Part shown: positions 1-64,000 of the stretch, piece by piece
Numbering within the stretch: position 1 is the stretch's first letter
Layout: each line of letters opens with the position of its first letter
Origin: Bacteroidota bacterium
Lineage (GTDB): Bacteria; Bacteroidota; Bacteroidia; Bacteroidales; FEN-979
DNA length: 64,000 nt
NCBI GenBank assembly: GCA_026391355.1
Contig: JAPLDH010000008.1
Coordinates: forward strand, 1 to 64,000
Reading direction: 5' to 3'
Translations under genes and position numbers: made by a program
The notes under the pieces: model-generated
What the model was told of the DNA's origin: nothing
The model's database searches: none
What the model saw: the letters and a program-made list of their open reading frames with translations, nothing else

Positions 1-136
1 GGGGGTTTTTCCGGATTCTGGTATATCCAAAATGTTCTTATACATTTGTGATGGAACAGGAAGAGCCGTATGAAGGGAGACCTTCACGTACGGTTCTGTG
101 GGAACGCAGGGGTGAAACTCCCCTGCGTGACCCGAC
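1..136 (+). mobile_element. 3' end of a group II intron (domains V and VI)
   Basis: Bases 63-96 form a 34-nt domain V. It starts GAGCCGTATG, has a 5-bp stem (GAAGG/CCTTC) closed by a GAGA tetraloop, returns as CACGTACGG and carries the AGC catalytic triad. Bases 100-136 form domain VI, with an 8-bp stem (CGCAGGGG/CCCCTGCG) and a 3' tail GTGACCCGAC whose A lies 7 nt before the end, the expected branch point. The intron probably ends at C136. The maturase/reverse transcriptase and domains I-IV would lie left of the window. Bases 1-62 are probably domain IV/linker. Domain V matches the family consensus closely; the exact intron end is inferred. Confidence 0.85.
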
Positions 137-156
137 TAGGGAAAATATTATCTATA
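133..156 (+). repeat. Left arm of a 24-bp inverted repeat around a lipoprotein gene
   Basis: This 24-mer matches the reverse complement of 780-803 at 21 of 24 positions, and all three differences are transitions. It starts in the last bases of the group II intron and ends 2 bp before the ATG of the lipoprotein gene, so the two arms bound that gene tightly. Confidence 0.75.
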
Positions 157-158
157 TC

Positions 159-788
159 ATGCAAAGATTTCTAATGACTCTTTTTCTTTTTCTTTGCCTT
201 TTTTCTTGTAAAAAGAAAGAACAAGAACAATCTTTATCTTCAAAGGATTCTTGTAAAAATCATCTAAATTATACGGATCTTAGTATTGATGAGACAATGA
301 ATGGTTTTTTCTTTAAGGCAGGTTCGTTTTGGATATACAAAAATGATTCTCTAAACACCTATGACAGTGTTCTTCTCAAGAATGTACAAACCGGCTGCGA
401 ATCCATATCATTTCCGGATTTTATGCTCTACCCCGGTGGTAATTGGGATTATTACAATATGAATTATTATAGTTATCCTTTAGGAGAACAGTATTATGAT
501 ATTCTAGAACGCAATCAATTGATGCGAAATTGTCATCCTTCCTATCTTCAAGCTGCACAGGCCGGATGGACTCTATTTTTTGGTTTTCCTGACACCAATT
601 ACATTGATTCAATGCAAATAGATAATCATACATTTTATCAGATTTGCAAATCCTCATCGCTAAATACTATCAATAATCCTCTGAATATCACCGCTTATAC
701 AGCTAATAATATCGGAATTGTGAAGAAAATCATAAATTTTCAGCCAAAGCAACAATGGAACCTTGTAAGATGGAAAATTTATAAATAA
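159..788 (+). CDS. Small predicted lipoprotein, function unknown
   Basis: A 209-aa protein with a lipoprotein signal: a short hydrophobic segment after MQRF, the lipobox LFSC, then the charged stretch KKKEQEQ. It should be lipidated at that cysteine and exported. The reading frame is open back to base 48, but that part is translated intron domain V/VI, so the ATG at 159 is chosen. The mature part is rich in Asn, Tyr, Asp and Ser with no family I recognise. The gene lies exactly between two inverted-repeat arms and between the 3' ends of two group II introns that point at it. It may be cargo of a mobile unit, but that is inference. Confidence 0.6.
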   Translation: MQRFLMTLFLFLCLFSCKKKEQEQSLSSKDSCKNHLNYTDLSIDETMNGFFFKAGSFWIYKNDSLNTYDSVLLKNVQTGCESISFPDFMLYPGGNWDYYNMNYYSYPLGEQYYDILERNQLMRNCHPSYLQAAQAGWTLFFGFPDTNYIDSMQIDNHTFYQICKSSSLNTINNPLNITAYTANNIGIVKKIINFQPKQQWNLVRWKIYK

Positions 789-803
789 TACTTTCCCTAA
801 TCG
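780..803 (-). repeat. Right arm of the 24-bp inverted repeat
   Basis: Partner of 133-156. The stop codon of the lipoprotein gene (786-788) lies inside this arm. On the minus strand the arm begins with the last bases of the second group II intron remnant (CGAT) and continues TAGGGAAAGTATTATT, nearly the same sequence that follows the first intron. Confidence 0.75.
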
Positions 804-893
804 AGTAAACTGCCCCGTCAGCATCGCCGACGGGGAGAGCCCCTGCCTGCGGCAGGCAGGTCTCACACCACCGTGCGCACCGGTCTGGTATAC
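800..893 (-). mobile_element. Truncated group II intron 3' end (partial domain V, domain VI)
   Basis: Read on the minus strand, 893 to 861 gives the 3' half of a domain V of a different subtype from the first intron (GTATACC...GCACGGTGGTGTGAGA). A domain VI hairpin (CCCCGTC/GACGGGG) and the typical intron end TTTACTCGAT follow, ending near base 800. The 5' strand of domain V is missing beyond 893, so this is a remnant. A 19-bp palindrome (842-860) interrupts the base of domain VI. Confidence 0.7.
842..860. repeat. 19-bp perfect palindrome inside the intron remnant
   Basis: CCTGCCTGCGGCAGGCAGG: two 9-bp arms around a central G. It lies where domain VI should begin, and removing it restores a continuous intron-like sequence, so it looks like a small inserted REP-type palindrome. 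Confidence 0.6.
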
Positions 894-935
894 ATTTTAA
901 GGGAAGATTTCTACATATGAGACGAGAAGTAGAAG

Positions 936-972
936 AATAATTAGTAATTCTTTAATTACGCATTACTCATTA
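936..972. repeat. Degenerate short tandem array at the hemW 3' end
   Basis: On the minus strand the words AATGAGT, AATGCGT and AATTA recur with a period of about 7-9 bp. The array overlaps the hemW stop codon (956-958) and encodes the last residues of HemW (LMSNA). A related array containing CGTAATT and CGTAAA lies at 35632-35708. Confidence 0.55.
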
Positions 973-2095
973 AGACAAAAAGCGACGCTGCAATCCCATC
1001 GGCAAAGAGTTTTCCTTTATCCGTAAGATAAAGTACATCATCCTTTTCAATCATATCTCCGGATTCAATAAAAGGAACTGCCGACTGCCGGCTGCCGGCT
1101 GAAAACTCCACCCCGAATTCTCTCCGGATTTTTTCAAGATCGCATCCCCAAATCGTACGGAGCGAAACCATCACATATTCATTGAATTTCTGGATAGTTG
1201 TCAGCTCTTCCCGTTGATAAAACCTGTCATTCCTGGCGATCTGGTCGATATACTGTACCAGGCTGCCCACATTCCATTGCCTCGACACACCGTCGTAGGA
1301 ATGAGCGGAGGGGCCCAACCCCAGGTAATGTTCCCCTGTCCAGTACATGCTGTTGTGCTTTGAATAGAAGCCCTCCAGGCAGAAATTGGAGATCTCATAA
1401 TGCAGAAAATCATGCATTTTCATTTTTTCCTGCATAATTTGGAAATGCTCAATCGACTGTTCTTCCTGGGGTCCAGGTATTGCTTTCTTCCTGATGAGGA
1501 AATCCAGCGCTGTCTTCGGTTCCACTGTAAGAGAGTACGCTGAGATATGGGGTATTCCCAGGGAAAAGGCTTTTTCGAGATTCTGCTCCCACTTTTCATT
1601 GGTTAAGGTGGGAATCCCGTAAATCAGATCCAGACTGATGTTTTCGAATCCCGCCTCCTTCGCTTCCGCAATGGACTGGTAACCTCTTTCTGCTGAATGT
1701 AAACGGTTTAAATACTGAAGATCATCATCAAAAAAGGATTGAACGCCAATACTTAGTCTATTGATTCCCAGCGCTCTGTATTGTTGCATCAAGGAAATGG
1801 TGACATCATCCGGATTTGCTTCCAGGGTAATTTCAATATCGGAAGTCAGTTGATAATAGTTACGTATAGATGAGAGGATCCGGTCGATAATAGCAGGGCT
1901 TACAAATGAGGGTGTACCACCACCAAGATAGATGGTCCTGACAGGGATACCTTCAAGATAATTTTTCCGGATAAAGATCTCTTCCAGCAAAGAATCAAAG
2001 AAAGCATCACGGTATTTGGTTGTAACGACAGAAAAAAAATTACAGTAATGACATTTTCGCCGGCAAAAAGGAATATGCACATAAAGTCCGGCCAT
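956..2095 (-). CDS. hemW: HemW-type radical SAM protein (haem chaperone)
   Basis: A 379-aa radical SAM protein of the HemW family, long annotated as oxygen-independent coproporphyrinogen III oxidase-like. The SAM cluster motif CRRKCHYC (CX3CX2C) is at about residues 11-18, followed by NFFS. The glycine-rich LGGGTPSF and the PDDVT segment of the TIM barrel follow. The C-terminal part (WGCDLEKI...LTDKGKLFADGIA) is the usual HemW domain. HemW binds haem and is thought to deliver it to respiratory enzymes; true HemN has a longer N-terminus and a different cysteine spacing. Residues encoded at 1077-1101 (AGSRQSA) come from a 7-bp tandem repeat and look like an in-frame insertion. The gene lies 5 bp downstream of the kinase gene, so the two are probably co-transcribed. 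Confidence 0.9.
   Translation of the reverse strand: MAGLYVHIPFCRRKCHYCNFFSVVTTKYRDAFFDSLLEEIFIRKNYLEGIPVRTIYLGGGTPSFVSPAIIDRILSSIRNYYQLTSDIEITLEANPDDVTISLMQQYRALGINRLSIGVQSFFDDDLQYLNRLHSAERGYQSIAEAKEAGFENISLDLIYGIPTLTNEKWEQNLEKAFSLGIPHISAYSLTVEPKTALDFLIRKKAIPGPQEEQSIEHFQIMQEKMKMHDFLHYEISNFCLEGFYSKHNSMYWTGEHYLGLGPSAHSYDGVSRQWNVGSLVQYIDQIARNDRFYQREELTTIQKFNEYVMVSLRTIWGCDLEKIRREFGVEFSAGSRQSAVPFIESGDMIEKDDVLYLTDKGKLFADGIAASLFVLMSNA
1077..1101. repeat. 3.5 x 7-bp tandem repeat inside hemW
   Basis: ACTGCCG, ACTGCCG, GCTGCCG, GCTG: a 7-bp unit with one transition between copies. It is in frame and free of stops in hemW, encoding an Ala/Gly/Ser/Arg-rich stretch in the C-terminal region. Confidence 0.75.
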
Positions 2096-2100
2096 GAAGG

Positions 2101-3600
2101 TTATTTTTTCAGCAGGATGCGAAAAGTGGTTCCTTTATTCATGGTGGATGATTTAACGAAGATCTTTCCAGTGTGGTAATTCTCGATGATCCTTTTGGAA
2201 AGGGTCAGACCCAGCCCCCATCCACGAAGTTTGCTGGTATATCCCGGCCTGAAGATGGTCTTGAACAAAGACTTTGGGATTCCTTTCCCTGTGTCTGCGA
2301 TATCAATCAACACATTTTTTTCATCCTCATTAAGGTCAATAGTGACGGAACCATTGCCCTCCATGGCATCCACTGCATTTTTACATATATTCTCAATCAC
2401 CCACTCGAAAAGATGGATATTTATTGGAACCAGGATCATCTTGCTGGAAGAATGGAGTGTAAAATTGACCTTTTGTGATGAACGGGATTTGATATAGGAC
2501 ATACTATCACGAATAACGGTAACGATGTCAGTGCTTTCCAGTCTTGCCTTGGATCCGATCTTCGAAAACCGGTCTGTGATCGTTTCCAGCCGGTTCACAT
2601 CTTTTTCAATCTCAGAAAGGGTATCCTGATCAACTCCTTTCAGTTTTAACAATTCAACCCAGGCTACCATCGACGACATGGGTGTTCCAAGTTGATGGGC
2701 TGTTTCCTTTGCCATTCCGACCCAAACCTGGTTTTGTTCCGATCTGCGTGCATAGCTGAAAAGCAGGTAGGCAATAAACAGGAATATTCCGATTACGGTC
2801 AATTGTACGAACGGATAATATTTTAGTTGGGTCAATAAAAAAGAATCCTGGTAATATATATACCTTGTTCCAGTATTCGCAATATTGATCCTGATCGGGT
2901 TGTTCTGGGAAGCCATTGAATGCAGGGTGGCAGCCTCGAATACCGGATCCTTCATCTTCGCTTCCGGGATGTTTCCGTAATTGATCACCCTGGTTTTTGT
3001 ACTGTCGGTTATGATAACCGGAACTGAAGCTGAATTCAAAACCACTTCAGAAAAGAAAGCCTGCATCAGGTCATCCAGCACATTTTTCAGTTCGGTGAAT
3101 ATGTTGGAATCCTTATAATAGAGATATTCCTTGGTGTCAAGATAACTGACGACGATCGGGGGATAGATGGAAAATTCCTTTTTCAATTCACCGATCAGAC
3201 GGTCCAAACGAACGGTATCATACAGCACATTCCGATGATATTTTATATTTCCGTTTCTGTCGGCAAGGACAACGGGAATGGTGGTATTGTTTGAAATGAT
3301 ATCAAGGAAAAAGTTGCGGTCGACATCATCGGTTGTCGTAAGAATTCTTTCCTGGGCTTCGGCAACGATGGTAACGCGCTGCCTTTCTTCCTGCTTGATC
3401 TGTTCAAAAAGCTTATTTGTAAAATTCACCAGGTTGGCTTTTCTGTGAATAGCATCGGCCCAGATCTGAACGTTCTTGCGTTCATTTTTCCGGATCTCTT
3501 CCACCAGAATATTTGTATAATACAGGGAGAAAGAAACAATGACTACGGCTGTCCCGAAAAGGAACCATTTCCACCGTTTTTTACGCATGTAAATATCCAC
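2101..3600 (-). CDS. Membrane-bound sensor histidine kinase
   Basis: A 499-aa protein with a transmembrane helix near residues 11-29, an extracytoplasmic sensor region of about 235 residues, a second helix near 265-285 (FLFIAYLLFSY), then the kinase core. The H-box is KETAHQLGTPMSS with the phospho-accepting His, the N-box ENICKNAVDAMEG, the G1 box DIADTGKGIP and the G2 box GWGLGLTL. The sensor domain is not recognised. No response regulator gene lies nearby, so it is an orphan kinase. It is upstream of hemW by 5 bp and convergent with nothing. A second start (MRKK) lies 4 codons into the frame. Confidence 0.9.
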   Translation of the reverse strand: MDIYMRKKRWKWFLFGTAVVIVSFSLYYTNILVEEIRKNERKNVQIWADAIHRKANLVNFTNKLFEQIKQEERQRVTIVAEAQERILTTTDDVDRNFFLDIISNNTTIPVVLADRNGNIKYHRNVLYDTVRLDRLIGELKKEFSIYPPIVVSYLDTKEYLYYKDSNIFTELKNVLDDLMQAFFSEVVLNSASVPVIITDSTKTRVINYGNIPEAKMKDPVFEAATLHSMASQNNPIRINIANTGTRYIYYQDSFLLTQLKYYPFVQLTVIGIFLFIAYLLFSYARRSEQNQVWVGMAKETAHQLGTPMSSMVAWVELLKLKGVDQDTLSEIEKDVNRLETITDRFSKIGSKARLESTDIVTVIRDSMSYIKSRSSQKVNFTLHSSSKMILVPINIHLFEWVIENICKNAVDAMEGNGSVTIDLNEDEKNVLIDIADTGKGIPKSLFKTIFRPGYTSKLRGWGLGLTLSKRIIENYHTGKIFVKSSTMNKGTTFRILLKK

Positions 3601-3645
3601 GAACTAACTATTTAGAACAGAACGGTAAATATCGGAAGATATTAT

Positions 3646-3653
3646 TAATTTTG
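3646..3653 (+). promoter_or_regulatory. Candidate -7 element (TAATTTTG)
   Basis: Matches the Bacteroidota -7 consensus TAnnTTTG, about 58 bp before the ATG at 3712. No clear -33 TTTG is seen at the usual distance, so this is a weak call. Confidence 0.35.
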
Positions 3654-3711
3654 GCGTCATATAAATAGCCACAATACCAAAATCACTTGAAAACTTTAAA
3701 AATGATTTTCT

Positions 3712-4449
3712 ATGAATAGACCAATGATTTATTTGTGCATCCTGATGATTTTAAATGCCCTCACCGGCAAATCAGAGAATCCCGGACTTGATGAGATCCT
3801 GCAAAAGTATTACAATGCCATCGGGATTGAGAAAATGAAAGAGTGGCAAACACTCACGATGACCGGAAAGACACTTGCCATGGGGTCTGAATACCCAATA
3901 AAACTGATCTTGAAACGACCCGGAAAAATCCGGATTGAGGTAGAAGTCCAGGGGGTGAAAATGATCCAGGTATTTGATGGGGTTCATGGGTGGTCTGTTG
4001 CTCCCTGGTCGGGCTCCACTGACCCACAGGATATGACTGCTGATGAAATAAAAGTGATCAGTGAACAGGCCGATTTCGAGGGACCTTTGTACAATTGGAA
4101 AGAAAAAGGACATAAGGCTGAACTGATCGGGAAAGAAGATATGGAAGGAACATCGGTATATAAGATCAAGCTCACCAAAGCAAAAGGGGATATTGATTTT
4201 TATTTCATTGATGCAGAGAGTTTCGTGGTGATAAAAACCACAACAATTGTCAAGATGCAGGGCAATGAATCTGAAGGGGACAGTTACTCAAGTAACTACA
4301 AAGAGGTCAATGGAGTAATGATGGCATTCACCATTGAAAATAAATTCAAAGGACAGAATGGCCAGATGACCAACCAGCTTGTCATTGATAAAGTAAATGT
4401 CGATGAACCGGTGAACGATAATCTGTTTGTTAAACCCGTGAAAAAGTAA
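3712..4449 (+). CDS. LolA-like (outer membrane lipoprotein-sorting-type) exported protein
   Basis: A 245-aa protein with an N-terminal signal segment (MIYLCILMILNALTG). It has the half-barrel pattern of the LolA/LppX superfamily as found in Bacteroidota: a helix DEILQKYYNAIGIEKM, strands such as MTGKTLAMGSEYPIKLILKR, and FDGVHGWSVAPW. The C-terminal segment SNYKEVNGVMMAF is typical of these proteins. It may carry a hydrophobic ligand in the periplasm; its substrate is unknown. The next gene starts 26 bp downstream on the same strand, so the two form a likely operon. Confidence 0.65.
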   Translation: MNRPMIYLCILMILNALTGKSENPGLDEILQKYYNAIGIEKMKEWQTLTMTGKTLAMGSEYPIKLILKRPGKIRIEVEVQGVKMIQVFDGVHGWSVAPWSGSTDPQDMTADEIKVISEQADFEGPLYNWKEKGHKAELIGKEDMEGTSVYKIKLTKAKGDIDFYFIDAESFVVIKTTTIVKMQGNESEGDSYSSNYKEVNGVMMAFTIENKFKGQNGQMTNQLVIDKVNVDEPVNDNLFVKPVKK

Positions 4450-4475
4450 TCTTTCTGCAGAAAAAAGAAGTGTAT

Positions 4476-7400
4476 ATGAAAAAGATTTTCCTGATCCTTC
4501 AATTATCATTTTTTCTGATTGAAGCAAATATCGCTCAGAATCCGGTCAGGGTGGACGAAAATACCTTCGGAGATGTCGTTGCACGGCAGATCGGACCTGC
4601 TACAATGAGCGGACGTATTTCCGCATTGGATGCAGTTGATAAAAACCCTGCCCTTCTTTATGTCGGATCTGCAAGTGGTGGATTATGGAAATCCAAGAAT
4701 TACGGAACCACCTTTAAACCGGTTTTCGACAAGTATAACCAATCTATCGGTGCGGTAATGATCGATCAGCATCACCCCGATACCGTGTGGGTAGGAACAG
4801 GTGAAGTTTGGGTAAGGAATTCAACTTCTGTGGGGAATGGCATTTACAGAACAAGAGATGGGGGGGAGAATTGGCAGAAACTGGGGCTTGAAAAAACCGA
4901 ACGTATAGGAAGGATCATCATTGATCCCAGAAATTCCGATATTGTTTATGTTGCTGCTTTGGGAAACTTATGGAATATTGGCAGCGACAGGGGATTATAT
5001 AAGACGATCGATGGAGGAAAAACCTGGGAAAAAATCCTGTATGTTGATGAAAATACCGGTTGCAGTGATGTGGCCATTGACGGGAAAGATCCTGACATCC
5101 TCTATGCAGGGATGTGGGAATTCAGAAGAACACCATGTTCTTTCAGTTCAGGAGGGAAAGGCAGCGGACTTTACCGGTCGGCCGATGCAGGAAAAACCTG
5201 GACGAAAATAACATCAAACTTACCGGAGGGCATACTTGGCAGGATATCACTTGCTGTTTCAACTGTAAAATCAGAAATGGTTTATGCGCTGATGGAAGCA
5301 AAAAAATCAGGCTTGTACCGGTCGGTGAACAAAGGTCTCACATGGCAGATGATTACACAATCGGAAGCAATCAGCGACCGGCCATTTTATTTCTCCTCCC
5401 TTGCTTTAGATCCAGTGGATACGAACATTATCTATAAACCCGGGTTTAGCCTGTTTAAAAGCGTTGATGGTGGCAGAACATTCAGTTCGGCAGCCGTGGA
5501 AGGAGGTAACTATCACAGCGATTGTCACACATTGTATATCAGTAAAAAGGACAACAACCTGATCTATATGGGTACTGACGGGGGCGTTTATGTTTCCATG
5601 GATAAGGGAAATACGTGGCGATTTCTCAGAAATTTACCTGTATCGCAATTCTATCACATAAGTACCGATAATGCTACACCTTTTAATGTTTATGGTGGTT
5701 TACAGGACAACGGTTCATGGTACGGACCAACAGAAAGCGCCTCGGGGATCACAAATGGTGATTGGAAAAGTGTGGGCTTTGGTGATGGTTTTTATGTTTA
5801 CACGGATAAGCTTGATTCTTCAATTCTTTACTGGCAGTTCCAGGGAGGACATGTGGCTCGTTATTATAAGAAAACAGGTGAGTATAAATCACTTATTCCA
5901 TTTAAAGACAATGATACGAAAGATCTGCGATTTAACTGGAATACCCCGCTGGTTTTCAGTCCTTCACGAAACACCTTTTACCTTGGTGCTCAATATCTTT
6001 ATAAATCCAATAACAGAGGTGATACCTGGATTCGAATTTCTCCCGACCTGACCACAGATAATCCGAATGAAGAAAAACAGGAACAATCAGGAGGATTAAC
6101 AATAGACAACTCCTCTGCAGAAAATCATTGTACGATCTATACAATCAATGAATCTCCCCTCGACAGTTTGATAATCTGGGCAGGCACGGATGACGGTAAT
6201 CTCCAGGTAACGGCCGATGGAGGTAAAACCTGGACAAATGTTGTCAAAAACATCCAGGCTCTTCCTGCAGAAACATGGTGTTCCTATATTGAACCGGGAC
6301 GCTTTGATAAAAATACAGTTTATGTCACTTTTGATGGTCACAGAACAGGTGATAAACAACCTTATATATTTTCCTCAACTGACCTTGGGCGAACCTGGAC
6401 TTCTCTGTCGGATACTTCGGTGAAAGCATATTGCCATGTTATCAAGCAGGATATTGTTAACCCCTCTCTTCTCTACCTCGGGACTGAAGGAGGACTTTAT
6501 ATCAGTATTGACAATGGGAAAAGCTGGGCTCATTTCACAGGCAAGGTGCCCAACGTTCCCATTATGGACATCGCCTTCCAACAACGTGAGCGCTCCCTGG
6601 TCCTTGCAAGCCATGGCCGGGGTATCATGGTCATTGATGATCTCACCCCGATCAGGCAAATCCGTGAGGATCTTCTTGAATCAGATGTAAGGTTTTTAAA
6701 TACGAAAGATTATATCTTCCGGGAAGGGGATCAATCGCAAATGTGGAACGGGGATGACGAGTTTGTAGGTCAGGGTTCGGTTGAAGCTGCAAATATCGGT
6801 TATTACCTCAGGAAACGTCATATCTTTGGAAATATGGAGATAAAGATCTTTGACAAGGAAGGGACCCTTGTCCAGCAACTTCCGGCAAGTAACAGAAAAG
6901 GGATAAATATTGTTCACTGGGCAGTCAGGATGAAGCCCCCAAAAGTACCGGTCTCTCCCCAATTGGAAGGATCTGCAATGACAGGTCCCAACGTGGCACC
7001 AGGAGAATATACGGTTAAGTTGATCAAAGGAAAGGATGAGTATGAAACAAAGATAAAACTATTGCCCGATCCCAATTCACTATACTCATTGAATGATCGC
7101 GAAGTGAGACAGACCGCAGTAATGCAGGCATACCATCTGCTGGAAACGCTTGCATACATTGATCGCCAGGCAAAAGACATTATGAATGGGGCAAGGGAGA
7201 GGTCAAAAACCACATCAGGATCTCTTTCGAAAAAACTGGTTGGGATTGCCAGTAAAATGGATACGTTACACTGTAAAATTGTGTCAACCAAGGAAGGGAA
7301 GATGACCGGGGAAGAAAGACTCAGGGAAAAGATTGCTTTTATTTATGGAAGTATCTTGTCATATCTTGGAAGGCCAACCAATTCCCAGATTGAAGCGTTG

Positions 7401-7550
7401 GCAGGCTTTATCAAACAGGTAACCGGGATAAATGACAACCTGGGTAAGTTTGAATCCGGTGACTTTGCAAAAATCAACCATGAACTTTTGAAAGTAAACC
7501 TGAAAGAGATAAAGATTATTTCAGAGGAGGAATTTAAAAAAGAACCATAA
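4476..7550 (+). CDS. Secreted sortilin/VPS10-like Asp-box beta-propeller protein
   Basis: A 1024-aa protein starting MKKIFLILQLSFFLIEANIAQ, a signal peptide. The frame can be extended two codons to a GTG at 4470, but the ATG at 4476 is preferred. At least nine Asp-box (BNR) motifs are spread over residues 90-680, for example DGGENWQKL, DGGKTWEKI, DAGKTWTKI, NKGLTWQMI, DKGNTWRFL, NRGDTWIRI, DGGKTWTNV, DLGRTWTSL and DNGKSWAHF. These indicate two seven-bladed propellers of the VPS10/glycoside hydrolase-like kind. The region after 690 is not a propeller; it has a FlgD/Ig-like part (MEIKIFDKEGTLVQQL) and a helical tail. Enzyme activity cannot be read from the sequence. No type IX secretion C-terminal domain is evident. 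Confidence 0.8.
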   Translation: MKKIFLILQLSFFLIEANIAQNPVRVDENTFGDVVARQIGPATMSGRISALDAVDKNPALLYVGSASGGLWKSKNYGTTFKPVFDKYNQSIGAVMIDQHHPDTVWVGTGEVWVRNSTSVGNGIYRTRDGGENWQKLGLEKTERIGRIIIDPRNSDIVYVAALGNLWNIGSDRGLYKTIDGGKTWEKILYVDENTGCSDVAIDGKDPDILYAGMWEFRRTPCSFSSGGKGSGLYRSADAGKTWTKITSNLPEGILGRISLAVSTVKSEMVYALMEAKKSGLYRSVNKGLTWQMITQSEAISDRPFYFSSLALDPVDTNIIYKPGFSLFKSVDGGRTFSSAAVEGGNYHSDCHTLYISKKDNNLIYMGTDGGVYVSMDKGNTWRFLRNLPVSQFYHISTDNATPFNVYGGLQDNGSWYGPTESASGITNGDWKSVGFGDGFYVYTDKLDSSILYWQFQGGHVARYYKKTGEYKSLIPFKDNDTKDLRFNWNTPLVFSPSRNTFYLGAQYLYKSNNRGDTWIRISPDLTTDNPNEEKQEQSGGLTIDNSSAENHCTIYTINESPLDSLIIWAGTDDGNLQVTADGGKTWTNVVKNIQALPAETWCSYIEPGRFDKNTVYVTFDGHRTGDKQPYIFSSTDLGRTWTSLSDTSVKAYCHVIKQDIVNPSLLYLGTEGGLYISIDNGKSWAHFTGKVPNVPIMDIAFQQRERSLVLASHGRGIMVIDDLTPIRQIREDLLESDVRFLNTKDYIFREGDQSQMWNGDDEFVGQGSVEAANIGYYLRKRHIFGNMEIKIFDKEGTLVQQLPASNRKGINIVHWAVRMKPPKVPVSPQLEGSAMTGPNVAPGEYTVKLIKGKDEYETKIKLLPDPNSLYSLNDREVRQTAVMQAYHLLETLAYIDRQAKDIMNGARERSKTTSGSLSKKLVGIASKMDTLHCKIVSTKEGKMTGEERLREKIAFIYGSILSYLGRPTNSQIEALAGFIKQVTGINDNLGKFESGDFAKINHELLKVNLKEIKIISEEEFKKEP

Positions 7551-7564
7551 TATCCCGGATCCGG

Positions 7565-8662
7565 TTAAACATACTTTTCTCCTTTTTCGAGCCTGACATC
7601 ATTGACATACTGTCTGATCTGCTGTTCATCGCCTTTACGGCAGATCAGCAATACATTTTCCGATTCCACCACAATACAGTCTTTTAGTCCCTGAATAACT
7701 ACCACCTTTTCAGCAGGCATATTTACAATGCAATTGGTAGTATCATAAGAAAAGACACTCTTGCCCACAATGGCATTCCCGTTTTCATCCTTTGGGCGGT
7801 TTTCATACAATGAACTCCAGGTGCCCAGGTCAGACCAGGCAAAATCAGCGGCCAGCACATACACATTGTTTGCTTTTTCCATGATCCCATAATCGATTGA
7901 AATACTTTTGCAAATAGTATATGCCTGGTTGATAAAAGTATGTTCCGCCGGAGTGGCATATTTGCCGATACCATTTTTAAATAACTCAGACACTTCGGGT
8001 AAAAAACTTTCAAACGCTTTCATGATCGATTTCAAAGACCAGATGAAGATTCCTGAATTCCATAAAAAATCACCGGATTCAAGGAAGGTAACGGCCAGTT
8101 CGAGATTTGGTTTTTCAGTGAATGTTTTAACTTTCCTAAGGTGAGTATTTCTTTGATCTACCTCACTATCAATAAATTGGATATAACCATAACCGGTGTC
8201 TGGGCGTGTAGGCCTTATACCCAGAGTAAGCAACCAGTCATTTTCGGATACGGCCTCAAGGGCAGTCTGGATATTATGCAGGAAAAGATCCTCTTTATGG
8301 ATGATATGATCTGAAGGTGCAACCACGATCTTTGCTTCAGGGTCTCTCGCCAGAATCCTGTAATTTGCATAGGCTATACAGGGGGCGGTATTACGTCGGG
8401 AAGGCTCACACAGCACCTGGTCTTCCTTTATTCCGGGAAGTTGTTGTTTGACAAGGTCTTTGTAATTCTCATTTGTGACAATGAGGATATTTTCCTTCCT
8501 CATGAGTTTGCAGAACCTGTTAAAAGTTTGCTGGATCAGTGTTTCTCCGGTTCCCAGAACATCAATGAACTGTTTGGGATGCAATGTCCGGCTCATCGGC
8601 CAGAAACGTGTTCCAAGGCCGCCGGCCATGATAACACAATAATAATGTTCCGACTTTTTCAT
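7565..8662 (-). CDS. Mannose-1-phosphate guanylyltransferase
   Basis: A 365-aa nucleotidyltransferase that makes GDP-mannose from mannose-1-phosphate and GTP, for surface glycans. The N-terminal pyrophosphorylase motif is VIMAGGLGTRFWPMSR, followed by HPKQFIDVLG. Further family segments are CEPSRRNTAPCIAYA, VAPSDHII, GYGYIQF, FTEKP, NSGIFIW and the late motif SIDYGIMEKA with FAWSDLGTW. It ends soon after the left-handed helix region (VVVIQGLKDCIVV), so it lacks the isomerase domain of bifunctional ManC/AlgA enzymes. It is convergent with the upstream propeller gene (14 bp apart) and follows the SprT-like gene on its own strand. Confidence 0.9.
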   Translation of the reverse strand: MKKSEHYYCVIMAGGLGTRFWPMSRTLHPKQFIDVLGTGETLIQQTFNRFCKLMRKENILIVTNENYKDLVKQQLPGIKEDQVLCEPSRRNTAPCIAYANYRILARDPEAKIVVAPSDHIIHKEDLFLHNIQTALEAVSENDWLLTLGIRPTRPDTGYGYIQFIDSEVDQRNTHLRKVKTFTEKPNLELAVTFLESGDFLWNSGIFIWSLKSIMKAFESFLPEVSELFKNGIGKYATPAEHTFINQAYTICKSISIDYGIMEKANNVYVLAADFAWSDLGTWSSLYENRPKDENGNAIVGKSVFSYDTTNCIVNMPAEKVVVIQGLKDCIVVESENVLLICRKGDEQQIRQYVNDVRLEKGEKYV

Positions 8663-8721
8663 GAAATGGAAATTTCAACTTTTCTGCAAAAGTACAAAGG
8701 TGTAATGAATGTTATTCTTAC

Positions 8722-9378
8722 TTATCTCTTTTGTGCATCCTCATAAACCCTGGCCAGCGGGCTAAAAAGATATATCCGGTTATTATTCAGGCAGATGCAA
8801 CGATACCGTTTTCTGATCCTCTCTTTCTTACGGAAGGTTCTTCCGTCGGGTAACCGGAAGATCGTTTCGGGAGGAAGGTTTTCAATGAATTCTTTCCCGT
8901 CGGGATCGTTATAATCCTTCATCACCCGTGTAAGATCATGCTGATATTTTGAGGTGGCTCCCAGGTTTTGAAGGTAATTTTCAAGGGATAAAAGAATATC
9001 CGGAGGAAAAACCGACAGATTCAGCAAGGGCTCCATCAATCTTCTGTAATGATACTGCCATTCCTGGCCATGCGGTTGTGGTCTTTTTTTATGCCTTCTG
9101 AATAATGTGAGCCGGTTCATCTCTTCAAGGTAGATCTTCCAAACCTCATGATGAGCCATCTCATGAACCAACGTGATGAGGAAATCAAAGGGGTTCAGGT
9201 TATTATTTACGGAGATCCAGGCATTGAGATGCTTTTGAGAAGGACGGTAGTCACCTAATTTTGATGAACGGACCCGGGCAATTCGCAGGTTGACTTCGTT
9301 CCTGTTAAACCAATCAAAAATTATTTCTTGTGAATGTTCAGGAATACAGGGACCCAGAACCTTTGCATCACGGTACAT
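8722..9378 (-). CDS. SprT-like zinc metalloprotease-type protein
   Basis: A 218-aa protein with the SprT zinc motif HEMAHH (HExxH) within LVHEMAHHEVW, preceded by FDFLITLVHE. SprT-like domains resemble the protease core of SPRTN; bacterial members are poorly characterised. A start 18 codons earlier (9432) is possible, but the ATG at 9378 overlaps the stop of the upstream small lipoprotein gene (TAATG), which fits translational coupling. The C-terminal part carries LPDGRTFRKKERIRKRYRC, likely an RNA- or DNA-contacting basic region. The mannose-1-phosphate guanylyltransferase gene follows 59 bp later. Confidence 0.8.
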   Translation of the reverse strand: MYRDAKVLGPCIPEHSQEIIFDWFNRNEVNLRIARVRSSKLGDYRPSQKHLNAWISVNNNLNPFDFLITLVHEMAHHEVWKIYLEEMNRLTLFRRHKKRPQPHGQEWQYHYRRLMEPLLNLSVFPPDILLSLENYLQNLGATSKYQHDLTRVMKDYNDPDGKEFIENLPPETIFRLPDGRTFRKKERIRKRYRCICLNNNRIYLFSPLARVYEDAQKR

Positions 9379-9572
9379 TACAGATTCCATTCCGCATTGT
9401 CTTGAACCGGATTCATGCTCCATTTTGGACAATTACATTTTTTAGGATGATGTTGCCTTTGCTGTTTGGGATAGTTCGACGAACTGCAGGAGGACAGGGA
9501 AAGTATAATAATGCAAGCCAGAATGAATAGTTTCAGGAAGTTAAACCACACAATAGAATTGGAGAATTTCAT
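9378..9572 (-). CDS. Tiny cysteine-containing lipoprotein (64 aa)
   Basis: The N-terminus is a classical lipoprotein signal: a hydrophobic stretch (FLKLFILACIIILSLSSC) with lipobox SLSSC. The mature protein is only about 36 residues and carries the motif KKCNCPKW near its middle, then ends NPVQDNAEWNL. I recall similar short lipoproteins with a C(N/D)CPKW motif in other Bacteroidota, of unknown role. Its TAA overlaps the ATG of the SprT-like gene by one base, so the two are probably co-translated. Being short, it would be missed by length cut-offs. Confidence 0.65.
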   Translation of the reverse strand: MKFSNSIVWFNFLKLFILACIIILSLSSCSSSNYPKQQRQHHPKKCNCPKWSMNPVQDNAEWNL

Positions 9573-9681
9573 TCATCAAAGGTAAAAGAAAAAGATAAAA
9601 TACTTAACGAACCTGTATTGAAAAATCATAAAAACGAAAAAGAAAACGTTATTGTTATTATTTTCGCAAAAATATTTGAAT

Positions 9682-10422
9682 ATGCATCTTTTCTATGGGA
9701 TCGGGAAATATGTGATGCTGATGAAAAGAGTATTTGCCCGTCCGCAGAAACGAGTAATATTCCGGCATCAACTTTTCACCGAAATCCAGAACCTCGGCAT
9801 TGATTCACTGGGTATTGTGGTTTTTATTTCCCTTTTCATGGGAGCTGTGGTAGCGATTCAGACTGCGTATAATATTGACAGTCCTTTAATTCCGCTGTCA
9901 ATGGTAGGCTTTACTGCTCGGCAATCGGTGATCCTCGAATTTTCACCAACCGTCATCAGTTTGATCCTTGCCGGCAAAGTAGGATCAAGTATTGCCTCTC
10001 AAATCGGAACGATGCGGGTGACAGAGCAGATTGACGCACTGGAGATCATGGGTGTCAATTCGGCCAATCACCTGATCTTCCCAAAAGTAGTTGCATCCAT
10101 CCTGATCAATCCTGTGCTGATCGTGGTGAGCATGTGGATGGGAATTCTTGGAGGCTGGCTTGCAGGAGTATTCACTGGGTTAGTTTCCACACATGATTAT
10201 GTTACCGGTATCCGGCTCGACTTTCAAGCCTACACCATCTTTTATGCAATTGCTAAAACAATTGTTTTTGCGTTTATCATTTCTACAGTTTCAGGGTTTT
10301 TTGGTTATGAAACAGAAGGAGGTGCTTTGGAAGTCGGCCAGGCAAGTACCAAGGCAGTTGTTTACAGCAGTATACTCATCATCCTCTTCAATCTTGTATT
10401 GACCCAACTTTTACTGACATGA
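9682..10422 (+). CDS. mlaE: MlaE-family lipid ABC transporter permease
   Basis: A 246-aa membrane protein of the MlaE (DUF140) family, the permease of systems that move phospholipids between inner and outer membrane. Family segments are GIVVFISLFMGAVVAIQ, GKVGSSIASQIGTMRVTEQ, ALEIMGVNS and the final FFGYETEGGALEVG. About five or six hydrophobic helices follow the amphipathic N-terminus. The ATG at 9682 is preferred over a TTG ten codons upstream. Its stop overlaps the start of mlaF (ATGA), so the two are translationally coupled. No MlaD-type substrate-binding gene is next to it. Confidence 0.88.
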   Translation: MHLFYGIGKYVMLMKRVFARPQKRVIFRHQLFTEIQNLGIDSLGIVVFISLFMGAVVAIQTAYNIDSPLIPLSMVGFTARQSVILEFSPTVISLILAGKVGSSIASQIGTMRVTEQIDALEIMGVNSANHLIFPKVVASILINPVLIVVSMWMGILGGWLAGVFTGLVSTHDYVTGIRLDFQAYTIFYAIAKTIVFAFIISTVSGFFGYETEGGALEVGQASTKAVVYSSILIILFNLVLTQLLLT

Positions 10423-11165
10423 TCGAAGCTAAGAACCTGAACAAGTATTTCGGGGATAATCATGTGCTGATCGATGTTTCCCACCGTTTTGAAAAAGGCA
10501 AAACAAACCTTGTTATCGGGCAAAGCGGATCGGGTAAAACGGTTTTTATGAAATTGCTGGTCGGTCTTCTGGAAGTAGATTCCGGGGAAGTGCTCTATGA
10601 TGGTAAGGATTTTACAAAGATGAACTTTGAACACCGTAAGGCAATACGACAGGAGATCGGTATGCTTTTTCAGGGTAGCGCGTTGTTCGATTCCCTGAAC
10701 GTTGAGCAGAATGTAATGTTTCCGTTGAATATGTTCACCCAAAGAACATTGGAAGATAAACTTGAAAGGGTCAATTTTGTTCTCAAACGGGTAAACCTGG
10801 AAAATGTCAATCCGCTAATGCCTTCTGAACTCAGCGGCGGGATGCGGAAAAGGGTTGCCATTGCCCGTGCCATTGCCATGAACCCACAATATTTGTTTTG
10901 CGATGAGCCAAATTCAGGACTGGATCCCCAGACCTCCGGTGTGATCGACATCCTTATCCAGGAGATCACACTTGAATACCAGATAACCACCATTGTAAAT
11001 ACCCACGATATGAACTCTGTGCTGAGCATTGGCGATAACGTGGCATTCATTTACAAGGGACGGCTTTGGTGGAAAGGGAATAAAAATGAAATCCTGCAAA
11101 CCAACAACAAGGAGCTGAATGATTTTGTTTTCGGGACAGAATTAACATCCCGTTTAAAAAAATGA
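10419..11165 (+). CDS. mlaF: MlaF-family ABC transporter ATP-binding protein
   Basis: A 248-aa ATPase partner of the MlaE permease. Walker A is GQSGSGKT, the Q-loop is in MLFQGSALFDSL, the signature is LSGGMRKRVAIARA (LSGGM is typical of MlaF), Walker B is YLFCDEPNSGLDP and the switch His is in NTHDMNSV. It overlaps mlaE by 4 bp and is followed 3 bp later by the CvpA-type gene, so the three probably form one operon. It is expected to drive lipid transport for outer-membrane asymmetry; the direction is not decidable here. Confidence 0.9.
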   Translation: MIEAKNLNKYFGDNHVLIDVSHRFEKGKTNLVIGQSGSGKTVFMKLLVGLLEVDSGEVLYDGKDFTKMNFEHRKAIRQEIGMLFQGSALFDSLNVEQNVMFPLNMFTQRTLEDKLERVNFVLKRVNLENVNPLMPSELSGGMRKRVAIARAIAMNPQYLFCDEPNSGLDPQTSGVIDILIQEITLEYQITTIVNTHDMNSVLSIGDNVAFIYKGRLWWKGNKNEILQTNNKELNDFVFGTELTSRLKK

Positions 11166-11168
11166 TGT

Positions 11169-11684
11169 ATGAATGTGCTGGATATCATTATACTCTGCTT
11201 TGTTGCCCTGCTTCTTGTTAACGGTATCCGCAAGGGATTTATCATCAGCCTGGCCTCTCTGATCGCTCTTGTACTGGGCATTTACGCTGCCGTCTTTTTT
11301 TCAAATTACATCAGGGATGTGCTCGTAGCGCATGTTCATCCGTCGAGTACCTGGTTGCCCATTCTCTCCTTCGTCCTCACATTTCTTGTGGTTGTTATCA
11401 TCGTAATGCTTCTTGCAAAGGCGCTTGAGAAACTGGTCGACCTGGTCGGAATGGGATTTCTCAACAAATTAGCCGGAGCACTTTTCGGGGTTGTAAAATC
11501 CGTTTTACTGCTCAGCATAATTTTTTATACCATCCATACGATTGACACGGAAAATAAGCTGATAAAACAAAATGTTCAGGATGAATCCATGTTTTATAAA
11601 CCGATTGCAATTATCTTCCCCCTGATGATGAAAACGCTTGGCAGGGATATCCGGTTCCCGGATATTCCATCTTCATGCAAGTGA
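11169..11684 (+). CDS. CvpA family membrane protein
   Basis: A 171-aa protein with four predicted transmembrane helices: residues about 3-20, 26-48 (ISLASLIALVLGIYAAVFF), 62-85 (LPILSFVLTFLVVVIIVMLL) and 100-120. The start (LDIIILCFVALLLVNGIRKGF) is typical of CvpA/colicin V production proteins. The family has been linked to envelope stress and bile resistance elsewhere. It follows mlaF by 3 bp and completes the small operon. No terminator hairpin is obvious after it. Confidence 0.8.
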   Translation: MNVLDIIILCFVALLLVNGIRKGFIISLASLIALVLGIYAAVFFSNYIRDVLVAHVHPSSTWLPILSFVLTFLVVVIIVMLLAKALEKLVDLVGMGFLNKLAGALFGVVKSVLLLSIIFYTIHTIDTENKLIKQNVQDESMFYKPIAIIFPLMMKTLGRDIRFPDIPSSCK

Positions 11685-11751
11685 CCCAACCTATTTTTTG
11701 TTTTATGGTATTGACGAGACCATTGACAATTAGGAAGGGCTTTTGAATAGA

Positions 11752-11802
11752 GAATATTGATCAACTTACGAGCTTGTCATGGCGCAACGTTGATCAATAT
11801 TC
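11752..11802. repeat. 14-bp perfect inverted repeat with 23-nt spacer
   Basis: GAATATTGATCAAC at 11752-11765 and its exact reverse complement at 11789-11802. It lies just after the mlaE-mlaF-cvpA operon, inside decayed sequence. It could fold as a hairpin and help end transcription, but no U-run follows; it may equally be a repeat-element remnant. Confidence 0.55.
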
Positions 11803-11984
11803 GATATTCTATATAGATCATAACTGAAACCGACTTTCCTCAACTGCACATTCATCTCCGGTGTATTCAGCAAATAGAAAACCCCAGGGTTGGGCTTATT
11901 GTTCTGATCAATGATCTGGCCTTTGTTTTCGATGAACCCGTTTGATATTGATTTTTTAAATTCAGGGTTATCGGCAGGATGAGG
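11766..11984 (-). pseudogene. Fragment of a DUF7948-type surface protein
   Basis: On the minus strand, about 50 codons upstream of the stop at 11766-11768 read PEFKKSISNGFIENKGQI, then DQNNKPNPGVFYLLN and NVQLRKVGFSYDL. 'GFIENKGQ...VFYL' is the characteristic N-terminal start of DUF7948 domains in large Bacteroidota surface proteins with SBBP or PKD repeats. Only this short piece remains; the frame runs into a stop soon after GFSYDL, and no signal peptide or start precedes it. It is abutted by an ORF6N gene fragment on the other strand. Confidence 0.65.
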
Positions 11985-12009
11985 GAAACATGATGCTGTA
12001 TAGGAATTT

Positions 12010-12273
12010 CACGGTTATAAAGTCATGCTGGACGATGATCTTGCAGCAATGTATGGCGTAGGGACCAAAAGATTAAAAGAACAGGTAAGAAGGAATCTTT
12101 CAAGATTTCCTGCGGATTTTATGTTTGAACTCTCAATAAATGAATTCGAATCTTTGAGGTCGCAAATTGCGACCTCAAAACGGGGAGGAACAAGATATTT
12201 GCCGATGGCGTTTACTGAACAAGGTGTTGCAATGCTTTCTTCCATCTTGAATTCGGAGAAAACCATAAAGCCG
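12010..12273 (+). pseudogene. ORF6N-domain protein, truncated at both ends
   Basis: The frame reads GYKVMLDDDLAAMYGVGTKR, then LKEQVRRNLSRFPADFMFEL and MAFTEQGVAMLSSILNSEKTI. This is the core of the KilA-N-like ORF6N domain found in phage and accessory proteins. The residues that normally precede GYKVMLD are replaced by unrelated sequence, and the usual continuation after SEKTI (helical, AVQVNI-type) is missing. From about 12273 the frame runs antisense through the DUF2442 gene to a stop at 12414. It is probably a non-functional remnant. Confidence 0.7.
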
Positions 12274-12277
12274 GAAA

Positions 12278-12538
12278 TTATTTATAAATCAACGGGAAGG
12301 ATTCGGGATGTGCAAGGGCGGATAATTCTATATCCATATCCAGTTCAGGCCAGTTTATTTGGGAGGGAGGGGAATACCGTATTGTTAAAATCTGATTCAA
12401 AGAGGAATTTATGAATCCGGGATAGTCTCTGAAAGGAATGAAGTACTCTTTATCCTCAACAAGGACCCATAGTCCAAGATCATTTATCCCGGTGACATTA
12501 CAGGCCAAAGTGCCGGTTCCACTTTTCGATGAACCCAT
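12278..12538 (-). CDS. DUF2442 domain protein
   Basis: An 86-aa protein with the DUF2442 pattern: GLWVLVEDKEYFIPFRDYPG, a middle strand, then WPELDMDIELSALAHPESFP and a final LIYK. DUF2442 proteins usually pair with DUF4160 proteins in bacterial genomes, and this pairing is suspected, not proven, to be a toxin-antitoxin-like module. The gene overlaps the end of the upstream DUF4160 gene by 41 bp. The real start might be a few codons further in, but the first Met is acceptable. Confidence 0.75.
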   Translation of the reverse strand: MGSSKSGTGTLACNVTGINDLGLWVLVEDKEYFIPFRDYPGFINSSLNQILTIRYSPPSQINWPELDMDIELSALAHPESFPLIYK

Positions 12539-12737
12539 CTTTATTTTCCTCCACTATTTTTATGATTTCTGTTAATTCTCCTGATGAAAGATTATAAAAA
12601 TCAGCAAGACCGATTACCGGATCAAGCCATATCTTTGCCGTGCCATCAGCGGTTGTAACATGTATATGCTTCCTTGTTTCTTCACGACTGTTAAAAAAGA
12701 AACGATATCTTCCGACAAGTAAGACTGTTGGTGACAT
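12498..12737 (-). CDS. DUF4160 domain protein
   Basis: A 79-aa protein of the DUF4160 family: MSPTVLLVGRYRFFFNSRE, the conserved HIHV motif, then AKIWLDPVIGLADFYNLSSG and a C-terminal helix ending EKWNRHFGL. It appears complete. It is the upstream partner of the DUF2442 gene, with overlapping ends, an arrangement common for this pair. A second, shortened DUF4160 gene of a different subtype is at 51134-51325. Confidence 0.8.
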   Translation of the reverse strand: MSPTVLLVGRYRFFFNSREETRKHIHVTTADGTAKIWLDPVIGLADFYNLSSGELTEIIKIVEENKDGFIEKWNRHFGL

Positions 12738-12803
12738 GCAGAATTCTTTAAAGCAAAGATACAGAAAATTTAATAATTTCCTGTTTTGAATTTCTGAATG
12801 ACC

Positions 12804-13787
12804 TCACCCCCGTCCCCCTGCCTCCTCAAGCCAATTATACACTGATTCCGGGGTAATGCTTTTCAGGCAAAGGCAATCTGAGGATCTTATACAATCCCTG
12901 CAATTTTTCTTCCCGGAGCAGAGATAGCCAGCGTGTTTCCCAATAGGAGCCCACCGTTCAGGCCAGATCGGCCGCATGGGAGCGTAAAGCCCGAGTGCAT
13001 ATTTGCCCATGGCCGCTGCAATATGCAACGGGCCTGTACTGGCAGCAATGATACCATCGCAACTGCGGATATGTGCGATGAGTTCCTCAAGTGTCAGTTT
13101 TCCCGTCAGATCATTCACACGATCCTTATTGCTATTCAGAAAATCACGGATGGAATCGCCTTCCTCCTTTGTTCCTGTAATGGAAATATTGTAAAGATCA
13201 GGAGGGAGCAGCGCGATCAGTCTTGAGAAATTCTCTGTTCCCCATTCCCTGGCGCTTCCTTTCGACCTGGGATGAAGGATAAGATTGAATTTTTTAACCG
13301 GAGCTCCGGGATCCTGAACAGTTTTAGCAGCGGATATCTCAACGCTGGTATCCATACCATACAGTTCCGGGATCTCCGCCAGCGAAAAATCACCTTTTAT
13401 CCCCAGCGGGGCAAGCATTTTCAGGTTCAGCAGAGCCTCATGGAGCTTCGAGTTCTTCCGGCTGAAATAAAGAAGCCGATTGCAATACAACCAAGGGAAC
13501 CAGCGGTGGGAAGTTGCTATTCTCAGCGGTATATGAGCTTCTTTTGCCGCTTTACAGATCTCTTTCACAGGGAATACATGGATGATGGCATCAGCGGCCG
13601 GTATTGTACCATCCCATTCAATAAACTCATCGACAAACCTGCACATCCCGATAATTGGCCGGGTGTAGCTTTTTCCAATGAAAGTAATTTTACAATCCGG
13701 AAAATAACTTTTAATAACACCGGCCATAGGAAGGGTCAGGATAACATCTCCCAGGTTATCGGTCCGGCTGATGATAATGTGTTTCAA
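12804..13787 (-). CDS. Glycosyltransferase family 9 (heptosyltransferase-like)
   Basis: A 327-aa protein of the ADP-heptose:LPS heptosyltransferase family, GT-B fold. The N-terminus has the family motif RTDNLGDVILTLPMAGVIK. The second domain has LHPRSKGSAREW and ends with ASTGPLHIAAAMGK and LYAPMRPIWPERWAP, the usual nucleotide-sugar site. A cysteine-rich stretch (CSGKKNCRDC, then SSDCLC) lies near the C-terminus. It probably adds a sugar to the lipopolysaccharide core. It follows pgk by 3 bp on the same strand; the pairing with a glycolytic gene is likely positional only. The tail EEAGGRG comes from a C-rich stretch. Confidence 0.87.
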   Translation of the reverse strand: MKHIIISRTDNLGDVILTLPMAGVIKSYFPDCKITFIGKSYTRPIIGMCRFVDEFIEWDGTIPAADAIIHVFPVKEICKAAKEAHIPLRIATSHRWFPWLYCNRLLYFSRKNSKLHEALLNLKMLAPLGIKGDFSLAEIPELYGMDTSVEISAAKTVQDPGAPVKKFNLILHPRSKGSAREWGTENFSRLIALLPPDLYNISITGTKEEGDSIRDFLNSNKDRVNDLTGKLTLEELIAHIRSCDGIIAASTGPLHIAAAMGKYALGLYAPMRPIWPERWAPIGKHAGYLCSGKKNCRDCIRSSDCLCLKSITPESVYNWLEEAGGRG

Positions 13788-13790
13788 TCG

Positions 13791-14981
13791 TTAATCTTCT
13801 ATGGCTTTGACACCGGGAAGTTCTTTGCCTTCAATGAATTCGAGCATGGCTCCACCACCTGTTGATACATAACTAACCTTGTCAGTCAGCTCAAATTTAT
13901 GAAGCGCAGCCACTGAATCACCACCGCCAACAAGAGAAAATGCTCCATTCTCAGTGGCTTGGGCCACTGAGTGAGCAATAAATTTAGTTCCTTCCTCAAA
14001 ATGGTCCATTTCAAATACTCCCATGGGTCCATTCCATAAAATGGTAGCCGATTTCTGGATCACATGGTCGAATTTCTGACAACTGGAAGGACCGATATCG
14101 AGTCCCATCCAGGGATCAGGAATGTCGTAAGCATTGGCAGATTTTACATTGGCATCGTTTGAAAATGCATCGGCAATCACAGCATCAACAGGCAGGTAAA
14201 AATTTACGCCCATCATCTTGGCTCCTTCCACGATATTCCTCGAAAGGTCAAGCAACTCTTCCTCTACCAGTGAATTTCCAACTTCACCGCCAAGGGCTTT
14301 AATAAAGGTGAACATCATCCCTCCGCCAACGATCAGGTTATCCACTTTGTCCATCAGGTGATTGATGATCTCAATTTTCCCTGAAACTTTAGCTCCGCCA
14401 AGAATAGCAGTGAAGGGGTGTTTTGCGTCCGTCAACACCTTATTTAAATTGCTCACTTCACTGGCCATCAGGTAACCGAACATTTTGTTGTTTGGGAAGA
14501 ATTTTGCAATAATGGCAGTGGATGCATGGGGACGATGAGCTGTTCCAAAAGCATCATTCACATAAACATCCCCCAGCCCAGACAATTTCCTGGCAAAATC
14601 TTCATCCCCTTTTTCTTCTTCCTTATAAAAGCGGAGATTCTCAAGCAGCAGAACATCTCCGGGTTTCAAACCGGCAGCCATATTGATTGCACTTTCCCCG
14701 ATACAATCGTCGGCAAATAAAACAGTACGGTTGAGCTTTGCTGAGAGATACGGAACAATGTGTTTAAGTGAAAATTTCTCTTCAGGGCCTCCCTTGGGTC
14801 GTCCAAGGTGTGACATGAGAATCACAGAACCTCCGTCGTATAATATCTTGTTGATCGTTATGAAAGTAGCGTCAATCCGGGTAGTATCCGTGATCTGAAA
14901 AGTTTCATCCAGAGGGACATTATAATCAACCCTGATAAGCGCTTTTTTATCCCTGAAATTGAAGTTATCTATATTTAGCAT
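13791..14981 (-). CDS. pgk: Phosphoglycerate kinase
   Basis: A 396-aa enzyme that transfers phosphate from 1,3-bisphosphoglycerate to ADP in glycolysis. Family motifs are [10 protein letters not shown] at residue 18, [67 protein letters not shown] and the C-terminal GGGDSVAAL with [13 protein letters not shown]. The length and all nucleotide and substrate signatures are normal. It is transcribed leftwards with the GT9 gene following. Confidence 0.97.
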
Positions 14982-15072
14982 GGTTTAGCGTTTTATTTAT
15001 TAAGGCAAATTTAAAATAATTCAAAAGATAACAGTAACTATTTTTAATTTTACCCTTTCGGATTTGAACCGT

Positions 15073-15864
15073 ATGCATCAACTTACAGTTACCATTATAA
15101 CCTACAATGAGGAAAAAAACATCCGCAGGTGTCTTGATTCTGTTAAGGAGCTTGCAGATGAAGTCGTGGTTGTTGATTCCGAATCCACAGATTCAACCGT
15201 TGAAATTTGTAAGGAATCCGGATGCCGGGTTTTTATCCGAAAATTTGACGGGTATGGACAACAAAAACAATTTGGAGTTGACCAGTCAAAGAATAACTGG
15301 ATCCTCTCTATGGATGCGGATGAAATTGTTACAGAAAAGCTGAAAAATGAAATTAAGGATCTGTTAGGCCAGGAACAACCTCCACACAACGGGTATTTTG
15401 TTCCCTTTAATTTATACTATTCAGGAAAAATTCTCAGGTTTGCAAGAATCAGCCCCAACCTTCGTCTTTTTAACAGGCAATATGGGAAGTTTAACCACAA
15501 GATTGTTCATGAAGAAGTGGAAGTCAATGGCACAGTTGGTTTCCTGAAGGAGAAAGCCGTTCATTATTCTTACCAAAATCTTCACCATCATATAGAAAAG
15601 CTGAATACCTATTCAACACAGGCAGCAGAAGGGAATATTAAAAAAGGAAGTACTTTTGGGAAGTATTGGGTACCCTTAAAATTCCCGGTCAGCTTCTTTA
15701 CCTTTTACATAATCCGCGGTAGTTTTCTGGATGGTTATCCGGGTTTTATCTGGGCTTTCATGGCAGCTTTTTATGGTTCACTGAAGATTGCCAAGACCAT
15801 TGAAATGATTGAGGGACAAAGGGACAAAGGGACAGAGGCACAAAGGCACAGAGGCGCAGAGTAA
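15073..15864 (+). CDS. Glycosyltransferase family 2 (WaaE/KdtX-like)
   Basis: A 263-aa GT-A protein: LTVTIITYNEEKNIRRCLDS, VVVDSESTDST, the metal-binding SMDADEIVT (DxD), then LRLFNRQYGKF. It resembles core-region glucosyl/heptosyl transferases such as WaaE. A TTG three codons earlier keeps the frame, but the ATG at 15073 is better. The last 14 or so residues (GQRDKGTEAQRHRGAE) are translated from a purine-rich short tandem array (15811-15862) and are probably not part of the ancestral protein. An O-antigen ligase gene follows. Confidence 0.85.
   Translation: MHQLTVTIITYNEEKNIRRCLDSVKELADEVVVVDSESTDSTVEICKESGCRVFIRKFDGYGQQKQFGVDQSKNNWILSMDADEIVTEKLKNEIKDLLGQEQPPHNGYFVPFNLYYSGKILRFARISPNLRLFNRQYGKFNHKIVHEEVEVNGTVGFLKEKAVHYSYQNLHHHIEKLNTYSTQAAEGNIKKGSTFGKYWVPLKFPVSFFTFYIIRGSFLDGYPGFIWAFMAAFYGSLKIAKTIEMIEGQRDKGTEAQRHRGAE
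15811..15862. repeat. Purine-rich tandem word array at the GT2 gene end
   Basis: AGGGACAAAGGGACAAAGGG followed by variants AGGCACAAAGGC and AGAGGCGCAGAG; period about 9 bp. It makes the last codons and the stop of the glycosyltransferase gene. Confidence 0.75.
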
Positions 15865-15927
15865 AAGTGCGTTCTTTTAAACCAGAAGTAAACAATTAGG
15901 GGAATAGGCTATTTCCCTGAAAAAGAA

Positions 15928-17658
15928 ATGACAGAAAAATTCTTCAGAGAATTCATCCGGGCAGGATATATTTTTGGGATTGCTTTGATCTTTGTTTCAC
16001 TGGCACATTCCAAATTTTTTCTGAGTTTCGGCCAGTTCTTTATTGCCGGCGCATGGTGCCTCGAACGCTATGACCTGAGAAGACTGAGAGGATTTTTCCC
16101 CGGGAAGAAAATTTACCAGGTAACACTCTTTATAGTTCCATATCTGTTATATCTTTTTTTCAGGAGTATTTATTATGGATTCAAATGTTTCTTCCGGAAT
16201 AAGCCTGCGCTGATTTTTAGTTCTATTTATTTGCTGCATGTTGTGGGAACCATTTATTCCCTTTATCTGGTTAGGATTCAGGGATATGAAAGCATGGGTG
16301 ATTATCTTCAGAATCTCGGTGTAAATAGTGAATTTCTTTATGCTTTAAAGGACCTGCGAACCAAATTGCCCCTTTTCCTCCTTCCATTATTCCTGTCAAC
16401 TTCCGAGGCTTTCGGAAGAAGGCAATTTTACTGGCTGATGCTTCTCTTTATTGCGTCAGTTACTGTACGCACCTTTATCAATTCATGGAATTTGTTTCAA
16501 CACAATTATATCGATATCCGCGAAATATCAAGGTCGGTTTCCCACATTATTGTAAGTCTTCTGATCTCGCTTACGCTATTCATCATCGGCTATCTGGTTA
16601 TCCGGAACCGCTCGGTCCGCCCCGGAATGAAGATCATCCTTGGGATCCTGTTCGCCTGGTTGATCATCTATTCGGTCATTTCCAAATCCACAACCGCTAT
16701 TGTGGTTACCACCATCACATTTATTTTTACGCTAATCTTGTTATTGTTCCACAGTAAGAAACAAATCCTGAAAATTGTGATAGGTGTTTTCATCTTGCTG
16801 ATCATGAGCGGAATATACCTTTATTTAAACAGGGTTGTGAGGGATTATCATGATGTAGGATCCATCGATACTACCCGTCTGGAACAATTTACATCTCATG
16901 GAAATAAATATTCTCATTATACAAGGGTTCATGAAAAAGAAAATGGTCATTATATATGGTTATATATTCAGTGGGAAGAATTAAAGGAAGGCTGGAATAA
17001 GAGAAGTAAAATAAATTATGATAGTCTGGACAAGAATAACCAACGCATCAACAATACGTTGGTCAGGTACATGACTTCGAAAGGGTACAGGAAGGATGCT
17101 GACGGGATAAACAACCTGACCAATGAAGACATTCATAATATTGAGATCGGGATTGCGAACGAAACCTATACCAAAGCACTGAGTATCAGGGGAAAAATAG
17201 ATGAATTTCTTTATGGTTTGGATAAATACAAGGAAACAGGGGATCCTTCCGGATCCTCCACGATGCAACGGATCGAATACTGGAAAGCTTCTCTGGAAAT
17301 TATCCGTGATAAATGGCTGACCGGTGTTGGAACGGGAGGTATGAATAAAGTTTTTAATGAACAATATGAGAAAATGCACTCAAAACTCGGAAAAAATCAG
17401 CGGTGGAGGTCGCATGACCAGTTTCTCTCTATTTTGGTAGGGTTCGGCATCTTCGGCTTCATCTGGTTCCTGTTTGCGATCATATATCCGGCCATCATCA
17501 AGGATAAATTCAAGGATTACTATTTTCTCATCTTTTTTATCATTTCGATGCTGGCTTTTATCCCTGAAGATACGATTGAAACCCAAGCTGGTGCTACGTT
17601 CTTTGCCTTTTTCTATTCATTTTTCATGTTTGGAAGAAAGGAAGAAGACCCGGTGTAA
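15928..17658 (+). CDS. O-antigen ligase / Wzy-type polymerase membrane protein
   Basis: A 576-aa protein with about ten hydrophobic helices and a large extracytoplasmic loop at residues about 290-470, the layout of the O-antigen ligase (WaaL/Wzy_C) family. After the loop comes the family segment WLTGVGTGGMNKVFNEQY and RSHDQFLSILVGFGIFGFIW, with the conserved H of the ligase motif. It probably joins polysaccharide to lipid A-core or polymerises repeats. It lies in a glycan gene neighbourhood (GT9, GT2). The loop is longer than usual for WaaL. Confidence 0.78.
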   Translation: MTEKFFREFIRAGYIFGIALIFVSLAHSKFFLSFGQFFIAGAWCLERYDLRRLRGFFPGKKIYQVTLFIVPYLLYLFFRSIYYGFKCFFRNKPALIFSSIYLLHVVGTIYSLYLVRIQGYESMGDYLQNLGVNSEFLYALKDLRTKLPLFLLPLFLSTSEAFGRRQFYWLMLLFIASVTVRTFINSWNLFQHNYIDIREISRSVSHIIVSLLISLTLFIIGYLVIRNRSVRPGMKIILGILFAWLIIYSVISKSTTAIVVTTITFIFTLILLLFHSKKQILKIVIGVFILLIMSGIYLYLNRVVRDYHDVGSIDTTRLEQFTSHGNKYSHYTRVHEKENGHYIWLYIQWEELKEGWNKRSKINYDSLDKNNQRINNTLVRYMTSKGYRKDADGINNLTNEDIHNIEIGIANETYTKALSIRGKIDEFLYGLDKYKETGDPSGSSTMQRIEYWKASLEIIRDKWLTGVGTGGMNKVFNEQYEKMHSKLGKNQRWRSHDQFLSILVGFGIFGFIWFLFAIIYPAIIKDKFKDYYFLIFFIISMLAFIPEDTIETQAGATFFAFFYSFFMFGRKEEDPV

Positions 17659-17742
17659 AGAAACTCAACCCCAAGCGGAAAGCGGAAAACTGGGGTGAGG
17701 AGGTTAGGTTAATATCAATGATAAATTAAACAATTTTCAACT

Positions 17743-18690
17743 ATGAATGAAAATTCTGTTTCTCCCGGCAAATGGCTGATTATTGTCAACCCGAATGCAG
17801 GGATCGGTAAAGGGGCAAAAGACTGGGCGAAAATCAACAGGCTTTTGTTGGACGAAGGATTTGATTTTGAAGCCCGGTTTACAGAGCACCGCGACCATGC
17901 CAATCATCTTGTTTCGGAATCCATCGGAAAAGGTTACCGTGATATTATTGTGGTTGGCGGGGATGGTACATTAAATGAGTCAATGAACGGTATTTTCAAT
18001 CAGGATACAGTTCCGCCACATGAAATTTCCCTGGGGATGATACCCCTTGGTACCGGCAATGACTGGTGCCGGATGTTTGGGATTCCTTTTGATTATCAAG
18101 GTGCCATCGGGATACTGAAAAAGAAGAAGACATTTCTCCAGGATGTGGGAAAAATCAGTTATTTTAAGAAGGAAATCCGCTTTACCCGTTATTTTCTAAA
18201 TATAGCAGGGATGGGATACGATGCCCTGGTTGCAAAAAAAACGAATATCATGAAGGATCAGCATAAAGGCGGACCCTTCACATATATCTACTTTGTATTT
18301 GCCAGCCTGTTCCAGTACAAATTTATCGAAGCGGGTATTGATGTGGATGACAAACAGGTATTTAAAGGAGAAATGTTTTCAATGAATGTCGGGATTTGTA
18401 AGTTCAATGGAGGAGGGATGATGCAGGTTCCTTTCGCTGTGCCTGACGATGGACTATTCGACATTACGCTGATTAAAAAAGCATCCAAATTCATTGTGAT
18501 CCGTCATGCACGTAAACTCTACGATGGAACGATCGTGAATCTTCCTGTAGTTGAAACCTATCGTGCAAAAACGGTCAGGATACGCTCTGTCGGAAAGATA
18601 TACCTTGAAGCCGATGGTGAGTCACTTGGTCATACACCACTGCTGTTTGAAATATTACCGAGGAGTTTGAAAGTAATTGTTGGGATCTAG
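17743..18690 (+). CDS. Diacylglycerol kinase-family lipid kinase (YegS/BmrU-like)
   Basis: A 315-aa protein with the catalytic domain of the DAGK family: NPNAGIGKGAKDW near the start, VVGGDGTLNESMNGI at about residue 66 and MIPLGTGNDWCRMFGIP. The C-terminal beta domain includes FNGGGMMQVPFAVPDDGLFD and EADGESLG. Such enzymes phosphorylate diacylglycerol, sphingoid bases or undecaprenol; the substrate cannot be chosen here. The end converges on ispG with only 3 bp between stop codons. Confidence 0.88.
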   Translation: MNENSVSPGKWLIIVNPNAGIGKGAKDWAKINRLLLDEGFDFEARFTEHRDHANHLVSESIGKGYRDIIVVGGDGTLNESMNGIFNQDTVPPHEISLGMIPLGTGNDWCRMFGIPFDYQGAIGILKKKKTFLQDVGKISYFKKEIRFTRYFLNIAGMGYDALVAKKTNIMKDQHKGGPFTYIYFVFASLFQYKFIEAGIDVDDKQVFKGEMFSMNVGICKFNGGGMMQVPFAVPDDGLFDITLIKKASKFIVIRHARKLYDGTIVNLPVVETYRAKTVRIRSVGKIYLEADGESLGHTPLLFEILPRSLKVIVGI

Positions 18691-18693
18691 CAT

Positions 18694-19887
18694 CTAAGCA
18701 TCTTTCCAATCTCCTGAATCCCTGATAAGTTCAATAAGTTCTTCAACAGCATTCGACTCATCAATATTTCTTTTAACCAGTTCCTCTCCCTTATAAAGCA
18801 TAACCTTGCCTTTTCCGGCGCCAACATATCCGTAATGTGCATCCGCCATTTCACCCGGGCCATTCACAATACAACCCATAACAGCGATTTTCAAACCTTT
18901 CAGATGCCCGGTTACCTGTTTTATTTTTTCAAGAGTTTCCTGGATGTTGAACAGGGTTCTGGCACAGGAGGGACATGAAATATATTCTGTTTTGGTGATC
19001 CGTACTCCTGTGGCTTGAAGGATACCATAGGCGACCGGGATTTCAAATTCCGGATCTTCAGTGATGGAAACACGGATAGTGTCTCCGATCCCATCCGCCA
19101 GGAGACTTCCGATTCCAACAGCAGATTTGAGCCTGCCGTCCTCACCGGCGCCTGCTTCAGTCACACCGAGATGCAATGGATAGTCCAACCCTTCAGTTCT
19201 CATCCGCTCCACTAAGCGCCGGTTGGCCTGGATCATGACCCTGGTATTGCTTGCTTTCAATGACAAAACCAGATCATGGAAACCAAATGCTCCACAGATG
19301 TGGGCAAATTCCAAAGCCGATTCCACCATTCCCTCCGCTGTATTCCCGAACCGGCTGATGATCCGATCGGACAAGGAACCATGATTGGTCCCGATCCTTA
19401 TCGCTGTACCATGTTCTTTGCAGATTTTTAACAAGGGTTTCAGCCGGGTTGCTATTTGTTCCAAGGCTTCTTCATTGTTCATATCGCGTGACGCGTGACG
19501 CGTAACGCGTGACGAATGCTCAATATAATTACCGGGATTGATCCTTACCTTTTCCACGATCGTCGCAGCAATCTCTGCAAGTTTGGGATTAAAATGAACA
19601 TCAGCGATCAGTGGTGTTTTATAGCCTTTGTTAACTAATTCCTTCTTGATATTCCTGAGATTTTCCGTCTCCCTGATCCCCGGAACAGCGATCCTCACAT
19701 ATTCACAACCGGCCAGGATCATCCTTATCGACTGTTCCACCGTTCCTTTTGTATCCAATGTATCCGTATTGGTCATCGACTGAACACGGATGGGATGATC
19801 ACCTCCCATAGGTAAATCACCTATGTTGACTACACGGGTTTTAAATCGGGAATATGAAGGGAAACTGGTCATTAAGTCATTGATCAT
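18694..19887 (-). CDS. ispG: 4-hydroxy-3-methylbut-2-en-1-yl diphosphate synthase
   Basis: A 397-aa enzyme of the MEP isoprenoid pathway. Motifs are IRVQSMTNTDT, VRIAVPG, PLIADVHFN, VRINPGNYIE, AIRIGTNHGSL, LGVTEAGAG and the iron-sulfur ligands SCPSCAR and GCIVNGPGEMADAHYG. Many Bacteroidota have a much longer IspG (over 600 aa) with an inserted domain; this one is the short type. Residues after PGNYIE (SSRVTRHASRD) come from a 7-bp tandem array (19485-19514) and are absent from ordinary IspG. The start region also lies in a short-word array, so the start could be 19887 or the Met at 19872. Confidence 0.93.
   Translation of the reverse strand: MINDLMTSFPSYSRFKTRVVNIGDLPMGGDHPIRVQSMTNTDTLDTKGTVEQSIRMILAGCEYVRIAVPGIRETENLRNIKKELVNKGYKTPLIADVHFNPKLAEIAATIVEKVRINPGNYIEHSSRVTRHASRDMNNEEALEQIATRLKPLLKICKEHGTAIRIGTNHGSLSDRIISRFGNTAEGMVESALEFAHICGAFGFHDLVLSLKASNTRVMIQANRRLVERMRTEGLDYPLHLGVTEAGAGEDGRLKSAVGIGSLLADGIGDTIRVSITEDPEFEIPVAYGILQATGVRITKTEYISCPSCARTLFNIQETLEKIKQVTGHLKGLKIAVMGCIVNGPGEMADAHYGYVGAGKGKVMLYKGEELVKRNIDESNAVEELIELIRDSGDWKDA
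19485..19514. repeat. 4 x 7-bp tandem repeat inside ispG
   Basis: CGCGTGA, CGCGTGA, CGCGTAA, CGCGTGA: an in-frame insertion in ispG with no stop in the coding frame. The same words (ACGCGTTACGCGTCACG) occur at 42473-42490 and 47505-47522 inside the two FISUMP genes. Confidence 0.8.
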
Positions 19888-19905
19888 TGGTCACTGGTCA
19901 TTGGT
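19864..19905. repeat. Tandem word array (AATGACC family) at the ispG start
   Basis: On the minus strand: words AATGACC, AGTGACC, AATGATC, AATGACTT with period about 7-9 bp, spanning the start of ispG. The same family occurs on the plus strand at 25312-25347. Confidence 0.7.
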
Positions 19906-19908
19906 AAA

Positions 19909-20646
19909 TTACATTAATCCCTTGATCCTGGGCTTTCCGGCAATAAAATCCTTTAGATAATAAGGTTCGAAATAAGCAAGATTTTCAAAATCATCAGATA
20001 GAAATTTGCGATACGATAAAGGGATCATGTATTTAGCCGAAGGGTTGAAATCATCCATGTAAATCATATTTTTTTTATCACTGAGAATTGCTTCACACTT
20101 CTTTGCACCATCCCCGCCAAATACAATAGTTTGATAGTTAATAAGATCAATAAAGGAATGATCGTCAATGATTTCCGCAACCGGGGCATGAATTTCCTTT
20201 CCTCCTGAATCGTAAAGACCATAGTAAACCTCCATTCTCCTTGCATCAATCATCGGGCAATAAAGAATGCTATCATTATCGACTTCCGGCTTCTGACTTA
20301 CGACTTCTGACTTACGACTTCTGACTATTTCCCTCATTCCATCTGCCATTGCGTTCAGGGTTCCCACAGCGATCAATGGCTTTTCCAGGGCATAGCATAA
20401 TCCTTTGGCTGTTGCGACACCGATTCTCAACCCTGTATAGGACCCCGGGCCTTTGCTTACGGCAACTGCATCGATGGATGACAGGGAGATGCCAGATTCC
20501 GCCAATGCTTCATCAATTAACAGGGTGATCATGGAAGCATGGCTGTTTTTACGGCTGGATTCCTTTAAAGATATTAGTTCGTTATCCAGTGAAAGGGATA
20601 TTGAGCAAACAATAGTCGCCGTTTCGATATGAAGAATAATTGCCAA
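19909..20646 (-). CDS. tsaB: tRNA threonylcarbamoyladenosine biosynthesis protein TsaB
   Basis: A 245-aa protein of the ASKHA fold that partners TsaD in making t6A in tRNAs. Motifs are ILHIETATIVCSISLSLD at the start, KNSHASMITLLIDEAL, and AVSKGPGSYTGLRIGVATAKGL at about residues 62-82, all normal for TsaB. Residues around 114-128 (RSRKSEVVSQKPEVDND) are translated from a 14-bp tandem array (20281-20327), an in-frame insertion in a loop. It lies downstream of the efflux genes by 10 bp and upstream of ispG by 21 bp. Confidence 0.9.
   Translation of the reverse strand: MAIILHIETATIVCSISLSLDNELISLKESSRKNSHASMITLLIDEALAESGISLSSIDAVAVSKGPGSYTGLRIGVATAKGLCYALEKPLIAVGTLNAMADGMREIVRSRKSEVVSQKPEVDNDSILYCPMIDARRMEVYYGLYDSGGKEIHAPVAEIIDDHSFIDLINYQTIVFGGDGAKKCEAILSDKKNMIYMDDFNPSAKYMIPLSYRKFLSDDFENLAYFEPYYLKDFIAGKPRIKGLM
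20281..20327. repeat. 14-bp tandem repeat inside tsaB
   Basis: On the minus strand the unit AGTCAGAAGTCGTA occurs twice and then degenerates to AGTCAGAAGCCGGAAGTC. It is in frame in tsaB and stop-free in that frame. Confidence 0.8.
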
Positions 20647-20656
20647 ATTGGTTCAA

Positions 20657-22033
20657 TCATTCCTTTATAAACAGATCTTTCTTGTCAACTTTCTTAACAT
20701 TATCGCCATTTTTCAGGGTTTTGGAAACGGCGGTATAAGGTCCGACTATAATTTCATCACCCGTTTTTAACCCGGATAAAATCTGAATATAGTTTATATC
20801 CTGTATACCGGTTTTGACATTCACTTTTTTTGCAGTTCCGTTAGTAAAGATAAATACACACTCCTGGATTTCCGAAGATTTTTTTGAAGCTCCGACGTAT
20901 TCAACCTGGTCTTCCCCTTCCGGCTTTTTAGTTTTATTTTTGGCATTGACTTTTTTCAGGGTGTCTTTATCAGCCCGTGTAGTAACGGCCTGAATAGGGA
21001 TGGTTAAGGCATCTCTGGCTGTTTCCGTCTGGATTTCAACAGTTGTCGACATTCCTGGCCGGAAAGGCGAAAAGTTTGGATTTTTCGGATCAAGGAGATC
21101 TTTATAGGAATCCTTAATGAGATGGATCTTTACATTGAAGTTAGTCACCTGGTCAACGCTGACACCTGTTGTATTGGCTGATGTAGCGATTTCTGTAACG
21201 ATACCCTTGAATTTTCTGTTCAGGTAGGCATCTACCTCAATCAGGGCAGTATCTCCCATTTTCACACGAACGATATCGTTTTCATTCACTTCTACCTGTG
21301 CTTCCATTTCATTCAGGTTGGCGATCCGCATAATTTCTGTACCACTTGAGAATTGTGAAGCCCCGGTAACCCTTTCTCCCTTCTCAACACTTAGCTTTGA
21401 CACGGTACCGTCGTTTGGGGCGAAAATAGCAGTGCGTGTAAGATCTTCTTTGGCTCTTTTCAGACCGGCTTCTGAAGACTTCACCATATATTCGCTGGCT
21501 TTAATATCCTGCTGAGCCGCATCTACCTGGGCTTTGGATACAGCATATGAAGATTTTGCCTGGTCATATTCTGCCTGGGAGATAACATTTTGGTTAAAAA
21601 GCTTTTCCTGCCGTTCGAAAGTGGACTTTGCATTCTCGAACTGTGCTTTTGCCTGCGAAGACCTGGCTTGAGCATTTGCAGAATTAGCCTGTTGTGTATT
21701 CATGCTGGCAACGCTCTGGTCATAAGCCGAGATGTAAATCTCCGGGTCGATCTTTGCAAGCAGGTAACCTGCTGTAACCTCTTCACCCTCTTTAACATAT
21801 AGTTCGACAACCTCCCCTGAAATGTAAGGACTGATCTTAATATCTTTCTCCGGCTGTATCTTGCCGTTTGCAGAAACCGTTTGAGTGATGGTTCTTTTCA
21901 ATACTTTTTCTGTAGTGATCCTGGTCCCTTCATTTTTCTTTCCTTTGAAGACTGCAAGCAGAATGACGGCAACGACGATTACGATACTACCAATAATGAT
22001 CCAATTTCTTTTTTTTGTTTTTTTTGAGGCCAT
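20657..22033 (-). CDS. Periplasmic adaptor (HlyD/RND membrane-fusion) protein
   Basis: A 458-aa protein: an N-terminal transmembrane anchor (WIIIGSIVIVVAVILLAVF), the lipoyl half-motif ISPYISGEVVELYVKEGEEV, a coiled-coil hairpin (residues about 105-190, rich in Gln/Ala), and the second lipoyl half FAPNDGTVSKLSVEKGERV. Beta-barrel and membrane-proximal domains follow. It is of the MacA/HlyD type and bridges an inner membrane pump to the TolC channel encoded 15 bp upstream. No pump gene (MacB or RND) lies between or next to these two genes in the window, so the transporter must be elsewhere. Confidence 0.88.
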   Translation of the reverse strand: MASKKTKKRNWIIIGSIVIVVAVILLAVFKGKKNEGTRITTEKVLKRTITQTVSANGKIQPEKDIKISPYISGEVVELYVKEGEEVTAGYLLAKIDPEIYISAYDQSVASMNTQQANSANAQARSSQAKAQFENAKSTFERQEKLFNQNVISQAEYDQAKSSYAVSKAQVDAAQQDIKASEYMVKSSEAGLKRAKEDLTRTAIFAPNDGTVSKLSVEKGERVTGASQFSSGTEIMRIANLNEMEAQVEVNENDIVRVKMGDTALIEVDAYLNRKFKGIVTEIATSANTTGVSVDQVTNFNVKIHLIKDSYKDLLDPKNPNFSPFRPGMSTTVEIQTETARDALTIPIQAVTTRADKDTLKKVNAKNKTKKPEGEDQVEYVGASKKSSEIQECVFIFTNGTAKKVNVKTGIQDINYIQILSGLKTGDEIIVGPYTAVSKTLKNGDNVKKVDKKDLFIKE

Positions 22034-22048
22034 GGAATTTCTTAATTG

Positions 22049-23500
22049 TTATTGATTAATGCTTATGGGTTTGCCCATGTAGTAATTGAGAATGGTGGAC
22101 TTAAAGATGAAGTCATATTTTGCTTGTAAAAGTTCCGACCGGGCTTTCACCAGGTCTTTTTTACTGGTGTTGAAATCAAATGAAGTCAGCATCCCCACAT
22201 CAAATTTTTCCTGGGTGTACTTAAACGATTCTTCCTGTGCAGTAACCATAGCTGTAGCAGATTTGTACTTTTTCAGCGAAGCTGCTGCATCGGCATAGGC
22301 CTGTTCAATACTTTTCCGAAGATTTCTTTTTTGCATCTCCAGATTCAGTTCTGCCTGGTCCACCTGTATTTTTGCCTGGGCAATCGCTGTCCGAACCTGC
22401 CAGCCATTAAATATCGGAATACGCAGGTTAAATCCGAGGGATTTATTATCGTTTCCTGAAATCTGGTCGGAAAATGATTTTACCCGGTAAGAATAAACGG
22501 GATAACTTTTATACACCGGATCGCCATTCCCATTGACTTTCCCTACAAAGTAAGGGATTGAATCAACAGGGCTATTAGGGTCGACCTCTTTTGCGGCTCC
22601 GGAATAACCTGTTCCCCATGTGCCGCCGGCAGTAAGGACCGGCGATAAGGATCCCCTGGAAATGGCAAGATTTTTTTCACTCATCTTCACTTTCAGTTCT
22701 GCCGATTTGATCTCTGGTCTGCTCAATAAAGCATATCCGAATACCTGTTCCGGAGTAAGCAGGTCTTTCGGGGCTTCCACGGATTTCAGCCTCGGTTTTT
22801 CTATGATGAAATCTTTTGTAACGGGAAGATCAATCAACTGCTGGAGCGTAAGGTTGGAAATATTCAACAGATTTTCTGTGGTGATTACAGTCAAGTCATC
22901 GGCTGACTCCTGTGCCTGGATATTCAGGAGATCCCCCCTGGCAGATGAACCTGCATCCACCCTTTTCCGGATACGGGTAACCTGGTCTGTAGTTACATCA
23001 CGCTGGGCACGGGCAACATCCAGAAGTTCAGAGTTTAAAAGAATATCAAGGTAATACCCCGCCACTGCCAGGGATATATTATTCCTGATTACATCAAGGT
23101 CATAGTTGCTGGCCAGGATATTGATCTTGTTCTTTTGAATGGTATTCAGCCTGGTTAATCCGCTGAAAAGCGTCAGGTTTGATGAAATGTAAAAATTATT
23201 GGACCTTACAGTTGTTGTGGCAAAGGTATTGGTATACATGTCGATGGTTTGTCCAAAGTTCCATGTGTTTGTTGCATCCCCGTTAAGGTCAGGCAGAAGA
23301 CCGAGAATGCTCTGCAAATGTTGTTTTTTATTTGCTTCAACCGTCAGTACCTGGTTCTTGATATCCAGGTTGTTCGTTAATGCATAATTGATGCAATCTT
23401 CTAAAGTCCAGATCTTCTGGGCGACCGTTGTGGTTTTCGCAAGAAACAGAATGAACAGCATCCCTGCTACCCATGATGCTTTTGTAAGTAAAGTATTCAT
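22049..23500 (-). CDS. TolC-family outer membrane efflux protein
   Basis: A 483-aa protein with a signal peptide (WVAGMLFILFLAKTTTVAQ) and two TolC repeats, each starting like WTLEDCINYALTNNLDI. Coiled-coil helices are at about 170-230 and 380-450 (QKRNLRKSIEQAYADAAASL). It ends in LNYYMGKPISINQ, normal for TolC-like proteins of Bacteroidota. It forms the outer membrane exit channel for the adaptor encoded immediately downstream. A -7 promoter element lies about 65 bp before the start. Confidence 0.9.
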   Translation of the reverse strand: MNTLLTKASWVAGMLFILFLAKTTTVAQKIWTLEDCINYALTNNLDIKNQVLTVEANKKQHLQSILGLLPDLNGDATNTWNFGQTIDMYTNTFATTTVRSNNFYISSNLTLFSGLTRLNTIQKNKINILASNYDLDVIRNNISLAVAGYYLDILLNSELLDVARAQRDVTTDQVTRIRKRVDAGSSARGDLLNIQAQESADDLTVITTENLLNISNLTLQQLIDLPVTKDFIIEKPRLKSVEAPKDLLTPEQVFGYALLSRPEIKSAELKVKMSEKNLAISRGSLSPVLTAGGTWGTGYSGAAKEVDPNSPVDSIPYFVGKVNGNGDPVYKSYPVYSYRVKSFSDQISGNDNKSLGFNLRIPIFNGWQVRTAIAQAKIQVDQAELNLEMQKRNLRKSIEQAYADAAASLKKYKSATAMVTAQEESFKYTQEKFDVGMLTSFDFNTSKKDLVKARSELLQAKYDFIFKSTILNYYMGKPISINQ

Positions 23501-23564
23501 TGAGATGTAAGGTTAAAATCATAAAACATAAGTGACTTCCCGAAATACCGGCTTATGTAGCGCT

Positions 23565-23572
23565 CAAAGTTA
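23565..23572 (-). promoter_or_regulatory. Candidate -7 element (TAACTTTG) for the tolC-adaptor operon
   Basis: Exact match to TAnnTTTG on the minus strand, 65 bp upstream of the TolC-family start at 23500. No clear -33 element is seen. Confidence 0.5.
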
Positions 23573-23685
23573 GACAATTTTAGAAAACGCTTACCCGGTA
23601 GTAATTATTTTATTGAAATGAATATATCGTAAATATTATCAGACGCATTAAAGATAAAATCGTTACATGATAATTTAATTTCCCG

Positions 23686-23693
23686 TAATTTTG
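23686..23693 (+). promoter_or_regulatory. Candidate -7 element (TAATTTTG)
   Basis: TAnnTTTG match 29 bp before the ATG of the small lipoprotein gene at 23722. Confidence 0.45.
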
Positions 23694-23721
23694 CAGACCA
23701 AGTTTTTAAAATGGATCCGAA

Positions 23722-24081
23722 ATGAGAAAATTTTTTGGTGTTATTTTAACGATAACATTTCTAAGTTCGCTGGTTATTATATCATCATGTTCCGAAAAAA
23801 GTGTCAATGTCGGGAATCTTCATATTACTGTGGTTGACTCTACCGGTGCGCCGATGGAAGCAGCAGGAATTTTTATCTCCTCGTCCTTACTGGATATGCA
23901 AACAGGTTACCACGTTGCCTCAGCCTGGACAAATTCAAGCGGTCAGGTCTTTTTCGACGATCTGGCGCCCGGATATTACTGGTACAGTGCAAAAGGCTGG
24001 AACGATTCCGGAGCAGCCATGGTTTATGCAGGAGAAGACATACGCGTCTATTTATGGTTGAATTCCCATGACAAGAAATAG
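23722..24081 (+). CDS. Small lipoprotein with a carboxypeptidase-regulatory-like (Ig-like) domain
   Basis: A 119-aa protein with a lipoprotein signal (hydrophobic stretch ending VIISSC) and a single beta-sandwich: VGNLHITVVDSTGAPMEAAG, TNSSGQVFFDDLAPGYYWYS, then a last strand DIRVYLWL. This is the carboxypeptidase D regulatory-like pattern (sugar-binding/stability domain), common in small Bacteroidota lipoproteins. A TAATTTTG -7 element is at 23686-23693, with the ATG about 29 bp later. The role is unknown. It precedes the atp genes but has its own likely promoter. Confidence 0.7.
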   Translation: MRKFFGVILTITFLSSLVIISSCSEKSVNVGNLHITVVDSTGAPMEAAGIFISSSLLDMQTGYHVASAWTNSSGQVFFDDLAPGYYWYSAKGWNDSGAAMVYAGEDIRVYLWLNSHDKK

Positions 24082-24091
24082 AAATATTTCT

Positions 24092-24099
24092 TACTTTTG
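24092..24099 (+). promoter_or_regulatory. Candidate -7 element (TACTTTTG) for the atp operon
   Basis: TAnnTTTG match 42 bp before the atpB start and after the stop of the preceding lipoprotein gene. Confidence 0.5.
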
Positions 24100-24140
24100 C
24101 ACGGTTTTTCTTTTTATCAACACGATTAACTTGTCAACGA

Positions 24141-25277
24141 ATGCACGGTAAAGGTACATTGGTGAATTTTATTGCTTTTGTTGGTTTTTTCCTTTTCGGG
24201 CAAATGGCTTATTCCCATGGGCAGGAAGGCACCTCGCTTGAACCCTGGGATTCCACAAAACACAAAACCGAAAAGGAGTTTGCCGGAAAAGAAAAATTTG
24301 ACGCAGGCAAACTAATAATCGAACACGTCACCGATAATCATGAATGGCATATAGTAACTCTTGGGAGAACGCATATTACCATACCTCTCCCTGTAATTTT
24401 GTATTATGATGGTCATCTTTATTCTTTCTGGTCAAACAGGTTTCATAATCCGGAACATGCCTACCGGGGATTCGTCATTCAGGAGGATAGTCCGGACAGA
24501 GGTAAAATAATCAGGGCCGGCATCCATAACCCCGGAGTTGCCATACTACCTGTTTACGATTTTTCCATTACCAAAACCGTTTTTGCTGTTCTTTTCAGCA
24601 GCCTGCTCCTGATCCTGATCTTTATTTCGGTTGCCAATACATATAAAAGTACACCGGATAAAGCCCCGAAGGGATTACAGAATGCGATGGAAGTAATAAT
24701 TCTTTTCATACGGGATGATATTGCAAAAAGCTCCATCGGGGAAAAAAGATATGAAAAGTATGTTCCTTACCTGTTAACGATCTTCTTCTTTATATTTTTT
24801 AACAACCTTTTGGGGATTATTCCCTTGTTTCCCGGAGGCGCAAATGTTACAGGGAACATTGCAGTAACAGGTGTGATGGCGGCCTGCACACTGGTCATTA
24901 CCACCTTCAGTGCAAACAGGCATTACTGGATTGATATCATTAATACCCCCGGAGTTCCCTGGTGGTTGAAACTTCCTGTTCCATTGATGCCGGTTGTAGA
25001 ATTCATCGGGGTGCTTACAAAACCCTTTGTATTGATGGTACGACTATTTGCGAATATGCTTGCCGGGCATATTATTATTCTCGGTTTCATCAGCATCATA
25101 TTTATTTTTGGCGGAATGGCCGTTGCCCTTGGTTATGGAGTTTCTATCGTATCATTGGCGTTTATGGTCTTTATGGACCTGCTGGAAATCCTGGTTGCAT
25201 TGATCCAGGCCTATGTCTTTACATTGCTGTCGGCATTGTATTTTGGACTTGCAATAGGAGAACCCAAACACCATTAA
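24141..25277 (+). CDS. atpB: F-type ATP synthase subunit a
   Basis: A 378-aa membrane subunit of the Fo part. It has the long N-terminal periplasmic extension typical of Bacteroidota subunit a, with a signal-like segment ending near SHGQEG. About six helices follow. The essential arginine is in MVRLFANMLAGH and the C-terminal helices include FMVFMDLLEILVALIQAYVF. It forms the proton half-channels with the c ring. It is the first gene of the atpB-E-F-H-A-G cluster. Confidence 0.95.
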   Translation: MHGKGTLVNFIAFVGFFLFGQMAYSHGQEGTSLEPWDSTKHKTEKEFAGKEKFDAGKLIIEHVTDNHEWHIVTLGRTHITIPLPVILYYDGHLYSFWSNRFHNPEHAYRGFVIQEDSPDRGKIIRAGIHNPGVAILPVYDFSITKTVFAVLFSSLLLILIFISVANTYKSTPDKAPKGLQNAMEVIILFIRDDIAKSSIGEKRYEKYVPYLLTIFFFIFFNNLLGIIPLFPGGANVTGNIAVTGVMAACTLVITTFSANRHYWIDIINTPGVPWWLKLPVPLMPVVEFIGVLTKPFVLMVRLFANMLAGHIIILGFISIIFIFGGMAVALGYGVSIVSLAFMVFMDLLEILVALIQAYVFTLLSALYFGLAIGEPKHH

Positions 25278-25287
25278 TTTAATTAAA

Positions 25288-25350
25288 GATTAAAAATTAC
25301 GAATTTTTTTTCCTTAATGACCTAATGACTAATGACCAATGACTTAATAA
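25288..25350. repeat. Tandem word array between atpB and atpE
   Basis: An A/T-rich start (AAAGATTAAAAATTACGAA) then TTAATGACCTAATGACTAAT and GACCAATGACTTAATAATTA. This is the AATGACC family seen in opposite orientation at the ispG start. Confidence 0.7.
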
Positions 25351-25354
25351 TTAG

Positions 25355-25663
<309 letters not shown>

Positions 25664-25720
25664 GAACCCGGCAGATTGCAAGGAAGGAAGACGGTTGGCC
25701 TGACTTCCGGGCACAAATGT

Positions 25721-25765
25721 CCCCTCTCCGGCTTGCCTTAAAAGGGGCAAGTCAGGGAGGAGAAA
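25721..25765. repeat. Hairpin-forming repeat between atpE and atpF
   Basis: CCCCTCTCCGG, then CTTGCC (25732-25737) pairing with GGCAAG (25746-25751), then GGGAGG. It resembles the C-run/G-run inverted repeats at 26887-26907 and 63731-63764. It could act as an RNA processing or attenuation site within the operon; that is inference. Confidence 0.5.
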
Positions 25766-25790
25766 TTATTAATCACATAAAATAACTGAT

Positions 25791-26285
25791 ATGGAATTAG
25801 TTAGTCCCGGTATTGGATTGATCTTTTGGATGACCCTGGCTTTTCTTGCAGTTCTGTTCATCCTCGGAAAGTATGCATGGAAACCGATCATGAAAGCCTT
25901 AAAAGAGAGGGAACTCACCATTCATGAAGCGCTTAACGCTGCTGAACGAGCAAGGGAAGAAATAACCCAGCTCCAGGTCAACAATGAAATTCTGATCAGG
26001 GAAGCAAAAAATGAAAGGGATCTGCTGCTTGGAGAGGCCCGTAAACTAAAGGATTCCATTATCGAGGAAGCCCGCCAGAAAGCAAGTGAAGAAGCCAACA
26101 GGATCGTCATTAACGCTAAGGAAAGCATTCATTATGAAAAAATGGCGGCCATGAGCGAATTGAAAAATCAATTGGCAGATCTTTCCCTCGAAATTGCTAA
26201 AAAAATCCTGAAAAGAGAATTGGCAGATCCACAAAAACAGGAAGCTTTTGTTAATGAACTCCTGACAGATGTAAAATTTAATTAG
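25791..26285 (+). CDS. atpF: F-type ATP synthase subunit b
   Basis: A 164-aa subunit with one N-terminal transmembrane helix (GLIFWMTLAFLAVLFILGKYAW) and a long charged helix that dimerises to make the peripheral stalk. The conserved start MELVSPGIGLIFW is the usual Bacteroidota form. It ends 23 bp before atpH. Confidence 0.94.
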   Translation: MELVSPGIGLIFWMTLAFLAVLFILGKYAWKPIMKALKERELTIHEALNAAERAREEITQLQVNNEILIREAKNERDLLLGEARKLKDSIIEEARQKASEEANRIVINAKESIHYEKMAAMSELKNQLADLSLEIAKKILKRELADPQKQEAFVNELLTDVKFN

Positions 26286-26308
26286 CGGCATTCAAACATA
26301 CAGAACCG

Positions 26309-26869
26309 ATGAACCTCTCACACATAGCCGTCCCTTATGCTAAAGCATTCTTTGAAGTAGCGCTGGAGCAGCATTCTCTGGAAGAGGCCATGCAGGATAT
26401 GAAACTTATTCAGAACATTTGTAAAACCAGCAGGGAGCTGAGGCTTCTGTTGAAGTCCCCGATTGTTACTACGGATAGGAAATCAAAGATCGTCCGCCTG
26501 ATCTTCGAAGACAAAATATCAAAATTAACCATCTCCTTTCTGCTCATTATTCTTCGCAAAAGAAGAGAAAATATTATTCCCGACCTGGCGGATGAATTCC
26601 TGGAACTATATAAGGATTATAAAGGTATCCTGACCACATACCTGAAAACCGCATATCCGGTAAGCGAGGAAGTCAGGCAAAAAATCATTGCGGTTTTAAA
26701 ACAACAAACCAACAAAGAAATTGAATTGTTCGAAGAAACCAATGAGGAGATCATCGGCGGCTTTATTTTGCGTTGGAAAGATCAGCAATATGATGCAAGC
26801 ATTTTAAAACAGCTTAACAAGCTAAAACATGAAATTGCTTCAATTAACCTGTTTGTAAAAGGATTTTAG
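26309..26869 (+). CDS. atpH: F-type ATP synthase subunit delta
   Basis: A 186-aa subunit linking the peripheral stalk to F1. The N-terminal helical domain is SHIAVPYAKAFFEVALEQ. The C-terminal half carries TAYPVSEEVRQKI and the family signature EEIIGGFILRWKDQQYDASI. It is followed by a 105-bp gap that contains a hairpin repeat before atpA. Confidence 0.93.
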   Translation: MNLSHIAVPYAKAFFEVALEQHSLEEAMQDMKLIQNICKTSRELRLLLKSPIVTTDRKSKIVRLIFEDKISKLTISFLLIILRKRRENIIPDLADEFLELYKDYKGILTTYLKTAYPVSEEVRQKIIAVLKQQTNKEIELFEETNEEIIGGFILRWKDQQYDASILKQLNKLKHEIASINLFVKGF

Positions 26870-26886
26870 CTACCCACCTCCCATCT

Positions 26887-26907
26887 CCCTCCCTAATTTA
26901 GGGAGGG
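26887..26907. repeat. C-run/G-run inverted repeat between atpH and atpA
   Basis: CCCTCCCTAA (26887-26896), one base, TTAGGGAGGG (26898-26907): a perfect 10-bp palindromic hairpin followed by GGGGAGAAGGGGG. It lies inside the operon. Similar G-run palindromes are common in intergenic DNA of Bacteroidota. Confidence 0.7.
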
Positions 26908-26974
26908 GGAGAAGGGGGTAGGTACCGGGAAAAATAGTACTACACTTTAAAGCAAGAAATTAACAGAAATAAAA

Positions 26975-28564
26975 ATGGCAGAGATCAAACCAGCAGAGGT
27001 ATCGGCAATACTAAGGAGAGAATTGGCAGGATACCAGAATGAAGCAGAACTGGAAGAAGTGGGGACAGTTCTTCAGATTGGCGATGGAATTGCCAGAATT
27101 TACGGACTTGGTAATGCAGAATCAGGAGAATTGATAGAATTTGAGAAAAACGGCCTGAAAGCCATTGTACTCAACCTCGAAGAAGATAATATTGGTGCGG
27201 TACTCCTGGGAGAAGCTTACGATCTGAAAGAAGGAGACAGTGTTAGAAGAACCCGGAAGATTGCCTCCATTGAAGCAGGTGACGGATTATTGGGCCGTGT
27301 GATCAATACCCTTGGGGAACCGATCGACGGTAAGGGAAAGATACCAGGTAAACGGTTCGAAATGCCTTTGGAAAGAAAAGCGCCCGGTGTGATCTACCGT
27401 CAACCTGTGAACACACCGATCCAAACAGGTATCAAAGCCATCGACGCTATGATCCCGATCGGACGCGGTCAGCGTGAGCTCATCATCGGCGACCGGCAAA
27501 CGGGAAAAACGGCCATTGCTATTGACGCCATCATCAACCAGCGTGAGTTTTATGAGAAAGGGGAGACCGTTATTTGTATATATGTAGCTATCGGACAAAA
27601 AGGTTCAACGGTTGCCAACATTCATCAGATACTCGAAGAACATGGTGCAATGCCTTATACCGTGATCATTTCTGCAACTGCATCCGACCCGGCAGCCATG
27701 CAATTTTATGCACCTTTTGCTGGTGCCGCCATTGGTGAATTTTTCAGGGATACCGGACGTTCTGCATTATGTATCTACGATGACTTGTCAAAACAGGCGG
27801 TAGCTTATCGTGAAGTTTCCCTGTTATTGCGTCGTCCCCCGGGACGTGAAGCCTATCCCGGCGATGTCTTTTATCTTCATTCCCGTTTGCTTGAAAGAGC
27901 TGCAAGGATCATCTCGGCAGATAAGATTGCAAAGCAGATGAATGACCTTCCTCTCTCTATCCGGAACATGGTGAAAGGAGGAGGATCTTTAACCGCATTG
28001 CCAATCATTGAAACACAGGCAGGTGACGTTTCTGCATATATCCCGACCAACTGCATTTCCATCACCGACGGCCAGATTTTCCTTGAAACAAGTTTATTCA
28101 ACGCCGGTATCCGTCCTGCAATTAATGTGGGTATCTCTGTTTCCAGGGTAGGTGGATCAGCACAGATCAAATCCATGAAAAAAGTTGCCGGAACATTGAA
28201 ACTGGCACAAGCTGAATACCGTGAACTGGAGGCGTTTGCCAAATTCGGTTCCGACCTTGATGCCTCTACACGTAATGTACTGGAAAAAGGTTCCCGTAAC
28301 GTGGAAATTCTGAAACAACCCCAATACTCGCCCATGCCGGTAGAAAAGCAGATCGCAATTATTTTCTGCGGAACCAGGAACCTGTTGCGCAGTATCCCGG
28401 TAGATAAAATATCTCTTTTTGAAATGGAATACCTTAATTTTATGGAGATTCATCATAAGGAAGTACTGAAGAACCTGAAGGAAGGAAACCTGCTTGACGA
28501 AGATGTTAAAACGATGGAATCTGTTGCAAAAGAGATCACAGAAAAATACAAAGAAAAGAAATAG
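26975..28564 (+). CDS. atpA: F-type ATP synthase subunit alpha
   Basis: A 529-aa F1 subunit. The P-loop is [11 protein letters not shown] (about residue 172), with the N-terminal beta barrel ([20 protein letters not shown]). The family signature region is [20 protein letters not shown], with the arginine finger in SVSRVGG. Length and order are normal. It carries the non-catalytic nucleotide sites. The catalytic beta gene (atpD) is not in this cluster; in Bacteroidota it usually sits with atpC elsewhere. Confidence 0.97.
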
Positions 28565-28573
28565 TAGCAGAAA

Positions 28574-29464
28574 ATGGCCGGATTAAAGGAAGTCAGGGTT
28601 CGTATTGCATCTGTAAAGACCACTTTACAGATCACCAGCGCAATGAAAATGATGGCTGCGGCTAAATTAAGGAAAGCACAAACTGCAATCGTTAAATTGC
28701 GTCCATATGCACTGAAACTAAATGATATTCTAAGGAATTTAAGCTCCAGCATTGAGGATTCAAATGAAAATCTTTATGTAAAACAGCGTCAACCGGAAAA
28801 GATATTACTTGTCGTCATCGCTTCCAACCGTGGATTGTGCGGGAGTTTTAATTCCAATGTTATCCGAACAACCACTTCCCTGATTGCACATGACTATACT
28901 GCTCAATCCCGGAAAAACAATGTAAGCCTGATCACAATTGGCAGGAAAGCATCAGATCATTTCCGCAAACGCAATTACAATGTTGTTGAAAACCGTGATG
29001 ATCTTTTTGATAACCTTACCTATGAGAATGTTGCATTGCTTGCAGAGAAAATCATGATGTCTTTCCTCAACAAGGAGTATGACCGGGTTTACATTATTTA
29101 CAATCAATTTAAGAATGCGGCCGTTCAGACCCTGACGGTAGAGCAGTACTTGCCCATTATGCCAGTGAATTCAAAACAGGAATCAATCAACAATGATGCT
29201 TTATCGAATTATATTTTTGAACCGGATAAAGAAACAATCATCCGGGAACTGATCCCGAAATCCTTGCGCATCAAGTTATTTAAAGCGCTTCTTGATTCAT
29301 TTGCTTCAGAGCAGGGGGCACGTATGACTGCAATGCAGAATGCCTCCGTAAACGCACAGGACATGATTCGCGATCTTCAGCTTTCCTATAACAAAGCCCG
29401 GCAGGCAGCCATCACCAAGGAACTTCTTGAAATTGTAAGTGGTGCTGAAGCGTTAAAGGGCTAA
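28574..29464 (+). CDS. atpG: F-type ATP synthase subunit gamma
   Basis: A 296-aa central stalk subunit. The N-terminal helix is LKEVRVRIASVKTTLQITSA followed by MKMMAAAKLRKAQ. The Rossmann part includes SNRGLCGSFNSNV, and the C-terminal helix is MTAMQNASVNAQDMIRDLQL then YNKARQAAITKELLEI. It ends the atp cluster and overlaps the convergent DUF3109 gene by 4 bp. Confidence 0.96.
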   Translation: MAGLKEVRVRIASVKTTLQITSAMKMMAAAKLRKAQTAIVKLRPYALKLNDILRNLSSSIEDSNENLYVKQRQPEKILLVVIASNRGLCGSFNSNVIRTTTSLIAHDYTAQSRKNNVSLITIGRKASDHFRKRNYNVVENRDDLFDNLTYENVALLAEKIMMSFLNKEYDRVYIIYNQFKNAAVQTLTVEQYLPIMPVNSKQESINNDALSNYIFEPDKETIIRELIPKSLRIKLFKALLDSFASEQGARMTAMQNASVNAQDMIRDLQLSYNKARQAAITKELLEIVSGAEALKG

Positions 29465-30015
29465 TAAAGAAGTGTGAGCAACTTATTATACCAGTTTCTG
29501 CCATATTTCCGAATCAATGAATCCCCTGCAAACTGGTAAAGTGCAATTTTTTGCTTACTTCCATTCTCCAGTGCATTCTTGCAGATCGGCCATTTGTGAT
29601 AATTTACTGCATCGTTTTCACCGATTTTGTTAATCCGGATCGGGTACAAATGACAGGAAACCGGCTTTTGGAAAGTGATTTTCTTTTCCGAATAAGCTTT
29701 TTCAATGGCACACCGCGCAATGCCGTTATCAAAATAAACATAGGCACATTCCCTTCCTTGAACCAATGGCGTAACGAACTTTCCTTCAGCATCATAATCA
29801 AATACACCCAAGTTTTCTACCTCGGCGATCCCTTCCCGTCTCATGAAGGGCTTTATATCGTCGATGTGGTCTTCGAGCAAAGAGATTTCCTCTTCCTCCA
29901 AAGGCGCCCCTGCATCTCCTTCAATGCAACAGGCCCCTTTGCACTTGTCAAGGTCACAGCAGAAGGAAACATCCCGAATGTCGTCGGAAATAATGGTGTT
30001 GCCATTAAGAATCAT
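29461..30015 (-). CDS. DUF3109 family cysteine-rich protein
   Basis: A 184-aa protein with a conserved cysteine set: FCCDLDKCKGACCIEGDAGA near the start, then RECAYVYF, RCAIEKAY, SCHLYPIRI and PICKNAL. This matches DUF3109 (YkgJ-like CxxxCxxCC proteins), proposed to bind zinc or an iron-sulfur cluster. The frame can be extended 28 codons upstream, but that part is translated from a short-word array (HSYIPIFLHFYI), so the Met at 30015 is chosen. Confidence 0.85.
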   Translation of the reverse strand: MILNGNTIISDDIRDVSFCCDLDKCKGACCIEGDAGAPLEEEEISLLEDHIDDIKPFMRREGIAEVENLGVFDYDAEGKFVTPLVQGRECAYVYFDNGIARCAIEKAYSEKKITFQKPVSCHLYPIRINKIGENDAVNYHKWPICKNALENGSKQKIALYQFAGDSLIRKYGRNWYNKLLTLLY

Positions 30016-30036
30016 TTTGCAAAGATACCAACTCTT

Positions 30037-30096
30037 AATGTAGAAATGTAGGAATATAGGAATATAGGAATGTAGGAAAATAGAAATGAAGGAATG
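30037..30096. repeat. Tandem word array (GTAGGAAT), left of the four-helix-bundle gene
   Basis: Units AATGTAG, AAATGTAGG, AATATAGG, AATATAGG, AATGTAGG, AAAATAG, AAATGAAGG; period about 8 bp. Its first 19 bases (30037-30055) are the exact reverse complement of 30535-30553, so the four-helix-bundle gene lies between inverted arrays. Confidence 0.85.
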
Positions 30097-30169
30097 CAAA
30101 CAATTAAAATATTATGATAAAATGTGTGACCTTTTTAATGTATAACCGATTAAGGAAAAAATACAGGAG

Positions 30170-30535
30170 ATGAAGACAAACATTATTAAAGAGAAGAGTT
30201 TTGACTTTTCAGCAGAGGTTGTGTTCCTCTATCAATATCTTGTAAAGGAAAGACACGAATACATTTTATCAAAACAACTGATCAGGTCGGGGACTTCCGT
30301 CGGAGCTAATACCGCTGAAGGTCTTGGTGGACAAAGCCCTAAAGACTTTTGTCATTGTCTCAATGTGGCTTATAAAGAAGCACGGGAATCATTCTACTGG
30401 ATTTCGCTTCTCAAGAAAACAAACTATTTGAATGCTGAAAAAGCAGATCCGGTGCTGTTAAAATGTGATGAGATCATCAGGATCCTATGCTCGATCCTGA
30501 AAACCACAAATGAAAGGTATAATCTTTCAAAATAA
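30170..30535 (+). CDS. Four helix bundle protein (S23/IVP/bAvd-like)
   Basis: A 121-aa protein of the four-helix-bundle family related to proteins encoded in 23S rRNA intervening sequences and to the Avd accessory proteins of diversity-generating retroelements. The core is LIRSGTSVGANTAEGLGGQS, PKDFCHCLNVAYKEARESFY and a C-terminal helix with LKCDEIIRILCSILK. The family is thought to bind nucleic acid through a basic pentamer; members found alone have no known role. It sits alone between the atp/DUF3109 and nuo regions. Its stop codon (533-535 of this kilobase) touches the right inverted word array. No reverse transcriptase is nearby. Confidence 0.88.
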   Translation: MKTNIIKEKSFDFSAEVVFLYQYLVKERHEYILSKQLIRSGTSVGANTAEGLGGQSPKDFCHCLNVAYKEARESFYWISLLKKTNYLNAEKADPVLLKCDEIIRILCSILKTTNERYNLSK

Positions 30536-30564
30536 TTCCTACATTTCTACATTTCTACATTTTT
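30535..30564. repeat. Tandem word array, right of the four-helix-bundle gene (inverted copy)
   Basis: ATTCCTAC, ATTTCTAC, ATTTCTAC, ATTTTT. The first 19 bases are the exact reverse complement of 30037-30055. It begins in the last base of the stop codon. Confidence 0.85.
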
Positions 30565-30656
30565 CTCCTCCTGTATTGCAGATTTAGCATCAATCTAAAT
30601 AGCACATAGATTGAAGCTTCCATATGTAAAATATTAGGTGGTTTCATAATAATTTA

Positions 30657-30664
30657 TAATTTTG
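30657..30664 (+). promoter_or_regulatory. Candidate -7 element (TAATTTTG) for the nuo operon
   Basis: TAnnTTTG match 33 bp before the nuoA start; no clear -33 element. Confidence 0.5.
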
Positions 30665-30696
30665 CCGCTGAATTTTAGTTAACTATTTCACATCCT

Positions 30697-31047
30697 ATGA
30701 GTGCTGAAAGCTTGATTCTGTTCTTCATTGTCGGCGCATTCCTTGTCGGGATCGCCATCTTGTTCTCCAGTTACATTCCACCGAAATCGACAAATCCCCA
30801 GAAATCGGAAACCTATGAATGTGGTATTCCCACAGAGGGGATCACCTGGCTCCAGTTCAATGTTGGTTACTACCTTTTTGCCATTGTATTTCTGGTGTTT
30901 GACGTTGAAACTGTTTTCATATTTCCCTGGGCAAGGGTTATGAAAACAGCCGGTACAAAAGGTTTTGTGGAGATCATCATTTTCTTTTTCGTACTTGGTG
31001 CAGGTTTGTTGTACGCCTGGAAGAAAGGAGCATTGAAATGGGAATAA
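30697..31047 (+). CDS. nuoA: NADH-quinone oxidoreductase subunit A
   Basis: A 116-aa membrane subunit with three helices. The conserved loop [13 protein letters not shown] carries the Cys of the quinone-site loop, and [20 protein letters not shown] is the family's most conserved segment. It overlaps nuoB by 10 bp and starts the 11-gene complex I operon. Confidence 0.95.
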
Positions 31048-31580
31048 AAAACATGAAAGAAAAGGATTTCCGGGACAATGAAACACTGGAAACCTTTAAA
31101 CTCCCGAATCGAAATTTCCTGCTTACGACAATTGACGACATTATTGACTGGGGACGGTCGAATTCGGTCTGGCCACTTACTTTTGCAACAAGCTGTTGCG
31201 GTATTGAAATGATGGCCGCAGGCGCTTCCCGCTACGACTTTGCCCGGTTCGGAATCGAGGTTTACCGTGCCAGTCCCCGCCAGGCGGATGTGATCGTTGT
31301 AGCAGGCACCGTAGTCAATAAAATGGCCCCGGTCTTAAAGAGATTGTATGACCAGATGTCGGAACCGAAATATGTGATTGCAATGGGTGCATGTGCCGTT
31401 TCCGGCGGGCCATTTTTCTATAATACCTATCATGTGGTGAGGGGAGTTGATCATGTAATACCGGTAGATGTTTACATTCCCGGTTGTCCTCCCCGTCCTG
31501 AAGCATTATTATATGGTGTTATGCAACTGCAACGTAAAATAAAACTACAGTCGGTGACTGAAATGAACAAACCCCTTTGA
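31038..31580 (+). CDS. nuoB: NADH-quinone oxidoreductase subunit B
   Basis: A 180-aa subunit that binds cluster N2 next to the quinone site. The four ligand cysteines are in [23 protein letters not shown] and [12 protein letters not shown], all present. The conserved [17 protein letters not shown] segment is intact. A later start (MKEKDF) is possible five codons in. Confidence 0.96.
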
Positions 31581-31602
31581 TCCAGCAAGTCAAACCATCA
31601 TC

Positions 31603-32061
31603 ATGGATAACGAAAGCATAAAGGAAAGAGTTCAGGCCCTCGTCCCTGAAGCTCAATTGGAAGAAAACAAGCAGTTTATCACCTTTGTCATTCCGGCAGA
31701 GAAGATGCATGATCTGGCCCTCAGTCTGAAATACAATGAGGACCTGGCATTTGATTATCTTTTCTGTCTTACTGGTGTTGATACTGTAAAACACCTTGTA
31801 GTTGTCTATCACCTTGCATCAACAAAACATGGCCATTCCCTCGTTTTAAAGGCACAGACCACAGACCGGGAAAATCCCGCATTTGATACAATTTGTGATA
31901 TCTGGAAATCGGGTGAGTTTTACGAACGGGAAGTTTTTGATATGTTTGGTATCCGGTTCAATAATCACCCTGATTTAAGGAGGATCTTCCTGGATGAGAA
32001 CTGGAAAGGATTTCCATTCAGGAAAGATTATGTCGATGAAGTAAATATCGTTGAACTTTAA
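31603..32061 (+). CDS. nuoC: NADH-quinone oxidoreductase subunit C
   Basis: A 152-aa peripheral-arm subunit. Family motifs are FDYLFCLTGVDTVKHL, the conserved EREVFDMFGIRFNNHPDLRR and WKGFPFRKDY. It is a separate protein here, not fused to NuoD. It precedes nuoD by 2 bp. Confidence 0.95.
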   Translation: MDNESIKERVQALVPEAQLEENKQFITFVIPAEKMHDLALSLKYNEDLAFDYLFCLTGVDTVKHLVVVYHLASTKHGHSLVLKAQTTDRENPAFDTICDIWKSGEFYEREVFDMFGIRFNNHPDLRRIFLDENWKGFPFRKDYVDEVNIVEL

Positions 32062-32063
32062 GT

Positions 32064-33191
32064 ATGAAAGAAGTCATCCACACCCCCGTACCGTACATTG
32101 AGGAAGAGGAATACCATATCAATATGGGTCCTCAGCACCCTTCCACGCATGGGGTGCTCAGGCTGGTTGTCACCCTCCAGGGGGAGATCGTGAAAAAGCT
32201 AAAGCCACATTGTGGCTATATTCACCGCGGCATTGAAAAAATGTGTGAAAAGGATACCTATCCACAGATCATCCATCTTACGGACCGGATGGATTATCTT
32301 TCGGCACACATCAACAACCACGCAGTTTGTTTGCTTGTCGAAAATGCCCTTCAGGTTGAAGTTCCGGAAAGGGTGAAATACATCCGCACCATCATCGATG
32401 AACTGACCCGTATCCAGTCGCACCAGCTCTGGTGGGCATGCTATGGTATGGATCTTGGCGGATTGACCTGCTTTTTCTATGGTTTGCGGGACCGCGAAAA
32501 GATCCTCGATATTTTTGAACAATCCTTTGGATCAAGGTTACTCCATAGTTATTATGCACCGGGCGGCCTGATGATGGATATTCATCCGGATTTCCAGAAA
32601 AATGTCAAGGCATTTATCAAATATTTCCGCAAGAAGATAAAAGATTACGACCGGATCCTTACGGGTAATGTCATCATGCAGGAAAGAACGCGGGGTATTG
32701 GAATACTTACCAGGGACAATGCAATCAGTTATGCTGTTACAGGTCCTTCGGGACGTGCTTCAGGTTTTAGCTGCGATGTAAGGAAGCACTATCCATACGC
32801 ATGTTACGACAAAGTTGACTTTAAAGAGATCCTGTATACCGAAGGGGATACGTTGCACCGGTATTTTGCCAGGATGGAGGAGATGCGTGAATCGATGAAG
32901 ATCATCGAACAACTCATTGATAATATTCCGGCAGGGGATTATTCAGCCAAGATGAAGGCGGTATTGAAGCTTCCTGCAGGGGAATATTACCAGCGGGTTG
33001 AAACTGCAAGGGGCGAATTGGGGGTATATTGTATCAGTGACGGCAACAAAACTCCATTCCGCATGAAATTCCGTTCTCCCAATTTCAGTAACCTGGGCGT
33101 ATTGGATTCAATCAGCAGGGACACGAAGATTGCTGACCTTGTAGCCATTGGCGCTTCCCTTGATTTTGTAATTCCTGATATAGACAGATAA
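32064..33191 (+). CDS. nuoD: NADH-quinone oxidoreductase subunit D
   Basis: A 375-aa 49-kDa-type subunit that shapes the quinone pocket. It has MGPQHPSTHGVLRLVVTL (quinone-site His), PHCGYIHRGIEKM, DRMDYLSA and TARGELGVYCISDG. The length is normal for NuoD alone. It follows nuoC directly and is 12 bp before nuoH. Confidence 0.96.
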   Translation: MKEVIHTPVPYIEEEEYHINMGPQHPSTHGVLRLVVTLQGEIVKKLKPHCGYIHRGIEKMCEKDTYPQIIHLTDRMDYLSAHINNHAVCLLVENALQVEVPERVKYIRTIIDELTRIQSHQLWWACYGMDLGGLTCFFYGLRDREKILDIFEQSFGSRLLHSYYAPGGLMMDIHPDFQKNVKAFIKYFRKKIKDYDRILTGNVIMQERTRGIGILTRDNAISYAVTGPSGRASGFSCDVRKHYPYACYDKVDFKEILYTEGDTLHRYFARMEEMRESMKIIEQLIDNIPAGDYSAKMKAVLKLPAGEYYQRVETARGELGVYCISDGNKTPFRMKFRSPNFSNLGVLDSISRDTKIADLVAIGASLDFVIPDIDR

Positions 33192-33203
33192 CATCATTAC
33201 GAT

Positions 33204-34292
33204 ATGGCTTTCAGTATTTATGACTTTACTTCATTTAACCAGGCAATAGATAAAGCCCTTTATAACGCTTTACCTCCCGTTTGGGCGCTGATCGTTGAGA
33301 TGACGATCATTGGGCTTGTGTTTCTATTGTTTTATGCCCTGGTCGGACTTTTCCTGGTATATGCCGAAAGAAAGGTTTGCGCTTTTATGCAGAACCGTGT
33401 CGGGCCAAACCGGGTAGGACCTTACGGAATTTTCCAAACCATAGCCGACTTTATCAAATTACTGATGAAGGAGCTTATCACGATCAAAAATTCTGACAAA
33501 TTGCTGTTCAACCTTGCTCCGTTTATTGTGATCATTGCTTCGTTCATGGCAATCGCTGCCATTCCTTTCGGGAAAGGACTTCATGCGATTGACTTTGATA
33601 TCGGTATCCTGTACGTGATTGCCGTTTCCTCACTTGGTGTTGTCGGTATCCTGCTGGCCGGATGGTCAAGCAACAATAAGTATTCGCTGATCGGGGCGAT
33701 GAGAAGTGGCGCCCAGATCGTGAGTTACGAACTTTCAGTAGGATTGTCACTGCTCACTATTATCATCCTCGCCGGTACCATGCAGTTCTCACAGATCGTG
33801 GAAGGGCAGGCAACAGGGTGGTTTATTTTTAAAGGCCATATACCTGCGTTCATCGCATTTGTAATGTTCCTGATCGCCTCAACAGCTGAAACGAACCGGG
33901 GACCTTTCGACCTTGCAGAAGCCGAATCGGAATTAACCGCAGGTTTCCATACAGAATATTCGGGAATCAAATTTGCATTTTTCTTCCTTGCCGAATATAT
34001 GAATATGTTTATTGTTGCTTCCATCGCTGCAACTGTTTTCCTGGGAGGTTGGATGCCATTTCATGTTGGAGGATGGAGTGGATTTAACCACATCATGGAT
34101 TTTATTCCACCATTTATATGGTACCTGGGTAAAACTGCTTTCGTCATTTTCCTTATGATGTGGTTCAAATGGACATTTCCACGGCTCAGGATCGACCAGT
34201 TACTGAATCTTGAATGGAAGTACCTGCTTCCGATCAACCTGGTCAATATCCTGGTCATGGCATTTATAGTATTAATGGGTTGGCATTTTTAA
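33204..34292 (+). CDS. nuoH: NADH-quinone oxidoreductase subunit H
   Basis: A 362-aa subunit with about eight helices joining the peripheral and membrane arms. Motifs are [20 protein letters not shown] near residue 53, [33 protein letters not shown] (the acidic quinone-chamber loop) and [15 protein letters not shown]. All landmark residues are present. Confidence 0.96.
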
Positions 34293-34296
34293 AACT

Positions 34297-34776
34297 ATGA
34301 ATAGTTTCTTCAAATATTTTACAGATATATACTCGGGGGTAAAGTCACTTCTGACCGGAATGTCTGTAACCGGAAAGTACTTTTTCAGTCCGGGGCAGAT
34401 CGTAACTGAACAGTATCCCGAAAACCGCAAAAAACTTCTGATGCAGGAACGGTTCAAAGGTGAAGTGATCATGCCGCACGATCAGAACAATCAGCACCGT
34501 TGCACCGGTTGCGGGATCTGCGAAACAAACTGTCCGAACGGCTCGATCGAAGTCATCTCCAACCGGATTGACAGTGGCGACGGTAAAAAGGTACGGATCA
34601 TCGATAAACACATCTACCATTTATCTATGTGCACTTTCTGTGGACTTTGCATTAAAACCTGCCCTTCCGATGCACTCGCCTGGGGACAGCAATTTGAACA
34701 TGCAGTTTTTGACCGTGCGAAACTGACAAAGACTTTAAATAAACCAGGATCATCCATCCTTAAAGGTATTGAATAA
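34297..34776 (+). CDS. nuoI: NADH-quinone oxidoreductase subunit I
   Basis: A 159-aa ferredoxin-like subunit with two 4Fe-4S motifs, CTGCGICETNCPNGS and CTFCGLCIKTCPSDA (clusters N6a and N6b). In complexes without NuoEFG the electrons would enter at or before this subunit, from ferredoxin or another donor. Its stop overlaps the nuoJ start by one base. Confidence 0.95.
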   Translation: MNSFFKYFTDIYSGVKSLLTGMSVTGKYFFSPGQIVTEQYPENRKKLLMQERFKGEVIMPHDQNNQHRCTGCGICETNCPNGSIEVISNRIDSGDGKKVRIIDKHIYHLSMCTFCGLCIKTCPSDALAWGQQFEHAVFDRAKLTKTLNKPGSSILKGIE

Positions 34777-35285
34777 TGACGAGCAATCAATTCATGTTTT
34801 TTCTCTTTGCGGCGATCATCGTGATCTTTTCGATCCTCACCGTGACCAACCGCAGAATCCTGCGCGCAGCAACATTCCTGTTATTTGTGCTGGTTTCAAC
34901 AGCAGGTCTCTACTTCATGTTACGGTTTAATTTCCTGGCTGCAATTCAGTTGACATTATATGCAGGAGGTATTGTAGTGCTGATCATTTTCTCAATCCTG
35001 TTAACCAGCCAGATTGCTGAGAAACTGGAACAACCGCACCTGATGAAAAAGATCTTTGCAGCCATTACCGCAATCATCGGGGGCAGCCTCTGTATTTATA
35101 CCATCCTGCTCTTTGACTTTAAGGAGAAATTGATGGAAGCTCCCAATACAAATATTGAAACAGTGGGTAACGCATTGATCAGTACCGGAAAATACGGGTA
35201 CGCACTGCCCTTTGAAGTGATCTCCATCCTCCTCCTGGCAGCGATGATCGGATCAATTATCGTAGCAAAGAAAAGAAAGGATTAA
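34776..35285 (+). CDS. nuoJ: NADH-quinone oxidoreductase subunit J
   Basis: A 169-aa membrane subunit with five helices; TNRRILRAATFLLFVLVSTA and AAIQLTLYAGGIVVLIIFSI are the characteristic segments. It sits between nuoI and nuoK as usual. Confidence 0.93.
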   Translation: MTSNQFMFFLFAAIIVIFSILTVTNRRILRAATFLLFVLVSTAGLYFMLRFNFLAAIQLTLYAGGIVVLIIFSILLTSQIAEKLEQPHLMKKIFAAITAIIGGSLCIYTILLFDFKEKLMEAPNTNIETVGNALISTGKYGYALPFEVISILLLAAMIGSIIVAKKRKD

Positions 35286-35308
35286 TTCAATTATTAAACA
35301 AAAAAGTT

Positions 35309-35626
35309 ATGTTTGAAGGAATACCATTAACCTGGTTTCTGATCCTCGCCACAGTCATGTTTTTCATCGGGATCTATGGCTTTCTGGTCAGAAAAAACCT
35401 TATCACAATATTGATGTCACTTGAATTGGTGCTGAATTCTGTCAATATCAATTTTGTGGCTTTCAACAAGCTGCTTTATCCGCAACACCTGGAAGGGATG
35501 TTTTTTACGATGTTTGTCGTTGCCGTTGCCGCAGCCGAGGCCTCTGTTGCTATTGCCATTATTATCAATATTTACAGGCGCTTGACCAATATTGATGTGG
35601 AGAGAGTAGATGAGATGAAGTATTAG
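35309..35626 (+). CDS. nuoK: NADH-quinone oxidoreductase subunit K
   Basis: A 105-aa, three-helix subunit (MrpC-like). The conserved glutamates of the proton path are in MSLELVLNSVNINF and AEASVAIAIIINIYR. A word array (35632-35708) separates it from nuoL. Confidence 0.94.
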   Translation: MFEGIPLTWFLILATVMFFIGIYGFLVRKNLITILMSLELVLNSVNINFVAFNKLLYPQHLEGMFFTMFVVAVAAAEASVAIAIIINIYRRLTNIDVERVDEMKY

Positions 35627-35631
35627 AAGGA

Positions 35632-35708
35632 AAGTCAAAATTCAAAAATCAAAAGTCAAAATGCAAATTGATTGGATAAATTAAATCGTAATTCGTAAAT
35701 CGTAAATT
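35632..35708. repeat. Tandem word arrays between nuoK and nuoL
   Basis: Two successive families: AGTCAAAATTCAAAAATCAA and AAGTCAAAATGCAAAT (period about 8-10 bp), then AAATCGTAATTCGTAAATCG TAAATT in pieces with period 8. The operon continues across them. Confidence 0.75.
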
Positions 35709-35717
35709 TTTCTTTAT

Positions 35718-37640
35718 ATGATTACTTTCAGCTATACGGTCTTTATTGTCCTGATCCCGTTCATCCTGTTTCTGTTGCTCGGTTTCTTTGGCAATAAATT
35801 CAAGCCGGTTGTCTCCGGGATCATTGGCACTACAGGATTGTTCACCTCCTTCCTGCTTTCCTGCTATACGGCCTGGCAATACTTTTTTGTTGTTCCGAAG
35901 GTAGGAGGAGCATTTGTGAAATTGATCGGCTACAATATTACCTGGTTACGGTTCACGGAAAATCTTCATGTTGATCTGGGGGTTCTCCTCGACCCTATAT
36001 CCGTGATGATGCTGATCGTTATCACCACCGTATCGTTCATGGTTCACCTGTACAGTATTGGTTATATGAAGGGAGAAAAAGGATTTGAACGTTTCTTTGC
36101 CTTCTTGTCATTGTTTAGCTTTGCAATGCTTGGTCTGGTTATCGCAACGAATATTTTCCAGATGTATATTTTCTGGGAACTGGTGGGCGTATCCTCTTAC
36201 CTGCTGATTGGGTTTTATTATGAAAAAGATACTGCTGTTGCTGCCTCCAAAAAAGCATTCATTGTTACCCGTTTTGCCGACCTGGGGTTCCTGATCGGGA
36301 TATTGATACTATCAGTAACTACCAAGACATTTGATTTTATTACCCTCACTGATCCGAAGGGGCCGGCGCTTATGCAGGGTGGTTCCATATTGTTTATGGG
36401 GTTATCGACCATGACATGGTCAATGATCTTTGTTTTTATGGGGGGCGCCGGAAAATCGGCCATGTTCCCGTTACACATCTGGTTGCCTGACGCCATGGAA
36501 GGCCCGACACCGGTTTCCGCATTGATCCATGCAGCAACCATGGTTGTAGCCGGGGTTTTCCTGGTAGCCCGTATGTTCCCGATTTACGTGATCTCAGCTC
36601 CGGCAGCGCTGGAAGTTGTCGCTTATGTTGGCGGATTCACTTCGCTGTTCGCGGCAGTCATAGCCTGTACCCAATTTGATATTAAAAGGGTGCTGGCCTA
36701 TTCAACCATGTCGCAGATCGGGTATATGATGCTGGCATTGGGGGTCTCCGGGTATGGTGGACATGAAGGCCTCGGATATATGGCATCCATGTTCCATCTC
36801 TTTACACACGCTTTCTTTAAAGCGTTGTTATTCCTTGGCGCCGGGGCCATCATCCATGCAGTCCACAGCAATTATATGAATGAGATGGGAGGTCTGCGTA
36901 AGTACCTTCCGATCACCCATGCAACCTTCCTGATCGCCTGCCTTGCAATTGCCGGTATCCCGCCGTTCGCCGGTTTCTTCAGCAAGGACGAGATCCTGGC
37001 TGCTGCCTTTGAACACAATAAAATCCTCTGGGCAGTTGAATATGCAGTGGCCGGTTTAACCGCATTCTATATGTTCCGCCTCTACTTTTCAGTGTTCTGG
37101 GGGAAAGAGGTTCACTATCACCATACTCCGCATGAAGCGCCGCTGGTGATGACCATTCCCCTTATGCTTCTTGCAGCCGGTTCAATTTTTGCAGGATTCA
37201 TCCCCTTCCAGAATCTGGTGACTTCCGACGGCCTTCCATTCGTGAAAGAGATTGAACTCTCCATTGCAATTCCATCAGTATTCATTGCCTTGCTGGGGAT
37301 TGTAATTGCAACAATTTTCTACAGGAAAGAGACCACGTTACCGGAAAAATTGGCAAAAGGCCTGGGGGGCTTTTACAGGGCTGCCTTTCATAAATTCTAT
37401 TTCGATGAACTTTATCTCTTCATCACTAAAAAGATCATCTTTAACCATATTTCGACTCCGATCGCCTGGTTCGACCGTCATATCGTTGACGGAGGCATGA
37501 ATGGTGTATCCTTTGTCACAAATCAGGTTTCCGATAAGATCAAGCGGTTTCAGTCGGGACAACTGCAGCAATATGCCTGGGTATTTGTCTCCGGGGCGAT
37601 CGCTTTGGCTTTGGCATTCATTTATTACTGGACTTTATAA
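35718..37640 (+). CDS. nuoL: NADH-quinone oxidoreductase subunit L
   Basis: A 640-aa antiporter-like subunit with about 14 helices plus the long lateral helix at the C-terminus. Motifs are FWELVGVSSYLLIGFYYEKD (key Glu), GKSAMFPLHIWLPDAMEGPT with PVSALIHAATMV (Lys/His of the proton path), and THAFFKALLFLGAGAIIHA. Length is normal. Confidence 0.96.
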   Translation: MITFSYTVFIVLIPFILFLLLGFFGNKFKPVVSGIIGTTGLFTSFLLSCYTAWQYFFVVPKVGGAFVKLIGYNITWLRFTENLHVDLGVLLDPISVMMLIVITTVSFMVHLYSIGYMKGEKGFERFFAFLSLFSFAMLGLVIATNIFQMYIFWELVGVSSYLLIGFYYEKDTAVAASKKAFIVTRFADLGFLIGILILSVTTKTFDFITLTDPKGPALMQGGSILFMGLSTMTWSMIFVFMGGAGKSAMFPLHIWLPDAMEGPTPVSALIHAATMVVAGVFLVARMFPIYVISAPAALEVVAYVGGFTSLFAAVIACTQFDIKRVLAYSTMSQIGYMMLALGVSGYGGHEGLGYMASMFHLFTHAFFKALLFLGAGAIIHAVHSNYMNEMGGLRKYLPITHATFLIACLAIAGIPPFAGFFSKDEILAAAFEHNKILWAVEYAVAGLTAFYMFRLYFSVFWGKEVHYHHTPHEAPLVMTIPLMLLAAGSIFAGFIPFQNLVTSDGLPFVKEIELSIAIPSVFIALLGIVIATIFYRKETTLPEKLAKGLGGFYRAAFHKFYFDELYLFITKKIIFNHISTPIAWFDRHIVDGGMNGVSFVTNQVSDKIKRFQSGQLQQYAWVFVSGAIALALAFIYYWTL

Positions 37641-37652
37641 ATTTATAAACGA

Positions 37653-39155
37653 ATGGATTTTCTCACCCTATTTATTGTCATCCCGATCATAACCATGATC
37701 GGAATTGTTCTGGTAAGGGATACGAAACAGGTTAAGATAGTTTCCGCGGTCGGAATGACCCTGCAGCTCATCAATTCAGCCATCCTTATCATTATGTTTC
37801 TTTTGCAACGGAGTGCAGGCAATATTGCTGAAATTCTTTTCATCAAGGATGTGGTTTGGTACCCGAGCTTAAATATCCATTATTTCGTTGGAGTTGACGG
37901 GGTTTCTGTTGCAATGCTCGGGTTGACATCCATCGTGATCTTTGCAGGGATATTCGCTTCCTGGGAAGTAAAAGATCTTACTAAAGAATTCTTTATCTCA
38001 CTGATCCTTTTATCAACCGGGGTATATGGATTCTTTATCTCCCTCGACCTTTTCACCATGTTTCTGTTTTACGAGGTAGCAGTAATACCGATGTACCTTT
38101 TAATCGGAATATGGGGAAGTGGTCCGCGGCATTACTCCGCAATGAAGCTGACATTGATGTTGATGGGAGGTTCGGCTTTCATTCTTGTGGGCCTTCTCGG
38201 GTTATATTTCAATTCAAACCCAACGGGAGGTCCATTAACTTTTGACCTGATCCATATTTCGAAGATTCATATCCCGCTTAATATACAGTTGTTCTTCTTT
38301 CCATTCCTTTTCCTGGGCTTTGGTGTCCTGGGTGCCCTTTATCCCTTTCATACATGGTCGCCCGATGGTCATGCTTCAGCGCCCACTGCTGTTTCTATGC
38401 TTCATGCAGGCGTATTGATGAAACTTGGTGGATATGGTTGCTATCGCGTGGCTGTCTTCCTTTTACCGGATGCAGCACACCAATTGGGATGGATATTCCT
38501 GATCCTGACTACGATCAGTGTTATTTACGGAGCCTTTGGCGCCATCTGGCAGAAAGATCTTAAATACATCAATGCATACTCATCGGTGAGCCACTGCGGC
38601 CTGGTATTGTTTGCCATCCTTATGTTCAATAAAACAGCGATGAACGGCGCCATCATCCAGATGATATCACACGGGATCATGACAGCTCTTTTCTTTGCAT
38701 TGATCGGGATGATCTATGGCCGGACCCATACCCGGTTAATCAACGAAATGGGTGGACTCATGAAGGTTATGCCCTTCCTCGCAGTTGCTTATGTAATAGG
38801 TGGTCTTGCATCCCTCGGATTACCCGGTTTTAGCGGGTTTGTGGCTGAAATGACCATTTTTTTCGGAGCCTTCCAGCATCCTGATGTATTTCACCGTGTG
38901 GTGACCATCATTGCCTGCTCATCGATCGTGGTGACCGCCGTCTATATATTGCGTGTGGTGGGAATTCTTTTGATGGGAAAGATCAGAAATGATCATTTCC
39001 TGGAGATAAGAGATGCAAAATGGCATGAGAAACTTAGTGTAGGAGTCCTGATCTTCGGAATTACAGCGATTGGACTTGCTCCATTATGGTTGTCGGATAT
39101 GATTAATAACGGGTTAACGCCGATCATCACAAGATTGCTTGCTGCAGTACAATAA
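37653..39155 (+). CDS. nuoM: NADH-quinone oxidoreductase subunit M
   Basis: A 500-aa antiporter-like subunit. Motifs are FLFYEVAVIPMYLLIGIWGS (key Glu), LYPFHTWSPDGHASAPTAVS with MLHAGVLMKLGGYG, and YSSVSHCGLVLFA. It follows nuoL by 12 bp. Confidence 0.96.
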   Translation: MDFLTLFIVIPIITMIGIVLVRDTKQVKIVSAVGMTLQLINSAILIIMFLLQRSAGNIAEILFIKDVVWYPSLNIHYFVGVDGVSVAMLGLTSIVIFAGIFASWEVKDLTKEFFISLILLSTGVYGFFISLDLFTMFLFYEVAVIPMYLLIGIWGSGPRHYSAMKLTLMLMGGSAFILVGLLGLYFNSNPTGGPLTFDLIHISKIHIPLNIQLFFFPFLFLGFGVLGALYPFHTWSPDGHASAPTAVSMLHAGVLMKLGGYGCYRVAVFLLPDAAHQLGWIFLILTTISVIYGAFGAIWQKDLKYINAYSSVSHCGLVLFAILMFNKTAMNGAIIQMISHGIMTALFFALIGMIYGRTHTRLINEMGGLMKVMPFLAVAYVIGGLASLGLPGFSGFVAEMTIFFGAFQHPDVFHRVVTIIACSSIVVTAVYILRVVGILLMGKIRNDHFLEIRDAKWHEKLSVGVLIFGITAIGLAPLWLSDMINNGLTPIITRLLAAVQ

Positions 39156-39158
39156 CCT

Positions 39159-39205
39159 CTGCAAGGAATTGCAACTGGGAACTGTGAACTGCAAACTGAA
39201 AACTC
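39159..39205. repeat. Tandem word array (AACTG family) between nuoM and nuoN
   Basis: Words GCAACTGG, GAACTGT, GAACTGC, AAACTGA, AAACT; period 7. The same family lies in the opposite orientation at 41204-41247, on the far side of nuoN and two small genes, and again inside a flx gene at 63239-63269. Confidence 0.8.
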
Positions 39206-39247
39206 TTTTTAATATCAGGAATTAATAATAATTAAAATATTTGACCG

Positions 39248-40657
39248 ATGCTTGTAATGAGACATGAACTGTTGCTGGTTATCATCACGGTAATTCTTTT
39301 ACTTGTCGAAATCTTTTTACCCAAAGATCAGAAACACAAGATCATTCTTCCAGCTATACTTTTATTCACAATCGTGACTATTCTTGGGTTTCTTCCTGGC
39401 ATTACAGGTGAGCTTTTCGGCGGCATGTACGTTTCCACAGCCCTCACCATGACCATGAAGAATATCCTGAACATCGGGACACTCATCGTTTTTATCCAAT
39501 CAGTCAGTTGGTTGAAAAAAGAAGAGAACAAGGAAAAGATCAGTGAATTTTACCTGCTGCTGCTTTCTACGCTGATTGGTATGGATTACATGATCTCTTC
39601 AGGGGATTTCATGATGTTCTATCTGGGACTTGAACTGGCTACCATTCCCATTGCCACACTTGCTGCTTTTGAACGTTACAGGGAGAAATCAGCCGAAGCC
39701 GGCGTTAAATTGATATTTACCTCAGCGCTTTCATCGGGAATCCTCCTTTATGGGATCTCGATGATCTATGGAACTACCGGTTCTGTTTACTTCACTGATG
39801 TAAAAGCAGCATTTGAAGCTACACCGTTACAGATTCTTGCTTTCATCTTTTTCTTTGCCGGTATGGCTTTTAAGATCGCTATTGTTCCTTTCCACCTATG
39901 GATTGCAGATGTGTATGAAGGAGCTCCTATAAATGTCACATCCTATCTTTCGGTAATTTCAAAAGGAGCAGCGGTATTTATCCTGATGATCATTCTCTAT
40001 ACTGTATTTGCTAAAATTGCCATTATTTGGAGAGATGTCCTTTATGTGACCTCAATCATCACAATGACCGTCGGAAATCTTTTTGCCATACGTCAGCGTA
40101 ATATCAAACGATTCCTGGCATTCTCCTCCATTGCGCAGGCGGGCTTTATCCTGCTTGGGTTGATCGGACAAAGCCAGCTTGGGATGACTACCGTGATCTA
40201 TTTTGTACTGATCTATATCTTCTCAAATCTTGCTGCCTTCGGAGTTGCCGGGATCATCGCAAATGTAACAGGAAAGGAAACCATCGATGATTATGATGGT
40301 TTCTACCGGACGAATCCGTTATTAAGCCTGACCATGATGCTGGCATTATTTTCTCTGGCAGGGATTCCGCCTGTAGCAGGTTTCTTCGGGAAGTTTTTCC
40401 TGTTTGCGGCCGCTGCACAGAAAGGGTTTTATATCCTGGTTTTTATTGCCGTTCTGAATACGATTATTTCATTGTATTATTACCTGCTTGTGATTAAAGC
40501 AATGTTTCTAAATACCAGTGATCAGCCGATCGGGTATTTCAGGAGTGACAATTATACACGGATCGGACTACTGCTTTGCGTTGCCGGTATCCTCGTCATT
40601 GGATTTGCCAGTCCTGTATATGAGTTTATTTTAAATTTGAGTTACGGATTGTATTAA
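39248..40657 (+). CDS. nuoN: NADH-quinone oxidoreductase subunit N
   Basis: A 469-aa antiporter-like subunit that ends the nuo operon. Motifs are MMFYLGLELATIPIATLAAF (key Glu), FKIAIVPFHLWIADVYEGAP and FSSIAQAGFILLGL. The ATG at 39248 may be preceded by the real RBS region AATATTTGACC; a second Met lies three codons in. It is the last recognised complex I gene; nuoE, nuoF and nuoG are absent from the window. Confidence 0.95.
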   Translation: MLVMRHELLLVIITVILLLVEIFLPKDQKHKIILPAILLFTIVTILGFLPGITGELFGGMYVSTALTMTMKNILNIGTLIVFIQSVSWLKKEENKEKISEFYLLLLSTLIGMDYMISSGDFMMFYLGLELATIPIATLAAFERYREKSAEAGVKLIFTSALSSGILLYGISMIYGTTGSVYFTDVKAAFEATPLQILAFIFFFAGMAFKIAIVPFHLWIADVYEGAPINVTSYLSVISKGAAVFILMIILYTVFAKIAIIWRDVLYVTSIITMTVGNLFAIRQRNIKRFLAFSSIAQAGFILLGLIGQSQLGMTTVIYFVLIYIFSNLAAFGVAGIIANVTGKETIDDYDGFYRTNPLLSLTMMLALFSLAGIPPVAGFFGKFFLFAAAAQKGFYILVFIAVLNTIISLYYYLLVIKAMFLNTSDQPIGYFRSDNYTRIGLLLCVAGILVIGFASPVYEFILNLSYGLY

Positions 40658-40667
40658 AGCCCCTCCC

Positions 40668-40997
40668 ATGCCACTTAATAAAGGAAAACATATCGTCGCA
40701 GAAATCGAAGGAGTCAGGTGTACTGTTGTCGAAACCGGGCTTTCTGAAAGCCGTGCGCTATTTCTGAAAGAGCTTCTTACAAGCAACGAGTATGAGGTAA
40801 GATTGGAGAAAGAGAAGGCCAAGGACGGCGCATTGCTTGAAACATACATTCTTGGTGTTACTGATTTACTTTTCAACCCGGTCATTGCAGTTTATATGCA
40901 CAAGTTAAAAAGGGATGACGGTCATGAAGTGACGCCTGCCTTTTGGAATCAATGGCCAACCGACCAGGATATTACATACTGGATGGTTGCAAGATAA
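40668..40997 (+). CDS. Conserved hypothetical protein after nuoN (109 aa)
   Basis: No family is recognised. It has alternating strands and a helix (SESRALFLKELLTSNEYEVR) and no signal or membrane helix. The middle segment ILGVTDLLFNPVIAVYMHKL and the end FWNQWPTDQDITYWMVAR look conserved-protein-like. It follows nuoN by 10 bp and is probably the end of the operon transcript. It may be a small soluble protein; nothing ties it to complex I except position. Confidence 0.65.
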   Translation: MPLNKGKHIVAEIEGVRCTVVETGLSESRALFLKELLTSNEYEVRLEKEKAKDGALLETYILGVTDLLFNPVIAVYMHKLKRDDGHEVTPAFWNQWPTDQDITYWMVAR

Positions 40998-41004
40998 TTT
41001 CCGG

Positions 41005-41199
41005 ATGGCAAAGTTCAGTAAAATACTTGGAATTGTCGTTTCTTCCCTGTTCATACTTATGGGGGTTACCCTTTTTCTAGGTCTGTTCCCGACACAATTA
41101 CCCACTGAAGTTCGGGTTATTCTTTCTATATTTTTATTTCTTTATGGTGCCTGGAAATTGGTGAAGTACATCATGAAAGACAGGACTAGAGAGGAATAG
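41005..41199 (+). CDS. Small two-helix membrane protein (64 aa)
   Basis: MAKFSKILGIVVSSLFILMG begins a first transmembrane helix that runs to about residue 28. A short loop (PTQLPTEV) and a second helix (ILSIFLFLYGAWKLVKYI) follow, with a basic C-terminus. It lies 7 bp after the preceding gene. A TTG at 40987 would lengthen it by six codons, but the ATG is preferred. Function unknown. Confidence 0.6.
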   Translation: MAKFSKILGIVVSSLFILMGVTLFLGLFPTQLPTEVRVILSIFLFLYGAWKLVKYIMKDRTREE

Positions 41200-41203
41200 T
41201 CTT

Positions 41204-41247
41204 TGGTTTCCAGTTTGCAGTTCCCAGTTCGCAGTTCCCAGTTAAAT
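41204..41247. repeat. Tandem word array (AACTG family, inverted copy)
   Basis: Reads CAGTTTGCAGTTCCCAGTTC then GCAGTTCCCAGTT; on the minus strand this is the same word family as 39159-39205. Together they bracket nuoN and two small genes as an inverted pair. Confidence 0.8.
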
Positions 41248-41308
41248 CGTTGAAACAGTATTTTTCGGGGATACAATTGTCTCTTTGACTCATGTTTCCG
41301 GGAATCAA

Positions 41309-41363
41309 ATTATTAATTGTGAAAATTTTGACAATGGGATTTGGAAATTATTATTTAAGTTTG
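41309..41363 (+). promoter_or_regulatory. Left copy of a 41-bp direct repeat carrying a promoter
   Basis: Bases 41309-41349 match 51388-51428 at 37 of 41 positions. The copy contains TTGACAAT (41328-41335), and a -7 element TAAGTTTG follows at 41356-41363; the 25-bp spacing is a little long. It lies 18 bp before the MNT gene start. The two copies frame a 10-kb accessory island. Confidence 0.65.
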
Positions 41364-41381
41364 TGATCAAGTTACCTATTT

Positions 41382-41699
41382 ATGATTGCGGTCAAAAAAC
41401 TGGATGAAATTGTTAAACGGATCGTTGAAGTGTACCAACCGGAAAAGGTTATTCTGTTCGGATCCTATGCTAACGGAACTGCAAAGGAGACCAGCGACAT
41501 AGATTTACTCTTAGTAAAACAAACAGATGAAGTTCCGGTTGAACGTGCCGTCACAGTTCGAAGGTCATTGAGAGGCTTTTTATTTCCTATGGACATCCTT
41601 GTCTACACTCCTAAAGAAATTGAAAATTCCAGTAGAAATAAATTTTCATTTGTATCGCGGGTTTTAAAATCCGGAAAAATTCTGTATGACAAATGCTGA
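41382..41699 (+). CDS. MNT-type nucleotidyltransferase domain protein
   Basis: A 105-aa minimal nucleotidyltransferase. The core motif GSYANGTAKETSDIDLLLV (GSx10DxD) is intact, with a further Asp in FPMDILVY. Such proteins pair with HEPN partners in type VII toxin-antitoxin systems, where the MNT antitoxin adenylylates (AMPylates) the HEPN RNase. The HEPN gene overlaps its end by 14 bp. Its promoter lies within the left direct repeat. Confidence 0.85.
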   Translation: MIAVKKLDEIVKRIVEVYQPEKVILFGSYANGTAKETSDIDLLLVKQTDEVPVERAVTVRRSLRGFLFPMDILVYTPKEIENSSRNKFSFVSRVLKSGKILYDKC

Positions 41700-41934
41700 G
41701 TTGATTCATGAATGGTTGAGGAAATCCAGGCATGATCTGGGATATTTATTGGATCTGATTGGAACAAAGGAAAATTCCTTTGAGAATTATTATATGAAAG
41801 TTGATGAAATATCCCGTTATGCAGTACAGATCAGATACCCTGATTCAATTCTTGAATTGTCGGAACAGCAAATAGATGAAGCGTTGAAAATTGCTGAAGA
41901 ACTTTTTGATCTGATTTATCTAAAAACGAAGTAA
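41686..41934 (+). CDS. HEPN domain protein, internally deleted
   Basis: An 82-aa protein; usual HEPN partners are about 125-135 aa. The start (HEWLRKSRHDLG) and the end (DEISRYAVQIRYPDS, then EALKIAEELFDLIY) both match the family. The middle with the FHCQQCAEKYLKA-type helix and its lead-in is missing. The join lies at K-S-x-H-D-L, a string that occurs at both ends of the missing part in full-length relatives (my recollection of the family), so an in-frame deletion between short repeats is likely. Whether it still acts as a toxin is doubtful. Confidence 0.7.
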   Translation: MTNAELIHEWLRKSRHDLGYLLDLIGTKENSFENYYMKVDEISRYAVQIRYPDSILELSEQQIDEALKIAEELFDLIYLKTK

Positions 41935-42067
41935 CATAGCCCTTTTCACCATTCGATCGCCTCCTATCTAAAATTTCGTTTTCCAACTTCTCATTTTGGC
42001 TAGTAGAGGGATGAACCTTCTGCAAATCTAAGAGACGGCTGGCAGGGTTGATCGCATGTTCGATTGC

Positions 42068-45000
42068 TCAATTATCCTTCAGGCATCTAACGCTGAATCC
42101 ATTACTCCTCAGCGCCGGATAGGCCGACACACTCGGATCAAAGGAATTCATTCCATAGCTCCAGGATTTCGTTGCGCCATGGGAAGTTGACGACCAGAAA
42201 AACGTTGCAAACCCGTTCCAGTCCCATGTTGTATTCATATGCCGGGCACCGGATAATGTAGCATTGAACCCTGAATAACCGGTGGAGAGCAACGGCAACG
42301 CAGCAAAAGCGTTACTGATATAAGTGGCAAATAATGTATTCCAGTCTGCTTCAGTAGGAACATGCCAGCCGGGTGGGCAGAATCCCTGGGTTGACAATGT
42401 TTCATCGTACTGCATCAGTTCGTCCCATTGGTAATCGCGGATATCGGTCAGCGGGTTCCCACAAATTAAAGGTAACGCGTTACGCGTCACGATTGTCACG
42501 ATTGCGCTGGCCGAGCATAACGCAACATTCGTATAGGAGTATGTAATTTGATGGGAGCCGACTCCTGCAAGTGCGGGATAGAAGATGCCGTTTGTAACAC
42601 CGGATCCTGAATAAGTTCCTCCTAATGGGATTCCGCCTTTCAACCGGAAGGGTTGTGCAACAGTTGTTGTAACAGAGTCATTGCACCGGGTAAGGGTGAC
42701 AACCGGTGTAGTTGCAACCCCCATGGTGATGGTATTGCTGGTAGCGGGATTTCCGCTTGTGCAGGTGAGGTTTGAGGTTAACGTGCAGGTAATCTGATCG
42801 CCGTTGAGAGGAATATATTGGTAAGTGGTACTGTTGGTCCCGACGTTAATTCCGTTGACTTTCCACAGGTAAACCGGGGTTGTTCCTCCATTAGTCGGAG
42901 TGGCAATGAAGGTTATAGAAGTTCCGCTGCAAACAGTAGTGACAGGAGTGGTAATTACAATGCTTACCGGATTCACGGTATTCTCCACCATCGTGATTGT
43001 GTTGGAGATAGCAGGGTTGCCAGTCGGGCAGGCAATATTTGAGTTCAAAATACATGTTACAAGATCACCGTTGGCCGGAATATAGGAATAGACAGGATTA
43101 TTCGTACCAACCCCGATCCCGTTTACTTTCCACGAATAAGACGGAGTTGTTCCAAGTTGCAGTGAATGTAACTGAGGTACCGGAACATACCGGGTTATCA
43201 GAAGGCGATATTGTCACAGACACCGGCAGGTTTGGATTTACTACCATGTTAACTGCATTTGAGGTTGCCGGGTTGTTTGATGTACATAATGTATTTGAAG
43301 AGGTCAGAATGCAGGTAATGATATCAGCATTTACCGGTACATATGTCATCGTAGATGCATCCGGATATAATCCGCCACCATTCACCTTCCATTGGTATGA
43401 TGGTGAAGTTCCTCCATTGGTGGGGGTAGCTGTGTAGGTAACGGATGTGCCTTCACAGACTGTGTCAGCCGATCCTGAAATCGTGACGTTTACGACCACT
43501 TGAGGAATGACTGTAATTTCAATTACATTTGATTCCACAGCCCCACTCCAGTCCGTCATACAATCTACCCTGGCAATACGTTTAAACCAGGTCGTTTGTG
43601 TAACCAGTCCAGAACTATAAGATGAAGAATTGCTGGCAGCGATATCAGTAAATCCCGCCGTACTGCTTGTGGTCGATAATTGCCACTTGTATTCAAGGGT
43701 ACCGAAAAATCCCGATGGGGCTTGAAGGTTGCTCAGGGTTGTCGGAATATAATTTCCACACCCGCTCTGATCATTGCCAATGCTTCCTCCGTTTGTAGGA
43801 TTACTGCACGGAGGAGTGTAGCTCCAGAAGACGACCACTGTATCAGATATAATACCAAAAATTTCAGCATATACGTGATCTTCACCCGGAGTAACGCCTG
43901 TTTGTGTATAGCAATATTGCGCATTCCCTGATGCATCGGTATATCCGTTGCCCGTAAAGGGATTTATCCCGCTTACATAGAAATTCACCAGCACACCGAC
44001 TACAGGGTTTGCCAGGTTATCAGTAACATGAGCGGTCAGGCAAACACTGGTAACATTCAATTGCCCATAAGATGTATCAGGTGAAAGTGTAACATTCTGA
44101 ACTGTTGTAACCGGAGATAATGAACACCCACCAGGATAACCATAAGAGTCATTGCTGCCCCAGCCATAAACAAATACTCCGAAAGGAAACGTACTATTGA
44201 ATGTATGTGATCCTACAGAAACAGACCTCTGCGCTCCATAATAATTAGTGACACCAATCTGTACAAAAGCACCATTGGGAATTAAAACGCCGTCCTGGTA
44301 AATGGTTCCAAGGGCATAATCGGGAGCAACTACATTCACCCAATGCGAAGAAAAAGGAGTCATACCAGCAACATTACAAATCGTATAGTTCGTTAAAAAT
44401 TGTTCCTTTGGAGGAATTAACATCATGAATGGATCACCCGTAATACCTCCTGAACAATAATGTCCTTTGGCAAATTGGGCCAGGATTGTTGCCTTCGAGG
44501 TGGTTATTGAATTGTACCCGGCCAAGTTCGTTTCATAATAATCACCTGTATTGATGGTGGAAACCAATGTTCCGTTTATAGAAATATTTGTTCCATCCTC
44601 TGCTGCAACTATTCTGAAAATATCCCCACTGTTATCCCTGCCTGCTAATGGTACCGTTACAAAATTCTTCCCCCAGGAATAACAGGGGAACATCTGTTCC
44701 ACCATATGATCTGCAAAAAAACATGATGGTGATGGCACAAAGCCAATACCTACTGATCCGAATACAGCTACAGGGAAATTCGATTGTACCCTGGATCCTG
44801 TTACATCTTCATCGACGTTTGGAGCTTCAACAAAATAGGTCTGTCCCTGGTCAAGATTTATGTTGGTCGTGGAATTTGTCTGGTGATTAAAAATCGTCAG
44901 AGAAGTTCCGTCTTGTGTTGCAACAATGCTAAAGCTGGAGCCTGAGTTGGCATAAGTAGTCTTATAAGTTATTATTCTGTAATCTATTCCTAAAGCAGTC

Positions 45001-45401
45001 ACGGGTAAAGCCAGGAACGCATCAGTGGAAGAAGGTTCATTATTGAGTCCATATACAGATATAGGATCTGCTGATACGATCCTTATGCCCTTATCTTCAA
45101 TTCCGCTCTGAAGAACTACAGCATTAGGCAGGGCCAGTTGGGTCACAATTCCAGGTGTAACGGTAAAACTTTGATTCACGCCAGGAAAGGCTGATTGAAC
45201 TATACCACTGGTCGCATAGTTGGAGGAAATAAAAAGCTTGATAGTTGCTGTAAGATCAACGTTTGGAGGAAAAGCAATCCAGAAATCAGTCCCAACATTA
45301 GTAATTGTTTGTGAATTACCGGCGAAAACCAAAATAAAGCCAAGTAATATTATGAGTAAATAGTTTTTCAATGTTATGAAATTGAAAATTGGGAAGCCCA
45401 C
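42068..45401 (-). pseudogene. Surface protein with IgGFc-binding-like, Ig-like and FISUMP domains, frameshifted
   Basis: The N-terminal part (45401 to 43098, 767 aa) has a signal segment, then GTDFWIAFPPNVDLTATIKL, the start of an IgGFc-binding-type N-terminal domain. Ig-like units (VCEGTSVTYTATPTNGGTSP and similar) follow. The frame breaks near 43154, where ...FTAT jumps to WNNSVLF and stops. The rest (to 42068, 326 aa beyond the break) continues in another frame with more Ig-like units and a C-terminal FISUMP domain (FCPPGWHVPTEADWN, FSVRCLKDN). The junction lacks about 4-5 codons plus one base compared with other units. It was probably one secreted cell-surface protein. A second decayed copy is at 47114-50980. 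Confidence 0.75.
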
Positions 45402-45783
45402 TCAAAATTACGAAATATAAATGCATTTCAGAATATTCTGCCTATTAGACAACATTTTGATAAAATAGTTTACCATGATTATAAAGAAAAACCCCTTGCC
45501 GGTATTCTGACAGCCTCCACCCTTGGGGCTGACCAAAATGTAATACAATGTTTTAGTACCCCCTGCAAATCAAACCCTTGTCAATTGCAGCGACACGACA
45601 TGCCGTGTCCGGTCATGTTTCTAATGTGCTTTTCTACCGTTGCTGCACTTCCATAACTAATGAGATGATATTTAACCGATATCGGCTTTTTTGTTTTATT
45701 AGGTACAACATAGGTACAACAAATAATAAGGGGTTTGCCATTTTCAACTTCATCATTCTCAACCATGTGTCGATTGGTTTTAA
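45402..45783. other. Intergenic stretch without a supported gene
   Basis: About 380 bp between the first FISUMP gene and the ATPase gene. A 76-codon frame on the minus strand (45581-45811) has no family resemblance and overlaps the ATPase end, so I do not call it. The stretch contains a near-repeat AGGTACAACATAGGTACAAC at about 45700. No terminator or RNA is evident. Confidence 0.5.
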
Positions 45784-47031
45784 TCAATTTGAATTTGTTA
45801 CCCACCTCCAAACGGGCATAATATTAATTGTATAGCCATTGATCTTATACTGCTTGGGGCCTGAATTGTAGGTAAGAAGTGTCGATTGTTCGAGTGACAA
45901 CTCTTTCATTGCTTCGGTTAAAGCTTTAAGTTCACGTTGTAAGGTAAAGGGGTCACTTATGTCATAACTGACCTGAATAAGTTGAACAGGGTTATCCTGA
46001 ATTATAAAATCGACTTCTTTGTTGGTCTTGGTCTTGTAATAAAAAACAGCAAGGTTCCTGCGCTTAAGTTCAAGAAACACAAGGTTCTCCAATAGTCTGC
46101 CTTTATCTTCGGAACTCTTGAAAGAAACTGCATTTCGCAAGCCATTGTCAACCATATATATCTTCTTCAAAGAGAGATACTGGCGTTTCAGGGAAAAATC
46201 AAATTTCAGCAATTCGCTAAACAAATATGAATCCTGCAATAAGGAAATGTATTCCTTAACTGTATTCGGACTTTGCAACTGCAATGTTTTGGCGAGGGAG
46301 TTATAACTGATCACTTTCGTAAAATTGGTAGCGAGAAAAAGACAAAGCCTCTTAAATCCACTTGAATTTCGTATGCCGGAATGAGCTATCAGATCTTTAT
46401 AAAGAACATCTTTATATAACCTTTGAAGGACCTCCTGATCACGTATTCGTAAGTATTCGGGGAAGCCACCACCTAAAAGGTAATCGTCAAAAACCGACAG
46501 TATTCTTGCGATACCGTCGGTAGTAAAATCCTTGTCAGAAATTTTATGAAAGGAGAGGTATTCAACAAATGAGAATGGGTACATCTCTGTGCGGATATAC
46601 CTGCCGGTTAACCGGGTAGCGAGATCGGACGAGAGTATTTTAGAGTTACTTCCTGTGATGAAAATTTTGAACCCTTCATCGAATATTCTCCGGATGAAAC
46701 GCTCCCAGCCGGCGACATATTGAATTTCATCAAAGAAAATAACTGATGCCTGCTGACGTGCTCTAAAAGCGATCATCATCTTTTGAAAATCCTCCAACTC
46801 AAAACCAGAAAGACGTTCATCGTCGAAATTCATGAAATACCAGGAGTCGTAATGTTCTGCGATTTGTCGCATCCATGTTGATTTTCCGGATCTCCGCATC
46901 CCTGTTATAAAGGAGATTTGTTTAAGCTGGATTTGCCTTTGGATATCTAAATTTCTTGGTACTCCAGTTTCTTTATTTTTAAATTGCTTCTCTTGTTCTT
47001 CAATGATAGCAGTCAATTGGGATGATTCCAT
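45784..47031 (-). CDS. ATP-binding protein, AAA_14 plus DUF4143
   Basis: A 415-aa protein of the AAA_14/DUF4143 type, frequent in Bacteroidota and archaea. Walker A is GMRRSGKST, Walker B is VIFFDEIQYVAGW, sensor 1 is ITGSNSKILSSDLATRLTGR. The C-terminal DUF4143 part has KIYMVDNGLRNAV and the nuclease-like YYKTKTNKEVDFII. The role is unknown; such genes move widely and vary between strains. It lies between two long near-identical repeats formed by the FISUMP genes, so recombination could remove it. Confidence 0.88.
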   Translation of the reverse strand: MESSQLTAIIEEQEKQFKNKETGVPRNLDIQRQIQLKQISFITGMRRSGKSTWMRQIAEHYDSWYFMNFDDERLSGFELEDFQKMMIAFRARQQASVIFFDEIQYVAGWERFIRRIFDEGFKIFITGSNSKILSSDLATRLTGRYIRTEMYPFSFVEYLSFHKISDKDFTTDGIARILSVFDDYLLGGGFPEYLRIRDQEVLQRLYKDVLYKDLIAHSGIRNSSGFKRLCLFLATNFTKVISYNSLAKTLQLQSPNTVKEYISLLQDSYLFSELLKFDFSLKRQYLSLKKIYMVDNGLRNAVSFKSSEDKGRLLENLVFLELKRRNLAVFYYKTKTNKEVDFIIQDNPVQLIQVSYDISDPFTLQRELKALTEAMKELSLEQSTLLTYNSGPKQYKINGYTINIMPVWRWVTNSN

Positions 47032-47113
47032 AACAATTTACTTTAGTAATGCAAATTTATGTACTTTATTTGCAATAGTAATGCAAATTTATAAATTGAT
47101 AAGAATAAACCAC

Positions 47114-50100
47114 TCAATCCCTTATACACCGGACACTAAAAGCATTCGATCTGAATGCAGGGTATAAGGACACTGACGGATCAACATCATTCATCCCATG
47201 ACTCCAGGCTTTGGTGCTTCCATGTGTTGTCGACGACCAGAAGAACGTTGCAAACCCGCTCCAAGCCCATGTTGTATTCATATGCCGGGCACCGGATAAT
47301 GTAGCATTGAACCCTGAATAACCGGAGGAGAGCAAAGGCAACGCAGCAAAAGCGTTACTGATATAAGTGGCAAATAATGTATTCCAGTCTGCTTCAGTAG
47401 GAACATGCCAGCCGGGTGGGCAGAATCCCTGGGTTGACAATGTTTCATCGTACTGCATCAGTTCGTCCCATTGGTAACGGTCAGCGGGTTCCCACAAATT
47501 AAAGGTAACGCGTTACGCGTCACGATTGTCACGATTGCGCTGGCAGAACACAAAGTAGCATTTGTACAGGTATAGGTAATGATGTGCGTTCCAACCCCTG
47601 CAAGTGCGGGATAGAAGATGCCGTTTGTAACACCGGATCCTGAATAGGTTCCTCCTAACGGGATTCCTCCTTTGAGCCGAAAAAGCTGCGCATTGATTGT
47701 AGTTATGGAATCATTGCACCGGGTGAATGTTACAACCGGTGTTGTTGCAACCCCCATCGTGATTGTGTTGCTGGTAGCAGGATTTCCGGTTGTGCAAGTG
47801 AGGTTCGAGGTTAGCGTGCAGGTGATCAGATCACCGTTTATGGGAACATATTGGTATGTGGTACTGTTGGTCCCGGCAATAATTCCATTGACTTTCCACA
47901 GGTAAACCGGGGTTGTTCCTCCATTTGTCGGAGTGGCCGTGTAGGTGACCGGAATCCCTGAACAGATTGGATTAGTGGAAGCACTGATCGAAACACTCAC
48001 CAGCATATTTGCGTTGACCGTCATAGTAATTGTGTTGGACGTTGCCGGGTTGTTGCTCGCGCAAAGAGCGCTCGAATTAAGAATGCAGGAAAGCTGAATG
48101 CTCAATGCAGGAATGAAGGTATAGGTATTCGAATTTGTCCCAACGTTGACACCATCAACTTGCCACTGATAAACAGGTGTTGCTCCTGGGTTAATTGCCG
48201 TGGCTGTGGCAGTAACCTGACTCCCGGCGCAGACGATGTTCGAAGGAACCGAAATGGTTAAACTTACCGGGAGGGTCGGATTGACGGTCATACAAATTGA
48301 ATTGGATGTTGCCGGGTTCCCGCTGGAACATACCAAGTTTGAATTCAGGATGCAACTGATGCAATCCCCATTGACAGATGTATAGGTAAACTGGGAGTTG
48401 TTTGCTCCAGTGTTAAGCCCGTTCACTTTCCATTGGTAACCAGGTGTTGTTCCTCCATTGGTCGGGGTGGCAATGAAGGTTATAGAAGTTCCGCTGCAAA
48501 CAGTCGTAACAGGTGTTGATATAACTATGCTCACCGGATTCACGGTATTTTCAAACATGGTAATCGTATTCGAAGTGGCCGGGTTGCCAGTCGGGCAGGC
48601 AATATTTGAGTTCAAAATACATGTTACAAGATCACCGTTGGCCGGAATATAGGAATAGACAGGATTATTCGTACCAACCCCGATCCCGTTTACTTTCCAC
48701 GAATAAGACGGAGTTGTTCCAGAAAGTAACGGTCGATCCCTGGCAATAGGGGTTATTTGAAGTATTAATGGAAACACTGACCGGTAGCATCGGATGTACG
48801 GTCAGGGCGATGGCATTTGAGGTTGCCGGGTTGCCGATGGTACATTGAGTTAATGAAGATGTCAGTACACAAGTGACAACATCCCCGTTTGAAGGAACAT
48901 AGGTGTAATAGATGCTGTTCCCCGGTACAACGATCCCGTTGATTTTCCACTGAATGGAAGGTGAGAATCCCCCGTTTACGGGATAAGCCGTAAAGAACAC
49001 ATTTGTAGTATCGCACACATCGGTTGCGGTAGCAGTGAGGGTCACGCTGACAATCCCTGCAGGATTTATTGTAACCTGATAGTCGACTGTTGAACCAAAG
49101 CAACTCCCGACATTGGGTGTAATGTGATAGGTAACAATTCCAGGGTTTGATCCCCCATTTACAAGAATCTGGTTTATAACAATTCCGGAATCAGGGCTAA
49201 ACCCGGTAATGCTTCCCGATGTCAGGGAGGCAGTCCAGTCGAAGGTTGCTCCGTTCACATTCGAGGAAAGCGCTATGTTGGTTGATTCCCCCGAGCAGAT
49301 GGATTTTGACAAGGGATTGTTGGTCACTGCGGGTATAGGTGTTGTGATCAGTTGAACCGTATCCGTGCCGGTGCAATTTGCACTGTTTGTAACCAAAGCG
49401 GCATAGGATCCGGATAGATTGGTTTTGAATAGCTGTCCGGTTCCCACCGTCAAACCCGAACCGACATCTTTCCATTGATAGGTACAACCGGAACAGAAAC
49501 CAGCGTCAAAGGTAGCCGAATCCCCTTGGCAGATAGTCCTATCGGGTCCCCCAGTCACCTGGGGACTGGCAACAATGGTAATGGTTTGCCAGGAGGTATC
49601 TGTTCGCATATCGATATGCCGCACGAATAATTCAACCGTGTAATTTCCTGCTGTATTGAAAACATGAGAAGGATTAGGCAAGTTTGAATAATTTGAATTA
49701 CCGGCCGAAGGATCGCCAAAGTCCCAGTGAATGCTGTCGGCAGGAGGCCAGATATCACCATAAAAATGGACAGTATCGGCCTGACAGTTTTCTGAATGAT
49801 GAATATATGCCTTGTAACGTTGCAAGAACTGAGGCAAGCCTTGACGTGCCCAATTGCCAGGTAGCAAACAAACCACATTCTTTTGGAAATTGCATCCCAA
49901 TCCCTGAGTGGATGGATTGTTAATGACACTTAAAGAATCTTTATAAGATTGAGGTAAATAAATTTTATTATCAGGTCCCCTTTGAATTTGCGAAGGCCAA
50001 AAATTGTATGGGGCACTTATTAAAATTTGACTTTGTTTAAATAAAGCTGAATCCGTTTTCGTCCCGTCGAACTGATATAAGCCTGGCGGGTTTGGTTCAC

Positions 50101-50980
50101 ATTGACAGGTCAGATATAAATACTTATTATCAACCGACCATTCTGCACCACAATTAACGAATGATTCATTTTGAGGTGCACATCTGAACAGAAATAATGG
50201 TGTGATGACTCCAGTTTTGGAATTAAAGCTTCAATACTCTGCAACGCTGTCATAAAGACAGATTAGTTTAGTTCCATCAGGAGATATTCTTATGAAATCA
50301 ATTCCCTGATTAGAATAAGTAGTTGAAATAAAGTAAGTACTTTGACTTTGGACTGGGACAGTATCGATACCTGAGGCCGTGATCAAATATGACAGGTATT
50401 TGTAACTATTATGTCTGTTGCGGGTAACGATCCAAACATCTTTATTGTTTTGGTGACGCGTGCCAGTTATCACATAAGCCGTCCATTCACCACCAGGGAC
50501 AGGAACCATTTTCTCAGTAGGTTCAATATCTCCTAAGCCTCCGTCCAAACGCATATTTATGAGGGAATAAAATAATCCACCATATGAGACACTTGGAGAC
50601 CTTACGACAAATAAGAAATACGTGCTATCATCTGTTAAATTCTGCACAACAAAATAAGGTTGAAATGCATTTGCATCATTATTGGAAAACAATAATCCAT
50701 TTGGCATTGGATCATTGTTTCTATTATAAACCGTTGGTGATGTAAATGCACTAGCGTAGAATAAAAGATTTCCAGTTGAATCAGAGGTCGTGGCAGACGA
50801 ATAAGGAGCCATAAGAAAATAATTAACGGTTGTAATGGGGAGTGGTATTCCAGAATTAAAGTTTACCCCGGCATGTGAGCCGAAAGTCCAGTTATTCCAT
50901 TCACCCTGAGAAAGCCCACTAACAGGGAACAATAACTCACAAATGATTGTCAAAAGGAATAATTCTGAAATTTTTTTCAT
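47114..50980 (-). pseudogene. Second large FISUMP surface protein, with a stop and two frameshifts
   Basis: The N-terminus (50980 to 50231) is a signal peptide then GEWNNWTFGSHAGVNFNSGI, a common start of large secreted proteins with PKD/Ig repeats. An in-frame TGA (50231-50233) interrupts it, yet the same frame stays open to 48665 and continues with TYFLF..., PKD-like (IHWDFGDPSAGNSNY) and Ig-like domains. The frame then breaks near 48721 at the same WNNSVLF join as in the first copy. A further Ig-like stretch (to 47458) loses frame near 47475, where 10 bp present in the first copy are missing. A FISUMP domain follows to 47114. Three lesions argue for a pseudogene, unless assembly errors are involved. 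Confidence 0.72.
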
Positions 50981-51133
50981 GCGTTATAGTTCCCTGTAAT
51001 GCATTGATAGTATTTTATTAAGCAATTGATACTTTAAAGTGTGACATAGAAATGTGGGGTATTGGTATTACATGATGATAAGAGGAAATCTCAATTACTT
51101 CTATCCGCCCGGTTGTGTTCTCTTTCGTTATTT

Positions 51134-51325
51134 TCATTTGATCCTGGTATTGATTTCTTCAAATTCGACATCTTTGTGCAACACGAAATAATCAATTTTT
51201 CCGTCTACGATATAAAATTCCGCCTTGCTTTCGAATCCATTGTATTTTCCATGAACATGTATTGGTTCATGCTCATTGGAGTAAAAAAAGATAAGAATTC
51301 CCAGGTATTCAAAAATCTTAGGCAT
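51134..51325 (-). CDS. DUF4160 protein, shortened
   Basis: A 63-aa protein that starts as a normal DUF4160 member (MPKIFEYLGILIFFYSNEHE, PIHVHGKYNGFESKAEFYIV) and ends as one (DYFVLHKDVEFEEINTRIK). The usual 25-30 residues between the IVDGKI strand and the WIDYFVLHK segment are missing, so an in-frame internal deletion is likely. The family role is unknown. It lies at the edge of the accessory island. Confidence 0.65.
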   Translation of the reverse strand: MPKIFEYLGILIFFYSNEHEPIHVHGKYNGFESKAEFYIVDGKIDYFVLHKDVEFEEINTRIK

Positions 51326-51387
51326 TACACTTTTTCTTACAAAGTTACAAATTCTACAAAACTTTCAAACAACTGATTAAAAACTGA

Positions 51388-51439
51388 ATTATTACTTGTG
51401 AAATTTTTGACAATAGCATTTGGAAATTTTATAACTTTG
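51388..51439 (+). promoter_or_regulatory. Right copy of the 41-bp direct repeat with a promoter for the pstS-like operon
   Basis: Bases 51388-51428 repeat 41309-41349 (37 of 41). TTGACAAT at 51407-51414 and TAACTTTG at 51432-51439 form a good Bacteroidota promoter with 22 bp between the TTG and the -7 element. It lies 46 bp before the chosen start of the lipoprotein gene at 51486. Confidence 0.75.
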
Positions 51440-51485
51440 TATGCTTTTCGAAAATCGTGCTGATTTTCAAATTAACAGCTCATTT

Positions 51486-52442
51486 ATGTCAGAGAAATCA
51501 AGGGTTTTTACCTTCATTGCCGGGGGATTACTTGTATTCCTCATGATGCTGACCGGGTGCAATGGAAATGTCAAAAAAAAGGCCACTGATACCCCCACTT
51601 CCGGAACTGTAAAGATCGGTGTTGATGACTCCTATAAATTATTAGCGGATGCTGAAATTTTCACTTTTCAATCATTTTATTCAGAAGCTAAAATAGATAC
51701 TATCTGCAGGCCGGAAACGGATATACTCAATGCTTTCCTGAAGGATTCAGTTTCAATGATGATCGTGAACCGTCCCCTGACAAAGGAAGAAGAGCAAAAC
51801 CTGAATGCAAAGCAGATAATTCCACGGACATTGAAAATTGCTTACGATGCTGTTGCACTGATCGTAAATAATGAAAATCCGGATTCCAATTTGTTTTATG
51901 ATCATATTGCAAGCATCTTCCAGGGTAAAATTGATAATTGGAAGCAGATCAACCCAAAATCAAAACTGAATGAACTGAAAATTGTATTCGATAACTTCAA
52001 ATCCGGTATTCCCCGTTATTTTCGGGAGAAGTTCCTGGTTTCGAAGCTTCCTGCGAACTGTTTTGCCGTTCATAACAATGAAGAGGTCATCGATTTCGTG
52101 GAAAAAAATAAAAATGCAATAGGCATGATCAGTGTTAACTGGGTAAGCGACAGATCAGATACTGTTACTATCCGCTTTCTTAAAAAGGTGAAGATTGCAG
52201 GGATCAGCACACCGGGAACAGCCGATCCTCATACTGATTTTTATCAGCCATATCAAGCATATATTGCAAAAAAAATATATCCTTTTATCAGGGAAGTTTA
52301 TTGTATTAACAGACAAACATATGTAGGCCTGGCGTATGGGTTAACCTCATTTATCGCAGGTTCACAGGGTCAGCTCATTGTTCTTCATTCCGGACTTGTT
52401 CCTGCCACCATGCCTGTTCGTGTCGTTGAAATCAAACATTAA
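51486..52442 (+). CDS. PstS-like phosphate/PBP-superfamily lipoprotein
   Basis: A 318-aa lipoprotein (FIAGGLLVFLMMLTGCNGN, lipobox LTGC) of the PBP-like superfamily similar to phosphate-binding PstS. TSGTVKIGVDDSYKLLADAE, VNRPLTKEEEQNL, VALIVNNENPDS and IASIFQGKIDNWKQINPKS follow the family pattern. The frame extends 15 codons further up, but the -7 promoter element lies at 51432-51439, so the Met at 51486 is chosen. In Bacteroidota this protein often precedes a TPR protein and the TonB energising genes, as here. Its ligand and link to TonB are unknown. Confidence 0.78.
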   Translation: MSEKSRVFTFIAGGLLVFLMMLTGCNGNVKKKATDTPTSGTVKIGVDDSYKLLADAEIFTFQSFYSEAKIDTICRPETDILNAFLKDSVSMMIVNRPLTKEEEQNLNAKQIIPRTLKIAYDAVALIVNNENPDSNLFYDHIASIFQGKIDNWKQINPKSKLNELKIVFDNFKSGIPRYFREKFLVSKLPANCFAVHNNEEVIDFVEKNKNAIGMISVNWVSDRSDTVTIRFLKKVKIAGISTPGTADPHTDFYQPYQAYIAKKIYPFIREVYCINRQTYVGLAYGLTSFIAGSQGQLIVLHSGLVPATMPVRVVEIKH

Positions 52443-52459
52443 TTGAAGGAGAACCATAT

Positions 52460-54181
52460 ATGTCAAGACTAAATAAGAAAGTCATGCTCTTTTCGCTGAT
52501 CATCCCGGCAATTGTCCTCAATCTGTCAGTCAATGCACAGGATCTTGAAAATGCAATGAGACTAACCCGGAACGAACGGTTTGGGGATGCTGAGAAAGTT
52601 TATAAGGAACTGATCCAGAAGAATCCCACGGATGGAGAAACCTATTACTTTTATGGAAATAATTACCTCCAGAAATATTTTTCCGATACTGCCACCATCT
52701 CCTTTACTGAAATGGCTGATTCAGCCACACTGGTATTTCAGAAAGGAATACAGCAGGATATTAAGAATCCCCTGAATTATATCGGGCTGGGAGAGATCGC
52801 ACTGATCAAGAAAAATATGACAGATGCACAGCAGTTGTATGCAAAAGCCATGTCGCTGCTCCCTTCAAAAACAAATAAAACACCTACAATTCCACCGGGT
52901 AAACAGGCAGAAGCCCTTATCGGGATGGCCAGCGGTTACATTAAAGCGGGAATCATGGATACTGCACAGGTCTTATCATGGCTTCGGAATGCAGAGAAAC
53001 TTGATAATAAGAATTATGATTTGTATATCGTGAAAGGGGATGCCTATATCTTCCTTCTGAACGATGGATCAAAAGCTATTTCCAACTATAATATGGCTCA
53101 ATATTTCAACCCCAGGTCGCCCCAGGCAAAATTACGCGTAGGTCAACTATGGATGAGGGCTAGAAATTATAAAGATGCGTTAAACTCATATTATGAAGTG
53201 ATCAAGATCGATTCCTCCTTCGCACCGGCTTACCGGGAATTAGGATTTTTATTATCAAAAGCAGGGAAAAATGATGATGCAAAAAAATATTTTGAAAAAT
53301 TTGTAAAACTCAATGCCGGTAATGTAACAGCTCGTATCCAGTACATCAACACATTGCTCGACATTGAAGATTATAAAGAAGCCATCAATCAGATCAATGA
53401 AATTTACAAGTCGGATACTACAAGGAATGACCTGAACCGTGCATTGGCTTACTCTTATTATGAGATAGGCCAATATGACAAGGGGCTGCTTTATATCAAA
53501 AAATTCCTTACCCATGCAAAAGCTGAAAAAGTAAGACCTACTGACTTTGTTTATTATGGAAGGCTGCTCTCCAAGAATAAGATAGATTCTTTAGCCACTA
53601 TCAACCTTCTGAAAGCGTATAACCTCGATACCTCGCGGTCGGAGTTACTGTCGGAGGCCGCATTTTCATATAACAGGATGAAAAACTATAATAAATCAAT
53701 TGAAATCTATACTAAAAAGATCGAGTTGAAGAAAGCCAATGCAATGGATTACTACAACCTGGGGAAGGTCTACTACAATGTGCAGAATTTTGTTCTGGCT
53801 GACACCATGCTGGCGATTTTCAATGTAAAGCAACCCGATTACCTTCAAGGATTACTATGGAGGGCCAGAACAAGGTCAAACCGTGATTCTACCGATGAAA
53901 AAGGAAATAATGTAACAGGGTTTGCTATCCACATATATGAATCTATACTGGAAAAAACACAATCTGATACTGCAAAGTACAACAAAGAGAGATATGAAGC
54001 GTTAGATTATCTGGCATATTACCATTTAAGCCAGTTTTATAAAAACCCAAAATTAAAGGAAGAAGGGGGAAAAGCAGTTGAGTATTATAGCCGAATGATC
54101 ATGATCAATCCCAATGATGAAAAAAGCCTGAACCTTGAAAAGAACCATGTTATTGACAAGATAAAGCAAAAACTGAAATAA
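52460..54181 (+). CDS. TPR-repeat exported protein
   Basis: A 573-aa protein with a signal peptide (MLFSLIIPAIVLNLSVNAQ) and many TPR units, for example AEKVYKELIQKNPTDGETYY, FAPAYRELGFLLSKAGKNDD and AMDYYNLGKVYYNVQNF. It should be periplasmic. It follows the PstS-like gene by 17 bp and precedes exbB, a common Bacteroidota order; a scaffold or assembly role for the ExbBD/TonB complex is inferred only from position. Confidence 0.82.
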   Translation: MSRLNKKVMLFSLIIPAIVLNLSVNAQDLENAMRLTRNERFGDAEKVYKELIQKNPTDGETYYFYGNNYLQKYFSDTATISFTEMADSATLVFQKGIQQDIKNPLNYIGLGEIALIKKNMTDAQQLYAKAMSLLPSKTNKTPTIPPGKQAEALIGMASGYIKAGIMDTAQVLSWLRNAEKLDNKNYDLYIVKGDAYIFLLNDGSKAISNYNMAQYFNPRSPQAKLRVGQLWMRARNYKDALNSYYEVIKIDSSFAPAYRELGFLLSKAGKNDDAKKYFEKFVKLNAGNVTARIQYINTLLDIEDYKEAINQINEIYKSDTTRNDLNRALAYSYYEIGQYDKGLLYIKKFLTHAKAEKVRPTDFVYYGRLLSKNKIDSLATINLLKAYNLDTSRSELLSEAAFSYNRMKNYNKSIEIYTKKIELKKANAMDYYNLGKVYYNVQNFVLADTMLAIFNVKQPDYLQGLLWRARTRSNRDSTDEKGNNVTGFAIHIYESILEKTQSDTAKYNKERYEALDYLAYYHLSQFYKNPKLKEEGGKAVEYYSRMIMINPNDEKSLNLEKNHVIDKIKQKLK

Positions 54182-54275
54182 AATCGAAACCTATTGAATT
54201 TATTGAGACTGAGTTAATATTGTTTCGCAATTTATCAGGATTTTCATATATTAGCATTTTATAATTTAATTTTTT

Positions 54276-54283
54276 TATTTTTG
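54276..54283 (+). promoter_or_regulatory. Candidate -7 element (TATTTTTG) for exbB
   Basis: TAnnTTTG match 59 bp before exbB, within an A/T-rich gap of 161 bp after the TPR gene. Confidence 0.45.
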
Positions 54284-54342
54284 CATGTGTTAAAAGAAGA
54301 AATTTAATCAACAAATCAGTTAATTCATAAAATTTATAAAAA

Positions 54343-55167
54343 ATGAGCAAGACAGCGAAAAAAAGCGAACAATCCATAGGTGACGCTTTAGGATCATGGT
54401 TCACAGTGGGTGTAATTCTTGTGGCAGCAGCCATTTCTATTCTCCTATTTATCTATGTAATGGGTAACCCTGCATTTTTTGAAGGAGGAAATCGTGAAGG
54501 TCGTGTTTTAGGTGGCAATTACCTGGCAATCATTTATAAAGGTGGTTGGGTTGTTCCATTGCTGATGACCGTGTTATTGGTACTTTTCACTTTTTCTATC
54601 GAGAGAGGAATTACACTTGCAAGAGCCAAAGGAAAAGGGAGAATCAATGTTTTTGTAAAAACCCTCCAGACCCAGTTGAATAACAATGAACTTGACGAGG
54701 CTATTGCCGGTTGTGACAAACAGAAAGGCTCACTGGCCAATGTTATGAAAGCCGGTCTTCTCAGGTACAAAGCATTGCAGGGGGATACCACCCTTGAAAA
54801 AGATCAGAAGATTCTTGCCCTGCAGAAAGAATTCGAAGAAGCCTCTGCCCTTGAACTTCCAACCCTTTCGAAGAATCTTGTCATTTTATCAACCATTGCT
54901 TCTATCTCCGTACTAATCGGTCTTATGGGAACGGTGCTGGGGATGATCCGCGCATTTAAAGCACTGGCACAAGCAGGCGCTCCTGACGCATTAGCTTTGG
55001 CAACCGGGATTTCAGAAGCGCTGATCAATACAGCATTTGGTATTGCAGGTTCACTGATAGCCATCGTTCTTTATAACTTTTTCTCTACTCAGATCGATAG
55101 CTTTACTTACAAGATTGATGAAGCAGGGTTCAGTCTGGTTCAGTCTTTTGCAGCAAAAAACAAGTAA
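54343..55167 (+). CDS. exbB: ExbB/TolQ/MotA-family proton channel protein
   Basis: A 274-aa membrane protein with a longer N-terminus than enterobacterial ExbB. TM1 is near 20-42, TM2 in VPLLMTVLLVLFTFSIERGI, and TM3-TM4 carry IASISVLIGLMGTVLGMIRA and ISEALINTAFGIAGSLIAI, the family signature. It forms the pentameric channel that powers TonB. It is the first of exbB-exbD-exbD-tonB. Confidence 0.93.
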   Translation: MSKTAKKSEQSIGDALGSWFTVGVILVAAAISILLFIYVMGNPAFFEGGNREGRVLGGNYLAIIYKGGWVVPLLMTVLLVLFTFSIERGITLARAKGKGRINVFVKTLQTQLNNNELDEAIAGCDKQKGSLANVMKAGLLRYKALQGDTTLEKDQKILALQKEFEEASALELPTLSKNLVILSTIASISVLIGLMGTVLGMIRAFKALAQAGAPDALALATGISEALINTAFGIAGSLIAIVLYNFFSTQIDSFTYKIDEAGFSLVQSFAAKNK

Positions 55168-55238
55168 TGTTCTTGGTAACACATTGACCAGTTGCCATTT
55201 ATCATTTACAATTTTTACATCGTTAAAAATATATTTTC

Positions 55239-55913
55239 ATGCCAAAGATTAAAGCACCCGCCAGATCACCACACATAGACATGACGCCTATGGTGGACTT
55301 ATTTTCACTGCTGCTTACTTTTTTTATGTTGACAACTTCTTTTCGTCCCCAGGAGCCTGCGCTCGTGGATACTCCCTCTTCTATTTCTGAAAAACAGGCT
55401 CAGGATAAGAATATCATGACAATTATGGTTGACAGCATCGGGCGTGTTTATTTCAACATTGATAATGGGAAAGACACGACCAAGCATATCAGAGCCGAGA
55501 TTTTGCAGGCAATGGCTATTGAATATAAAGTAAAACCGCCTTACACAAAAGATGAACTTACGGCATTTAGTCGCCTGGGAAGTTTCGGCACTTCGATCGA
55601 TTCCATAAGGGGATGGATCGCCCCGGAAAAATGGCCCAGGACAAAAGCTCATCCCAATCTCTTTAAAAGAGATGAGTTTCAGAAAGCGGGAATACCCATG
55701 AAGGATTCTGCCAATTATGAATTCAAATATTGGATACGAAATGCCAGGAAATATAACCCGGATGCAGAAGTTGCCATTAAAGGAGATGCAGGTACAGATT
55801 ATAAGGTGATCAAAAGAATAATTGATATTCTACAGGATAATAATGTAAATAAATTCAACCTCATTACCAATCTCCAGAAACAGGATGTCAAACTTACCGA
55901 TATTCCGAAATAA
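55239..55913 (+). CDS. exbD: ExbD-family biopolymer transport protein (first copy)
   Basis: A 224-aa protein with the ExbD transmembrane segment IDMTPMVDLFSLLLTFFMLT, which includes the essential Asp. A periplasmic domain follows (AEVAIKGDAGTDYKVIKRII). It is longer than E. coli ExbD because of an insertion of about 70 residues in the middle, usual for these paired Bacteroidota ExbDs. The second exbD follows 39 bp later. Confidence 0.9.
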   Translation: MPKIKAPARSPHIDMTPMVDLFSLLLTFFMLTTSFRPQEPALVDTPSSISEKQAQDKNIMTIMVDSIGRVYFNIDNGKDTTKHIRAEILQAMAIEYKVKPPYTKDELTAFSRLGSFGTSIDSIRGWIAPEKWPRTKAHPNLFKRDEFQKAGIPMKDSANYEFKYWIRNARKYNPDAEVAIKGDAGTDYKVIKRIIDILQDNNVNKFNLITNLQKQDVKLTDIPK

Positions 55914-55952
55914 CCAGGGGAATGAGTAGTTTTATTATTAAAAAGAAAAAAC

Positions 55953-56834
55953 ATGGCTGAAATAATTCAAGAGGAAAAAGGGAAAAAAGGCGGAAAAAGA
56001 AGACCGAAAAAGCACTCAACCAGGATCGATATGACTCCCATGGTTGACCTCATGTGCCTTCTGATCACCTTTTTCATGCTTACCACCGCATTCAGCAAGC
56101 CGAAGGTAATGGTCATCACCATGCCTGAGAAGAATAAGGAAAAGGATAAGGATATTGAAGCTCCGAAAATTCCGAAGGAAAGAACCCTCAATATCCTACT
56201 GACAGAGAGCCATAAAGTGTATTACTATAATGGTCTTGCTGATCCCAAAACACCCCCTTTGCCTGCACTCGTAAAAACAGATTTCAGTAAAGATGGAATA
56301 CGTAAAGTTCTTCTTGGAAGAAATAAGGATCTTTTTACCAGGATCGTTGACTTCCATGATTCTATTACCGGAGAAAAAGTTAAAATATTCCTCTATATTG
56401 ATGACAGTCTGAAACCGGTGTTTGCCAAAGCAGGTAACCGGATGTATAAATCCAGTGACAAAGGAGCTTCCTGGACAAGTGTCCCGGGACCGCAGATCAC
56501 AGATGATGATGTTGCTGTCGCCAATCTTTTAAATCAAAGTCCAAAAACGGACCTTACTGTTCCGATGAATGGTAGAAAAAAACATTTAAATAAACGAGAA
56601 GCCAGTATCAGTGAGATCAATCCGATCGTTGATGCCGAAACAAAAAGCAGGAAAAGAGACGACATGAAACCCCATGGAACCGGTCCGTTTGTACTTATTA
56701 AAGCCGACGACAAAGTCAAGTACAGAGATATTGTAAATATTATTGATGAAATGGCTATCTGTAATATTGCCGGTTATGCAGTTGTGGAAATTTCACCCAT
56801 TGAGTTAGAGATGCTGAAGAATGCTCCCAAATAG
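55953..56834 (+). CDS. exbD: ExbD-family biopolymer transport protein (second copy)
   Basis: A 293-aa protein with a basic N-terminus (KGKKGGKRRPKKHSTR), the transmembrane segment IDMTPMVDLMCLLITFFMLT and a periplasmic domain ending PIELEMLKN. The middle loop is long and includes KSSDKGASWTSVPG, which resembles an Asp-box motif. It probably assembles with the first ExbD. Confidence 0.88.
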   Translation: MAEIIQEEKGKKGGKRRPKKHSTRIDMTPMVDLMCLLITFFMLTTAFSKPKVMVITMPEKNKEKDKDIEAPKIPKERTLNILLTESHKVYYYNGLADPKTPPLPALVKTDFSKDGIRKVLLGRNKDLFTRIVDFHDSITGEKVKIFLYIDDSLKPVFAKAGNRMYKSSDKGASWTSVPGPQITDDDVAVANLLNQSPKTDLTVPMNGRKKHLNKREASISEINPIVDAETKSRKRDDMKPHGTGPFVLIKADDKVKYRDIVNIIDEMAICNIAGYAVVEISPIELEMLKNAPK

Positions 56835-56870
56835 TTTGTTGAGAATGTAAATAAATAAAACGTATTTAAT

Positions 56871-57647
56871 ATGGCAGTTCAAAAGCAATATGTTGAGTCT
56901 TTAGAGGAAATTGTCTTTAAAAACCGCAACAAGGAATATGGGGCCTATCAACTCAGGAAAAAATACCGGAAATATGTATCTGTTAGTTTACTGATAGCGC
57001 TCCTCGCTATTGGGACTCTCATTGCCTATCCGGTTATTGCTGCATACATGGCAAAAGTCAAAACCGTGGTTGTGGATAAAGATGTTTCTGCTGAATTATT
57101 AAACATTGCAAAAACGGAAGCTCCACCTCCACCTCCACCACCTCCTCCAGCAGATGAGATCGTGAAACAAACCGCTTTCAAAGCCCCTGTCGTTAGTACC
57201 GATACGGTAGAACAAACGATGGTTTCACAGGAAGACCTTAATGCAAAACCTTCCAATACTCCTCCTCCAAGTGAGGAAGACCTGGCACCAAAAGAAGTGA
57301 AGGCGCAGGTTGTTGAACAGGTTGAAAAACCAACCCCTTTCACCGTTGTGGAGGAAATGCCCGCATTCCCGGGTGGGGAATCTGATTTGTATAAATTCAT
57401 CAGTACCAGTATAAAATACCCGGAGGAAGCAAAAGAACTTGGCATTCAGGGGAGGGTATTTGTCAACTTCGTTGTAGAAACCGATGGAAGTATCACTGAT
57501 GTGAAACTAATCCGCGGTATAGGCGGCGGTTGCGACGAAGAAGCCATCCGTGTTGTGAAAGCGATGCCCAAATGGGTCCCGGGTAAGCAACGTGGCGTTC
57601 CTGTAAGGGTTTATTTTAATCTCCCGATCAAATTCACCCTCCAGTAA
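56871..57647 (+). CDS. tonB: TonB-family energy transducer
   Basis: A 258-aa protein: cytoplasmic N-terminus, one transmembrane helix (VSVSLLIALLAIGTLIAYPV), a proline-rich spacer (APPPPPPPPPADE), and a C-terminal TonB domain. The domain contains FPGGESDLYKFISTSIKYPE, GIQGRVFVNFVVETDGSITD and VPVRVYFNLPIKFTLQ. The start (YVESLEEIVFKNRNKEYGAY) is typical of Bacteroidota TonB. It spans to outer membrane receptors such as SusC-type transporters. Confidence 0.92.
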   Translation: MAVQKQYVESLEEIVFKNRNKEYGAYQLRKKYRKYVSVSLLIALLAIGTLIAYPVIAAYMAKVKTVVVDKDVSAELLNIAKTEAPPPPPPPPPADEIVKQTAFKAPVVSTDTVEQTMVSQEDLNAKPSNTPPPSEEDLAPKEVKAQVVEQVEKPTPFTVVEEMPAFPGGESDLYKFISTSIKYPEEAKELGIQGRVFVNFVVETDGSITDVKLIRGIGGGCDEEAIRVVKAMPKWVPGKQRGVPVRVYFNLPIKFTLQ

Positions 57648-57661
57648 TTTAGAACATTTCC

Positions 57662-57725
57662 AAAAGAAACTTTTTATAACTTTGTAACGTCAATTCGTTG
57701 CAGAGAAATATAAAAAGTTTCTTTT
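57662..57725. promoter_or_regulatory. 17-bp inverted repeat overlapping the hdr promoter; possible terminator of the tonB operon
   Basis: AAAAGAAACTTTTTATA (57662-57678) and its exact reverse complement (57709-57725), with a 30-nt spacer and a T-run after the right arm. As RNA it could end the exb-tonB transcript. A -7 element TAACTTTG (57677-57684) starts inside the left arm, so the same structure may cover the start region of the hdr operon, which would allow regulator binding. The role is inferred. Confidence 0.6.
57677..57684 (+). promoter_or_regulatory. Candidate -7 element (TAACTTTG) for the hdr-flx operon
   Basis: TAnnTTTG match, giving a leader of about 100 nt before hdrC at 57798. 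No clear -33 element. Confidence 0.5.
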
Positions 57726-57797
57726 TTTTAAGACCTTATTGTTAATTAATTCACAGATCACTAATTCCGTTCTTGTAAAAGTTATCAATATAAACAG

Positions 57798-58367
57798 ATG
57801 TTAACACTTGGATTAGAAGAGAAAAACACATTTCTGGAGGCCATAAATAAAAAAAGCGGCGCAAATGTTCTTGAATGTTACCAGTGCGGGAAATGCGCTT
57901 CCACCTGTCCGGTTTCTGATTTTATGGAATTCCGGCCCAGGGTGATCATGCAGATGATCAAACTGGGAATGAAAGAAGAGGTGTGCATGACCGATTCCAT
58001 ATGGTTTTGCCTAACATGTTCGGCATGTAGTGGCCGTTGCCCGAGGGAAATCGATATTCCTGCTGTGATGGAAGCGATCCGTCATCTTACCATAGAGGAA
58101 AACTATCATCCTAAATCAAAGAAGGTAAAGGATATCCGAAAGTTCCACGAGATCTTCCTCGATATGATCAAACGGTACGGACGCAATTATGAACTTCGCA
58201 TGATGGCTGAGTTCAATATCCGTACAAGGAATCTTTTCAAGGATATGCATCTTGCTCCAAAAGCTTTATTGAAAGGGAAAATCCCCTTGGGTCACGAAAG
58301 TACCAAGAGCGCCAAAGCCATTAGGAAAATGTATGAGATGGCAGAAAAGCTGGAGAAAAGTAAGTAA
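57798..58367 (+). CDS. hdrC: HdrC-like heterodisulfide reductase subunit (two 4Fe-4S clusters)
   Basis: A 189-aa iron-sulfur protein with two cluster motifs, CYQCGKCASTCPVSDF near residue 27 and CLTCSACSGRCPREIDI near residue 74, followed by the helical tail of the HdrC family. It passes electrons between HdrA and HdrB. It is the first gene of an operon with hdrB (33 bp later), hdrA, flxD and flx genes. The order hdrC-hdrB-hdrA-mvhD is that of bacterial Flx-Hdr clusters. Confidence 0.92.
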   Translation: MLTLGLEEKNTFLEAINKKSGANVLECYQCGKCASTCPVSDFMEFRPRVIMQMIKLGMKEEVCMTDSIWFCLTCSACSGRCPREIDIPAVMEAIRHLTIEENYHPKSKKVKDIRKFHEIFLDMIKRYGRNYELRMMAEFNIRTRNLFKDMHLAPKALLKGKIPLGHESTKSAKAIRKMYEMAEKLEKSK

Positions 58368-58400
58368 TCCTGTTCCACAAAAAAAAATTCGATTCAATTT

Positions 58401-59345
58401 ATGAAGAAGCTGACCTATTTCCCCGGTTGTTCGGCTCATGGTACCAGTGAAGAGTTTGATCATACGCTAAAGCTTGTGATGAAAACGCTGGACGTTGAGA
58501 TGGAAGAGATCCCGGATTGGAATTGTTGCGGCGCTACTTCCGCCCATGTCATGACAGAAAACCTGGCCTACGCTTTACCCTTGCGTAACCTGGTCCTGGC
58601 GGAAAAGTTCACCGGCAACATCATGGGAATTGCATGTGCATCCTGCTATTCAAGGATGAAAACAACCAAAGTTCATATGGATGAGAATCCTGAGCTTGCC
58701 AAAAAGATCAATTCCACCATTATTCAGGAAGGAAACTACACAGGCCGTGTAGAGGTAAAATCAATGCTCCAATACTGCTACGAAGATATTGGCCTGGAAA
58801 CCATAAAAAGTAAAGTAACCAAATCATTGGCCGGTTTAAAAGTGGCTTGTTATTATGGATGCCTGCTGACCCGGCCCAAAGGGATCACGAAATTCGACTC
58901 CCCTGAATACCCTGTTTCCATGGATCAGATCATGGAGGCGCTGGGCGCTGAAGCAGTCGAGTTTGACTTCAAAACGGAATGTTGCGGGGCATCCTTTTCC
59001 ATTTCAGATACGGAAATCGTCGAATCGCTTACAGGCAAGATCCTGGAGGTAGCAAAAGAAAGCGGAGCCCACCTGATCGTTGTAGCCTGTCCTTTGTGTC
59101 AGTCGAACCTCGATATGCGTCAACCTGATATCGAAAAACACCAGGGAAAGTCATTCCGGTTGCCGGTGATGTACCTAACCCAGTTGATGGCGCTTGCCTT
59201 CGGTTATCCGGAATCAGATATGCGACTAAAAAAGCATATTGTTCCCGTGGAAGAAGCGCTTTCAAACATCGGAAAAATTCAGGAACCACCTCCTAAAGTA
59301 ACGAAAACCAAAAAAGCTGTTTCAGCAGAAAGCGAGGTAGAATAA
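58401..59345 (+). CDS. hdrB: HdrB-like heterodisulfide reductase catalytic subunit
   Basis: A 314-aa protein with two complete CCG domains. The first is C10, C42-C43, C79, C82 (C-X31-CC-X35-CxxC). The second is C154, C194-C195, C230, C233. In methanogen HdrB these ligands bind two noncubane 4Fe-4S clusters that reduce a disulfide. Both sets are intact, so the protein should be active on some disulfide; which one is not known, as no DsrC is in the window. The stop overlaps the hdrA start by one base. Confidence 0.92.
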   Translation: MKKLTYFPGCSAHGTSEEFDHTLKLVMKTLDVEMEEIPDWNCCGATSAHVMTENLAYALPLRNLVLAEKFTGNIMGIACASCYSRMKTTKVHMDENPELAKKINSTIIQEGNYTGRVEVKSMLQYCYEDIGLETIKSKVTKSLAGLKVACYYGCLLTRPKGITKFDSPEYPVSMDQIMEALGAEAVEFDFKTECCGASFSISDTEIVESLTGKILEVAKESGAHLIVVACPLCQSNLDMRQPDIEKHQGKSFRLPVMYLTQLMALAFGYPESDMRLKKHIVPVEEALSNIGKIQEPPPKVTKTKKAVSAESEVE

Positions 59346-61318
59346 TGGCCAGAGTAGGTGTTTTCACTTGTTTTTGCGGCGCCAATATAGCCGATTTTGT
59401 TGATGTACCCAGGGTTGTCGAGGAAACCAGGAAGATCAGGGAAGTAAGATGTTCCATCGAATACAAATATATGTGTTCGGATCCAGGGCAGCAGATGATC
59501 CGTGATGCCATTGTTCAGCAAAGACTGACCTCGGTTGTGGTGGCAGCATGTTCTCCCCGGATGCATGAAAAAACCTTCCGGAAAGCTTTGTCCGATGCTG
59601 GTATGAATCCTTACCTGCTGGAAGTTGCCAATATCAGGGAACATTCTTCCTGGGTTCACCAGAAGGATAAAAAAGCGGCTACAGATAAAGCAATCGACCT
59701 GATCCGTATGGCGGTTGCTAAATCCATTGCAAACGAACAGCTATATGAGATCTCCGTTCCCGTGACCAAGCGTGCGTTGGTGATCGGTGGAGGCATTGCA
59801 GGTATCCAGGCAGCCCTCGATATCGCTGACGCCAGGATCCCGGTAACCCTTGTTGAAAAAAGCCCTTCCATCGGTGGACGCATGGCCCAATTGGATGAGA
59901 CTTTCCCGACGCTCGACTGCTCACAGTGTATCCTTACACCCAAAATGGTGGATGTGGCTTCACACCCCTATATTGAGCTCATTCCCTATTCCGAAGTGAT
60001 AGAACTCGATGGTTTTGTTGGAAACTATAAAGCCAAGATCAGGAAGAAAGCCTCCTATGTCAATTTTGCAAACTGTACTGGTTGTGGGGCCTGCTGGCAA
60101 AAATGCCCGGTGAAGGTTCCGAATGAGTACAACATGAATATCGATAAAAGGAAGGCCATCTATACACCTTTTCCCCAGGCTGTTCCAAATAAACCGGTCA
60201 TCGATGCAGCGCATTGCACAATGCTGCTGAAAGGAAAATGCGGGATTTGCGCGAAGGTTTGCGAAAAAGGTGCCATCGATTTCAAGATGCAGGATGAAAT
60301 TATTGAACGGGAGATTGGTGCGGTAGTGGTAGCGACCGGTTATGATCTCTGGGATCCAAAACCTTACGAAGAATATGGTGTTGGACGTTATAAGGACATC
60401 ATTACCTCTCTGGAATTTGAGCGGATGGTTTCTGCAAATGGCCCGACTGGAGGTGTTCCACAGAGGCCTTCTGACGGTAAAGTGCCCAAGACCGTTGTTT
60501 TCATCAAATGTATCGGTTCCCGCGACGAAGCCAAAGGAATTGAATACTGCTCGAAGATTTGTTGCATGTACACTGCAAAACACGCAATCCTCCTGCATCA
60601 CAAAGTGCATGATTCCCATGCATATATCTTCTATATGGATATCCGTGCCGCAGGTAAGGGATACGAGGAATTTGTTAAAAAAGCGCAGGTTGATACTGCT
60701 GCCACCTATCTCCGGGGAAGGGTTTCAAAAATTTATAAGAAAGGGGATAAGCTGATGGTAAGGGGCGAAGATGCCCAGATCGGACAACTGGTAGAAGTAG
60801 AGGCTGATCTTGTTGTGCTTGCTACTGCTATCATTGCACCTAAAGATAACCCGAACCTTGCAAGGCTGCTGGGTATTTCCTATGATAAATACGGTTACTT
60901 GTCGGAAGCTCATCCGAAATTGCGGCCTGTCGAAACGGCAAAAGCTGGTATTTTCCTGGCAGGCTGCACGCAGGCACCCAAAGATATTCCCGATACCGTA
61001 GCCCAGGCATCAGCATGTGCCGCCAAGGTATGTGGCCTCTTTTCAGGGGATACAATGAAAAAGGACCCGATGGTCTCAAAAGTGAATACAGAATTTTGTT
61101 CGGGTTGCCAGAATTGTGTCACAGTATGTCCCTATGGCGCCATTGTTACAGAAGAGATCCCGATGGGTCATGGTTCCAAGGAGATGCGCGTTGTTTCAAA
61201 AGTCAACGAAGGTGTTTGCCAGGGATGCGGGTCATGCGTGGCCATCTGCCGCAGCATGGCAATCAACCTGTCCGGTTTTACAGATCCTCAAATCATTAAC
61301 GAGATAGTTGCAATCTAA
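59345..61318 (+). CDS. hdrA: HdrA-like FAD-containing electron-bifurcating subunit
   Basis: A 657-aa protein. The N-terminal part has CFCGANIADFVDV with Cys 9, 11, 36 and 44. The FAD-binding GGGIAGIQAALDIA is at about residues 148-161. An inserted ferredoxin-like part has CTGCGACWQKCP (244-254) and CGICAKVCEKGA (299-306), and the C-terminal ferredoxin part has CSGCQNCVTVCPYGA and CQGCGSCVAICRSMA. HdrA holds the bifurcating flavin in methanogens. It has the fused C-terminal ferredoxin, and the partner flxD starts on its stop (TAATG). Confidence 0.93.
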   Translation: MARVGVFTCFCGANIADFVDVPRVVEETRKIREVRCSIEYKYMCSDPGQQMIRDAIVQQRLTSVVVAACSPRMHEKTFRKALSDAGMNPYLLEVANIREHSSWVHQKDKKAATDKAIDLIRMAVAKSIANEQLYEISVPVTKRALVIGGGIAGIQAALDIADARIPVTLVEKSPSIGGRMAQLDETFPTLDCSQCILTPKMVDVASHPYIELIPYSEVIELDGFVGNYKAKIRKKASYVNFANCTGCGACWQKCPVKVPNEYNMNIDKRKAIYTPFPQAVPNKPVIDAAHCTMLLKGKCGICAKVCEKGAIDFKMQDEIIEREIGAVVVATGYDLWDPKPYEEYGVGRYKDIITSLEFERMVSANGPTGGVPQRPSDGKVPKTVVFIKCIGSRDEAKGIEYCSKICCMYTAKHAILLHHKVHDSHAYIFYMDIRAAGKGYEEFVKKAQVDTAATYLRGRVSKIYKKGDKLMVRGEDAQIGQLVEVEADLVVLATAIIAPKDNPNLARLLGISYDKYGYLSEAHPKLRPVETAKAGIFLAGCTQAPKDIPDTVAQASACAAKVCGLFSGDTMKKDPMVSKVNTEFCSGCQNCVTVCPYGAIVTEEIPMGHGSKEMRVVSKVNEGVCQGCGSCVAICRSMAINLSGFTDPQIINEIVAI

Positions 61319-61809
61319 TGGAAACTGAAGTAAAAGAAACGAAAGGTCAAGTGGTTAGCGCGGAGAATCCCGGTATTGTTGCTCCTGCGGACTGGCAGCC
61401 GGTAATCATGGGGATCCTGTGTAACTGGTGTTCCTATGCCGGTTCCGACCTTACCGGAACATCGCGTATCCAGTATCCGCCGAATATCCGGATCATCAGG
61501 GTACCTTGTTCATCCAGGGTCGATCCCTGGTTCATCATCAAATCCCTGCAGACTTCTGCCGATGGGGTACTTATATCGGGTTGTCACCCTGGCGATTGCC
61601 ATTATATTTCGGGCAATTATTATGCACGGAGACGATTTCTCGTGACGAAAAAGCTGCTGAATTTTGTCGGGTACCATGAGAATAGGATTCAGTTTTCCTG
61701 GGTTTCCGCAGCAGAGGGACCGAAATTTGCCAAAGTCGTGGCAAAAGTCACCGAAGATATCAAGAAACTTGGACCTCTTCACAAATATAAAAAGGAGAAT
61801 CTGAAATAA
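61318..61809 (+). CDS. flxD: MvhD/FlxD-type iron-sulfur subunit
   Basis: A 163-aa protein of the MvhD family (hydrogenase iron-sulfur subunit, 2Fe-2S). The five conserved cysteines are C35 and C38 (ILCNWCSYAG), C64 (RVPCSSRVDP), C89 and C94 (SGCHPGDCHY). In methanogens MvhD links the hydrogenase to HdrA; here it would link the Flx module to HdrA. One-base overlaps with both neighbours indicate tight coupling. Confidence 0.9.
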   Translation: METEVKETKGQVVSAENPGIVAPADWQPVIMGILCNWCSYAGSDLTGTSRIQYPPNIRIIRVPCSSRVDPWFIIKSLQTSADGVLISGCHPGDCHYISGNYYARRRFLVTKKLLNFVGYHENRIQFSWVSAAEGPKFAKVVAKVTEDIKKLGPLHKYKKENLK

Positions 61810-62660
61810 TGGACTATACAAAACAAATCCAGGAAATCGCATCGAAACTGTTTGCTGAAGAAAAGATAGATATCTTTATCGGTTACCGGCAAAACGCTTT
61901 CGATGACAACCAGGTACCCATTTTGGTTACCGTCCCTGCCGATGTTCCTAATCTCATTTTTACCGATAAATCGGTACTGAACCTGACCAACTACCTGAAA
62001 TTTGAGCATACACGGAACAAAAGGGTGGGTATTGTTGTGAAAGGCTGCGACAGCAGGGCCTTGAATATGTTATTGACCGAGAGCCAGGTGAAACGCGAAA
62101 ACCTTTATGTGATCGGCATCAATTGCACAGGCGTATTGAACGAAAAAGGCGAAAAAGCCCAGAACTGCCTTGAATGTGTGATGCCGGATGCCGTGGTGTA
62201 CGATGAAATGATCGGAACCCCTTCAGGGAAGAAGGAATATTCTGTGAATGTGGATGTAAAAGAACTGGCAGCAAAAGGGCTGGTCGAACGTGGCGAATAT
62301 TTCCAGGAAATATTTGAGAACTGCATTAGGTGTAATGCCTGCCGCCATTCCTGTCCGTTGTGCTATTGCACTAAATGTTGCATTGACCAGGAGTCGGCTG
62401 TTCTGTACAATGGCTCAAACACACCCTCCAGTGCTTTTCATGCATTGATGACATGGTCGTTGCACCTGGCCGGCCGCTGCGTGGATTGCAGGAACTGTGA
62501 AAAGGCCTGTCCCAGTCATCTCCCGTTGCATCTCCTGCATAAGCAGAACGAGATGGTCATCTACGAAAACTTCCAGCAACACCTGGCGGGAATGGAGAAG
62601 GACGACCGGGGTGCATTTTACAAATACAGCATGAAAGATCCAGATGATTTTATAATGTAA
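61809..62660 (+). CDS. Flx-type iron-sulfur protein with CoF420-dehydrogenase beta-like N-terminus
   Basis: A 283-aa protein. The N-terminal half (VGIVVKGCDSRALNMLLTES) resembles the beta subunit of F420 hydrogenases/dehydrogenases. The C-terminal half has two cluster motifs, CIRCNACRHSCPLCYC with a following CC, and CVDCRNCEKACPSHL. It corresponds to FlxB or FlxC of the Flx module; I cannot assign which with certainty. In the operon it follows flxD by overlap and precedes the 348-aa flx protein. Confidence 0.8.
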   Translation: MDYTKQIQEIASKLFAEEKIDIFIGYRQNAFDDNQVPILVTVPADVPNLIFTDKSVLNLTNYLKFEHTRNKRVGIVVKGCDSRALNMLLTESQVKRENLYVIGINCTGVLNEKGEKAQNCLECVMPDAVVYDEMIGTPSGKKEYSVNVDVKELAAKGLVERGEYFQEIFENCIRCNACRHSCPLCYCTKCCIDQESAVLYNGSNTPSSAFHALMTWSLHLAGRCVDCRNCEKACPSHLPLHLLHKQNEMVIYENFQQHLAGMEKDDRGAFYKYSMKDPDDFIM

Positions 62661-62668
62661 TTCAACAC

Positions 62669-63715
62669 TTGATTATGAACTTTTCAGTTTTCGAAACAGA
62701 TAAAAACGGCCTGCAGAAGTTTTACGAAGAGACCATTGCGAAAAATGAGACTTATGCCCCGGTTGAAAAATTCGGGAAATATGACTATAAAAAGGTCTCA
62801 GCACTTCCGGAATGTGATCCCGATTCACCTATCAGCCTTACCATGAGTGTGAAACCCCTGTTTTTTCCGCGGTCTTCAAAGATCATGAAATATGAGGAGA
62901 ACAGGGAAGGGACGATCATCACCGAAACAGATGAAGATCCGTTGGCAGGAAAAAGAGTAATACTGGGTGTAAAACATTGTGATGCCAGAGGTTTACAGGT
63001 GCTTGATAGGGTATATAAATGGGATTACATCGATGCAGACTACCAGAAAAGAAGAGAAAATTCGGTGATCATTTCCACCCGTTGCAATAAAGCCGATGTA
63101 AATTGTTTCTGCACCTCACTTGATTATGATGTGGAAAATTCTGATGCCCATGATATCCGGATTATCAATGGATTGAACGAAAAGATTTATATTCAGGCAG
63201 TAACGGAAAAGGGAGAGGATTTGTTGAAGGGAGTTCCCGGTTTGCAGTTCTCAGTTTGCAGTTCTGAGGTAGCAGGAGAAGAGAGTGCAAAGCATTTCAA
63301 GGCATTTGATTCATCCTTTCGCCTGAAGATGAACTACAAGGAGGTCAATGAGAAGCTTCAGAATTCATTTGATTCGCCGGAATTTGACCCTGCCTCAAAG
63401 AATTGTATCAGTTGCAATACATGCGCTTTTATTTGCCCGACATGTCATTGTTTCAAGATCACCGATGAGAAAATTAAAGACACGGGGATTCGCTATAAAA
63501 GCTACGATTCATGCAACAATGGCTATTTCACCCTGATGGCCGGCGGGCATAATCCGCGACCTGTCAAATACCGCAGATGGCGCCAGCGTGCTATGCATAA
63601 ATTTGTTTATTATAAGGAACGATTTGGAGTAAACCTATGCGTGGGTTGCGGCCATTGTGCAATCTCATGCCCTGTGAATATCAGCATTTTTGATGTTGTA
63701 AACCAAGTAGTTTAG
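62669..63715 (+). CDS. Flx-type 4Fe-4S protein, AsrA/sulfhydrogenase beta-like
   Basis: A 348-aa protein similar to the beta subunit of sulfhydrogenases and AsrA. GVKHCDARGLQVLDRVYKWD is the family segment in the N-terminal domain, and the C-terminal half has CISCNTCAFICPTCHCFKI and CVGCGHCAISCPVNI. It is the probable electron relay from FlxA. Residues GLQFSVCSSE come from a short-word array (63239-63269) and look like an in-frame insertion. A Met one codon further in is an alternative start. Confidence 0.8.
   Translation: MIMNFSVFETDKNGLQKFYEETIAKNETYAPVEKFGKYDYKKVSALPECDPDSPISLTMSVKPLFFPRSSKIMKYEENREGTIITETDEDPLAGKRVILGVKHCDARGLQVLDRVYKWDYIDADYQKRRENSVIISTRCNKADVNCFCTSLDYDVENSDAHDIRIINGLNEKIYIQAVTEKGEDLLKGVPGLQFSVCSSEVAGEESAKHFKAFDSSFRLKMNYKEVNEKLQNSFDSPEFDPASKNCISCNTCAFICPTCHCFKITDEKIKDTGIRYKSYDSCNNGYFTLMAGGHNPRPVKYRRWRQRAMHKFVYYKERFGVNLCVGCGHCAISCPVNISIFDVVNQVV
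63239..63269. repeat. Tandem word array (AACTG family) inside a flx gene
   Basis: GTTTGCAGTTCTCAGTTTGC then AGTTCTGAGG; period about 7-8 bp. It belongs to the family at 39159 and 41204 and is in frame and stop-free in the coding frame. Confidence 0.7.
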
Positions 63716-63735
63716 CAGCCCCACTCCTCACCCCT

Positions 63736-63747
63736 CCCCAATTGGGG
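63736..63747. repeat. C-run/G-run palindrome between flx genes
   Basis: CCCCAATTGGGG within a C-rich and then G-rich stretch (63731-63764). It is the same kind as the hairpins at 25721 and 26887 and sits between two operon genes. Confidence 0.65.
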
Positions 63748-63778
63748 AAGGGAAGGGTTGGGGAAACACATAAAATAT

Positions 63779-64000
63779 ATGGAACAGTTATTAGTACCTG
63801 CACTTTGCAAAATTGATAAGATTATCGAGGAAACACCCGATGTTCTGACATACCGGTTGATTTTCAAAGACCCGGAAATGTTCGGGAAATTCAAATGGCT
63901 TCCGGGCCAGTTTGTAGAATTCTCATTGCTTGGCCGCGGTGAGTGTACATTCTGCATTTCTTCGTCGGTTACCCGTCCCGGTTATTTCGACTGTTCCATA
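63779..64000 (+). CDS. flxA: FlxA-like FAD/NAD-binding reductase, start only
   Basis: The first 74 codons of a protein that begins MEQLLVPALCKIDKIIEETP, then TYRLIFKD, FKWLPGQFVEFSLLGRGECT and FCISSSVTRPG. This is the ferredoxin-reductase-type FAD-binding start of the sulfhydrogenase gamma/AsrB/FlxA family, where PGQF and the following C/S-containing segment contact the flavin. The NAD-binding part lies right of the window. FlxA should take electrons from NADH in the Flx-Hdr complex. Start by ATG at 63779. Confidence 0.85.
   Translation, partial: MEQLLVPALCKIDKIIEETPDVLTYRLIFKDPEMFGKFKWLPGQFVEFSLLGRGECTFCISSSVTRPGYFDCSI

Follow-up and report, generated by a model that had tools for sequence, protein, structure and literature searches.

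We propose, with a probability of roughly 60%, that a small four-helix-bundle gene unit in the genome of Bacteroidota bacterium GCA_026391355.1 is one copy of a widespread cassette that resembles the intervening sequences (IVSs) of rRNA, stands outside rRNA, has ends that template each other, spreads through recombination of the single-strand or transformation type instead of transposition, and encodes a ring protein that binds the short words of those ends. The findings suggest that a kind of mobile gene cassette with ends that copy each other has been overlooked. PF05635 proteins, which occur in rRNA intervening sequences, still lack an agreed function, and the catalogues of tandem heptamer arrays in bacterial intergenic DNA name no agent behind them. 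What is new is the link between PF05635 genes and short-word arrays across many phyla, together with empty sites with breakpoints, arms that evolve as one and a candidate expression context. Two old questions, the role of the IVP protein and the origin of short-word arrays, are thereby made testable.

A single gene between matched arms

The window, by which we mean the whole stretch of DNA analysed, comprises 64,000 nt of contig JAPLDH010000008.1 of this assembly (forward strand, positions 1-64,000). The parts of the unit and its neighbours are as follows.

29461-30015, minus strand: DUF3109 protein (PF11307), left neighbour, outside the unit
30037-30096, plus strand: left arm, about 7.5 tandem copies of the 8-bp word AATGTAGG
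30037-30055, plus strand: left half of an exact 19-bp inverted repeat
30129-30153, plus strand: promoter-like motif ACCTTTT-N10-CCGATTAA, between the left arm and the ORF
30170-30535, plus strand: ORF of 121 aa, four-helix-bundle / 23S rRNA IVP family (PF05635, TIGR02436), with 2rld and 2gsc as the closest proteins of solved structure
30535-30562, plus strand: right arm, the inverted array, with about 3.5 copies of the word ATTTCTAC, beginning in the last base of the stop codon
30535-30553, plus strand: right half of the exact 19-bp inverted repeat
30697-31047, plus strand: right neighbour, outside the unit, which we take to be nuoA, judging by its translation and because it leads a run of nuo-like genes

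A first-pass annotation had described the unit as inverted arrays of one 8-bp word around a single four-helix-bundle gene, and this description is confirmed by the array consensus (the left word AATGTAGG and the right word ATTTCTAC are reverse complements, hence one word), by the ORF list (30170-30535 is the only ORF of at least 60 aa wholly between the arms) and by the profile matches (PF05635, E 3.6e-26; TIGR02436, E 2.8e-29). The exact 19-bp inverted match that it reported is real and extends to 27 bp at 93% (30037-30063 / 30535-30561), and it was right that the right array starts on the final base of the stop codon, TAA at 30533-30535. The promoter-like motif, the only one of its kind in the window, had been missed. 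An unbiased scan of 464 kb, made up of the window and 20 control stretches of the window's genome, returned only three comparably strong inverted pairs with a spacing of 150-2600 bp, the window unit being one. The right arm was considered as a terminator and rejected, having no special fold (z -0.58). Elsewhere in the window a second inverted word-array pair (39173-39203 / 41206-41236), 2.0 kb apart, encloses two ORFs, one for a 469-aa membrane-protein-like product, probably nuoN, and one for a product of 109 aa.

The unit contains a single ORF that matches PF05635 only, with no transposase and no Y1 HUH transposase domain, and no rRNA match was found at its site between DUF3109 and nuoA. No reverse transcriptase adjoins it; the three RVT_1 places of the window's genome (G000) lie on contigs C57 and C63, and the window on C36. 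The encoded protein matches the solved structures 2rld (E 1.3e-29) and 2gsc (XCC0516, E 8e-4), each of five chains, and the Xanthomonas protein is a toroidal homopentamer according to the available part of PMC4990558. As the first-pass annotation did, we infer a nucleic-acid role for the window protein, and possibly a part in movement.

Inverted arms are a property of the unit

The window's genome holds 17 homologues by protein search and 22 by TIGR02436, and the IVP family is present in 18 of the 21 genomes searched. Arms were called where upstream DNA matched the reverse complement of downstream DNA with a local score of at least 34, and flanks swapped between loci served as the null. The family set comprises 124 unique genes from the window's genome and its relatives, 120 of them usable; four short-flanked genes and two duplicates (L038, L056) were left out, and the decayed L054 was dropped, having given no match. 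Inverted arms bracket 87 of the 120 units, compared with 22 of 1440 in the swapped-flank null. Arms are absent or unclear in the other 33, many of which come from one vertical orthologue set of 14. Flanks match in direct orientation at 19 of the 120 units. These matches were considered as target duplications and rejected, many of the 18 inspected being self-palindromic arms; L072 looks like a partial tandem duplication of a unit, with a second partial match.

A wide set drawn from named genomes gave 80 loci, 78 of them with enough flank, and inverted arms were found at 62 of the 78 against 138 of 998 (14%) in the null, which is high because AATTACG-type words are common to many loci, so that the excess is smaller than it appears. 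The armed loci include members of the Bacteroidota, Ignavibacteria, KSB1, Verrucomicrobia, Planctomycetes and Victivallales, as well as Clostridia, Patescibacteria, Campylobacterota, a gammaproteobacterium and Nostoc. Low-arm loci of this set were considered as rRNA IVSs, a possibility that we set aside after finding an rRNA match at none of the 12 loci given. The first-pass annotation had regarded its proposal as endangered should most solitary homologues lack flanking arrays; since most are bracketed by inverted word arrays (87/120; 62/78), this is not the case. On a Planktothrix plasmid (L420), an IVP unit with long inverted arrays lies between DISARM drmD and an MmeI-type enzyme.

Solitary GxxExxY genes (PF13366 / TIGR04256; L208-L237) also carry inverted arms, at 19 of 27 loci compared with 44 of 702 in the null, and their arm words are mostly 9-10 bp (21 of 32). 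Of 30 such loci collected, 27 remain after the exclusion of L235 and of two, L237 and L230, that could not be located.

Word arrays are found elsewhere too. The window's genome has 73 in 464 kb, built from a shared word dictionary, and arrays also stand alone at the IVP sites of relatives and occur inside nuoL, as would be expected if slippage-prone arrays litter the genome and IVP genes happen to lie among them or insert into them. We consider such a passive origin unlikely. Insertion into an existing array would leave the same word direction on both sides, whereas the observed arrays are inverted; inverted arms were called at only 4 of 271 ordinary ORFs of at least 150 aa in the control stretches and at none of 24 ParE toxin genes; and the two arms of a unit co-vary at nuoJ-nuoK and in Nostoc (see below). 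Three IVP-less genomes hold few arrays (7 in 240 kb), though these genomes are distant, belonging to other families, and the samples are small. Array density runs in the expected direction with IVP copy number, a comparison to which the same distance and small samples apply. We conclude that the arms are a property of the unit and not general background.

Within coding sequence, nuoL of the window's genome carries an in-frame short-word array in a variable loop (L009, 2418-2471), nuoL of two relatives (L195, L197) carries longer array-like inserts, and arrays of CAGTTCC and GTCACGC lie in frame inside a MeaB-like GTPase gene (L013, 2129-2200).

The two arms of a unit change in step

The arm words of the family set are 7 bp long in 109 and 8 bp in 55 of 184 arms, with a median of 4.7 copies; in the wide set they are 7 bp long in 123 of 131 arms, with a median of 4.6. 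The word varies by locus yet matches between a unit's two arms, and the left and right periods agree in 65 of 69 loci. Changes of period number 13 when mapped on the protein tree, compared with a shuffle mean of 25.7 (minimum 20 of 300), and arm presence changes 18 times compared with 30.7; word period follows the IVP protein phylogeny. Arms tend, though no more than that, to have the G-rich strand of their word directed towards the gene (146 of 184 in the family set, 91 of 131 in the wide set).

Thirty loci at the nuoJ-nuoK junction comprise, by our reading, eight with a full-length IVP ORF, four with a broken or partial one, two with the same arms around other content (a GxxExxY-like gene with one stop in L197, no gene in L204) and 16 short gaps, some with solo arrays of other words or with remnants. 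A hairpin of CTTTGCG/GCAGAG words also lies within the arms of L197, which in relatives enclose an IVP gene. For 14 units at this junction, a unit's own arms match each other better (mean 54.6) than arms compared between genomes (40.8; permutation p 5e-5). On Nostoc plasmids the arms are AATTCGC arrays of 4+4 words in L421 and L423 and 3+3 in L424, and AATTCGT arrays of 4+4 in L425, and in L433, also from Nostoc, the same inserted stretch is present in both arms. The units of L421 and L424 differ by one substitution in 452 aligned bases, yet both of their arms differ by one word, a joint change not easily accounted for unless one arm is copied from the other. The two arms of a unit thus change in step. 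At a site between two tRNA genes in four genomes (L070, L083, L053, L090), an IVP gene has inverted GTGTGGG-type arms that differ between genomes and remain complementary.

Matched arrays could also arise under autoregulation, with the protein binding to them to control its own gene and selection, not mobility, keeping them alike. The closeness of the arms to the gene, a word period that follows the protein clade and a ring-shaped pentamer (the five-chain 2gsc and 2rld; the available part of PMC4990558) would suit autoregulation, which we nevertheless regard as improbable: it leaves the inversion, the identical insertion in both arms and the replacement insertion described below unexplained, and in the motif-bearing subfamily the promoter lies inside the arms.

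A further possibility is that the arms act in RNA, with the transcript folding into a long stem that RNase III cuts, as in 23S rRNA IVSs. The protein family and the layout are those of rRNA IVSs, and the Coxiella IVS has variable tandem heptamers just before its ORF, according to the available part of PMC4990558. However, mismatches between the arms of 88 pairs are not enriched in G-U relative to A-C (140 and 149; counted by locus, 33 and 21). In the subfamily of the window unit the promoter-like motif sits between the left arm and the ORF, so that a transcript starting from it would lack the left arm; that arm is placed upstream of the divergent DUF3109 gene, about 20 bp from its start; and the site has no rRNA match. 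We therefore give action through an RNA stem little credence and favour arms that template each other as DNA.

Gain by replacement, loss with remnants

The 124 units occupy 92 site clusters. The largest cluster (14 loci, including L071) is the IVP orthologue set mentioned above, mostly without arms, between genes whose translations we read as serA-like and DUF1015-like; this set has apparently been domesticated. The window's genome and its congener G001 have only two sites in common. Among the 124 Bacteroidota units no near-identical copies were found at different sites, the best non-syntenic pairs sharing 76-79% of their amino acids.

Of 30 nuoA loci, two have the unit beside DUF3109. L153 keeps the arms and the promoter-like motif with the ORF gone, L157 only the left arm and a motif-like stretch, and L151 has an unrelated hairpin of words; L155, L161 and L149 have an arm beside nuoA with another neighbour. 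L154 has the DUF3109-IVP block flipped with respect to nuoA, and both of its junctions carry word arrays, an arrangement in which arrays appear as rearrangement points. The window site in relatives thus displays loss, remnants and rearrangement, not gain; it is read as loss because the DUF3109 site is common to other genera and gene-less relatives keep arm remnants.

Gain is seen on Nostoc plasmids. L426, L427 and L432 have an intact DNA cytosine methyltransferase gene; in L421, L423 and L424 an internal 328-bp stretch of this gene has given way to the unit, which measures 466 bp in L421. At a second site, L425 has a 422-bp unit in place of the 188 bp found in L428 (and, at similar lengths, in L429 and L430), and the right flank of L425 is 99.7% identical to that of L428. 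The Nostoc arms lie at or within about 12 bases of the replacement breakpoints, and at the two homologous sites there is no target-site duplication, replacement being found instead. At the first site the unit is 98.0-99.8% identical among the three plasmids and the flanks 86.7-94.5%, as expected if the unit spread by recombination; identity rises near the unit, already in the last 200 bp of the left flank, so the spread could be ordinary recombination of a larger tract.

Cassettes therefore land in new sites by replacing resident DNA and are later lost, often leaving an arm. The earlier view of the unit as an insertion is supported for the class by the two Nostoc plasmid sites with gain; for the window copy, where relatives show loss, remnants and rearrangement, an insertion is no more than possible. 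Arrays at the same site without the gene, which had been named as an observation that would count against mobility, do exist as arm remnants in relatives, yet they have the look of decayed units.

A promoter-like motif shared with DNA-processing genes

The motif ACCTTTT-N8-10-CYGATTAA occurs 32 times in the window's genome and 12-36 times in each of five relatives, and its reversed form not once in these six genomes. It lies at most 250 bp upstream of 27 of 88 IVP genes, 8 of 29 GxxExxY genes and 4 of 17 Y1_Tnp genes in the six genomes, and upstream of none of 14 ParE and none of 13 RVT_1 genes; it is absent from most IVPs. Other genes behind it in the window's genome encode RadC, a RecJ-type DHH protein, topoisomerase I, a ComM-like Mg-chelatase and a ComEC-like Competence protein. 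In the relatives radC, topA, comM, comEC and ORF6N appear again (30 of the 108 places in the five relatives were examined, with labels from BLAST matches to proteins of the window's genome). Genes for secreted-protein-like and other products also lie behind the motif. From its sequence context, the motif may mark a competence or DNA-processing regulon of this Bacteroidota family, 'competence' being a gene-content label.

The motif also bears on whether the unit is a non-autonomous element moved in trans, either by a reverse transcriptase with an Avd-like partner or by a Y1 HUH transposase in the manner of REP/RAYT elements. Avd proteins share the four-helix fold, and Y1_Tnp genes are among those with the motif (4/17). 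RVT_1, however, went undetected in G008, G009, G011 and G012, which have 4-15 IVP genes each, and Y1_Tnp in G004, which has 16, in assemblies that are incomplete; and the Nostoc sites have no target duplication. Either enzyme as an obligatory helper was rejected, their presence across the 21 genomes giving it no support, and we judge mobilisation in trans to be very unlikely.

A model for the cassette

Based on these observations, we favour a cassette that moves without a transposase. Its layout would be a word-array arm, a promoter (in this subfamily), the four-helix-bundle ORF and the same array inverted. The cassette may have a single-stranded or fold-back stage, during which one arm serves as template for the other, and such templating would keep the arms matched while letting the words expand and drift. 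It would enter new sites by recombination, not transposition. Judging by its promoter-like motif, the Bacteroidota cassette may be expressed with DNA-uptake and recombination genes, and it probably spreads via transformation-like single-strand integration. The pentameric ring would bind the array with about one 7-8-nt word per subunit.

More tentatively, the IVP and GxxExxY units might together form a new class of transposase-free cassettes, a proposition that we think possible and would not yet bet on: a ring-protein gene with mutually templating word ends, a period set by the protein (7-8 bp for four-helix, 9-10 bp for GxxExxY), competence-type replacement insertion, and solo arrays as scars. 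If this were true, solo word arrays dispersed across many genomes would be scars of a new cassette class, among them the heptamer repeats known without explanation from cyanobacteria and Xanthomonas.

Comparison with known systems

A similar layout is found in the 23S rRNA IVSs of Coxiella, Leptospira and Salmonella, which, like the window unit, are bracketed by inverted repeats and are about 400-500 bp long; the IVSs of Coxiella and Leptospira contain an ORF of the same family. In contrast to them, units of the window type stand outside rRNA, in many copies per genome and with locus-specific arm words; they show no sign of RNA-level arm pairing, and one subfamily has its own promoter-like motif.

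In RAYT/REP (REPIN) systems a single gene is flanked by inverted short repeats and units are scattered through the genome. The window unit likewise has inverted flanks, with arrays of similar words dispersed in the genome. Unlike RAYT/REP, the IVP unit is without an HUH transposase domain, and its words are tandem, not palindromic, and locus-specific. Avd of diversity-generating retroelements has a four-helix-bundle fold and forms a pentamer, whereas no reverse transcriptase lies next to the window unit.

The heptamers GGGAATC of Xanthomonas and GGGGA(C/T)T of Nostoc form G-rich intergenic 7-bp arrays, with 70 inverted pairs in Xcc, and, unlike IVP arms, are tied to no encoded gene family in the available part of the report (PMC4692102). 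The accessible part of the paper on the TAACTGA repeat of Beggiatoaceae makes no mention of the IVP family (PMC4679880), and that of a study of Flavobacterium columnare describes a four-helix gene between guanylate kinase and nucleotide adenylyltransferase genes with no arrays mentioned (PMC5524665). We found no description of inverted arrays around solitary IVP genes in the literature covered, which lay outside preprints and most subscription journals.

The solitary GxxExxY genes, like IVP units, have inverted arms and can carry the promoter-like motif. They differ in their words, mostly of 9-10 bp compared with 7-8 bp, and in their protein, which is PD-(D/E)XK nuclease-like (PDDEXK_3).

Follow-up and report, generated by a model that had tools for sequence, protein, structure and literature searches.

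At the end of a 64,000-nucleotide stretch of a Bacteroidota genome (the whole stretch analysed, called the window here), an earlier note had read a full Flx-Hdr electron-bifurcating operon. Does this operon exist, which disulfide would it reduce, and what would it contribute to the energy metabolism of its host? By its anatomy the operon is FlxABCD-HdrABC, the canonical and complete gene set of a known electron-splitting enzyme. The enzyme is known in kind and the lineage is new, an uncultured Bacteroidales family in which we infer the function from sequence.

Gene calls and conserved residues

Open reading frames and an extension of the contig place hdrC, hdrB, hdrA, flxD and genes resembling flxC and flxB complete in the window, with flxA beginning there and finishing just beyond its end at 64,000. 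All lie on the forward strand, and the Pfam and NCBIfam profiles agree with these assignments. The first operon gene across the family is hdrC (57798..58367), which encodes a two-[4Fe-4S] electron-transfer subunit (Fer4_8/Fer4_17; best curated match CoB-CoM HdrC). It is followed by hdrB (58401..59345), for the disulfide-site subunit with two CCG motifs (PF02754 twice), and by hdrA (59345..61318), for the bifurcation subunit, which carries FAD and has ferredoxin domains both inserted and at the C terminus (805 bits to HdrA2). The flxD product (61318..61809) is an MvhD/FlpD-like [2Fe-2S] adaptor (PF02662, 170.7 bits), and the flxC-like gene (61809..62660) combines an FrhB C-terminal domain (PF04432, FrhB_C) with a 4Fe-4S domain (Fer4). 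Next comes the flxB-like gene (62675..63715), starting at ATG 62675 with TTG 62669 likewise open, for an iron-sulfur protein of the sulfhydrogenase beta or AsrA kind (PF17179, Fer4_22, 102.8 bits; ShyB/HydB/AsrA models). The 5′ part of flxA in the window (63758..64000) starts at TTG 63758, or at ATG 63779 as an alternative; the whole gene (L009:6759-7613) ends at about contig position 64612 and encodes the FAD-dependent, NAD(P)H-oxidising subunit, with PF00175 (NAD_binding_1) and the [2Fe-2S] domain PF10418 (DHODB_Fe-S). The names FlxB and FlxC for the two middle iron-sulfur proteins are our assignment, based on gene order and relatives.

The succession described by the earlier note is thereby upheld, and extending the contig, as it had proposed, supplied the remainder of flxA. 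The one-base overlaps that it saw throughout occur at three of the six junctions (hdrB/hdrA, hdrA/flxD, flxD/flxC); gaps of 33 bases (hdrC/hdrB), about 8-14 (flxC/flxB) and about 42-63 (flxB/flxA) separate the others. Because seven genes keep their order and recur throughout the family and in many phyla, the operon is not a product of chance. A further conserved gene that might encode the disulfide partner was sought in the window's lineage and none was found, the unit being exactly seven genes. Upstream, exbD-tonB occurs in some genera of this lineage only. Downstream, on the opposite strand, lie nrfA and nrfH (L009 11659-13863); a linkage between the operon and nrfAH was rejected, as the pairing is not conserved in relatives.

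The cluster ligands and the residues associated with bifurcation are all retained. HdrB, which aligns to the solved HdrB 8rvu_b, has both CCG ligand sets complete, its 10 ligand cysteines being kept by almost every one of 55 aligned orthologues. The five cysteines of FlxD, which matches 7bkb_F with 166 bits, are invariant in 79 rows. HdrA keeps all its 4Fe-4S sets and aligns end to end with Methanothermococcus HdrA (5odc_A, residues 3-654, 717 bits). Its K412 and E359 (K409 and E356 of M. thermolithotrophicus) correspond to a lysine and a glutamate that are credited with stabilising the bifurcating FAD (PMC12054007); they are present, and both ferredoxin cluster sets conserved, in 32/32 family rows. 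Identity of HdrA across the family is 87-93%, which implies strong constraint. The iron-sulfur cysteines of the FlxC-like protein are invariant across phyla, and its position in the operon is likewise kept elsewhere. The FlxB-like protein matches the solved 9nez_B, and FlxA matches sulfhydrogenase gamma 9nez_C (202 bits), with PF00175 at residues 123-226, complete only past the window's end, in addition to PF10418. Solved homologues are available for HdrA, HdrB, FlxD, FlxA and FlxB. The ligand sets, cysteines, FAD and ferredoxin parts that the earlier note attributed to HdrB, FlxD and HdrA are all found, together with the NAD-binding domain of FlxA and the lysine and glutamate of the bifurcating flavin site of HdrA; the absence of that domain or of that site was what it had named as fatal to its reading.

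Relatives and distribution

All seven subunit types are shared with the Desulfovibrio vulgaris FlxABCD-HdrABC, whose published order we take to be flxABCD-hdrABC, against hdrCBA-flxDCBA here. The D. vulgaris complex is reportedly described in Ramos 2015 and Ferreira 2023. Unlike D. vulgaris, the window's genome has no dsrA, and its DsrC is neither linked to the operon nor family-wide. The order hdrCBA-flxDCBA is identical in Syntrophomonadaceae, Ca. Formimonas, Ignavibacteria, Scalindua, Aerophobetes and Coriobacteria, where HdrA is about 53-60% identical; FlxC and FlxB, however, are only about 28-38% identical, and the window's lineage forms a separate clade. In the Syntrophomonadaceae and Ca. 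Formimonas loci (L066, L069, L075) the HdrA frames reach only about 460 aa, possibly through an in-frame stop read as selenocysteine. The HdrABC and MvhD core is common to the methanogen MvhAGD-HdrABC and Fdh-HdrABC, whose solved structures align, whereas the window's operon has FlxABC and no hydrogenase or formate dehydrogenase; no [NiFe]-hydrogenase MvhA/MvhG occurs among its open reading frames, contig extension included. Sulfhydrogenase beta and gamma and AsrAB are relatives of FlxB and FlxA, but the operon is without their NiFe or sirohaem catalytic subunit.

Flx-Hdr is present in 40 of the 43 family genomes. FlxB orthologues (68-82% identity) were found in 34/37, and six more genomes have HdrA at 90-91%; the genomes lacking the system are G007 (94% complete, with Rnf), G026 (69%) and G031 (80%). 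A close copy exists outside the family in one genome of the order (G042, HdrA 78%). Across an even draw from the order, FlxC homologues occur in 43/393 genomes, in three lineages. The surroundings were read in 38 of these genomes outside the family: the seven genes stand together in 25, contig ends truncate 8, two (family f146) show no flxA beside the other genes, and three (L190, L196, L199, from the Rnf-negative genomes G625, G529 and G628) carry flxABCD without adjoining hdr genes.

An HdrA tree, which the earlier note had proposed, and concatenated trees resolve the window's lineage (f1, f7), a broad second lineage (f18, f118, f160 and others) with the same order and motifs and with the flavin-site lysine and glutamate in 29/29 rows, and one genome (G658) beside Ignavibacteria. 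Five concatenated genes reject a single clade of the first two (p-AU 8e-6). HdrA alone rejects a single clade of all order rows (p 0.001) but not of the window's and second lineages (p 0.60), and was dropped as sole proof of separate origins. FlxC homologues are also present in other classes of the phylum. The openly licensed papers that we found place Flx-Hdr in sulfate reducers and syntrophs, and a published list names Krumholtzibacteriota and Desulfobacterota, Bacteroidota not among them (PMC7382037). To call the system poorly studied in this phylum, as the earlier note did, is fair for the literature searched; it is not rare, most of the 43 FlxC-positive genomes having the same operon.

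Several other loci contain related genes. A Bacteroidales-type operon stands in a record titled Alphaproteobacteria MAG (L064, SACF01000072.1), likely mislabelled or contaminated. In two genomes (L045 and L046, from G043 and G049) a FlxB/FlxA-like pair is combined with a membrane complex whose subunits include relatives of NiFe-hydrogenase and NuoH/L; this is not an Hdr operon. As read by eye, the window's genome also encodes the large and the small subunit of a [NiFe]-hydrogenase with hyp genes, together with MvhD, a QmoC-like protein and two proteins resembling HdrA (L130, G000:C54:160000-179000). A further set resembling HdrC/HdrB/HdrA, accompanied by a 610-aa membrane protein (L132 4513-9582, G000:C39), brings its Hdr-type loci to at least four.

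The disulfide partner and the direction of the reaction

The earlier note saw no DsrC, which is true of the window only: other contigs of the genome encode a DsrC with both redox cysteines and a paralogue with a single cysteine. DsrC (PF04358) was found in 34/43 family genomes, in two types. In the first, which scores about 111-116 bits, every copy that was read retains both C-terminal cysteines and the protein ends in ...GACRIAGLPKPDGCV; the second scores about 85-90 bits, has one such cysteine and ends in ...AAKIAGIPKPSSCV. The remaining copies were given a probable type from their score. The two-cysteine type occurs in 19 family genomes, 17 of them Flx-positive. The PF04358 search detected none in 23 of the 40 Flx-positive family genomes and no DsrC of any type in eight, including G006 (99% complete) and G010 (98%). 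With a two-cysteine DsrC in only 17 of 40 and none whatever in eight, DsrC probably does not serve as the general Flx-Hdr partner. In the window's genome the two-cysteine protein (contig C44) is the leading candidate for the disulfide, but its distribution across the family speaks for a different partner, or more than one.

The two-cysteine gene (L131, G000:C44:243000-262500) lies with DsrM/DsrK-like, cysteine desulfurase, DsrE2 and MvhD genes, an HdrA with a GltD-like insertion, and Qmo/HdrA-like and QmoC-like genes. The paralogue (L149 8806-9126, G000:C62) is found beside a protein resembling sulfide:quinone oxidoreductase (by eye) and a DsrE-like protein, and is conserved in many family members.

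A soluble FlxABCD-HdrABC complex bifurcating electrons from NADH to ferredoxin and a disulfide is the best explanation of the operon, with a probability of about 0.75. It is also favoured by the reported binding of DsrC to this complex in D. vulgaris (Ferreira 2023, cited by PMC10504309), given the two-cysteine DsrC of the window's genome. We obtained gene content, order, ligands, flavin-site residues and distribution, from which we infer complex formation, direction, NADH specificity and the disulfide. FlxA, with its FAD and [2Fe-2S] cluster, would oxidise NADH, although NADH and NADPH cannot be told apart from its sequence. Electrons would then move via FlxB/FlxC and FlxD to the FAD of HdrA, where each pair would be split. 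The low-potential electron would reach ferredoxin by way of the ferredoxin domains of HdrA, and the high-potential electron would travel through HdrC to the CCG clusters of HdrB and on to the disulfide. [FeFe]-hydrogenase domains, present in 42/43 family genomes, mark a possible candidate user of the ferredoxin.

Hdr-type bifurcation is reversible in principle, and the direction could be reversed. That the complex runs mainly by confurcation, making NADH from reduced ferredoxin and thiols, seems quite unlikely to us: sequence cannot show direction, and no thiol donor is known here. Bifurcation and confurcation are handled together in PMC12054007, which leaves room for that reading. That the complex acts specifically as a DsrC reductase or oxidase for sulfur metabolism, the role it has in sulfate reducers, is also unlikely. 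The D. vulgaris interaction with DsrC would fit this reading, and the DsrC of the window's own genome lies among the DsrM/DsrK-like, cysteine desulfurase, DsrE2 and Qmo/HdrA-like genes listed above; yet that locus is on another contig with HdrA-type and QmoC-like genes of its own, dsrA was found in none of the 43 family genomes, this one included, and Flx-Hdr persists where DsrC went undetected. For a non-bifurcating NADH:disulfide reductase we found no supporting point, and the conserved flavin-site residues and ferredoxin cluster sets of HdrA make it highly improbable.

Sodium pumps and complex I

The window's genome gave no RnfC match above the cut-off, and only 3/43 genomes of its family have Rnf. 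Since Rnf is missing, Flx-Hdr is probably a main NADH-ferredoxin link in this family. Two members (G021 and G061, the latter with 7% contamination) have both systems. RnfC is found in 322/393 genomes of the order, namely in 9/43 Flx-positive against 313/350 Flx-negative genomes (Fisher 3.6e-21), and NqrF in 7/43 against 310/350 (6.9e-23), both tests counting genomes as independent despite their kinship. Each depletion remains when genomes are split by the other pump (p at most about 4e-4, kinship again ignored). Nqr had been run as a specificity control, and its equal depletion weakens the idea that Flx replaces Rnf specifically; what is seen is a move away from the sodium pumps Rnf and Nqr alike. 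No earlier description of it was found in the openly licensed literature.

Lifestyle or shared ancestry, with no functional replacement, has close to an even chance of accounting for the association. A broad change in energy metabolism could account for the loss of both pumps, the 14-gene complex I cluster elsewhere in the window's genome (with a short NuoG) could stand in for Nqr, Flx-positive genomes retain Rnf in 8 families, and presence and absence were compared without a species tree. Against this, Flx-positive genomes without Rnf and Flx-negative genomes with it occur together in 12 families of the draw and, through G007, in the window's own, and Rnf depletion holds in Nqr-positive and Nqr-negative genomes alike.

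In four genomes (G658, G562, G504, G678) an 11-subunit complex I cluster that lacks nuoEFG, nuoABCDHIJKLMN, lies downstream of flxA in the same orientation; one extra gene intervenes in G562, and G678 retains Rnf and Nqr. Six Nuo subunits of G658 were checked by model, the remaining assignments in all four loci being read from the sequences. Of the four loci (L214, L215, L216, L217), two have after nuoN a gene for a 117-126 aa protein that matches no family. Ferredoxin has been put forward as an electron donor of complex I lacking NuoEFG (PMC3534657, PMC11238625), and a route from NADH through Flx-Hdr and ferredoxin to complex I would be plausible. We tentatively suggest, at rather less than even odds, that in Bacteroidales Flx-Hdr repeatedly took over the NADH-ferredoxin link from Rnf as part of a broader move from sodium pumps (Rnf and Nqr) to complex I, that in some lineages it shares a gene cluster with the 11-subunit form lacking the NADH module, and that its disulfide is one other than DsrC.

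Rnf has been described as conserved in gut Bacteroides and as critical for their fitness (PMC12718326). If many environmental Bacteroidales use Flx-Hdr as their NADH-ferredoxin link, models of fermentation and energy yield would need revision, and the identity of the disulfide would become a concrete question, testable across close relatives with and without each system.
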